Below, piece by piece: positions 1 through 34,314 of a stretch of DNA of 34,314 nucleotides. How positions within the stretch are numbered: the first letter of the stretch is position 1; each line of letters starts with the position of its first letter. A model generated the notes under the pieces. It saw only the letters and a list, made by a program, of their open reading frames with translations, made no database searches and had not been told where the DNA came from. The DNA lies in the NCBI GenBank assembly GCA_024401215.1, contig JAKSLL010000036.1, positions 1 to 34,314 of the forward strand. Reading direction: 5' to 3'. The position numbers and the translations under genes were made by a program. The DNA comes from Bacteroidaceae bacterium. GTDB lineage: Bacteria > Bacteroidota > Bacteroidia > Bacteroidales > Bacteroidaceae.

Positions 1-490
1 GAGCCCATACTGCAATCTGCTTCTGAGCCTCTTCGCTCTTCCAGTAACCTACAACGACCTTGCGAGGAACGCGCATACGAGTGCAGATGTGACCGAACTC
101 GATGTCGCCGTGAGCTGACTGGTTGAGGTTCATGAAGTCCATGTCCATTGTGTCCCATGGAATCTCAGCATTGTACTGAGTGTGGAAGTGGAGAAGTGGC
201 TTCTGAAGAGCCTGAAGACCCTTGATCCACATCTTTGCTGGAGAGAAAGTGTGCATCCAAGTGATTACACCTACACACTTCTCGTCATTGTTAGCTGCCT
301 TCATTACAGCCTCTACCTCATTTGATGAGTTAGCTGTTCCTTTATATACTACCTTGATAGGAATGATGCCAGAATTGTTAAGACCAGCAACCATTTCCTG
401 TGAGTGTCCATCTACGATTTTAACAGTTTCGCCTCCGTAAAGAAGCTGTGCTCCAGTTACCCACCAAAGCTCTACGTTTTCAAATGCCAT
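1..490 (-). CDS. araA: L-arabinose isomerase, N-terminal part (runs off left edge)
   Basis: Converts L-arabinose to L-ribulose in the cytoplasm, the first step of bacterial arabinose breakdown. The minus strand opens with ATG at 490-488 and reads without a stop to base 1, giving about 163 residues. The translation matches the N-terminal third of AraA closely: it starts [20 protein letters not shown] and contains the family blocks [24 protein letters not shown] and [19 protein letters not shown]. The rest, including the catalytic C-terminal domain, lies outside the window. It begins 35 bases after araD on the same strand, so the two are very likely co-transcribed. Codon choice is strongly biased (AAC, AAG and ATC favoured), as in the pgk fragment at the other end, which suggests high expression. 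Confidence 0.95.
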
Positions 491-525
491 TTTAGTTTAT
501 TTTTATAAGTTAGTTAATATTTAGA

Positions 526-1236
526 TTAGTGCTTCTGACCCTTCTGTCCGTAGTAAGCGTTAGGGCCATGCTTGCGGTTATAATGCTTTTCTACGAGGAG
601 AGGATTCATTGTTGTCATTGGATTCACGCTATAAGAGATGAATGCCATTTTTGCAACCTGCTCCATAACCTTTGCATTATAAACGGCATTGTCAGGAGAT
701 GTGCCCCATGAGAATGGGCCATGGTTCTTTACAAGAACAGCTGGTGTGTGATCTGGGTTGATCTTGCGGATATTAAGAATCTCATCAACAATGACATTAC
801 CTGTCTCAAGTTCATATTCACCTTCTACTTCTTCCTTAGTCATGTCACGAGTACATGGGATTGCCTTGTAGAAATAGTCTGCGTGAGTTGTTCCGATGTT
901 TGGAATGTCCTGTCCAGCCTGAGCGAATGCTGTTGCATAAGTAGAATGTGTATGTACTACTCCCTGGATGTTTGGGAATGCCTTGTAAAGAACAAGGTGT
1001 GTTGGTGTGTCTGAAGAAGGATTGAGCTCGCCTTCTACAACCTTACCAGTGTTAAGGTCAACAACAACCATGTCTGAAGCTTTCATGTCGTCATAACTAA
1101 CGCCAGATGGCTTGATGACAACAAGACCTTTTTCGCGGTCGATACCAGACACATTACCCCAAGTGAAGATAACGAGTCCCTGCTTAACCAAATCAAGGTT
1201 AGCTTTGAATACTTTTTCTTTAAGTTCTTCTAACAT
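526..1236 (-). CDS. araD: L-ribulose-5-phosphate 4-epimerase
   Basis: Epimerises L-ribulose 5-phosphate to D-xylulose 5-phosphate, feeding arabinose carbon into the pentose phosphate pathway. The 236-residue protein has the usual length for the class II aldolase/AraD family. Visible motifs are GNVS (27-30), KPSG (42-45), SSDTPTH (74-80) and the zinc site HTH (His95, His97) with His172 in KNHGPFSWG; Asp120 and nearby residues fit the catalytic loop. The start ATG is followed directly by the family's usual N-terminal helix ([13 protein letters not shown]). It precedes araA by 35 bases. The ribulokinase gene (araB) is not in the window and is probably beyond the left edge. The related UlaF/SgbE epimerases have similar sequences, but pairing with araA favours AraD. 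Confidence 0.95.
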
Positions 1237-1548
1237 AGTCTTTATTTTTTATTGTGAGAATAATTATTTTATATGCTGATTCATCTTCATTGATGAAATT
1301 ATAATCAGAAATGGGGTAGAATACAAACTTACACTTGTCATCTACAATGCCATCCTAAATGGATGTTATCTTCTGCATTACTATTACGTTTTTAACGTGA
1401 ATAATTGTTTACCTATCAACAGCTCTAAATCAACCACGATGTGCAGATTCACCGTTTTTCTTCGTTGTCTTACTGAAAAGATAAAAGTTGGTAATGGATA
1501 ATGGATAAATCTATTACCCATTACCAACCATATTATTAATAATGTGTA
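1237..1548 (-). promoter_or_regulatory. Intergenic control region upstream of araD
   Basis: This 312-base stretch holds no gene. On the minus strand TAAGTTTG (1331-1324) matches the Bacteroidota -7 consensus TAnnTTTG, but I find no well-spaced TTTG at -33, so a helper protein may be needed. The leader would then be about 80 bases and contains an inverted repeat TTCATC-N6-GATGAA (1280-1297). Farther upstream are a perfect palindrome ACGTT-TTT-AACGT (1386-1398) and a short repeat CATCC-TAAAT-GGATG, both possible operators. The terminator-like hairpin at 1487-1528 is listed separately. The gap suggests that araDA has its own regulated promoter rather than relying only on read-through from the symporter. 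Confidence 0.5.
1487..1528 (-). terminator. Intrinsic terminator-like hairpin after the symporter gene
   Basis: GTTGGTAATGG (1487-1497) pairs perfectly with CCATTACCAAC (1518-1528), and the stem extends imperfectly inward through TAAT/ATTA. Read on the minus strand, the hairpin starts about 20 bases past the symporter stop codon and is followed by TTTTATCTTTTC. It probably ends or attenuates the epimerase-symporter transcript before araDA. Confidence 0.7.
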
Positions 1549-3492
1549 TTACCAGAGGAGGATATAAAGAATCATTGTGATTACACAGATGCCAATTGCA
1601 CCCATTGCATAACCCTTAGTTGTGTTGAACAATTTGAGGTCGATTGGGAGAGCCTTTGGATCCTGCTTTGTATCCTTAGAGTCAGAATAGAGCCATACAC
1701 CGTTACCACCAACAAGGACGCCGAAGAAGATGAATGCCTGGAAGCCTATGTCGTTAAGGTAAGCTGTAAGTTCTGTGCTGTCACCCATAGCAAGAACAAT
1801 AATAGCTGCTACGATGAACACGATACCTGTAGCACCGAGAATCTTACCCCACTTCATCATTGCGTTCTGGTCAGCAACAGAAGGCTGCTCACACTTGATG
1901 TACTTCTTGTCCATGAGAGAGAGTGTAACGAAGAAGCAGAATACGATGATAAAGATGTAGCCAGCACGGAACTGGAATGGAACATCACCAAGGAAGATCT
2001 TGAAGATAACGCCGAGTGGGATAGTGATGATAGCTGTCCAAACAGCAGCGTTAGAAGATGCACGCTTCCAAAGAAGGCCAAGACCGAATACTGTGATGAT
2101 ACCTGGGTAGATGAAGCCTGAGTACTCCTGAATGTACTGGAATGCCTGGTCGAGGCTACCGAGAAGTGGCTGAGTAGCAACGAGAGCAATGAGGAGAGCG
2201 CAGATAGAAGTAAGACGACCTACGTTTACAAGCTTCTTGTCAGATGCTCCCTTGTTGATGTACTTCTTATAGATATCCATTGTGAAGAGGGTAGAAGTAC
2301 TGTTGAACATAGAAGCAAGAGAAGAGATGATAGCTGCAGCAAGAGCAGCGAATGAAAGACCCTTGATACCTGTTGGAGTGAAGTTACGGATGAGCCATGG
2401 GTAAGCATCGTCAGAAACATTGATTGTACCCTGAAGCTTCATCTGCTCGATATACTCTGGATGGTGCTGGAAGATGTAGTAAGCACAGATACCTGGAAGA
2501 ACTACGATGAATGGGATGACAATCTTGAGGAAGCCTGCAAATACAAGACCCTTCTTAGCTTCGTCGATGCTCTTAGCAGCAAGACCCTTCTGGATGATGT
2601 ACTGGTTGAAGCCCCAGTAACCGAGGTTTGTGAGCCATACACCGCCTACTACAGCAGCAATACCTGGTACGTTGTTGAATGCATCGGCATCGCTTGACTG
2701 CTGGATGATGAGGTGGAAGTGAGGGTCGGTTGCATTAGATCCTGTTGTCAGCTCATTGTAAATCTGGCCAAGTGCTCCGAATGCTGTTGTGCCCATCTGG
2801 TCACCGATAGTGACGAGAGCAACGTAAGCTGTGATAAGACCACCACCTACGAGGAATGTCACCTGCATAACGTCTGTCCATGCTACAGATGCGAGGCCAC
2901 CATATATAGAATAAACACCAGCGATGATGAACAAGCTGAATACGATAACCATACGCATGCTAACAACGGCGAAACCGAGGTCGAGCATTGCACCCTGAAG
3001 GTTGAGAATCTGCTCTACTGCAAGGGCTCCGAGCCATGCTACAGAAGTAAGGTTAACGAATACATAAAGGAAAAGCCAGAGGATTGAGAATGCAAGACCT
3101 ACACCATCATTGTAACGCTCGCGGAGGAACTGTGGGATAGTGAAAATCTTACGTTCAATCATAACTGGCAAAAGGAACTTACCAATCACGATAAGTGTAA
3201 CTGCTGCCATAACCTCGTATGCAGCAATAGCAATACCATCAGCGTAGCCAGTACCAGACATACCGATGAACTGCTCGGCACTAATGTTGGCGGCGATAAG
3301 AGAAGCACCTACTGCCCACCAAGTAAGAGTGTTACCTGCGAGGAAGTAGTCGTTCGCGCTCTTCTCCTTACCATCCTTATTGCGGCTGAGGAACATACCG
3401 AGACCAACAAGAAGGATGATGTAAACCACCAAAATCACGAAATCGACGGTCTGGAAACCAGATTCAGCGATTCTAGAAGCGAAATCATTCAT
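1549..3492 (-). CDS. SSS-family sodium/sugar symporter (probable arabinose or galactose uptake)
   Basis: Inner-membrane sodium:solute symporter of the SGLT-like branch, expected to bring a monosaccharide into the cell with Na+. The 647-residue protein has about 14 hydrophobic helices. It contains the branch's hallmark blocks near residues 52-78 (LAGNTLTWWAVGASLIAANI followed by SAEQFIGMSG), near 124 (FLRERYNDGVGL) and near 385 (SFAALAAAIISSLASMFNST). The length fits bacterial SGLT homologues with an extra C-terminal helix. It lies 42 bases downstream of the aldose 1-epimerase gene and upstream of araDA, so arabinose is the likeliest substrate; galactose or glucose cannot be excluded from sequence alone. 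The start at 3492 gives a short N-terminal tail before the first helix. Codon use is highly biased. Confidence 0.88.
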   Translation of the reverse strand: MNDFASRIAESGFQTVDFVILVVYIILLVGLGMFLSRNKDGKEKSANDYFLAGNTLTWWAVGASLIAANISAEQFIGMSGTGYADGIAIAAYEVMAAVTLIVIGKFLLPVMIERKIFTIPQFLRERYNDGVGLAFSILWLFLYVFVNLTSVAWLGALAVEQILNLQGAMLDLGFAVVSMRMVIVFSLFIIAGVYSIYGGLASVAWTDVMQVTFLVGGGLITAYVALVTIGDQMGTTAFGALGQIYNELTTGSNATDPHFHLIIQQSSDADAFNNVPGIAAVVGGVWLTNLGYWGFNQYIIQKGLAAKSIDEAKKGLVFAGFLKIVIPFIVVLPGICAYYIFQHHPEYIEQMKLQGTINVSDDAYPWLIRNFTPTGIKGLSFAALAAAIISSLASMFNSTSTLFTMDIYKKYINKGASDKKLVNVGRLTSICALLIALVATQPLLGSLDQAFQYIQEYSGFIYPGIITVFGLGLLWKRASSNAAVWTAIITIPLGVIFKIFLGDVPFQFRAGYIFIIVFCFFVTLSLMDKKYIKCEQPSVADQNAMMKWGKILGATGIVFIVAAIIVLAMGDSTELTAYLNDIGFQAFIFFGVLVGGNGVWLYSDSKDTKQDPKALPIDLKLFNTTKGYAMGAIGICVITMILYILLW

Positions 3493-3534
3493 TGTTTTTT
3501 GTTTTGTTTATAGTTAAAAATTATTATTCAAATA

Positions 3535-4725
3535 TTACTTGACAGAGAATTTGTATGCAGCGTGGCTGTAATACTTCTCACCTGGCTTGAGAGTTGGCTG
3601 AACCCACTCTGGCTGGTTTGGAGAGTTAGGATATTTCTGGCTTTCAAGACATACGCTTACATACTGAGGGTATTTACCATTCTTATGAGCAATCTCAAGT
3701 TCACCGTCAACCCCCTGGAAGTTACCAGTGTAGCACTGAACACCTGGCTCATTAGTGAACATCTCCATGAAGATACCTGTCTTCTTTGAATAGAGAGAAG
3801 CACAAGCCTGAGTGTCATCGCCCTTACCATCCTTATAAGTGTTAAGGCAGAAGTTATGGTCGATACCACCACGCGCATTCTTAATCTGGTCGAAGTCTGC
3901 GCCGATAGCGTCAGCAATAGCATGAGGCTTTGTGAAATCGAATGGAGTGTCAGCAACTGGCTTGATTTCACCTGTTGGAATGTAGAGTTCATTAGATGGT
4001 GTGAAGTTGTCGGCATTGATCCAGAGCTCCATGTCTGTACCTACATTGTTGAAGTCACCATTGAGGTTGTAGTAGTTGTGGTTTGTCTGGTTGATGATAG
4101 TTTCCTTGTCTGTAGTTGCCTCCCAAACCATATCGAGAGTGTTGTCATCTGTTACTGTGTATGTTGTAGTTGCAGTAACTGTTCCTGGGAAACCATTCTC
4201 TCCATCTTCGGCAATGATAGTGAGTTTTAATACATTATCACCAATCTGCTCAGCCTTGTAAACCTTGTTCATCCAACCTGTAGCACCACCGCCATGGAGG
4301 CAGTTAGGACCGTCATTGGCTGTAAGGTTGTATTCTTGTCCGTTAAGTGTGAACTTAGCTCCTGCAATACGGTTAGCATAACGTCCTACAGATGATCCAT
4401 AGTCACTTGGAGTGTTCTTTGTATCTGCATACTCATGGATATTGTCATAACCGAGAACAACATCTGTCAATTTTCCATCCTTGTCAGGAACAGAAAGTGA
4501 AACAACACGACCACCGTAGTTGGTGATGCAGACCTCCATTGTGCCTTTTGCATTCTTAAGCGTGAAAAGCTTAACTGTGTCGTTGTTGATGATAGTGTCA
4601 AATGCTGCAGGATTAAGACCTGAAGCTGTGAGTTCAAGAGCGATTACCTGCTGTTCACCTGTACATGCACAAAAGAGCGCTACTGCTGCAGCACTTCCGC
4701 ACAAAATTGTCTTTAGATTTTTCAT
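3535..4725 (-). CDS. galM: Aldose 1-epimerase (mutarotase), secreted lipoprotein form
   Basis: Interconverts alpha and beta anomers of aldoses, so that sugar released outside the inner membrane is quickly available in the form its transporter uses. The 396-residue protein has a lipoprotein-type signal (MKNLKTILCGSAAAVALFCAC, acylated Cys21; Phe at -3 is slightly off consensus), so it is probably anchored in the periplasm or outer membrane. The GalM fold follows: NYGGRVVSL (69-77), GRYANRI (114-120), His144 in LHGG, His216 in NQTNHNYYNLNG, Asp289 and the catalytic Glu361 in CLESQKYP. It is first in the operon with the symporter 42 bases downstream. Homologues in Bacteroides arabinose loci make a role in arabinose use likely. 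Codon bias suggests high expression. Confidence 0.93.
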   Translation of the reverse strand: MKNLKTILCGSAAAVALFCACTGEQQVIALELTASGLNPAAFDTIINNDTVKLFTLKNAKGTMEVCITNYGGRVVSLSVPDKDGKLTDVVLGYDNIHEYADTKNTPSDYGSSVGRYANRIAGAKFTLNGQEYNLTANDGPNCLHGGGATGWMNKVYKAEQIGDNVLKLTIIAEDGENGFPGTVTATTTYTVTDDNTLDMVWEATTDKETIINQTNHNYYNLNGDFNNVGTDMELWINADNFTPSNELYIPTGEIKPVADTPFDFTKPHAIADAIGADFDQIKNARGGIDHNFCLNTYKDGKGDDTQACASLYSKKTGIFMEMFTNEPGVQCYTGNFQGVDGELEIAHKNGKYPQYVSVCLESQKYPNSPNQPEWVQPTLKPGEKYYSHAAYKFSVK

Positions 4726-4806
4726 AAATAGGGTTAGAAATGATTTTAGTTTATAAACTTTTGGTCAAAGTTCGTGATTTTTTATATTAAAATTGTATGT
4801 AAAAAC

Positions 4807-4820
4807 ATGTTATATAACAT
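4807..4820. promoter_or_regulatory. 14-bp perfect palindrome, candidate operator upstream of galM
   Basis: ATGTTAT-ATAACAT is an exact 14-bp palindrome about 82 bases upstream of the galM start codon. Its 12-bp core TGTTATATAACA recurs at 5702-5713 before the divergent regulator gene. A weak -7-like element (GAACTTTG on the minus strand, 4773-4766) lies between it and galM, placing the palindrome at about -55, a position that would suit an activator. Confidence 0.5.
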
Positions 4821-4884
4821 AAATTTGTTAAAGTGTTGTTTTGACACTTAATTTATTCCCAAATGAATGACGTTTTTTGTATTT

Positions 4885-4976
4885 GAGGTGGTTGGAGGAT
4901 TAGTGGTTTGGGATGTTTGGGGGGGTAGTGGTTTGGGGAGGTTGTATGTTTGCTGGTTGGGGTGATAGGAGGCTTA
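4885..4976 (+). other. G-rich tract with G-quadruplex potential
   Basis: In an otherwise AT-rich spacer the plus strand becomes almost only G and T. G-tracts of three or more fall at 4910-4912, 4919-4925, 4935-4938 and 4959-4962; loops of 6, 1 and 9 bases allow a four-tract quadruplex within 4910-4938. The 12-mer TAGTGGTTTGGG occurs twice, 25 bases apart (4901 and 4926). Confidence 0.5.
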
Positions 4977-5316
4977 GTTGTTTAATAATGTCCTATTATC
5001 CATTTATTCTCAATAAAGAAAATCGACAATATATGCAGGAGTAGATAAGGAGAAGATAAAGCATATTGCACTGATAAAACTCTTCCAAAATTATGGTTGA
5101 TTAACGAATGGAGAATATACTGAGTTTCTATGTTTTTTGATTACATGTTGTAATGACGATAAAATAATAAAATCAGGGGTAAAGTACAGATGTAGTTAAA
5201 TGTTATTACTTTGTTGAAAAACATAAGAATAAATATCTGTTGTCTGATTGATTTTCTAACAATACCTTTTAGTCATAATTTAGTGTTATCGTAGTGTAAC
5301 ACACTTTTATCACAGA

Positions 5317-5401
5317 TGTTACAAGCGTAACACACGGCATGTTACACTTGTAACACCGAGCATGTTACAGATGTAACACTGAGCGTGTTACACTTGTAAC
5401 A
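5317..5401. repeat. Four tandem 16-bp palindromes at an exact 23-bp period
   Basis: TGTTACA-N2-TGTAACA occurs at 5340-5355, 5363-5378 and 5386-5401 with perfect 7-base arms and centres CT, GA and CT. A fourth copy at 5317-5332 (TGTTAC-AAGC-GTAACA) has 6-base arms. Starts are exactly 23 bases apart. The 7-base spacers are also related (CACGGCA, CCGAGCA, CTGAGCG). This could be a cooperative operator array or a non-coding tandem repeat; the unit is too short and the spacers too similar for CRISPR. Confidence 0.85.
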
Positions 5402-5451
5402 TAACTATTGGTGAAAAATAGTGTATGGTTTTATGTATGGTACTGGTTTTA

Positions 5452-5538
5452 GTTGACACATTCATTAGTTAATACTGCTCAGGTTGACACTTGCCTTGAA
5501 TGCGTCCTGATTTAGTTGACAGTGCCCCGCGGTTAGAC
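5452..5538. repeat. Three GTTGACA direct repeats about 31 bp apart, possible relict transposon end
   Basis: GTTGACA occurs at 5452-5458, 5483-5489 and 5515-5521, with a degenerate GTTAGACA at 5532. On the minus strand the units read TGTCAAC[T/C]nnAnCAG, so similarity extends beyond the heptamer. Repeated TGT-starting motifs at about 30-bp steps are typical of IS21-type terminal repeats, but no transposase gene or matching second end is present. Regulatory binding sites are the alternative. Confidence 0.4.
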
Positions 5539-5663
5539 ACTACATAGCTTCCTACAGTTTGTATTTCATCATTATTAAGTGCACAAAACAACAAAATACA
5601 TTTGGTGAAACGAATTGCTATTACTTTATCGCTTTCATTCTTTTATATGTATGACATTTTTTA

Positions 5664-5671
5664 TAACTTTG
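5664..5671 (+). promoter_or_regulatory. Probable -7 promoter element of the TPR-HTH gene
   Basis: TAACTTTG matches the Bacteroidota -7 consensus TAnnTTTG, 85 bases before the ATG at 5757. No good TTTG is seen 19-21 bases upstream. Transcription from here would start near 5678 and place the palindrome at 5702-5713 in the early transcribed region. Confidence 0.45.
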
Positions 5672-5701
5672 TAGATGATTTAACTATCAGAACAAATATA
5701 T

Positions 5702-5713
5702 TGTTATATAACA
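5702..5713. promoter_or_regulatory. 12-bp palindrome, second copy of the galM-side operator core
   Basis: TGTTATATAACA is a perfect palindrome 43 bases before the start codon at 5757 and is identical to the core of the palindrome at 4807-4820. Its half-sites TGTTA/TAACA are also those of the 23-bp-period array between them. Confidence 0.5.
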
Positions 5714-5756
5714 CCTATTTTAACATAAATAATAAAGTCTTTGTCATAATAAACAA

Positions 5757-6977
5757 ATGAAGAGAAAGTATTTGCCAAATTTCATATTTCTGTGCTTTGT
5801 TACGATTGCTATTGCATCCTGCGATATACGAAATCAAATCATAAAGTCAAAGCTTGTAGAGATAGATTCACTCATATACTCGGATGTTGACAGCGCAAAG
5901 TTTCGACTTGACGAAATTAAAAGCGAGGCTGTGGGTGCATCTGAAGATGTTTCTATGTATTATAATCTGCTTTCCATAAAGATAGACAGTGAGAAAGATA
6001 AGAAATTCACCTCTGACTCATTAGTTTGCTCTCTTGCTGATTACTATGAAACGAATGATCCAGAAGGTCATCTTGCTGAATCATATTATTATGTTGGAAG
6101 AGTAAACTCTGACTTGAAGAATGGGGAGAAATCTCTCCTTTACCTCCATAAAGCCTTATGCTGTGACAGCACAATGCTTACCTTGCCCTTAAAAAGCAGG
6201 ATATACTTTCAGATTGGAGATGTCCTCATGCGAAATCATCTTTATGAGGATGCAAAGAATATGCAGGAACTTGCTTTGTTCTATTCTAAAAATGCTGGCG
6301 ACTCGCTTTGGATGATTAAATGTAAGGATGACTTAGTGAAGTCTGCCGAATTGGCTTTGAAAGACAGTGTTGATGCTAACAGACGTACGCAGATTAGTCT
6401 CGAGATGCAGAAGATATATGAGAAAGTTAAGGTGGCTGAGCTCATGAAACAGAATTCAGCTTTGAAGGACAAATTGAATAACAAGGGTGGGGTAATTATA
6501 ATAGTATGTGCTGTTGCCTTGGCTGTTGGTGGGTTGATAGCATTTTTCTTTTTGAAAAGAAGACGTAATGGTAATGTTGATGAAACTTACTCTAATGCAC
6601 ATGAGGAGGTTAAGGTTGTGGAAGAACAGCATGCTCCCGTAAAGAGGCAATTCTATGACAAGGATATAAATGAGCTAATCTCATCAAGGGTGAATAGCGA
6701 CAAGATTTTGAAGTCTTCGGATTGGAAGTTTATTGAAGAGCGTTTCGCTGAGCAGTTACCATCATTCAAAGATTCGCTGTATGAATTGATAAATCTTTCT
6801 GACACGGAATATCATGTTTGTCTGCTCATAAAACTTGAAGTGGCGCCGTCGAATATGGCTAAATTGATGGCTATGAGCAATAGTTCGGTGTCACAAATTC
6901 GTCTCCGTCTCCAGCATAAAGTGTTTGATAACAAGGGAACGGCTAAAGACTGGGATAAATTTGTTATGTCGTTATAA
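5757..6977 (+). CDS. Membrane TPR regulator with cytoplasmic helix-turn-helix
   Basis: A 406-residue sensor-regulator of a type common in Bacteroidota. Cys22 in IASC looks like a lipobox, although with the second hydrophobic segment the leader may instead act as a plain signal or anchor. Residues about 30-230 are helical repeats of TPR character outside the membrane, including YYVGRVNSDLKNGEKSLLYLHKAL. A coiled-coil-like stretch (212-240) leads to one transmembrane helix (244-266) and a KRRR stop. The cytoplasmic tail ends in a LuxR-like HTH (346-395: LSDTEYHVCLLIKL, then AKLMAMSNSSVSQIRLRL), followed by KGTAKDWDKFVMSL, a usual ending for this family. It probably couples an envelope signal to transcription. 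Targets are unknown; the gene downstream and the sugar genes across the spacer are candidates. Confidence 0.8.
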   Translation: MKRKYLPNFIFLCFVTIAIASCDIRNQIIKSKLVEIDSLIYSDVDSAKFRLDEIKSEAVGASEDVSMYYNLLSIKIDSEKDKKFTSDSLVCSLADYYETNDPEGHLAESYYYVGRVNSDLKNGEKSLLYLHKALCCDSTMLTLPLKSRIYFQIGDVLMRNHLYEDAKNMQELALFYSKNAGDSLWMIKCKDDLVKSAELALKDSVDANRRTQISLEMQKIYEKVKVAELMKQNSALKDKLNNKGGVIIIVCAVALAVGGLIAFFFLKRRRNGNVDETYSNAHEEVKVVEEQHAPVKRQFYDKDINELISSRVNSDKILKSSDWKFIEERFAEQLPSFKDSLYELINLSDTEYHVCLLIKLEVAPSNMAKLMAMSNSSVSQIRLRLQHKVFDNKGTAKDWDKFVMSL

Positions 6978-7070
6978 CCGTAAGAAAAACAAACTGTTAC
7001 TCGCATGTTGTAAATTATTTGTAAAATTTTATTTTTCTCATATCAAATTGTGAAAATTTTGTAAATCGTA

Positions 7071-7106
7071 TTTGGACTTATCTCTCTACAAGATGTTGTA
7101 CTTTTG
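7071..7106 (+). promoter_or_regulatory. Probable promoter of the Cys-motif protein gene
   Basis: TACTTTTG (7099-7106) fits TAnnTTTG, 33 bases before the ATG at 7140. TTTG at 7071-7074 lies 24 bases upstream, slightly wider than the usual 19-21. This implies the gene can be transcribed independently of the regulator upstream, which ends 162 bases earlier. Confidence 0.55.
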
Positions 7107-7139
7107 TTTTGAATTTTTAATCACTAAAACGATTTTACT

Positions 7140-7844
7140 ATGAACATTGGAAAAGAAAAGTGTCGAATACTTAAGGATATTCGTCGTAAGCTGGCTGAAG
7201 CAAATGGCATAAAGCTGGAGATTAAAGAATGTAAGTATAAAGGTGAGTGTTCAGGAACGTGTCCACGATGTGAGTCTGAAATGCGATATCTTGAGAGAAA
7301 GCTATATCAGCGCCAGATGTTAGGCAAGGCTGTCGTAATGGCAGGATTGACGTTTAACATAGGTGTGTTTGCTCCAACTCAAATGATAGCTGCTTCACCT
7401 AATGATATGCCAGTAATTGCTACTGACAGCAATAAGGTTTGCAAGTATCAGATAAAGGGTGTTGTTAGGGATGAGTTTGATTATATAATGGGGTGTAGTG
7501 TTATTGTGTATGATGAGCACAAGAAAGTTGTGTGTGGCACATATTCTAAAGAAAAAGGAGAATTCAGTCTATCAGTAGATACTCTTCCTGTAGAAATACA
7601 ATTCAAGTTTGTTGGCTACAGTCCTGAAAACATAGTTGTTACAAATGAAAATTATCAAATACCCTTAGATGTAACATTGGAAGGATTTTGTACTATACGT
7701 GTAGGTGAGGTCGTAGAAATGAAAGTGAAGAAGAGAAAAAAGACGAAAAAGCAGGGACATAGTACAAAACAGAAAGAATTGCCACAAAATCTCTATCGTT
7801 TGCCATTACCAATTGAGACACAAGAAGAAATTCATCTCCAGTAA
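7140..7844 (+). CDS. Cys-motif, membrane-anchored protein with carboxypeptidase-regulatory-like domain
   Basis: A 234-residue protein of uncertain function. The N-terminus has a cysteine cluster, Cys31-X5-Cys37-X3-Cys41-X2-Cys44 (ECKYKGECSGTCPRC), plus Cys8, which could bind zinc or an Fe-S cluster. One hydrophobic segment (61-85) follows, then a beta-rich domain (about 100-182, starting IKGVVRDEFDYIMGCSVIVY) like the carboxypeptidase D regulatory/CarboxypepD_reg fold common in Bacteroidota envelope proteins. The tail is very basic (KVKKRKKTKK, 194-203). The likely topology is Cys module in the cytoplasm and beta domain outside. I recognise the same Cys module plus anchor on several Bacteroidota envelope proteins, but know no established role. 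It may be a target or partner of the regulator upstream. Confidence 0.65.
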   Translation: MNIGKEKCRILKDIRRKLAEANGIKLEIKECKYKGECSGTCPRCESEMRYLERKLYQRQMLGKAVVMAGLTFNIGVFAPTQMIAASPNDMPVIATDSNKVCKYQIKGVVRDEFDYIMGCSVIVYDEHKKVVCGTYSKEKGEFSLSVDTLPVEIQFKFVGYSPENIVVTNENYQIPLDVTLEGFCTIRVGEVVEMKVKKRKKTKKQGHSTKQKELPQNLYRLPLPIETQEEIHLQ

Positions 7845-7875
7845 CTATATACAAGTTTCGCTCCACTTGTTGTGT

Positions 7876-7992
7876 AGTTAAAGGGTAGTTAAAGAGAAGT
7901 TAAAGGGTAGTTAAAGTGACAAATGTCTGACATGGCAAACGTCTCTTTAACTCCGAGCGAAGCGATAACTCCTCTTTAACTCCACTTTAACT
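7876..7992. repeat. AGTTAAAG repeats in phase, facing inverted copies (large potential hairpin)
   Basis: AGTTAAAG occurs at 7876, 7887, 7898 and 7909, exactly 11 bases apart. The inverse CTTTAACT occurs at 7945, 7974 and 7985 (the last two also 11 apart), with a degenerate copy at 7963. An 11-bp palindrome ATGTC-T-GACAT (7923-7933) sits between the arms. The block lies between convergent genes ending at 7844 and 8113 and may act as a two-way transcription barrier. Confidence 0.75.
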
Positions 7993-8112
7993 CCTAAAAA
8001 CGAGCAAGTTGCATACTTAATAACTATATCAGTTAGTAATAGGGAGATGATACTCAATGTCGTTTCATTTGGCACTTCTTGTGGGATGCTACGAGAGAAA
8101 GGCAAACAGAAA

Positions 8113-9624
8113 TTAAAGTGGGAATAATAATGGTGTGATAAACATGTTTGCGGCAAGTATTATCAGATTCATCCAAAAACCTACTTTTACAAAATCGATA
8201 AACTTATAACCTCCTGGCACATACACAAGCATATGTGTTGGAGAACCTATCGGTGTTGCAAAACTTGAACTAACTGACACCATTAGGGCTACAGCAAATG
8301 TAAGTGGGTTCACGCCTAATAAATGAGCAGCAGACATAGCTACAGGGTAGAACATGGCTCCGCAGGCAGTATTGCTGATAAATTCTGTTATGAATGTGCC
8401 AACAAGGCAAATTGTAAGCATAACAACATATGGATTTGTGCCGCATACACTTAGCAATCCGTCGGCTATAACCTGAGCTATGCCTGTTTTCTCTATAGCA
8501 TTTCCAAGAGCAACGCTGCACGCAAAGATTATAACAATCTGCCAATCAATACTTTTGTATGCTTGAGATGAAGAACAGCATCCAATTATCACCATCAGTA
8601 TGGCTGCTATCAATGCACATTGTAAGAGGGGCATGACACCTATTGCTGATAGTGCTACCATTGCAATCATGATAGCTGACGAAATAATGGTTTTCTTGCC
8701 AAGCCCACCTTCTATTTCTATGTCAGCAATAGAGCATTCAAGTCCGTTGCGCTTTGCCGCACTCAAAATATCTTCTCGTGAGCCAGAATATACTAATGTG
8801 TCACCACCAAGTAAGAAATCATCTGGTTGGACATTATTATTTACCTCACCATCAAAACTTATTATTCCAAGTAACCCTTGTGTATAATCTATAGCGCTTA
8901 CAGTCTGTCCGACAAGATGGCTATTAGAAGGGACTCTGAGTTCTATTGTGTTACCTGTGACATTCATCTTTTCCTCTGGGCTCTCACGTACAGGCAGTAA
9001 TTTTTGCATAGCTATCATGCTCACAATTCCTACAGCAAGGCAGAATACTCCAACACCTAACGTAGTGAATATGCTTAATTGTTCACCTGTTTCTTCTGCA
9101 TACAATCCAGAAATAATCAAGTTTGGTGGTGTTCCAATGAGTGTGCATATTCCACCCATGCCACTGGCGTAACTCAAAGGAATAAGAAGTTTGCTTGGTG
9201 CAATGCCTAACTTTCTGCTCCACTCTTTTACAACATTTATGAATAATGCCACAACAGTAGTATTACTCAAGAATGCGCTAAGAAAAGCAACTGGTGCCAT
9301 CACTCTCACGATTGCCCCAGTAAGACTCTTTGGCTGTCCCATCAAATATTTTACTATCCACTTCAAAACTCCTGTGTAGGTCAAGCCAGCAATAACAACA
9401 AACAATACTGCTACAACAATAACACTTGGGCTGCTAAAGCCTGCAAAAACTTCTTTTGCATCGAGCACACCCACTATGAAAAGAATAGAAACAGTAGTTA
9501 TAAATGCTGCCCATGTCTTAATCTTTGTGAATATCAAAGAAAGAAACATAGCAAGTACAAGCAGAACAGTAATCCAAGCTTTGACTTGCATTCCTAATAT
9601 TATTGAATCTAAAAAAGTATCCAT
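8113..9624 (-). CDS. SLC13/DASS-type transporter with one RCK_C domain
   Basis: Inner-membrane permease of the divalent anion:Na+ symporter superfamily. The 503 residues form two inverted repeats, each with the substrate/sodium SNT motif: SAFLSNTTVVALF (Asn121) and TEFISNTACGAMF (Asn418). GTPPNL (164-169) and SFATPIGSPTH are further family blocks. Between the halves, residues about 226-292 form an RCK_C (TrkA-C-like) domain (TIELRVPSNSHLVGQTV to GGDTLVYSG), a probable ligand-sensing regulatory module. The substrate cannot be read from sequence; sulfate, phosphate or dicarboxylates are possible. It follows the SpoIIE phosphatase by 83 bases on the same strand, so it is probably the last gene of the partner-switching operon. 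It is clearly paralogous to the plus-strand transporter at 13028-14776. Confidence 0.85.
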   Translation of the reverse strand: MDTFLDSIILGMQVKAWITVLLVLAMFLSLIFTKIKTWAAFITTVSILFIVGVLDAKEVFAGFSSPSVIVVAVLFVVIAGLTYTGVLKWIVKYLMGQPKSLTGAIVRVMAPVAFLSAFLSNTTVVALFINVVKEWSRKLGIAPSKLLIPLSYASGMGGICTLIGTPPNLIISGLYAEETGEQLSIFTTLGVGVFCLAVGIVSMIAMQKLLPVRESPEEKMNVTGNTIELRVPSNSHLVGQTVSAIDYTQGLLGIISFDGEVNNNVQPDDFLLGGDTLVYSGSREDILSAAKRNGLECSIADIEIEGGLGKKTIISSAIMIAMVALSAIGVMPLLQCALIAAILMVIIGCCSSSQAYKSIDWQIVIIFACSVALGNAIEKTGIAQVIADGLLSVCGTNPYVVMLTICLVGTFITEFISNTACGAMFYPVAMSAAHLLGVNPLTFAVALMVSVSSSFATPIGSPTHMLVYVPGGYKFIDFVKVGFWMNLIILAANMFITPLLFPL

Positions 9625-9707
9625 ATTATCAAATAATAAAATATGTGATTAAAATGTATTCTATAATCGATAGTCTCATTTCTATTTAGTAGAAAATGTC
9701 AGATGGG

Positions 9708-11660
9708 CTACCTGTACCCCATGCATAACACAGTAATGTCGTCGCTTTGTTCGGCTCCTACTGCATGCTTATGCACATCATCTATAAGCATGTTTACTGC
9801 ATCCTCAGCTGAGACATTGGTATCGAATGATGACAGAACATCAAGCAGATGCTGGTCGCCATATAATTCAGATTTAATGTTTTCTGCCTCTGTAATTCCG
9901 TCAGTATAAAGCATGATTTTTACTCCTGGGCGAATATAGAAGCTTATCTCTTTGTATTCAAAACCGTCAATGACGCCAATTGGCAGATTGACAGGCACTT
10001 TCTCCATAAAGTGAACAGTGTTGGAAGGTCCTACTGTTACGGGGGCGTCAGATATGTATTCGCCATTTGTGGCTGGAGCGTTATGACCGCAGTTGCAACA
10101 TGTGAATAATCCTGTTTTAAGGTTGCAGCATCCGATGAACATCGTTACGAACATATTTTCATCATTACCCTGTGCAATAGCATTGTTGAGAAGTGTAGCA
10201 ATCTTTGCTGGTGACTTAGCGTGTGTTACATTATTCCTGAAAAGAGAACGTGTAATCGCCATAAAGAGTGAAGCTGGAACACCTTTACCTGAGACATCAC
10301 CTATGCAAAAGTAGAAGTCATCACCATCAAGAAGGAAATCAAACAAATCTCCGCCAACAGCTTTTGCTGGTATAAGCTTGCCGTAAATATCAATCTCTGT
10401 CCTACCTGGATAAGGCGGGAAGATTTTTGGCACCATTGCCATCTGTATTTTGCGAGCTGTAGACAGTTCTCCTTCAATAAGAGCCTTGCTTTGTGTTGTT
10501 TTTTCAAGTTCCTTAATATAAGTGTTAAGCGAACCTTTCATTGAAGCTAAAGCAGCACGAAGGTCATACAGTTCATTGTGGCTTGTTATGACAGGCAATT
10601 TGACATTGAAATTGCCATGCGATATTTCTCTTGCAGCAAGAGCGAACGTTTCTAAAGGCTTTGAAAGTTTGTTTATTACAACGACACAAACAATGATTGT
10701 AAGGATAATGCCTATCAGCATGATAGCAATAAGGATATTTGTCATGTTAATCAGGCTTGAGGCAACATCTTTATGAGGCACCTCTAATGTGACTGTCCAG
10801 CCTGTCTTTGGCTCTTTAGCATAAAAAACAGCTATTTTCCCTCTTTCTTTATCATCGTAACAGCCGTATCCACGTTCTTGTTTCTGTATCTGAGAATAAA
10901 TGTCTTCATTAGCACCCTCCTTTTGCTTTTCTAATAAAGATTGTATCGATTCATTGAGAATGTAGTCTTGATTTGGGTGAGCAATAAATGTTCCATCAGC
11001 ATCAACAATAGTAAGCATCGCATTAGGGTAGGGCTTAACATCTTGCAATGTCTCATTTATAATATCAAGATTCAAGTCAATAGCCATTACAGCATAGAAG
11101 TTGTTATTAGCATCATACAATGGTACAGTGTATGCTGTGATGATTGTGCCATTAGCTTCTCTAAAAGGTTTTGTCCATACAGCTTCTTTCTTGCTCGCAA
11201 CATTCTTATACCAATCATAACTAGCATAATCTCTGACTAAAGCAATATCACGTCGCATGTAACTTCCATCTTTCATGTGCATGACATAAGGGCAGAAGCC
11301 TTTTTCCTTGTTAGATACCACATTGTGATCAAATCCCACAGCAACACCTTGTACTCGTGGATTAGAAATAAGAAAATGTTCACAAAGTGACATTATTGAG
11401 TCACGGCGGTGAGCAATTAAAGGTGACTTTGATATACCCTGAAGATTTTCTGCCGATACCTCTGTTGCTGTAAGCCCCTCATCAAGGGCTTTGATCACAT
11501 AATCAAGTTTTGCCCATGCTGTTGCATGCACATCATTGCGTACTTCATCAATAACATAATAAAGTACAGCACCGAAGATTATGGAAAAGACAACAATATT
11601 GATGCCTAATAACCAAGCACATAACTTCAGCTTGAATGATTGGCGGAACTTAACTGTCAT
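9708..11660 (-). CDS. Cache-HAMP-SpoIIE serine phosphatase (RsbU/RsbP-like sensor)
   Basis: Membrane PP2C-type phosphatase, expected to remove phosphate from a STAS-domain antagonist in response to an outside signal. Architecture over 650 residues: TM1 (13-37), periplasmic double-Cache sensor (about 40-300, with the DYASYDWYKN/VWTKPF signature at 144-165), TM2 (306-330), HAMP (331-382), short coiled coil with the ARKIQMAMVP linker (402-411), then the SpoIIE domain (420-650). Metal-binding acids are present: GGDLFDF (Asp438, Asp441), GDVSGKG (Asp455), YTDGITEA (Asp587) and QSDDITVL (Asp640/641), so it should be active. It starts 15 bases after the RsbW-like kinase gene. The Cache domain usually binds small organic ligands, which fits the transporter next to it. 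Confidence 0.92.
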   Translation of the reverse strand: MTVKFRQSFKLKLCAWLLGINIVVFSIIFGAVLYYVIDEVRNDVHATAWAKLDYVIKALDEGLTATEVSAENLQGISKSPLIAHRRDSIMSLCEHFLISNPRVQGVAVGFDHNVVSNKEKGFCPYVMHMKDGSYMRRDIALVRDYASYDWYKNVASKKEAVWTKPFREANGTIITAYTVPLYDANNNFYAVMAIDLNLDIINETLQDVKPYPNAMLTIVDADGTFIAHPNQDYILNESIQSLLEKQKEGANEDIYSQIQKQERGYGCYDDKERGKIAVFYAKEPKTGWTVTLEVPHKDVASSLINMTNILIAIMLIGIILTIIVCVVVINKLSKPLETFALAAREISHGNFNVKLPVITSHNELYDLRAALASMKGSLNTYIKELEKTTQSKALIEGELSTARKIQMAMVPKIFPPYPGRTEIDIYGKLIPAKAVGGDLFDFLLDGDDFYFCIGDVSGKGVPASLFMAITRSLFRNNVTHAKSPAKIATLLNNAIAQGNDENMFVTMFIGCCNLKTGLFTCCNCGHNAPATNGEYISDAPVTVGPSNTVHFMEKVPVNLPIGVIDGFEYKEISFYIRPGVKIMLYTDGITEAENIKSELYGDQHLLDVLSSFDTNVSAEDAVNMLIDDVHKHAVGAEQSDDITVLCMGYR

Positions 11661-11675
11661 TAAATTGTGATTTGT

Positions 11676-12089
11676 TTACAGTTTTTTTCGTAGGGTGAGG
11701 ATGTTCTTATTATCTTCACGATTATAGATAACGTCATCCATAATTTGCTTCACGAGGAATATGCCTAACCCTCCAATAGGACGTTCTTCTACACCTAAAG
11801 AAACATCAACATCTGGTGCTTCGTTTGTTGGGTCAAAGGCAACTCCATCATCAATAATTTGGAATGTTAGCATTCCTCCTGCATCTCCGTCGGCTGTGAT
11901 ACTGAAAGAATGTTTCTCTGATTGAGGAAATGCATAATTTATGACATTGGTTGCAATTTCTTCCAGCACAAGATTGATATTGAATGTTAAGGCTGCATCT
12001 TCTTGCAATTCATCGCAAACTTCACTGACAAACCCTTCAAGCAAGGTTAATTCAGAGATGCTATTATTTAAGATTAACTCTTTATGCAT
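11676..12089 (-). CDS. RsbW/SpoIIAB-type ATP-binding serine kinase (partner-switching)
   Basis: A 137-residue GHKL ATPase of the anti-sigma factor kinase family, expected to phosphorylate STAS-domain antagonists and hold an output partner. Visible ATP-site boxes are the N box EEIATNVINYAFP (43-55), the G1 box DDGVAFDP (80-87) and the G2 box IGGLGIFLVKQIMDDV (105-120). The length equals the family norm. Its ATG shares a base with the stop codon of the STAS gene before it (TAATG), so the two are translationally coupled, as in spoIIAA-spoIIAB. No sigma factor follows; the next gene is the SpoIIE phosphatase 15 bases on. The true output partner is therefore unknown. Confidence 0.9.
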   Translation of the reverse strand: MHKELILNNSISELTLLEGFVSEVCDELQEDAALTFNINLVLEEIATNVINYAFPQSEKHSFSITADGDAGGMLTFQIIDDGVAFDPTNEAPDVDVSLGVEERPIGGLGIFLVKQIMDDVIYNREDNKNILTLRKKL

Positions 12090-12391
12090 TATTCAAATTG
12101 AAAAAGAGAAGTGAATCCTGTAATTGTGAATATTTGTTTTATCTCATTGGAGACATTCTTGATAGTTACGCTACCACCTTTTGACATTGTCGCTTTACGG
12201 AGATTAAGGAAAAGGCGGAGTCCTGAACTTGATATAAATTCTAATTCTTTGCAATCGAGCACAATAGTCTTTTCTGCTTGCTGTATAAGTGGAGCAATGT
12301 CATTACTGAATTGTGCTGCGGATGCTGTATCTAAACGTCCTTGTAAAACTGCAACTAATTTATCTCCTTCGTTGTTAATTGTTACTTCCAT
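12089..12391 (-). CDS. STAS-domain anti-sigma factor antagonist-like protein (first copy)
   Basis: A 100-residue single STAS domain like SpoIIAA/RsbV. The conserved phospho-acceptor loop reads LDCKELEFISSSGLR; by alignment with DSSG/DSTG in SpoIIAA/RsbV the modified residue should be Ser55. It is first in the leftward operon and overlaps the kinase gene by one base. A Bacteroidota-type promoter lies about 70 bases upstream. It aligns without gaps along nearly all its length to the STAS protein of the divergent operon (12721-13026), including the FTITGF..LF.FE ending, so the two arose by duplication and may compete for the single kinase. Confidence 0.92.
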   Translation of the reverse strand: MEVTINNEGDKLVAVLQGRLDTASAAQFSNDIAPLIQQAEKTIVLDCKELEFISSSGLRLFLNLRKATMSKGGSVTIKNVSNEIKQIFTITGFTSLFQFE

Positions 12392-12462
12392 AATTTGTTT
12401 TTGCTCAATTTTTTGTATGTTAATTATTTTCTGACATGCATTATAAAATACATTATTATTAC

Positions 12463-12492
12463 AAAATTATATGTTTAAAATCAAATAGCAAA
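12463..12492 (-). promoter_or_regulatory. Promoter of the leftward partner-switching operon
   Basis: On the minus strand TTTG (12492-12489) and TAATTTTG (12470-12463) are 18 bases apart, close to the Bacteroidota TTTG-N19-21-TAnnTTTG consensus. Transcription would start near 12456, giving a leader of about 65 bases before the STAS gene at 12391. Confidence 0.6.
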
Positions 12493-12558
12493 ATAGTAAT
12501 GCAATAATTTAATAAAAATGGTCAATTTAATTTTTATGTATAAAAATATCTGTTATAT

Positions 12559-12590
12559 TTTGTGAGTTATGATATTTTGATTTACCTTTG
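12559..12590 (+). promoter_or_regulatory. Promoter of the rightward STAS-transporter-RSD operon
   Basis: TTTG (12559-12562), 20 bases, then TACCTTTG (12583-12590): the best match in the window to the Bacteroidota consensus TTTG-N19-21-TAnnTTTG. The transcript would start near 12597 and carry a leader of about 124 bases. The leftward promoter is about 70 bases away, so one regulator could control both. Confidence 0.7.
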
Positions 12591-12616
12591 TCAAGTATAA
12601 TCGTGAAAGGTAGCTT

Positions 12617-12700
12617 CAAAATGTTGTATTGATTACATTTTGTCGCTTCCTAATGAAATTTTACTCGCAGTTATAAACTAGTGAGGAGTCATTTATAACT
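12617..12700 (+). promoter_or_regulatory. Structured leader with two perfect stem-loops
   Basis: CAAAATGT (12617-12624) pairs exactly with ACATTTTG (12635-12642) over a 10-base loop. AGTTATAAA (12669-12677) pairs exactly with TTTATAACT (12692-12700) over a 14-base loop that contains GAGGAG. The second stem ends 20 bases before the STAS start codon. The elements may act in the RNA, or as DNA operators. No known riboswitch was recognised. Confidence 0.55.
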
Positions 12701-12720
12701 ATTAAATCCTATAAATTCAA

Positions 12721-13026
12721 ATGGATACAATTATTGACAAAGAAAATGGTGTAATAACAATTGTTATTGATGAACCACTGAATGCACAGCATCTTGATGA
12801 ACTTTCTCAAAGATTCGAGGAATTGCCTTTAGGACTTGGAACAACAGTAGTGCTTGATTGCGAAAAGATGGATTATATCTGTTCAAGTGGTTTGAGAATT
12901 TTCTTGACCATGCAGAAAAAAGCCACTGCCGTCGGAACAAAACTTATTATTCGCAAATTACAGCCTATGGTAATGAACGTATTTACGATAACAGGCTTTA
13001 ATAATCTTTTTGTATTCGAGGATTAA
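12721..13026 (+). CDS. STAS-domain anti-sigma factor antagonist-like protein (second copy)
   Basis: A 101-residue STAS protein, collinear paralogue of the one at 12089-12391. The acceptor loop reads LDCEKMDYICSSGLR, placing the probable phosphorylated serine at Ser55, with Cys54 where SpoIIAA has Asp. It opens the rightward operon, behind a strong promoter and a structured leader. Its TAA stop (13024-13026) is one base before the probable GTG start of the SLC13 transporter, which implies translational coupling. There is no kinase or phosphatase in this operon, so it probably depends on the RsbW-like kinase and SpoIIE phosphatase across the control region. A direct action on the adjoining transporter, by analogy with SulP permeases that carry a fused STAS domain, is a reasonable inference, not shown. 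Confidence 0.9.
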   Translation: MDTIIDKENGVITIVIDEPLNAQHLDELSQRFEELPLGLGTTVVLDCEKMDYICSSGLRIFLTMQKKATAVGTKLIIRKLQPMVMNVFTITGFNNLFVFED

Positions 13027-13027
13027 A

Positions 13028-14776
13028 GTGACCATATTTGCTTGGATTGTTCTTTGCGTATTATTAGCAAAATTTGTTCTGCTTATACGCCATTTATTGC
13101 CTGGAGATGTAATTGCTTTCGGATGTATAGCTATATTGTTGCTTTCAGGTTGTCTTACCACTGAAGAGGCTTTAAGTTGTTTTGGTACTCAGTCGGTTGT
13201 GCTCATTGCTGTAATCTCTATTTTAGTATCTGGAATGATTCATTCTGGTGCAATAAATTGGTTTACATGTCACGTTATGGGAACACCGCGCTCTTTTGTA
13301 GGCTCCATAATTAGGCTTATGATTCCCGTAAGCTTGATGTCTGCCTTCCTCAGTAACACCACATTGGTGGCTATGTTCATCAATGTGGTAAAAATGTGGA
13401 GCAAACGATTAGACATTGCGCCGTCTCGTCTGCTTATCCCTCTTAGTTATGCAGCAAGCATTGGTGGAATGTGTACCATAATAGGAACGCCAGCTAATCT
13501 CGTTATTTCGGGATATTATGAACGGCAAACAGGTCATACGCTCAATTTTTTTGCACCGTTCATACCTGGCTTCATTAGTATGATTGTATGTGTAATCTCA
13601 ATTATCCTCCTTCGTAGGTTGCTTCCAGATAGGAAGAGTCCAGAGGAGAGTTTTGAGAGTAGTGCCGACTATACTGTGGAATTAATTGTACCAGCAGAGA
13701 ATAAAGTGGTGGGTATGACAGTTGAAGAGGCTGGACTGCTTGATGTGCATGGCGGACATCTTGTTGAAATTGTGCGATTTGACCGTGAGATCATTTCCCC
13801 AGTTCCTGCTGATGAGTTTATTCTCGGCAATGATCATCTTGTTTATTCTGGTCAGATAAATAGCATTCTTGAACTTCGTAGTTCTCATGGGTTGGTAAAT
13901 GCAAATAAACTTGTATTCAACACCACTGATTTGGAAAAATCGCGTAAACTCCAAATGGCGACTGTTGACATTTCTTCGCCTCTGATAGGCACAAGAATGT
14001 GTGATATAAACTTTGAATCTCTGCATAATGTTGTTCTTGTAGCCGTAGCACGAGATGGTGAGCGTATGACATCCATACCAAGGGAGATTGCCTTGAGAGC
14101 AGGTGATACACTGCTGCTTGAGGGAGCGCGACTTGTACCTACGAATTTCGTCGGGAATCTCAATTTCTTCGATAATATAGCACTTCCGCAAGTAGATAAG
14201 ACAACATTCATATCTATGTTATTGATGTTTAGCATGATCATCCTTAGTGCTTTGGGTGTTATGCCACTAATTCATAGTGCAATATTAGCTGCTCTCCTGA
14301 TGGTAATCACGCGTTGTTGCTCTATCGAACAATTGCAGCAAAGTATTAACTGGAAGCTTATTATGTCATTTGCTGGCAGCGTCTGTATTGGTGAAGCTAT
14401 TAAAGCAACAGGTTTAGCTCATCAGCTATCAGTGGGATTACAATCTGTAGTAGGCTCTTCACCTCTTGTAATACTTATCATTCTATGTGTCATCTCGACT
14501 TTTATTACAGAGTTTATAAGTAATACGACAGCAGCAGCCATTTTAGCTCCAATAGCTATCACCCTTGCAATGAGTCTTAATGTTGACCCAGCAGTTTTCT
14601 GTGTGGCAGTAATGGTTAATGTGAATAGTTCTTTTGCAACTCCGATGGGTAGCGAGTCTAATTTGATGGTTTATAGCCCTGGCGGATATCGTTTTTCTGA
14701 TTTCATCCGTATAGGTCTTCCGATGAATCTCATTTTGCTTGTTACAAATATAACTGTATGTTATTTCTTAATGTAG
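13028..14776 (+). CDS. SLC13/DASS-type transporter with two RCK_C domains
   Basis: Inner-membrane permease paralogous to the one at 8113-9624, but with a doubled cytoplasmic module. I prefer the GTG at 13028, one base after the STAS stop (582 residues); an in-frame TTG at 13010 overlaps that gene. SNT motifs are SAFLSNTTLVAMF (Asn110) and TEFISNTTAAAIL (Asn499), with GTPANL and SFATPMGSESN as matching family blocks. The two RCK_C domains are at about 216-284 (TVELIVPAENKVVGMTV) and 306-374 (KLQMATVDISSPLIG). Tandem RCK_C domains suggest gating by a nucleotide or ion. The RelA/SpoT-domain gene overlaps or abuts its 3' end, which makes a nucleotide signal an attractive candidate ligand. Substrate unknown. 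Confidence 0.85.
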   Translation: MTIFAWIVLCVLLAKFVLLIRHLLPGDVIAFGCIAILLLSGCLTTEEALSCFGTQSVVLIAVISILVSGMIHSGAINWFTCHVMGTPRSFVGSIIRLMIPVSLMSAFLSNTTLVAMFINVVKMWSKRLDIAPSRLLIPLSYAASIGGMCTIIGTPANLVISGYYERQTGHTLNFFAPFIPGFISMIVCVISIILLRRLLPDRKSPEESFESSADYTVELIVPAENKVVGMTVEEAGLLDVHGGHLVEIVRFDREIISPVPADEFILGNDHLVYSGQINSILELRSSHGLVNANKLVFNTTDLEKSRKLQMATVDISSPLIGTRMCDINFESLHNVVLVAVARDGERMTSIPREIALRAGDTLLLEGARLVPTNFVGNLNFFDNIALPQVDKTTFISMLLMFSMIILSALGVMPLIHSAILAALLMVITRCCSIEQLQQSINWKLIMSFAGSVCIGEAIKATGLAHQLSVGLQSVVGSSPLVILIILCVISTFITEFISNTTAAAILAPIAITLAMSLNVDPAVFCVAVMVNVNSSFATPMGSESNLMVYSPGGYRFSDFIRIGLPMNLILLVTNITVCYFLM

Positions 14777-15663
14777 ATGATATAATGGAACTTATTGATA
14801 TTAAAAATGCTATAGAACAGCAGATTTCTGATGATCTGAATCGGTGTGGTCTTATGTATAGAATCTTTGGACGTGTAAAAACTACACGTTCATTAGAGCA
14901 TAAAATGGCGTGGAAGGGTGATCAATACCGAAATTCTGGAAAGAAAATTCAGGATGTTATAGGTCTTCGTATCGTACTTTACTATCCTGATGATGTTGAA
15001 TTGCTCGGCTTCTTTTTCAGTTGCAAAGATATAGTTGACTCTGCAGTTGATGCACCAGGAGTTGATACTTTTCGTCCTCAAAGACTGAATCTTGTAAAGC
15101 CAATCCCACAGCATCTTGTTGATGAGTTCCGCAAACACCTTCCAGAACAGTATGCTCCGTATATTGATGCTACATACGAAGTACAGATTCGCACTATCTT
15201 TAGTGAGGGATGGCATGAAGTTGAACATGATATGCGATACAAATGCAAGGATGATTGGGAAGGTTATGAGAACTATTCACGTACACTTAATGGCGTAATT
15301 GCAACCCTTGAAACAGCGGAGTGGAGTATGAGTTCAATTTTTCAGCAGATGGCCCGTGTAAATCTGGAGAAAGGGGAGTACCGCTCAATGCTTCGCAACA
15401 AAATGTTTGTAAGAATTGCTGATAATGATTTTTCACCACGCATATATGACTATCTTATCAATCATAAGGAAGTTGCAGAAGCTCTCTTTAATTGTGACAG
15501 AATGGTGTTTCTGATAACTTTATTAAGTCATAAAGGCAACATACCATTGACATACGATAACATTCTTTTCCTTTCAAACCGTTTTGATATGATGTATGAA
15601 GATGTTTTAAGACTTGAAGATGAAGAAACAAAGAGCATCATCGACAAATTCATAAATTCGTAA
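14758..15663 (+). CDS. RelA/SpoT-domain nucleotidyltransferase with altered guanine loop
   Basis: A 301-residue protein with a single RelA/SpoT synthetase-type domain and no HD hydrolase domain. Catalytic blocks are recognisable: R39-V-K41-TTR-S45-LEH-K49 (ATP binding), D66VIGLR71, E141VQIRT146 and W152-HEVEHDMRYK. The G-loop, normally near FGYxSxH, reads F105RPQRLN111: Tyr, Ser and His are replaced by Pro107, Arg109 and Asn111. GTP/GDP binding may therefore differ from that of true (p)ppGpp synthetases. A helical C-terminal extension (about 180-301) has no match I recognise. An in-frame ATG at 14785, nine bases after the transporter stop, may be the real start. The position after an RCK_C transporter suggests an alarmone- or nucleotide-linked control role; toxin activity cannot be excluded. 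Confidence 0.75.
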   Translation: MLFLNVDDIMELIDIKNAIEQQISDDLNRCGLMYRIFGRVKTTRSLEHKMAWKGDQYRNSGKKIQDVIGLRIVLYYPDDVELLGFFFSCKDIVDSAVDAPGVDTFRPQRLNLVKPIPQHLVDEFRKHLPEQYAPYIDATYEVQIRTIFSEGWHEVEHDMRYKCKDDWEGYENYSRTLNGVIATLETAEWSMSSIFQQMARVNLEKGEYRSMLRNKMFVRIADNDFSPRIYDYLINHKEVAEALFNCDRMVFLITLLSHKGNIPLTYDNILFLSNRFDMMYEDVLRLEDEETKSIIDKFINS

Positions 15664-15708
15664 CAAGATAAGATATTAATACTTTTATTCTAACTATTAA
15701 CAAATAAA

Positions 15709-17283
15709 ATGACTAACTTAAAATCAATTTTGGCAGGATGTTTTATGACTGCCGTTTCCGTTACATCGTTTGCACAGGATGTACAAATAACTCTTCATCC
15801 TGATAAGGCTGAAAATGTTATCCCTAAAGAAATCTATGGCCAATTTGCTGAGCACCTTGGCCGCTGTATTTATGGCGGTATTTGGGTTGGCAAGGATTCT
15901 GAAATACCTAATGTGGAAGGATATAGGAAGGATGTATTTGATGCCTTGAAAACTCTTGAAGTGCCGGTAATGCGTTGGCCTGGTGGTTGTTTTGCTGATG
16001 AGTATCACTGGATGGATGGTGTTGGGTCGCAGGAGAATCGACCTCGCATGGTGAATAATAATTGGGGAGGTACTGTAGAAGACAACTCATTCGGAACACA
16101 TGAGTTTCTAAACCTTTGCGAACTCCTTGGTTGTGAACCTTACATAAGTGGAAATGTGGGCAGTGGCACACCAGAAGAACTTGCTAAATGGGTTGAATAT
16201 ATGACAAGCAACAGCAATAGCACTATGGCTGAGCTACGAAGAAAGAATGGCAGGGAAAAAGCATGGAAGGTGAAATACCTTGGCGTAGGTAATGAAAGTT
16301 GGGGATGTGGTGGTGATATGTTACCAGAATTTTATAGCGACCTCTATCGTCGATATGCTGTGTATTGTCGCAATTATGGCGATAACAAGCTTTTCAAGAT
16401 TGCATCAGGTGCCAATGCTAACGATTATAATTGGAGCAAAGTGCTTATGAACAAGATAGGCACAGGGCGAATGGATGGTATTTCACTTCATTACTATGCT
16501 GTTCGTGACTGGGGCACAAACCCTGATGGTACAGGGCGCAAAGGCTCTTCATTAGTATTCACAAACAAGGAATTCTATGAAATCCTGTCTAAATCTCTTG
16601 GCATTGAGGATTGTATTAAGGGACATATAAAAGAATTGGATAAGGTTGACCCAAATAAGAAAGTCGGTTTGATGGTTGACGAATGGGGTACGTGGTTCAA
16701 TGTTGAGCCAGGTACGAATCCTGGTTGGCTCTATCAGCAGAATACTATGCGTGATGCAATTGTTGCTTCTACATCATTAGATATTTTCCATAAATATACT
16801 GACCGCATAAAGATGGCCAATATAGCTCAGGTTGTAAATGTACTCCAAGCAATGATTCTTACTAACGAAAAGAATCCTAACGACCAATGCGTGCTTACTC
16901 CTACATATCATGTGTTTAGGATGTATAATGTGCATAAAGAAGCAAAGCATATACCAGGTGAAATCACTTGCGATAAGATTCAAGTAAATGATAGAGAGCA
17001 AGTTCCTACAGTTAGTTTTACTGCAAGCACTAAAAATGGTGTTACAACACTTTCACTTACTAACATTGATCTGGAAAAATCACATGTAGTAGCAGTAAAT
17101 ATTGACGGAAAGAAAGTTGCTGTTGGCGAAAGTGAAATCCTTACAGCAAAGGATGTACATGCGTATAATGATTTCGGTAAAGATAATGTTCACCCATCAC
17201 CATTTAAAGATGCTAAAGTGAAGAATGGACAGCTAATCGTGAATTTGCCAGCTCATAGTATAGTAAATGTTGTTCTGAAATAA
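15709..17283 (+). CDS. Secreted GH51 alpha-L-arabinofuranosidase
   Basis: Removes terminal alpha-L-arabinofuranosyl units from arabinan, arabinoxylan or their oligosaccharides. The 524-residue protein has a signal peptide with cleavage after SFAQ (residue 23), so it acts in the periplasm or outside. GH51 landmarks: [18 protein letters not shown] (42-59), [15 protein letters not shown] (87-101), the acid/base Glu196 in [18 protein letters not shown] (261-267) and the nucleophile Glu325 in [11 protein letters not shown]-terminal beta domain completes the family's fold. It begins 45 bases after the RelA/SpoT gene with no clear promoter between, so read-through is possible. Released arabinose could enter through the symporter and AraA/AraD encoded 10 kb away. 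A terminator follows. Confidence 0.95.
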
Positions 17284-17319
17284 GAAGAAGATTAACAACT
17301 ATCTAACAAATAAAAAGAT

Positions 17320-17344
17320 AAGGATGCACGAAATGCGCATCCTT
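17320..17344. terminator. Bidirectional intrinsic terminator between GH51 and uvrD
   Basis: AAGGATGC (17320-17327) pairs with GCATCCTT (17337-17344) over a 9-base loop. The plus strand continues with ACTTTTTTC and the minus strand with ATCTTTTTATTTG, so the hairpin can end both converging transcripts. Confidence 0.88.
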
Positions 17345-17351
17345 ACTTTTT

Positions 17352-19829
17352 TCAGTCAATAATGGTAAACTTTGCAAACTTTAGTAGCAGCTGTTTTGTT
17401 CCTAAATTATCAAATTTGATAAATGCTTTAAGACTATCATCATGACCTTCGAGTTTTATAACTTCACCTCTGCCAAAGCGTTCATGCATAATATGCTTTC
17501 CTACTGCTATTCCTTGGTATGAAAAACATATTGCAGATGGCTGTGAAGATGTTGTTGCTTTATTTTCTGATTTTGGAGTAACAATCTTTGTTATATTGCT
17601 CATTCCGTCAATATGTGTTTTTTTCTTTGGTGTAGAAGGAGAGAATGGGCGTGAAGATGAAATAAAGCTGTTTTGACTTATTGTTGGTTGTGAAGAACCA
17701 CTTCTTTGTGAATCATACGATGAAAACCTCCGACCATCTGATGAAGGTTTATATGATGTAGAACGGTAATCATCATCATATATTGAAGAGCGTTTCTTCC
17801 ATGGAAGATCGATATCATCATAAGATGTTGTTCGACGAGAAGTGTGCATGGTCTGTTTTCTATCAATATAGCAAGAGTCAATATCCATGAGGAAGCGACT
17901 TGGCGAACAAAACTCCTGTTGCCCATAACGATATCGAGTTTGTGCGTATGATAAATAGCAATGACTCTTTGCTCGTGTTATGGCAACATAGAAAAGACGA
18001 CGTTCCTCCTCCATCTCTCTTGGTTTTCCTGAAGCCATATCATTAGGAAATAAACCTTCTTCAAGACCAACAACAAACACAGTATTGAATTCCAAACCTT
18101 TAGCAGAATGGATTGTCATGAGAGTTATCTTATCTTTTTCTTCAGCATCATCATCGGAATCAAGATCACTCATTAAAGATACTTCAGAGAGATAATCGCT
18201 GAGAGAACAAGACTCACCTTCTTCTGTTCGGGTGTTGCAGAAATCCTGGATGCCATTAATCAATTCCTCAAGAATTTCTTGCTTTGCATGACCATCGGAA
18301 CCTTCTTCTTTGAATATTTCTTCGATTATCCCGCTTTTCTTGATTATGTCAAGTCCTAACTCTGCAGCATTTTCTGTGAATGAACGTTCATTAAAATTTT
18401 CAATAAGCTCTTTGAACTCAATTATCTTACTGAAAGTGGCATTCGAAAGCGATAGTCCATATTGTTCAGGGAAAGAAATGACTTGCCAAAGGCTAACATT
18501 ATTCTTTTCATCTGTTGCAATATTTGCAATCTTGGCTATGGTTGTTGCTCCAATACCGCGTTTAGGAGTATTGATAATTCTTCTGAAAGCCTCTTCATCG
18601 CTCAGATTAACTGTTAGTTTGAAATATGCCAACACATCTTTTACCTCTTTACGCTGGTAGAAAGATAGACCTCCATAGATTCTGTAAGGAATTCGTTCAC
18701 GAATAAGTGCTTCTTCAAAAGAACGACTCTGAGCATTAGTACGATAGAGGATAGCAAAGTCAGAATAATGGCAATTTTCTTTAGCCTTTACACTTCGTAT
18801 GCTGTTAACCACGACCTTGCTCTCTTCAATATCGGAGTTTGTTGCTATAAGATGCAGCTTGTCACCTTTATCGTTTTCTGAGAACACGTTCTTTTTTATC
18901 TGACGGTTGTTTTTACCTATCAGACTGTTTGCTGCCTCTACAATGTTTTGAGTTGAACGATAATTCTGCTCTAATTTTATAAGTTTACTGTCAGAGTATA
19001 TCTTGTTGAAAGATAATATGTTTTCGATATTTGCTCCACGAAAACTATAAATACTTTGTGCGTCATCTCCCACAACACATACACGCTGATGGTTTTTAGT
19101 AAGTTGCCACACAATGCGGTGTTGTGCATGGTTCGTGTCTTGGTACTCGTCAACAAGTACATAATTAAATCGTGATTCCCACTTCTCCAATATCTCTGGA
19201 TTCTTGTCGAAGAGTTGATAAGTGTAGAGGAGTATATCGTCGAAGTCCATTGCGTTGCTCTGACGACAGCGATTGGAGTAATTCTGATAAATCTTATAGA
19301 AATCGCCAATCTTTGCGCGATCATCACTTTGCAAGTTAGCGGGATTTGATGCATACTCTTGAGCTGTGACAAGCTGGTTTTTGCAGTTGCTGATTCCGTT
19401 GAGTATTGTTCCTGGCTTATAGATTTTGTCATCAAGATTCATTTGTTTAATAATCTTTTTGACAAGACTCTTGGAATCGTCAGAATCGTAGATTGTGAAG
19501 TTCTTATCGAAACCTATCGCCTCATGCTCAACTCTAAGAATACGAAGAAATATGCTGTGGAACGTGCCCATCCACAGACGTCGCGCAGTATCTAAGCCTA
19601 CAATCTTTGCGATACGCTCCTTCATCTCGCCTGCCGCTTTATTGGTGAAGGTAAGGGCTAAGATTGACCAAGGTTCATAACCATGTTGTTCAATAAGATA
19701 TGCTATCTTGTAGGTCAGTACACGCGTTTTGCCTGAACCAGCACCTGCAATTACAAGTGCTGGTCCGTCGCAGTATTCAACAGCCTCACGTTGTGGTGGA
19801 TTAAAACTATCTAAATAATCTTCTGTCAT
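17352..19829 (-). CDS. UvrD/PcrA-type superfamily 1 DNA helicase
   Basis: ATP-dependent 3'-5' DNA helicase for repair and removal of replication blocks. The 825-residue protein has the SF1A motifs in order: Q motif FNPPQREAVE (9-18), Walker A GAGSGKT (29-35), TFTNKAAGEMKER, Walker B DEYQDTNHAQ, GDDAQSIYSFRGA, LEQNYRSTQ, TIHSAKGLEFNTVFV and VAITRAK. The region after the helicase core (about 660-755) is rich in Ser, Arg and Lys and probably disordered. A conserved end domain follows (KHIMHERFGRGEVIKLEG), the Tudor-like PcrA C-terminus that contacts RNA polymerase in Bacillus. It starts 12 bases after the small secreted-protein gene. PcrA and UvrD are not separable by eye. Confidence 0.95.
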   Translation of the reverse strand: MTEDYLDSFNPPQREAVEYCDGPALVIAGAGSGKTRVLTYKIAYLIEQHGYEPWSILALTFTNKAAGEMKERIAKIVGLDTARRLWMGTFHSIFLRILRVEHEAIGFDKNFTIYDSDDSKSLVKKIIKQMNLDDKIYKPGTILNGISNCKNQLVTAQEYASNPANLQSDDRAKIGDFYKIYQNYSNRCRQSNAMDFDDILLYTYQLFDKNPEILEKWESRFNYVLVDEYQDTNHAQHRIVWQLTKNHQRVCVVGDDAQSIYSFRGANIENILSFNKIYSDSKLIKLEQNYRSTQNIVEAANSLIGKNNRQIKKNVFSENDKGDKLHLIATNSDIEESKVVVNSIRSVKAKENCHYSDFAILYRTNAQSRSFEEALIRERIPYRIYGGLSFYQRKEVKDVLAYFKLTVNLSDEEAFRRIINTPKRGIGATTIAKIANIATDEKNNVSLWQVISFPEQYGLSLSNATFSKIIEFKELIENFNERSFTENAAELGLDIIKKSGIIEEIFKEEGSDGHAKQEILEELINGIQDFCNTRTEEGESCSLSDYLSEVSLMSDLDSDDDAEEKDKITLMTIHSAKGLEFNTVFVVGLEEGLFPNDMASGKPREMEEERRLFYVAITRAKSHCYLSYAQTRYRYGQQEFCSPSRFLMDIDSCYIDRKQTMHTSRRTTSYDDIDLPWKKRSSIYDDDYRSTSYKPSSDGRRFSSYDSQRSGSSQPTISQNSFISSSRPFSPSTPKKKTHIDGMSNITKIVTPKSENKATTSSQPSAICFSYQGIAVGKHIMHERFGRGEVIKLEGHDDSLKAFIKFDNLGTKQLLLKFAKFTIID

Positions 19830-19841
19830 TAAAGTCTTTTT

Positions 19842-20246
19842 TTATCGTGTGAAAACAGCCACTTTTGGAAATTTCACATATTTACGTTCATCAACAGCTT
19901 TTATGTTTTGTTCACCAACGAGGCGCATTTCAAGCTTTCCTTCTTTATTTATAGTAAACTCCACATCTTGTGCGTCATTACCCATATCACTGACCATACG
20001 AACAAGAGCCTTGCTATCATCAGCTTTTTTGACTTTTAGAATTACCCATGTACCGTTAAAATTTCCTTTAAGGTAGCCGTAAGTCTCATCAAAATCAAGA
20101 TCCTTCAAGGAGATGTTCTTCTCGCTAAGGTTTATTGTGAGAGTTGCTGCAAGGTCTTTACAGAAATACTGTCCTTTGAATTGGTCTTGAGCAATAGCTA
20201 AGATTGATGTGAATGCTATGGCTAATGTTGTGATTGTTCTTTTCAT
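19842..20246 (-). CDS. Small secreted protein of unknown function
   Basis: A 134-residue protein with a signal peptide (MKRTITTLAIAFTSILAIAQ, cleavage expected near residue 20). The mature part of about 114 residues alternates hydrophobic and polar residues with several aromatic positions, consistent with a small beta-rich periplasmic domain. It has one Cys and no metal or catalytic motif that I can see. I do not recognise a family. It lies 36 bases after the EttA gene and 12 bases before the helicase gene on the same strand, so it is probably part of that transcript, though neither neighbour suggests a role. Confidence 0.7.
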   Translation of the reverse strand: MKRTITTLAIAFTSILAIAQDQFKGQYFCKDLAATLTINLSEKNISLKDLDFDETYGYLKGNFNGTWVILKVKKADDSKALVRMVSDMGNDAQDVEFTINKEGKLEMRLVGEQNIKAVDERKYVKFPKVAVFTR

Positions 20247-20282
20247 AAAGTATGTATTTCGAATTTCTACATGTCAATAGTG

Positions 20283-21980
20283 TTATTCGTCCATCAGTTT
20301 GCGATAGCGAATGCGCTTTGGCTCTTCAAGGCCGAGGCGCTTTGCTTTGTTTGCTTCATAGTCAGTATATGAGCCTTCAAAGAATACTACTTCGCCATTT
20401 CCTTCATAAGCAAGGATATGAGTGCATATACGGTCAAGGAACCATCTATCGTGAGATATTACTACAGCACATCCTGCAAAATTCTCCAAACCTTCTTCAA
20501 GGGCTCGAAGAGTGTTTACGTCAATATCATTTGTTGGCTCATCAAGAAGAAGCACATTTCCTTCCTGCTTGAGGGCCATTGCAAGATGAAGTCGGTTACG
20601 CTCACCTCCAGAGAGTACCCCGCAAAGTTTCTCTTGGTCGGCTCCATTGAAATTGAAACGAGACAAATAAGCACGCACATTAAGTTCTCGACCGCCCATG
20701 CGTATGGTTTCATTGCCTTGGCTTACAACTTGATAAACAGATTGGTCTGCTTTAATATCAGTGTGCTGCTGGTCAACATAAGCAAGTTTAACAGTCTCTC
20801 CAACTTCAAATGAACCAGCATCAGGAGTTTCAAGTCCCATAATAAGGCGGAAGAGTGTTGTCTTACCTGCACCATTTGAACCTATAACACCTACAATGCC
20901 GTTTGGAGGCAGATTGAAATTAAGGTCAGTGAACAATGTCTTGTCTCCAAACGACTTTGCCATATTGTGTGCTTCAATAACCTTATTGCCGAGACGAGGA
21001 CCGTTTGGAATGAAAATCTCAAGTTTCTCTTCACGCTCCTTCTGTTCTTCATTGAGCATCTTGTCATAAGAGTTAAGACGGGCTTTGCCTTTTGCTTGGC
21101 GGGCTTTTGGAGCCATGCGCACCCATTCCAACTCACGTTCAAGAGCCTTTCTTCGTTTTGATGCAGTCTTCTCCTCTTGAGCCATTCTTTTAGACTTCTG
21201 GTCAAGCCATGAAGAGTAATTGCCTTTCCAAGGTATGCCCTCACCTCTATCAAGTTCGAGAATCCATTCTGACACATCGTCAAGGAAGTAGCGGTCGTGG
21301 GTTACAGCTATTACCGTTCCCTCATATTGCTGAAGATGTTGTTCGAGCCAGTCTATTGATTCTGCATCAAGGTGGTTTGTAGGCTCATCAAGCAGAAGAA
21401 CATCAGGTTTCTGAAGCAGCAAACGGCATAGAGCAACACGACGACGTTCACCTCCTGAGAGGGTAGTGACAGCCCAGTCACCTGGAGGACATCGAAGAGC
21501 ATCCATAGCTCTTTCAAGTTTGCTATCGATATTCCAAGCGTCAGTTGAGTCAATAATGTCCTGCAGTTCTGCCTGACGGCTCATGAGCTTGTCCATCTTG
21601 TCTGCGTCTTCGTAATACTCTGGCAATCCAAACTTCTCATTTATCTCGTCATACTCCTTGAGGGCGTCATAGATATACTGCACACCTTCCATCACATTCT
21701 CTTTGACAGTCTTCTCCTCATTAAGAGGTGGGTCCTGAGGAAGATAGCCTACAGAATATCCTGGTGACCAGACAACTTCACCTTGAAACTGCTGGTCGAT
21801 GCCAGCAATAATCTTCATGAGTGTAGATTTACCTGCACCATTCAAACCTACGATACCAATCTTTGCTCCATAAAAGAAAGATAGGTAGATATTTTTAAGA
21901 ACTTGTTTTTGATTCTGTTGGATGGTCTTACTTACACCAACCATTGAGAATATTACTTTTTTGTCATCAACTGTTGCCAT
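20283..21980 (-). CDS. ettA: Energy-dependent translational throttle protein EttA (ABC-F)
   Basis: A soluble ABC-F ATPase that binds the ribosomal E site and adjusts early elongation to the ATP/ADP ratio. The 565 residues match EttA length (about 555). Two ABC domains are present: Walker A GLNGAGKS (45-52), signature LSGGERRRVAL (174-184) and Walker B LLLDEPTNHLD (195-205); then Walker A GSNGAGKT (367-374), signature LSGGERNRLHLA and LLLDEPTNDID. The interdomain PtIM linker (about 242-325) is rich in Arg and Lys (SKRRKALERELEWVRMAPKARQAKGKARL) and has the EttA form, not the longer linker of antibiotic-resistance ABC-F proteins. A probable promoter lies about 70 bases upstream. Confidence 0.95.
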   Translation of the reverse strand: MATVDDKKVIFSMVGVSKTIQQNQKQVLKNIYLSFFYGAKIGIVGLNGAGKSTLMKIIAGIDQQFQGEVVWSPGYSVGYLPQDPPLNEEKTVKENVMEGVQYIYDALKEYDEINEKFGLPEYYEDADKMDKLMSRQAELQDIIDSTDAWNIDSKLERAMDALRCPPGDWAVTTLSGGERRRVALCRLLLQKPDVLLLDEPTNHLDAESIDWLEQHLQQYEGTVIAVTHDRYFLDDVSEWILELDRGEGIPWKGNYSSWLDQKSKRMAQEEKTASKRRKALERELEWVRMAPKARQAKGKARLNSYDKMLNEEQKEREEKLEIFIPNGPRLGNKVIEAHNMAKSFGDKTLFTDLNFNLPPNGIVGVIGSNGAGKTTLFRLIMGLETPDAGSFEVGETVKLAYVDQQHTDIKADQSVYQVVSQGNETIRMGGRELNVRAYLSRFNFNGADQEKLCGVLSGGERNRLHLAMALKQEGNVLLLDEPTNDIDVNTLRALEEGLENFAGCAVVISHDRWFLDRICTHILAYEGNGEVVFFEGSYTDYEANKAKRLGLEEPKRIRYRKLMDE

Positions 21981-22046
21981 ATAATTGAATTAGGGATTTT
22001 ATAAATTTGGAATTAAAATTATATTAATTAATTATAGGTCGGTAAT

Positions 22047-22054
22047 CAAAATTA
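22047..22054 (-). promoter_or_regulatory. Probable -7 promoter element of ettA
   Basis: On the minus strand TAATTTTG matches TAnnTTTG, 67 bases before the ettA start. No clear TTTG is found at the right distance upstream, so this is a moderate call. The 130-base gap between ettA and the TIGR02757 gene is the widest in the long minus-strand run. Confidence 0.45.
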
Positions 22055-22110
22055 TTTATATATGCATCATCATAAGTGTATTCTTTGACTAATTTTTGAT
22101 CACCTGCTTA

Positions 22111-22833
22111 TCAAGCGTTATCTGCAAATGTCATAAGTGCTATGTCGTATTTCAACGGGTCATCCGCATCCCACTCCTTGAAAATGTTTGTGAGTTCTTC
22201 GCACGATTTCCATGTGGGTCGCTTATTCATAAGGAGATTCTGTGTAAGCTGCTGCACATGAGTGTCCATCACTGCATACAAATCAGCCTGAGAACGACTT
22301 CTCCAGATGTTTAGGTCAGGCGACTCCTTTCTTGTCATCCATCTTACGAACATGCACACTCTCTTGCAGGCAGATTTGTCCATAGTACCAATCTTCGCTG
22401 GAGCTAACCATCTGCAGATAGTTGCAATGACATCTTTTGTCGGCATGCCCACAAATAGTTCCTCCATAGTGTGGTGCCCTTTGATTGCATCATGTAAAGA
22501 CTGACAGACAGCCTTGAATGTAGAAACATTGAGAGTGCGATACACGCAGCCGTTCTTGGCATCTGAATAGCAGCACACATATTCCTCGTTGATGATGAAG
22601 TCGGCAGGATGCCAGCGCATCTCATCTCGAAGCATGTGGAGAGCCGTTGGCACAATAACCTTTCTGCTTCCCCATGAAATCATTGCAACAAGCAAAGCTC
22701 CTATCTCAATATCGAGCTGCCGGTCAGTATGTTCCATAAGTTGGTACACAACACCACAAGGATCGTTTGCTTTGAAACGCTCAATATCAAACGTTTGTGA
22801 ATAATATGTGTCGAGTATCTGCTTTGTTATCAT
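22111..22833 (-). CDS. TIGR02757/DUF2400 family protein
   Basis: A 240-residue protein that I recognise as the TIGR02757 (DUF2400) family, widespread in Bacteroidota with no firmly established function. Characteristic blocks are NDPCGVVYQ (23-31), DIEIGALLVAMISWGSRKVI (41-60) and SACKRVCMFVRWMTRK followed by LNIW. The last resembles the substrate-pocket arrangement of helix-hairpin-helix DNA glycosylases, a suggestion I cannot verify from sequence alone. It is full length for the family, with no signal or membrane segment, so it is cytoplasmic. It sits 48 bases after the zinc-ribbon gene on the same strand. Confidence 0.8.
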   Translation of the reverse strand: MITKQILDTYYSQTFDIERFKANDPCGVVYQLMEHTDRQLDIEIGALLVAMISWGSRKVIVPTALHMLRDEMRWHPADFIINEEYVCCYSDAKNGCVYRTLNVSTFKAVCQSLHDAIKGHHTMEELFVGMPTKDVIATICRWLAPAKIGTMDKSACKRVCMFVRWMTRKESPDLNIWRSRSQADLYAVMDTHVQQLTQNLLMNKRPTWKSCEELTNIFKEWDADDPLKYDIALMTFADNA

Positions 22834-22881
22834 ACTTTCAAGAAAGGATTTTAGTGGTGGTACTCTTTGTTTCTGTTACAA

Positions 22882-23547
22882 CTAATATTTTTCAACAAGA
22901 GATAAATCTACATCGCGAAGGGTGAATTTGTTCCTTTTGCAATGTATAGATTCTCCACACAGAAGATCTCGCCAACATGGTGTTGTTACTGAAGAAGGAA
23001 CACTTTCCGAAAAGATTGTGAACGACTCAATTACCATTTTGCTAAGACGTTCGTAGTCTTGTTTTGTTATCTGGTAGTACATCGTTGTGTCTGAAGGTCC
23101 AATGTGTGGCGTATCTGTGAGGGTGTAAACTATTGTATGGAACTTTTCAAATACGAATCTTCCAATTTCCACTCCCCATGCTAATATTCCGTCAGATATG
23201 AAATCATGTGGACCTTTAATTTCAGCAGCATATTCGTGTGACAAAGCTCCACAATGAGGACAAATGTTATCCACAAGGTCATGCTCTTTGCCGCATTCGG
23301 TACATGTTACCTGTTTGTGAACAAAAGAGTATTCTATATGAACATCCCTTTTAGGCATTACAAATCGAAACTCATATCCTTCATCATTTTCTATTGTTTT
23401 ACCAAGATCAATATCGGAAGACTCTATCACAATGTCATCTGTTGGGTCTTTCTTTATTTCTATTGTAGCAATCTCTCCTTCGTTGTAAGGGCCATAATGA
23501 GGGAATGAGCCAAAGTAAACACGGAATTTTTCTTGACAATTATCCAT
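22882..23547 (-). CDS. Zinc-ribbon protein of unknown function
   Basis: Not assigned to a family. The frame opens at 23586, overlapping nadE by 14 bases, but the ATG at 23547 (25 bases after the nadE stop) gives a more natural start, MDNCQEKFRVYFGSF, and 221 residues. The N-terminal part (about 1-75) ends in FRFVMPKRDVHIEYSF, similar to the edge of InlB-type B-repeats or other beta-sandwich modules. A zinc ribbon follows, CTEC-X10-CPHC (C82, C85, C96, C99). The C-terminal half is mixed alpha/beta with no recognised motif. No signal peptide or transmembrane segment is seen. The tight link to nadE suggests co-expression only. Confidence 0.65.
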   Translation of the reverse strand: MDNCQEKFRVYFGSFPHYGPYNEGEIATIEIKKDPTDDIVIESSDIDLGKTIENDEGYEFRFVMPKRDVHIEYSFVHKQVTCTECGKEHDLVDNICPHCGALSHEYAAEIKGPHDFISDGILAWGVEIGRFVFEKFHTIVYTLTDTPHIGPSDTTMYYQITKQDYERLSKMVIESFTIFSESVPSSVTTPCWRDLLCGESIHCKRNKFTLRDVDLSLVEKY

Positions 23548-23572
23548 TTTGAATTGATGCGCTATAATATTA

Positions 23573-25579
23573 TCATAAACTCTCACATTCTTTCACCCAC
23601 TCTGCATAGCTTGCATCAGAAGGCATACGCCAGTCTCCTCGAGGGGAGAGTGACACAGAACCAACTTTAGGACCGTCAGGCAGACATGAACGCTTGAACT
23701 GCTGAGTGAAGAAACGTCGGCAGAATGTAGTAAGCCATTTCTTTATAGTCTCCTCATCATATTCGTTAACTTCCATTGCAGACTGCATCTCTGGTGTTTT
23801 AATATATGAAGCGAGCATATTGCTGTTCTCCTTGCGCTGATTGATGAATGCCTGCTGTGCAAGGAAATAGATTTTTGCTGGTCTAAACCCGCAGCGCAGG
23901 AAGTTGTAAAGGAAGAAATCGTGAAGTTCGTATGGTCCCACAAGGTCTTCTGTCTTCTGTTTGATATTGCCATTCTCGTCAGCAGGAATAAGTTCTGGAG
24001 AGATTGGTGTGTCAACAATGTCGAGCAGGGTAGCTTTCGATTCTTCATCCACGCTTGTCAGGGCAACCCAAGAAACAAGATACTTGACGAGTGTCTTAGG
24101 AACAGAAGTGTTGACTCCGTAGTTTGACATGTGGTCGGCATTATAAGTGCACCAACCAAGAGCAAGCTCAGAAACATCACCTGTTCCTACAACAAAACCT
24201 CCAAGCTGGTTTGCTACGTCCATCAATATCTGAGTTCGTTCACGAGCTTGACCGTTCTCGTATGTTACATCGTGTATATTGATGTCATGTTCAATGTCCT
24301 TAAAATGCTGAATACAAGCGTCTTTAATGCTAATTTCCTTGATTGTCACTCCAAGTGATTTCATGAGGTTTATGGCATTATTGTAAGTTCGGTCAGTAGT
24401 GCCAAAACCAGGCATTGTAACTCCTACAATATCTTTGTGTGGACGATTGAGTTTGTCCATAGTCTTCACACAAACGAGAAGTGCAAGTGTCGAGTCAAGC
24501 CCTCCAGAAATACCTAACACGACAGTTTTAGCCCAAGTATGCTCTATACGCTTTGCCAGTCCTTCCACCTGAATGGCAAATATTTCCTCGCATCGGTCAT
24601 CGAGTTCATGACCACCTGGTACGAAAGGATGAGGATTAACCCAACGAGAGAGCTTGAAGTCAGAAGAAGGAGATGTAAGTTGACAGTTGATTTCCACAAC
24701 AGTCTTGTCGATAATATTGCGGACTGATTCACTCCATGTAGTATTTATTCTTCGTTCAGTGCGAAGGCGTTCAATGTCGAGTTCACTGATTATCAGTTGT
24801 TCTTCAACTGCGAATCGCTTGCTCATGGCTATGCACGAACCATTCTCGTAGATTAGAGCATTGCCAGCAAATACTACATCCTGTGTGCTCTCGCCATAGC
24901 CACAACTTGAATATACATATCCGCAGAGACAACGAGCAGATTGCTGACTGATAAGAGAACGCAGATACGCATTCTTGCAAATGAGTTCGTTCGACGCAGA
25001 GAGGTTGAATATGATATCTGCTCCTTTGAGGGCAAGATTTGTTGAAGGAGGATTTGGAGCCCAAAGGTCTTCACAAAGTTCAATGCCGAATTTATATTCA
25101 GATGTTTGGAAGATAATATCTGGGCTTATCGGAACAACCTGCGCACAAAGAAGAGTTGTTGAGGACGAAGGCAGAGTCTTTGATGAAGAAAACCATCGCT
25201 GTTCATAAAATTCCTTATAATTAGGCAGATATGTCTTTGGTACGACACCAAGTATCTTGCCACCTTGCACGACTACAGCGCAGTTCATCAAGAGAGAACC
25301 AACCATTACAGGCATTCCAACAATGGAAATTATCTTTAGCGAACGTGTGAAGTCGAGGAGCTTGTACAGACCCTCTTCACATTGTTCGAGAAGCAACTGC
25401 TGCGAAAAGAGGTCACCGCAAGTATAACCACTTATTGAAAGTTCTGGTAAACAGATAATCTCCACTCCTTTTCCTTCCGCTTGGATGATAAGGTTTTCTA
25501 TTTGTTGAATATTGTATGTGCAATCAGCGACTTTAAGCAGTGGTATTGCTGAAGCAACTTTAACAAAACCGTAATTCAC
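23573..25579 (-). CDS. nadE: Glutamine-dependent NAD+ synthetase
   Basis: Catalyses the last step of NAD+ synthesis, amidating deamido-NAD with ammonia drawn from glutamine. The 668-residue length fits the two-domain form. The N-terminal nitrilase-type glutaminase has its triad: Glu46 in CLPELSISGY, Lys115 in VVPKTYLPNYKEFYE and Cys169 in ELCEDLWAP. The synthetase domain has the ATP P-loop SGGLDST (358-364), GTGDVSELALGW and the STCxPxx-like end region with GPKVGSVSLSPRGDWRMPSD. It is cytoplasmic. It begins 107 bases after the beta-galactosidase gene; a weak 4-bp hairpin is the only structure in that gap. Confidence 0.96.
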   Translation of the reverse strand: MNYGFVKVASAIPLLKVADCTYNIQQIENLIIQAEGKGVEIICLPELSISGYTCGDLFSQQLLLEQCEEGLYKLLDFTRSLKIISIVGMPVMVGSLLMNCAVVVQGGKILGVVPKTYLPNYKEFYEQRWFSSSKTLPSSSTTLLCAQVVPISPDIIFQTSEYKFGIELCEDLWAPNPPSTNLALKGADIIFNLSASNELICKNAYLRSLISQQSARCLCGYVYSSCGYGESTQDVVFAGNALIYENGSCIAMSKRFAVEEQLIISELDIERLRTERRINTTWSESVRNIIDKTVVEINCQLTSPSSDFKLSRWVNPHPFVPGGHELDDRCEEIFAIQVEGLAKRIEHTWAKTVVLGISGGLDSTLALLVCVKTMDKLNRPHKDIVGVTMPGFGTTDRTYNNAINLMKSLGVTIKEISIKDACIQHFKDIEHDINIHDVTYENGQARERTQILMDVANQLGGFVVGTGDVSELALGWCTYNADHMSNYGVNTSVPKTLVKYLVSWVALTSVDEESKATLLDIVDTPISPELIPADENGNIKQKTEDLVGPYELHDFFLYNFLRCGFRPAKIYFLAQQAFINQRKENSNMLASYIKTPEMQSAMEVNEYDEETIKKWLTTFCRRFFTQQFKRSCLPDGPKVGSVSLSPRGDWRMPSDASYAEWVKECESL

Positions 25580-25686
25580 AATAAAAATATTTTATTTGTT
25601 GATAATCTATTTATTACTTATATAAAAGCCTATTGAACAAGGCATAAACATTGCAAATATGACTAAAGCGAATTTATAGAACACTC

Positions 25687-28314
25687 TTAAAGAGATTTAA
25701 CTACTGCTGTTGCGGGTTTAATATCCTTACCGCTTACTGTCACTATAGCATCTCCTTGCTTTCCATTGCTCTGGATGCCAATGACTAATTGACCATGGAA
25801 TGCCTTCATTGTTGGCTTTGTGAATACTTCTAGCGAAGTAGCATCTCCATTGCAAATACCCTTGAAAGAAGCAGCACCGCTCACCTTCACACTTATTTGA
25901 TTGTCAGCATTAGGTACGATGTTACCATCTTTATCCTCTATATTAACTGTTATGAAAGTCATAGATTTGCCATCAGCATTAAGAGGCTTAATTTCCGAAC
26001 CTAAGTCGCCAGAGAGAGAAATGTGGTCAGCTTTTCCAGCTGTTTTAATTATCTCACTTCCAACTTCTTTACCATTGTTATCATATACAATAACTTTAAG
26101 TTCGCCTGGTTCGTATTTAACATTGTTCCAGCGAAGGCGGTAGCGGTCAAGAGCAGGATCGTTTATGTCTGAAATCTTTCCATCCTTGCCTGAACCAGTC
26201 TTGACGGAAGTGTTCTTGGAAATCTTTCCCTGGCTCTTTCCGTTTACGAAAAGTTCTGCAGTAGGGTAGTTTGTATAGCAATAAACAGGAGTGACCTCTC
26301 CTTCACGTCCCTCCCAGTTCCAATGTGGCAGAAGGTGTATTGTCTTCTCTGTTGGATTCCAACGGGAGCGATAGAGATAATATCTGTCCTTTGGAAGACC
26401 AGCAAGGTCGAAGATGCCGAAGTAAGATGAGCGTGAAGGCCAGTATTCATCGTATGGAGTAGGTTCGCCGAGATAGTCGAAGCCTGTCCACACAAACTCT
26501 CCAATAACCCAGTCCTTCTCGTCTTGTAGCAGCCAATCTTCTTCTGGAATGTTTGACCACCAGCAAGCTTCTACATCATAACTTGAGCATTGACCATCGC
26601 TGTACGCATGATTGTCAATACGTTTGACAGGGAACTTATATTCTCCACGAGAAGAAATAGTTGATGCAGTCTCGCTACCAAGCACATAGCCTTGACCAAG
26701 ACCTTCGTACGCTTTTTGATAAAGATGAGTACGATAGTTCATGCCTGGCACATCAGCTACAGCTGCAAAACCTGACTTCATGGCGGCTTCAATCTTATCC
26801 ATACCATTAGTTATAGGACGTGTTGTATCATACTTGCGAACGACATCCTGAAGGTGTCGAAGAATCTTTGGACCGATATTTGTGCTGCCTTGCTCCGGAA
26901 TCTCATTGCCTACGCTCCACATCACAATAGATGGATGAAGACGGTTTGCCTTTACAAGATTCTCTATGTCGCGGTCACTCCATTCTTCAAAGAAACGTGC
27001 ATATCCATTCTTGCATTTCTTATAAATCCACATGTCGAAAGACTCTGCCATGACCATCATACCCAGAGAGTCGCATACTTCCATCTGCATTTGGGATGGC
27101 ATATTATGTGCAGTACGAATAGCATCACATCCCATTGATTTCAGAAGTTCTATCTGGCGAATAAGGGCAGACTTGTTTACTGCTGCTCCAATCATACCGA
27201 GGTCGTGATGTAGACATACGCCCTTGAACTTACGAGTCACGCCATTAAGTTGGAAACCGCCATCTGCTGAACATTTAACAGTTCGGAAACCGACTTTCTT
27301 TGTGAATGAATCAAATACACGTCCCTTCTTTCCATTCTCAATTTGGAATAGTGAGACATGGAGATTATATAAACGAGGATTCTCTGGTGTCCAAGGAGTG
27401 GCATTTGCGATGTTTGCAATACATTTAGCTATGCCATCCTCGCCGACAGTAACTTTCATCTCATTTTTTGAGCCTCTCTCTGTCTCGATAGAGAATTCAA
27501 CACCAAAAAGTTTTGACTTAAGTTCATTAACATTGAATCCTACAACTTCTGCTGTCAATTCAACCTCTGCACCACCATATCTTAAATCAAGAGTGTTTGC
27601 ATTCACGCTCCATTGCTCTATAGCACGTTTCTGAGTTTGAATGAGAGTCACAGGACGATAAAGACCAGCTCCAGGATACCAGCGACTGCTCTCTTCAAGG
27701 TTCTGCAGATGTACGGCGAGGGTGTTATCACTTCCGTCATTTTTAACGAAATTTGTAATATCTACGTTGAAAGTATTGTAACCATACTTCCATTCACCAG
27801 CTACCTTGCCATTCACATACACAACAGGTTCAGCCATTGCGCCATCAAAATTGAGTATTGCTCGAGGACAGTCCTTCTCAACCTTGAAAGTTGTGCGATA
27901 CCAACCCTCGCCAATCCAAGGAAGGGAACCTGAACGACCAGTCTTCTCTGTTGCTTCCTTCTCACCATTCTGCTCAATAGCAACAGTCTGCTTGTCAATC
28001 TCTTTATCGAAAGGACCATATATTGCCCAGTCGTGAGGAACAGATACCGTTTGCCATTTGCTGTCATTGAAGTCATTCTGAGCCTCAAGTGGCACAAAAT
28101 CCAAGTCAGTACCTTTTCCTTTCGAGATTGACAGCTGGAGAGAAGATGTGTCTTCCTTCTTTTTTGCTGCTTTCTCTCGTGCATTTTCTGCTCGAGAGAA
28201 CTTCCATCCTTCATTGAGTACTGTCTCATGTCTTTGAGCATTTGCCATAAAGCAGTTGAATGCCAATCCGACAAGTATTAGGTTACGAGTAATAAAATTG
28301 TTTATCTTTATCAT
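25687..28314 (-). CDS. Secreted GH2 beta-galactosidase-like glycosidase
   Basis: Hydrolyses beta-linked sugars, probably galactosides, in the periplasm. The 875-residue protein has a signal peptide ending near MANAQ (residue 27). GH2 modules follow: sugar-binding jelly roll (about 30-225, with SVPHDW and RWYPGAGLYRPV), an Ig-like domain, then the TIM barrel with the acid/base Glu471 in MWSVGNEIPEQG and the probable nucleophile Glu548 in GSETASTISSRG. C-terminal beta domains include a DUF4982-like module (about 675-770). Residues about 46-75, between the start of the jelly roll and DFNDSKWQTV, are a Lys/Ser-rich insertion not usual in GH2 enzymes. It is 45 bases after the UPF1-like helicase gene. 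Exact substrate is uncertain because GH2 also contains glucuronidases and mannosidases. Confidence 0.9.
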   Translation of the reverse strand: MIKINNFITRNLILVGLAFNCFMANAQRHETVLNEGWKFSRAENAREKAAKKKEDTSSLQLSISKGKGTDLDFVPLEAQNDFNDSKWQTVSVPHDWAIYGPFDKEIDKQTVAIEQNGEKEATEKTGRSGSLPWIGEGWYRTTFKVEKDCPRAILNFDGAMAEPVVYVNGKVAGEWKYGYNTFNVDITNFVKNDGSDNTLAVHLQNLEESSRWYPGAGLYRPVTLIQTQKRAIEQWSVNANTLDLRYGGAEVELTAEVVGFNVNELKSKLFGVEFSIETERGSKNEMKVTVGEDGIAKCIANIANATPWTPENPRLYNLHVSLFQIENGKKGRVFDSFTKKVGFRTVKCSADGGFQLNGVTRKFKGVCLHHDLGMIGAAVNKSALIRQIELLKSMGCDAIRTAHNMPSQMQMEVCDSLGMMVMAESFDMWIYKKCKNGYARFFEEWSDRDIENLVKANRLHPSIVMWSVGNEIPEQGSTNIGPKILRHLQDVVRKYDTTRPITNGMDKIEAAMKSGFAAVADVPGMNYRTHLYQKAYEGLGQGYVLGSETASTISSRGEYKFPVKRIDNHAYSDGQCSSYDVEACWWSNIPEEDWLLQDEKDWVIGEFVWTGFDYLGEPTPYDEYWPSRSSYFGIFDLAGLPKDRYYLYRSRWNPTEKTIHLLPHWNWEGREGEVTPVYCYTNYPTAELFVNGKSQGKISKNTSVKTGSGKDGKISDINDPALDRYRLRWNNVKYEPGELKVIVYDNNGKEVGSEIIKTAGKADHISLSGDLGSEIKPLNADGKSMTFITVNIEDKDGNIVPNADNQISVKVSGAASFKGICNGDATSLEVFTKPTMKAFHGQLVIGIQSNGKQGDAIVTVSGKDIKPATAVVKSL

Positions 28315-28359
28315 CTTATTTATAATTAGTCATTAGTAGTATATGTTATTTCTATTCTT

Positions 28360-30327
28360 CTACTGCTCCTTATCATCATTTATCTCCTCTACATATTTAA
28401 TAAGCTTGCGGTAGAATGGATGATGTTGGAGAGTTTCTTTATTGCCAAAGATGATAAGCTTCATCCTTGCCCTTGTCATTGCCACATTCATCCTTCGCAA
28501 GTCATTCAAGAAGCCTATTTGTCCATTGTCATTGCTACGCACAAGGCTTATCATGACGATGTCTCGCTCTTGTCCTTGAAAACCGTCAACAGTATTCACA
28601 CTTATCATATTAAGGAATAATCGAAATTCTTCTCTTTTTCTTATCTGCTGACGTATGTATTGTGTCTGAACCTTATACGGCGAGATGATACCGACATCAA
28701 GTCTTTCCTCTATAAACCTCTCTTTCCCGATTTTGTCTATGTAATCTTTAAGTGAAGCCAGAACGAGTTCAGCCTCTGCCTTGTTTATTCTTCCGTGATT
28801 CTCTCCTATGAATTGCTCCTTAAAAGAGATTTCTTCTTCTATTTTTTCATCTCCTTCTTTAAGCGTGTGAAGCAGTTCGTCACCATCAATCCACAGCATA
28901 GGATTTTCAAAATCCAATACGGAGCGATTCTTTACACTTGGATGTGATTCTACAGCACCTTTATAAAACCAATCTGAAGAGAACTTCATTATTACATCAT
29001 TCATCCTATACTGCATCTTCAGCAAGGTGACGGCAGAGGGCTGGTTTTCAACAATTCGTTCCATAAGAGTCTTGCCAAGACCTTGTTTTAATGCTTCGTA
29101 GCATTTCACAGTAGGAGGCAATTGCTGATGATCACCAGCTAACACTACTCGTGAGGCACGTCTAATAGCAATCCAGCATGCTGGTTCAAGCGCCTGTGCT
29201 GCCTCGTCAATGAAGAGAGTGGAGAATTTCTGACGAACAAGTATCTTATTTGCTGACCCCACAAGAGTACAAGCAACAACACGCGCTTCGTCAAAAAGCT
29301 GAGCATTGATATTCATCTCTATCTCACTTGCTCGGTCACGGAGTCTCGCAATCTTTTGATGCGTATTTTCTCCTTTCTTGCGATTCTCCTTTATCTGCCT
29401 TATGGTTTTGCGAATGCTCCATAGTTCGGGATAGTCAGGATGACTCTCAAATTTCCTTTCGTAGGTGAAAGAAAGCATCTTGTCGTTCACTCGTGACGGA
29501 TTACCAATTCGTAACACAGGAATGCCATGATCAACGAGTTTCTCACTTATCCAATCGACAGCCATATTGCTCTGTGCGCAAACCATGACTTGAGTCTCTC
29601 TCCTTAAGGTCTCATATATAGCTTCAACAAGTGTTGTCGTCTTTCCTGTACCTGGAGGGCCATGCACCACTTCCACATCTTTTGCCCATAGCACTTCATT
29701 TACTGCTTCTTCCTGAGTCTTGTTCAGCCATGGAAATTGCAAAGGAGTGAAACTTCTCTTCTGAGGCTTAATCTGCCCTGAAAATATATCTCTCAAGTCA
29801 GCCAGACGATTTTTCTTGGCATTGATAACATCATCAAGAGCATGAAACATCGTTTTGTATGATGTCTCATCAAAATACAGCTGGACACCGAGGTTTTCTG
29901 CATTCTGAATATCTATAAGAGATTGTGAAGAGGGTAGTGTAACAACCATCTTATCACCATCCACATAGCTTACAGTTGATGTGAAGTTATAATATTTAAT
30001 GTCGTTCTTGTCTTTTATCTTGTCATCAAGATACTTACTGTCAAAACTGAAGAACTGTACAGGACGGCCATATTCAAAAAGATGTTCAATATCATCATCT
30101 TCTTCGTTTTCTTTTTGAAGAATCTTCTTTGAAATCTCTACAACAAATTGATTCAGAGAATTATAATAACTTCGTCCTGCTTCAACAGGATACCAGCAAA
30201 TGCCACGGCGAATCTTTCTGTTGATTCCCATTCTCTCAGACTGAATACTAAACTCCTCTTTCTCTGAGTCGTACTCTAACTGCAGCAGGCTTCGAAGACG
30301 TTGAAGATATAATGTGCCATTCTCCAT
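28360..30327 (-). CDS. UPF1/IGHMBP2-like superfamily 1B helicase
   Basis: An ATP-dependent nucleic acid helicase of the UPF1/DNA2/SMUBP-2 group. Motifs in the 655 residues: Q-like TQEEAV (204-209), Walker A GPPGTGKTTT (223-232), Ia AQSNMAVD (251-258), II DEAAQALEPA (374-383), III GDHQQLPP (398-405), IV MQYRMN (438-443), V TVDGFQGQERDIVMISLVRSN and VI MNVAMTRAR. An N-terminal domain (about 1-195) includes an acidic patch and a probable OB/stalk region, as in IGHMBP2. No nuclease domain is fused. Homologues are common in Bacteroidota with unclear roles in RNA or DNA processing. It starts 18 bases after the TPR-protein gene, a strong sign of co-expression. Confidence 0.9.
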   Translation of the reverse strand: MENGTLYLQRLRSLLQLEYDSEKEEFSIQSERMGINRKIRRGICWYPVEAGRSYYNSLNQFVVEISKKILQKENEEDDDIEHLFEYGRPVQFFSFDSKYLDDKIKDKNDIKYYNFTSTVSYVDGDKMVVTLPSSQSLIDIQNAENLGVQLYFDETSYKTMFHALDDVINAKKNRLADLRDIFSGQIKPQKRSFTPLQFPWLNKTQEEAVNEVLWAKDVEVVHGPPGTGKTTTLVEAIYETLRRETQVMVCAQSNMAVDWISEKLVDHGIPVLRIGNPSRVNDKMLSFTYERKFESHPDYPELWSIRKTIRQIKENRKKGENTHQKIARLRDRASEIEMNINAQLFDEARVVACTLVGSANKILVRQKFSTLFIDEAAQALEPACWIAIRRASRVVLAGDHQQLPPTVKCYEALKQGLGKTLMERIVENQPSAVTLLKMQYRMNDVIMKFSSDWFYKGAVESHPSVKNRSVLDFENPMLWIDGDELLHTLKEGDEKIEEEISFKEQFIGENHGRINKAEAELVLASLKDYIDKIGKERFIEERLDVGIISPYKVQTQYIRQQIRKREEFRLFLNMISVNTVDGFQGQERDIVMISLVRSNDNGQIGFLNDLRRMNVAMTRARMKLIIFGNKETLQHHPFYRKLIKYVEEINDDKEQ

Positions 30328-30345
30328 AGGGTTGATGGTGTTCTT

Positions 30346-32541
30346 TTATATTAAGAAAAGTGAATCAATGAAAAGTATCAATGTGTTGCTATCAATAATT
30401 CCAAATTCGTTCAAAAGTTTAAAGTCTGATTCTATCTTATCGAATTCCTCTCCATTTTTCACTAAATCTGAAAGTGTGACATGGGCATCTTTGAGATTGC
30501 CTTTAATGAATTGCAGATAACTGCTTAACAATAAAGCAGCATTCACCTTCATATTATCTTGAATCATGTCATTGACCATGTTCTCAGCTTTTTCAAACTG
30601 TTTGTCAAGTATCAAATACCATGCCAAGTCTTCTTTGGCAGTCTTATAGCCTTCGTCAAGATACACAACCTTATATGCAATCTTTATTGCTTCGTCAATA
30701 TTTCTGACATTATAATATGATGTGTATAAGTTAGTGAGATATTTGAGATTATCAGCGTCATAATCAAGAAGCTCACGGTAAACATCTATAACCTCATCAA
30801 ATCTTGACATTGAGAAAAGAGTAGCAGCCATGTGACGCAGAGTCCACTTAGAATTTGGCTTCAAAGCGTTAGCAATCTTGTATGACTCCATAGCTTCATA
30901 ATCTCTTCCTATCTTCTGCTGGCAAAAACCTATTCTCTGCCAGAGGCTCGCAAACTTCTCATCGATATCATTCTTTGGCAACAGTTCAAAAAGTTCCAGT
31001 GCCCCGCTGTAATACTCTTTCCTCATTAAGAACTCTGCATACTGGTTAAGATACTCATAACTATCTATCAGCAGGTCTTTGAACAGCGAGTTTGATAGAG
31101 GTGAAATAGTTTTTCCCTTCATCTTCTCAAACGGATTCTCAAACTGATGCCTGAAAGGGTAGCAGTAGTAAAATCGGTATAAGTCATTGATATACTGCCT
31201 TCTGATGATCGATGGTTTATCACCATCACATAATGGTGATGACATGAGATCATTTATGTTTTCACCATTCAACTCCTCTGATAGCTGTGATTCAACAAAA
31301 TTTTCAGCCATTCCGCCAAGGTCTTTGAATAAGAAACACAGAGAGAATTTGTCACTATTGCAGAACTGACCATTAGAGAACATAAGCAATACCATGTTTT
31401 TAACATTGCTATTCTTTATTTTCTCCATTTCCGGTAATGTAAAGGGGCTGTCAATATTAAAACGGTAAAACCAATGCGGTATTTGCTGAAAGAATGAAAA
31501 ACCTTTCATTGAACAGAATGTAGAGAAGTACACATCTGCTCCGTCAAGCTGCATTTCTGTTATCTCACGAATTTTGCTGTTAAACTGCGCATCATCCATC
31601 CATTCAGGATTCTCATCGTTCTTTGTGAAATCATTGATGTTGAATCCCTTCTTACTCATCTTACTGAGCCTTCCGTTCATCAAAGATGGGAAAATGTCTT
31701 GTTGCATTTTAGTTGATATGCTGTCTGTCATACAAGAAATCTGCAACTGCATCATCACAGAATACATGTCATGAACAAACTGCGAAGTAAGGCAGAATTC
31801 TTTTAGCCTTTCAACCAGCTCCTCACCTTTATCTAATTTGTCATGATAAAGATAGAGAATTATAACAATTCCCACAAGAGCCCTTTGAGCAATCTGTGCG
31901 TCATCAATAAGATAAGAGTCAAGCAGAAAAAGTATTTTCTTCCGGTCTAAATACTCAAGTACAGACAATATTACTGCACTGACAAATAAAGACTTGTCAT
32001 CAGAGTGTATGTCATCGGAGAACATGAAATTGTTTGCTGTATCAACATCGCTGTTCTTCCACATCGAACTTGTCCAAGTCCAGTAAAAGAGATTCAAAAG
32101 CGCGCTCTCATGTTCCTCTTTCAGATTATTCAAATTGTAGTCTTGAATAGACTGACGCATGTCAGTATTTTTCAGTTCCACAAACTTAGACGAAATATCA
32201 TTGAGCTTTTCTACTATGCCATTAAAACTATAATATTCGCCAATAATCTTTCTGTATTTTGAATATCTCTCTGAATCTCTATTTTTTACTCTGTCAAGTT
32301 GGTCAAGTTTAGTAACAACATTGATAAGCCTGTTACAAATCTTATTTCTAATCTTTACAGATTCAGGATCTTTAATTCCATTCAGAGAGAATGACAGCAT
32401 CTGCTGGTATGTAGTCCAGACAGATTCCATCTCATCAATCAGCTCCCAGTTCCCAGCAACATCTACTTCTTTCCTTAACTCAGGGAATACTGATTTAAGT
32501 TCTTTATTATTTAATTTCTGTCGAATAGATTCGTAATCCAT
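30346..32541 (-). CDS. Large TPR-repeat protein, helicase partner candidate
   Basis: A cytoplasmic, mainly helical protein without a recognised enzymatic domain. I use the ATG at 32541 (731 residues); an upstream in-frame ATG at 32580 would overlap the lipoprotein gene by 31 bases. The C-terminal third carries classic TPR units: YSGALELFELLP; ASLWQRIGFCQQKIGRDYEAMESYKIANALKPNSKW; LRHMAATLFSMSRFDEVIDVYRELL. The N-terminal two thirds are rich in Asp, Lys and Leu helices with unknown fold. The helicase starts 18 bases after its stop, and the lipoprotein gene ends 8 bases before its start. TPR units usually bind partner proteins; the helicase is the obvious candidate. Confidence 0.75.
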   Translation of the reverse strand: MDYESIRQKLNNKELKSVFPELRKEVDVAGNWELIDEMESVWTTYQQMLSFSLNGIKDPESVKIRNKICNRLINVVTKLDQLDRVKNRDSERYSKYRKIIGEYYSFNGIVEKLNDISSKFVELKNTDMRQSIQDYNLNNLKEEHESALLNLFYWTWTSSMWKNSDVDTANNFMFSDDIHSDDKSLFVSAVILSVLEYLDRKKILFLLDSYLIDDAQIAQRALVGIVIILYLYHDKLDKGEELVERLKEFCLTSQFVHDMYSVMMQLQISCMTDSISTKMQQDIFPSLMNGRLSKMSKKGFNINDFTKNDENPEWMDDAQFNSKIREITEMQLDGADVYFSTFCSMKGFSFFQQIPHWFYRFNIDSPFTLPEMEKIKNSNVKNMVLLMFSNGQFCNSDKFSLCFLFKDLGGMAENFVESQLSEELNGENINDLMSSPLCDGDKPSIIRRQYINDLYRFYYCYPFRHQFENPFEKMKGKTISPLSNSLFKDLLIDSYEYLNQYAEFLMRKEYYSGALELFELLPKNDIDEKFASLWQRIGFCQQKIGRDYEAMESYKIANALKPNSKWTLRHMAATLFSMSRFDEVIDVYRELLDYDADNLKYLTNLYTSYYNVRNIDEAIKIAYKVVYLDEGYKTAKEDLAWYLILDKQFEKAENMVNDMIQDNMKVNAALLLSSYLQFIKGNLKDAHVTLSDLVKNGEEFDKIESDFKLLNEFGIIDSNTLILFIDSLFLI

Positions 32542-32549
32542 ATCTATAA

Positions 32550-33446
32550 TTATTTTATAAGACCTCTTCCTTCTGCCCATTTTTTCACCACACCCTTCAA
32601 TGAATCAGAAGGCATAGCAGACGGTTTGAGAGGTGAGAAAGTGAATAGTGTGTCTGGTACAAAGAGTATGTTCTCTTTAGGAAAGAAACCAAGAATATTG
32701 AGCGTGGTGTCGTTATTCAATTCATCTACGGCTAAGTCATAAACCTTAGACAGCTTTTGTATTTCTTTCTTTTTCTTAATTGTTGAATCATTGAATACGA
32801 CGCACATCATATTTGCAAGTCTAAGATTTGTAGAGTTTACAACTCTTTTTCCACCTCTTGCTACTGCTTCGCTTGCAAATGGCTCTGGAAGAACAGCTCC
32901 ATCATACTGATTCTGATCAACCATCATTGTACGCAGCTTGATTTTATTTATCTGCGGAGTATTCAAATCCAGTGGTTTGAGTTTTGCATACTCCAGCAGC
33001 TTGTCGCAGAATAAATCCTCTGCAGAGTTTCTTGTAGAACCGATTATCTTATCTTTTATGCTTTCAACCTTCAAGATTCGTGCATTCTGGGCTGTCACAA
33101 GCCACATCTTCATATCTGCACCCATAACAATCCTCACAGAGTCACCTTCACCTTTCCACACACATGCTTTTACCAAGTCACTCACGATGCCATCAATGTG
33201 CCCTTTCTTAAATGCGGTATCCGCATCCATTGCAGCATCAAAAGTCACAAGCTTTACATTCATCCCAAGCGAATCAAACAAACCTGTCGAATCAGCATAA
33301 TAGAAGGGTAGGCACTCCATAGTGGGAAGCACCCCAAGCTTGATTGCCGTTGAGTCGCTGTCATCATCAACAATGTCACTATTGCCGCATGCTCCAAGCA
33401 TGCTCATCATCACCAACGAGTAAAGGAAATATAGTAATTTTCTCAT
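32550..33446 (-). CDS. Substrate-binding lipoprotein, NMT1/SsuA-like, no permease nearby
   Basis: A 298-residue periplasmic binding protein of the type that serves ABC importers for thiamine precursors, sulfonates or nitrate. Starting at the ATG at 33446 gives a clean lipoprotein signal (MRKLLYFLYSLVMMSMLGAC, acylated Cys20); the ATG at 33473 would add nine residues before it. The domain shows the fold's order: IKLGVLPTMECLPFYYADSTGLFDSLGM..VKLVTF, GHIDGIVSDL, KDKIIGSTRNSAEDL and a late YDGAVLPEPFASEA. No ABC permease or ATPase gene is adjacent; it is followed 8 bases later by the TPR-helicase pair. Its ligand cannot be inferred. Confidence 0.8.
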   Translation of the reverse strand: MRKLLYFLYSLVMMSMLGACGNSDIVDDDSDSTAIKLGVLPTMECLPFYYADSTGLFDSLGMNVKLVTFDAAMDADTAFKKGHIDGIVSDLVKACVWKGEGDSVRIVMGADMKMWLVTAQNARILKVESIKDKIIGSTRNSAEDLFCDKLLEYAKLKPLDLNTPQINKIKLRTMMVDQNQYDGAVLPEPFASEAVARGGKRVVNSTNLRLANMMCVVFNDSTIKKKKEIQKLSKVYDLAVDELNNDTTLNILGFFPKENILFVPDTLFTFSPLKPSAMPSDSLKGVVKKWAEGRGLIK

Positions 33447-33481
33447 TAAAAGTAACTTGTCACAAAATCTCAATTATCTTT

Positions 33482-33524
33482 AAAAGCAAAAAGGACAATG
33501 CGCAATTATCACTGCACATTGTCC
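33482..33524 (-). terminator. Intrinsic terminator after pgk
   Basis: On the minus strand GGACAATG (33524-33517) pairs with CATTGTCC (33500-33493), with GC pairs extending the stem inward, followed by TTTTTGCTTTTA. It begins 13 bases after the pgk stop codon and separates pgk from the lipoprotein operon. Confidence 0.92.
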
Positions 33525-33537
33525 ATTATATTAAATA

Positions 33538-34314
33538 TTATTCGCCCTTAACAGCTGCAATACCTGGGAGTACCTTACCCTCGATAGCCTCGAGGAGAGC
33601 ACCACCACCAGTAGAGATGTAAGAAACCTGGTCAGCAAGACCGAACTTGTTTACACAAGCTACAGAGTCACCACCACCGATGAGTGAGAAAGCACCTTCA
33701 GCAGTTGCCTTAGCAACAGCAGCACCGATAGCGCGAGAACCTGGAGTGAACTCCTCACACTCGAAGCATCCAGCAGGACCATTCCAAAGGATAGTCTTTG
33801 CGCCTTCGAGAGCTTTAGCGAACTTCTCACGGCTAACAGGTCCAGCATCGAGACCGTCCCAGCCTTCTGGGATATCGTTTGATGGGAATGTCTTAACCTC
33901 AGCACCTGGCTTGAGAGAGAATGTTCCGAAGTCATAGCCTGTGCAGCATACTGAATCCTCACCGAGAACGAGTTCTACACCATTGTCTTTAGCCATCTTC
34001 TCAACACCAAGAGCAACATCAAGCTTGTCGAGCTCAACGATAGAGTTACCGATTTCGCCACCGTGTGCCTTAGAGAATGTGTATGTCATACCACCGCAGA
34101 GGATGAGCTTATCAACCTTGCCAAGGAGATTCTCAATGATACCAATCTTAGAAGATACCTTTGAACCACCCATGATAGCTACGAATGGACGCTTGATGTT
34201 AGAGAGCACATTGTCAACAGCTGTAACTTCCTTCTCCATGAGAAGACCGAGCATAACATCATCCTTTGAGAAGAAGTCTGCGATAACAGCAGTTGAAGCA
34301 TGCTTACGGTGAGC
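33538..34314 (-). CDS. pgk: Phosphoglycerate kinase, C-terminal part (runs off right edge)
   Basis: Glycolytic enzyme that makes ATP from 1,3-bisphosphoglycerate. The frame is open to the window edge and covers about 258 residues of a protein near 415-420 long, starting with [15 protein letters not shown]. Recognisable blocks are [43 protein letters not shown] and the nucleotide-binding end [33 protein letters not shown]. The internal ATG at 34254 is not the start; the N-terminal domain lies outside the window. Codon bias is strong, as expected for a glycolytic gene. It ends with a clear terminator. Confidence 0.97.

Follow-up and report, generated by a model that had tools for sequence, protein, structure and literature searches.

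A partner-switching module recurrently linked to SLC13-RCK_C transporters, and in part to a predicted small alarmone synthetase, in a Bacteroidaceae bacterium and its relatives

Organisation of the locus

The DNA analysed (hereafter the window) is a stretch of 34,314 nucleotides from a Bacteroidaceae bacterium that is probably related to Prevotella. An ORF list and a domain profile scan delimited seven ORFs at the locus, which lie in two diverging arms, STAS1-RsbW-SpoIIE-SLC13a on the minus strand and STAS2-SLC13b-Rel on the plus strand:

8113..9624, minus strand: SLC13a, SLC13/DASS-type transporter with one RCK_C, 503 aa (domain scan, alignment, SNT and GTPxN motifs)
9708..11660, minus strand: Cache-HAMP-SpoIIE (PPM) phosphatase, 650 aa (domain scan, acidic active-site motifs)
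11676..12089, minus strand: RsbW/SpoIIAB-like serine kinase, 137 aa (HATPase_c_2, N-box E/N, GGLG)
12089..12391, minus strand: STAS1, RsbV/SpoIIAA-like (STAS domain, Ser of SSSGL conserved)
12392..12720, between both arms: shared divergent control region
12462..12492, minus strand: promoter-like TTTG-N19-TAATTTTG of the left operon (consensus match)
12559..12590, plus strand: promoter-like TTTG-N20-TACCTTTG of the right operon (consensus match)
12721..13026, plus strand: STAS2 (STAS domain, Ser of CSSGL conserved), abutting or overlapping SLC13b
13010..14776, plus strand: SLC13b, SLC13/DASS-type transporter with two RCK_C (start TTG at 13010 or GTG at 13028)
14758..15663, plus strand: Rel, RelA_SpoT-domain protein with a predicted small alarmone synthetase fold (no GYxSLH motif)

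STAS1 and RsbW overlap by 1 nt, RsbW and SpoIIE are 15 nt apart, and SLC13b and Rel overlap by 19 nt. Strict matches to TTTG-N19-21-TAnnTTTG, which we take to be the Bacteroidota-type promoter consensus, of primary type, occur twice in the 34,314 bases (+12559 and -12492), both between the arms and back to back. First-order shuffles of 12392-12720 gave 0.025 promoter matches per shuffle, and none of 5000 shuffles had one match per strand. The initial annotation, made from the letters alone, had described two divergent operons with a common control region; the ORFs and the paired promoter matches support this description, and the gene and domain content that it had named agrees with the ORF coordinates and the domain scan. 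Of the STAS-transporter pairs that it had stated for both arms, the one on the plus strand (STAS2 and SLC13b) holds; on the minus strand, STAS1 is parted from SLC13a by RsbW and SpoIIE. It had also looked to adjacency of the two operons in related genomes: this exact layout was found here alone, with no second case of the seven-gene arrangement among the loci examined, and component pairs (STAS2-SLC13b, SLC13b-Rel, STAS-Rel and RsbW-SLC13b) recur in other genera.

Components of the switch

The RsbW-like ORF matched HATPase_c_2 above cut-off (76.6 bits) and scored far below the cut-offs of the NCBIfam RsbW models (34.2 versus 145 bits). It could be aligned to the sequences of solved RsbW and SpoIIAB, and 82 of the 83 RsbW rows compared keep the E and N of the kinase N-box, the remaining row being gapped. 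The phosphatase carries a SpoIIE domain (142 bits) together with dCache and HAMP, and its acidic motifs, presumably those of the active site, are present. Serine occupies the phosphosite position in all 91 STAS rows, both STAS of the window among them. Judged from sequence, a kinase, STAS proteins with a phosphorylatable Ser and a PPM/SpoIIE phosphatase make this a partner-switching module in which phosphorylation is predicted.

The two STAS proteins fall into distinct clades of the STAS tree (15 rows for STAS1, with a value of 98; 13 rows for STAS2, with a value of 100), and the pair lies alongside SLC13b at nine loci. The two-STAS design suggested at the outset is thus conserved, by the recurrence of the pair and by the trees. 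From their position and the trees, STAS1 probably acts in the manner of RsbV, titrating the kinase, and STAS2 probably faces the output.

No STAS-transporter fusion was found among the SLC13 ORFs of the annotated loci; STAS-APH (phosphotransferase) fusions were observed in three loci (L070, L075 and L086). A stressosome was rejected, as there is no RsbR-type sensor-STAS fusion, both STAS are single-domain proteins of 100-101 aa and the module has one kinase gene. An anti-phage defence label was likewise dropped: neither the kinase, the phosphatase nor the Rel of the window had a PADLOC match at E <= 0.01.

Transporters and Rel

Both transporters matched CitMHS and Na_sulph_symp above cut-off and missed that of NCBIfam TIGR00785 (DASS; 130.7 and 147 bits versus 198.6). 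Each has SNT at two places, GTPxN motifs are also present, and the two SNT motifs with a DASS membrane domain place both, by sequence, in the SLC13/DASS family. Two TrkA_C (RCK_C) stretches lie between the two membrane halves of SLC13b; SLC13a lacks the second copy in the alignment, and its single stretch is below the Pfam cut-off (20.5 versus 27 bits).

In Rel, R-x-K, D-x-x-G-x-R and E-x-Q, which we take to be the core catalytic residues of small alarmone synthetases, are invariant in 24 rows, and the structure model has the fold of these enzymes. Rel is on this fold a predicted small alarmone synthetase, which may make (p)ppGpp. Rel comes in two types that share about 20% identity, and each of them is found near SLC13b. 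Type B rows keep GYxS(L/I)H, presumably the acceptor-side motif, in whose place the window Rel has FRPQRLNLV. It thus differs from RelP/RelQ (SAS2/SAS1) by the missing GYxSLH and by sharing an operon with a partner switch, and it has an extra C-terminal helical part that the fold comparison barely covers.

Distribution of the switch-transporter association

RsbW genes occur in 52 of the family's 151 genomes. Across the 151, a close SLC13b is found within 3 kb of RsbW in 22 of 29 cases. RsbW is held by 24 of the 25 genomes with a close SLC13b versus 28 of the 126 others, and by 20 of 21 genomes with Rel (both counts from the 151 genomes and uncorrected for kinship). In the first batch of loci, STAS, RsbW or SpoIIE lies within 5 kb of SLC13b in 25 of 29; in the larger set, a switch gene does so in 41 of 52 SLC13b places examined (of 68 in 399 genomes), leaving 11 SLC13b genes (10 intact, 1 broken) with no switch gene within that distance. 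The first-batch counts are the cleaner ones, since the second batches were selected on score and on how near Rel lies to SLC13; moreover, as the loci under study also served to build the HMM labels for switch genes, remote ones may have escaped notice. Among 58 SLC13 genes, 40 have a STAS within 5 kb, 36 of them together with RsbW and four with STAS only, and none has RsbW only. The commonest operon comprises a SpoIIE-RsbW fusion, SLC13 and STAS (14 loci), and gene order shifts between loci while the partners are kept.

The transporters with this association group together. The SLC13 tree, in which 15 of the 29 phylum-level loci (every second one) were included and seen with 1.5 kb flanks only, contains one clade of 35 rows of SLC13b type, 28 of which have a switch gene no more than 5 kb away, and 35 rows outside it, none with a known switch gene. 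None of 42 distant SLC13-RCK paralogues lies near RsbW; just five are in RsbW-holding genomes, three of which (G008, G058 and G069) also hold a close SLC13b that itself adjoins RsbW, and no STAS, RsbW or SpoIIE was found around the 20 paralogues examined with flanks. A tie of SLC13-RCK transporters in general to the switch is unsupported, with switch genes in 0 of 29 phylum-level loci within 1.5 kb. As for the shorter genes, SLC13a-type transporters are near RsbW in one of six cases, and the SLC13a of the window is alone in having a STAS within 5 kb among seven (six of the one-RCK type and one broken two-RCK copy, L151). Other transporters bearing TrkA_C occur in switch operons, of AspT type at nine loci and of NhaP type at four (one of each scanned), and TrkA_C is the sole domain that the SLC13, AspT and NhaP types have in common among the proteins scanned.

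That such genes are neighbours without a functional link is highly improbable. The uniqueness of the layout in the window and the 11 SLC13b genes devoid of nearby switch genes would fit coincidence; however, the proximity of SLC13b and RsbW (22/29 within 3 kb) and their co-occurrence (24/25 versus 28/126) rule out chance adjacency and argue that the link is no local accident, and variable gene order with constant partners and overlapping frames also speaks against it. The proposed link between the switch and SLC13-RCK_C transporters is therefore borne out as a recurrent unit by the neighbourhood counts and the tree, Rel belonging to part of the loci only.

Rel was examined at 44 of 75 places. 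A switch gene lies within 5 kb of it in 11 of 21 cases of the first batch (the cleaner count), RsbW lies within 3 kb in 8 of 21, and 17 of the 44 genes are devoid of switch genes within 5 kb. Same-strand neighbours of the 44 within 120 nt are STAS (10), SLC13 (5), RsbW (2) and SpoIIE (1). Rel and SLC13 lie within 6 kb of each other at eight loci, both Rel types being represented; for SLC13b, Rel is found within 5 kb at 8 of 51 loci examined. In L214, SpoIIE-RsbW, STAS, Rel and SLC13 form one run. For two named Prevotella relatives of Rel (L116 and L117, 51-53% identical), the stretch examined contained neither a switch gene nor an SLC13 gene.

The trees were also compared for the switch protein that might contact the transporter. 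Mirror-tree analysis of 32 loci gave partial correlations of 0.28 for SLC13-RsbW, 0.14 for SLC13-STAS and 0.69 for STAS-RsbW, with STAS above RsbW in 16% of subsamples; STAS as the specific contact is thus unsupported by this analysis, which leans weakly to RsbW. The RsbW and STAS trees required 14 and 16 changes for SLC13 versus 26 and 31 when shuffled; as both cluster by neighbour type, they are uninformative on which is the contact.

Proposed working and alternatives

On balance we think it probable that this partner switch has SLC13b, probably SLC13a too, and Rel as its outputs instead of a sigma factor, and acts post-translationally. The periplasmic Cache domain would bind a small molecule and thereby set the activity of the SpoIIE phosphatase; RsbW would phosphorylate STAS1 and STAS2 at the conserved Ser seen in both, and SpoIIE would dephosphorylate them. 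Depending on the phosphorylation state, STAS2 (or RsbW, once STAS carries a phosphate) would bind to the cytoplasmic RCK_C pair of SLC13b or stay off it, and binding would gate the transporter. The same switch would set Rel, so that anion or carboxylate uptake and an alarmone-type growth signal shift together, a scheme that presumes the switch proteins to touch both the transporter and the enzyme. More tentatively, and with less confidence than for the locus itself, partner switching may be, across these Bacteroidota, a general post-translational control of RCK_C transporters (SLC13, AspT and NhaP) and of alarmone metabolism (Rel and an HD_4 hydrolase), in which dephosphorylated STAS or free RsbW would dock on RCK_C and one Cache-sensed ligand would set flux and alarmone level without transcription.

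Co-sensor transporters exist for C4-dicarboxylates (DctA/DcuS), and SLC13b could similarly be an input, reporting substrate flux to SpoIIE or STAS, with the output elsewhere and Rel as the sole local effector. This is unlikely, even if three loci (L153, L160 and L158) have SLC13 beside SpoIIE without RsbW or STAS (REC-SpoIIE being scanned in L153) and 18 of 58 SLC13 genes have SpoIIE, alone or fused to RsbW, on their own strand within 120 nt. Against it, L149, L212, L215 and L229 have SLC13 with STAS and lack RsbW within 5 kb, and the rarity of Rel near SLC13b (8/51) means that the local output would often be missing. Rel, for its part, might mainly be a growth-arrest or defence effector (a tRNA or other nucleotide pyrophosphokinase) restrained by the switch, not a maker of (p)ppGpp. 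We hold this to be distinctly unlikely. In its favour are the absence of GYxSLH from the window Rel type, more distant members of this type that follow an NA-iREase2-NACHT gene (L097 and L118; its homologue in L232) and the match of the single type B Rel scanned to the PADLOC candidate PDC-S33.

In an ordinary transcriptional switch, RsbW would hold a sigma factor or regulator encoded elsewhere, the transporter and Rel being co-transcribed or part of the regulon. Most systems in the available text of a STAS review end so (PMC8256260), a Chlamydia RsbW network is reported to target the primary sigma factor (PMC4552016), and two long sigma matches (109 and 89 bits) are present in the window's own genome. 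We nevertheless consider it rather unlikely. A SigB/F/G model gave 10 sigma matches in that genome, none over cut-off. The initial annotation had seen no sigma factor beside the switch, and indeed the window module has none, and a sigma-like ORF occurs in just 2 of 82 RsbW stretches (some of which overlap or share a genome), both more than 2 kb away, as searched with seven fragments from the window's own genome only. Furthermore, RsbW is often fused to the membrane Cache-SpoIIE protein and is therefore located at the membrane, and the promoter matches on both operons are of primary type.

Comparison with known systems

Literature searches yielded no description of a switch-transporter-Rel system, in agreement with the initial claim that no described system has this make-up. 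One of the nearest likenesses is to SiaABCD of Pseudomonas aeruginosa, in which, as reported, a PP2C phosphatase and a kinase set the phosphorylation of SiaC, a small anti-sigma-antagonist-like protein that binds and activates the nucleotide second-messenger enzyme SiaD (PMC7647112, PMC8457831). The window phosphatase finds its best NCBIfam match in SiaA, far below cut-off (60.4 versus 700 bits). SiaD is reported to be a diguanylate cyclase, whereas the window has a RelA/SpoT-domain enzyme and RCK_C transporters, the scan of the seven genes and of two adjoining ones showing a RelA_SpoT gene and no GGDEF; the window also has two STAS, and Ser at the phosphosite position versus the reported Thr68 in SiaC. 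The RsbU/V/W-SigB and SpoIIE/AA/AB-SigF systems of Bacillus and the Rsb system of Chlamydia use the same three protein classes, the latter reportedly with two RsbV proteins (PMC8256260) and an RsbU for which TCA intermediates are reported as ligands (PMC12422730); their output is a sigma factor, whereas the window module has transporter and Rel genes and no sigma gene. In SLC26/SulP, a STAS domain and an anion transporter are reported to act together (PMC8256260); these belong to another transporter superfamily with STAS fused, unlike the separate STAS of the window, which have their own kinase and phosphatase genes.

Significance

In the available texts of the literature searched, the outputs of described partner switches are sigma factors, further forms of gene regulation and, in a single case, a diguanylate cyclase. 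The module analysed here points to new outputs for a known switch, by a mechanism that we infer, and a conserved version acting on transporters and an alarmone-type enzyme would widen the purpose of the partner switch. It would help to explain the presence of RsbW in about a third of the family genomes (52/151) although the single genome tested yielded no SigB/F/G match above cut-off, would supply a candidate protein partner for the RCK_C domains of SLC13 transporters, and would open a route for outside signals into alarmone metabolism. The loci, among which parts have naturally been gained, lost and reshuffled, allow a direct test of the switch-transporter idea. Our analysis suggests that bacteria also employ the partner switch for direct control of transport and of starvation-type signalling.

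Gene content of the module

The seven open reading frames proposed in the initial annotation were all recovered at their positions by ORF calling, and a domain scan returned the domains as named:

8113-9624, minus strand, SLC13a, left arm
9708-11660, minus strand, dCache-HAMP-SpoIIE phosphatase, left arm
11676-12089, minus strand, RsbW-like kinase, left arm
12089-12391, minus strand, STAS1, left arm
12721-13026, plus strand, STAS2, right arm
13010/13028-14776, plus strand, SLC13b, right arm
14758-15663, plus strand, Rel (RelA_SpoT-domain protein), right arm

Neighbouring frames abut or share bases at the STAS1/RsbW, STAS2/SLC13b and SLC13b/Rel junctions. The single RCK_C stretch claimed for SLC13a (below the Pfam cut-off) and the two claimed for SLC13b were likewise found, the second copy of SLC13b being a clean absence in SLC13a in the alignment. 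The primary promoter consensus of Bacteroidota is TTTG-N19-21-TAnnTTTG; the 329 nt between the arms carry the only two strict matches to it in the window, one per strand and pointing outward.

An alpha-L-arabinofuranosidase gene (15709-17283, plus strand) lies 45 nt past Rel on the same strand and may be co-transcribed; it shows no sign of membership in the switch system. A second SLC13a-type gene of the same genome (L155, G000:C214:17477-18970) has no switch gene (STAS, RsbW or SpoIIE) in the fetched stretch.

Association of the switch with SLC13 transporters

Of 151 genomes of the window's family, 52 carry RsbW (85 places in total), 63 an SLC13b relative (E <= 1e-40) and 21 a Rel relative. 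An RsbW place lay less than 3 kb from 22 of the 29 close SLC13b genes and 8 of the 21 Rel genes. None of 42 distant SLC13-RCK paralogues lay that near, a weaker control as just 5 of them sit in RsbW-holding genomes; in the 20 of these 42 fetched with flanks, custom HMMs detected no STAS, RsbW or SpoIIE nearby. In each of the three RsbW genomes holding both transporter types, the close one is by RsbW and the distant one is not. RsbW was present in 24/25 genomes with close SLC13b versus 28/126 others, and in 20/21 genomes with Rel (these two comparisons uncorrected for kinship). Phylum-wide, SLC13b relatives outside the family had no STAS, RsbW or SpoIIE within 1.5 kb flanks (0/29 loci).

The switch-transporter link is recurrent. 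In a transporter tree of 70 rows, one clade of 35 (support 100) includes both SLC13a and SLC13b of the window; a switch gene lies within 5 kb in 28 of its rows and is known for none of the 35 rows outside. One recruitment followed by several losses is the simplest history of the linked clade.

A wider sample of 399 genomes gave 68 SLC13b places (58 genomes) and 75 Rel places (74 genomes). A switch gene lay within 5 kb in 41 of the 52 SLC13b places and 27 of the 44 Rel places that were fetched. SLC13 and Rel lie less than 6 kb apart in eight loci, with the window-type Rel in the window, L096, L212 and L213, and a second type, about 20% identical to it, in L214-L217. All four window-type Rel of at least 55% identity in the 399 genomes (window included) have SLC13 within 6 kb; two on named Prevotella contigs (51-53% identity) have no SLC13 neighbour in the stretch covered. 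Prevotella supplies the nearest named matches to Rel, and the window's genome is accordingly taken to be that of a probable Prevotella-like member of Bacteroidota.

Operon layouts and the two-STAS design

The most frequent unit is a SpoIIE-RsbW fusion followed by SLC13 and STAS (14 loci). Loci L218, L219, L221, L222, L223 and L224 carry STAS1-RsbW-STAS2-SLC13b, and no SpoIIE gene was recognised in them. Other layouts are SLC13-STAS-RsbW-Rel (L096), SpoIIE/RsbW-STAS-Rel-SLC13 (L214), STAS-Rel-SLC13 (L215) and, in L216, STAS-Rel, a putative kinase gene (APH-like on visual inspection), one of HD_4 type, SpoIIE/RsbW and SLC13.

In the STAS tree, STAS1 and STAS2 of the window fall in clades of 15 (support 98) and 13 (support 100), respectively. 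Because these clades co-occur in nine loci (window, L056, L218-L224) and STAS2 adjoins SLC13b in eight of them, the two-STAS design is an inherited one in which STAS2 sits on the side of the transporter. The exception is L220: there STAS2 has RsbW and STAS1 as neighbours, with SLC13b about 2.5 kb off.

Candidate sensors and further possible outputs

In 18 loci the gene immediately upstream of SpoIIE, in the same orientation, encodes an NMT1/THI5-type periplasmic binding protein (one protein scanned), for example:

L064:6747-7778, NMT1-type gene
L214:14103-15203, NMT1-type gene

Such a gene is found in none of 20 control loci (distant SLC13-RCK paralogues) and not in the window; its product is possibly a ligand-delivery partner of the Cache domain.

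AspT-type transporters occur in switch operons of nine loci (L218, L219, L221-L224, L080, L143, L144), beside the SLC13-switch operon; that of L080, the sole one scanned, has two TrkA_C stretches. Four of the five NhaP-type matches belong to switch operons and one to a control locus; TrkA_C is present in the single NhaP-type protein scanned. The parts of published work consulted connect RCK_C/TrkA_C domains with c-di-AMP; a nucleotide ligand is therefore possible for RCK_C in switch-linked transporters. HD_4-type genes (22 matches, 16 in loci with switch genes) accompany the second-type Rel in many loci.

STAS fused to an APH-type phosphotransferase was seen near RsbW/SpoIIE (L070:4664-5875, L075:6598-7797, L086:10252-11481), possibly a further non-sigma output. 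Large NRPS-looking ORFs (condensation-type start, by eye) stand near SpoIIE-RsbW-STAS operons in L072, L088, L089 and L161.

Distant Rel relatives

At about 40% identity, window-type Rel lies directly 3' of an NA-iREase2-NACHT gene, with touching or overlapping frames, in L097 and L118; L232 has the same arrangement behind a close homologue of the NACHT protein.

L097 3930-6053, minus strand, candidate NACHT-Rel entry
L118 7884-9980, plus strand, candidate NACHT-Rel entry
L232 6336-8462, plus strand, candidate NACHT-Rel entry

This candidate pair, of defence-like make-up, is hosted by two genomes of the family and one gammaproteobacterial bin.

Rel relatives of Lachnospiraceae/Clostridia (L119-L141, e.g. 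L119:9893-11965) are ORFs of 609-856 aa, in two pieces in L139. Their long C-terminal part had no Pfam match in the two scanned, and an rpoD-like gene is present in 14 of the 23 loci.

Discussion

Nearest in logic is SiaABCD where, according to the parts of the reports consulted, a phosphatase and a kinase act together with a small anti-sigma-antagonist-like protein, the latter activating a second-messenger enzyme (PMC7647112, PMC8457831); it differs from the window module by its enzyme, the absence of a transporter and its single small protein. The part consulted of a STAS review (PMC8256260) covers sigma factors and SLC26 fusions, and diguanylate, ppGpp and Bacteroid- do not occur in the review. 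Among the matches listed in open-licence literature on partner switching with SLC13, transporter activity, alarmone synthetases or Bacteroidetes (Bacteroides and Prevotella included), no description of such a module was found.

A sigma-factor output encoded in cis is disfavoured, as a sigma-like ORF was seen in only 2 of 82 fetched RsbW stretches, both more than 2 kb off, and SigB/F/G gave no match above cut-off in the window's genome; a target encoded in trans may exist. As for what touches the transporter, STAS is one candidate: of 58 SLC13 genes, 40 lie within 5 kb of STAS (36 together with RsbW, 4 with STAS alone), and 0/58 have RsbW alone. Against STAS, SLC13 distances track RsbW slightly better than STAS (partial 0.28 versus 0.14, 32 loci).

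Gene content, intact residues, conserved association and the pair of promoter matches are established, and Rel is predicted to adopt a SAS fold. With strong comparative support, the module is a variant of the known partner switch, with a putative mechanism in which a Cache ligand would set SpoIIE activity, STAS phosphorylation would be set by RsbW and SpoIIE, STAS2 (or RsbW) would act on the RCK_C part of SLC13b, and the same switch would set Rel.
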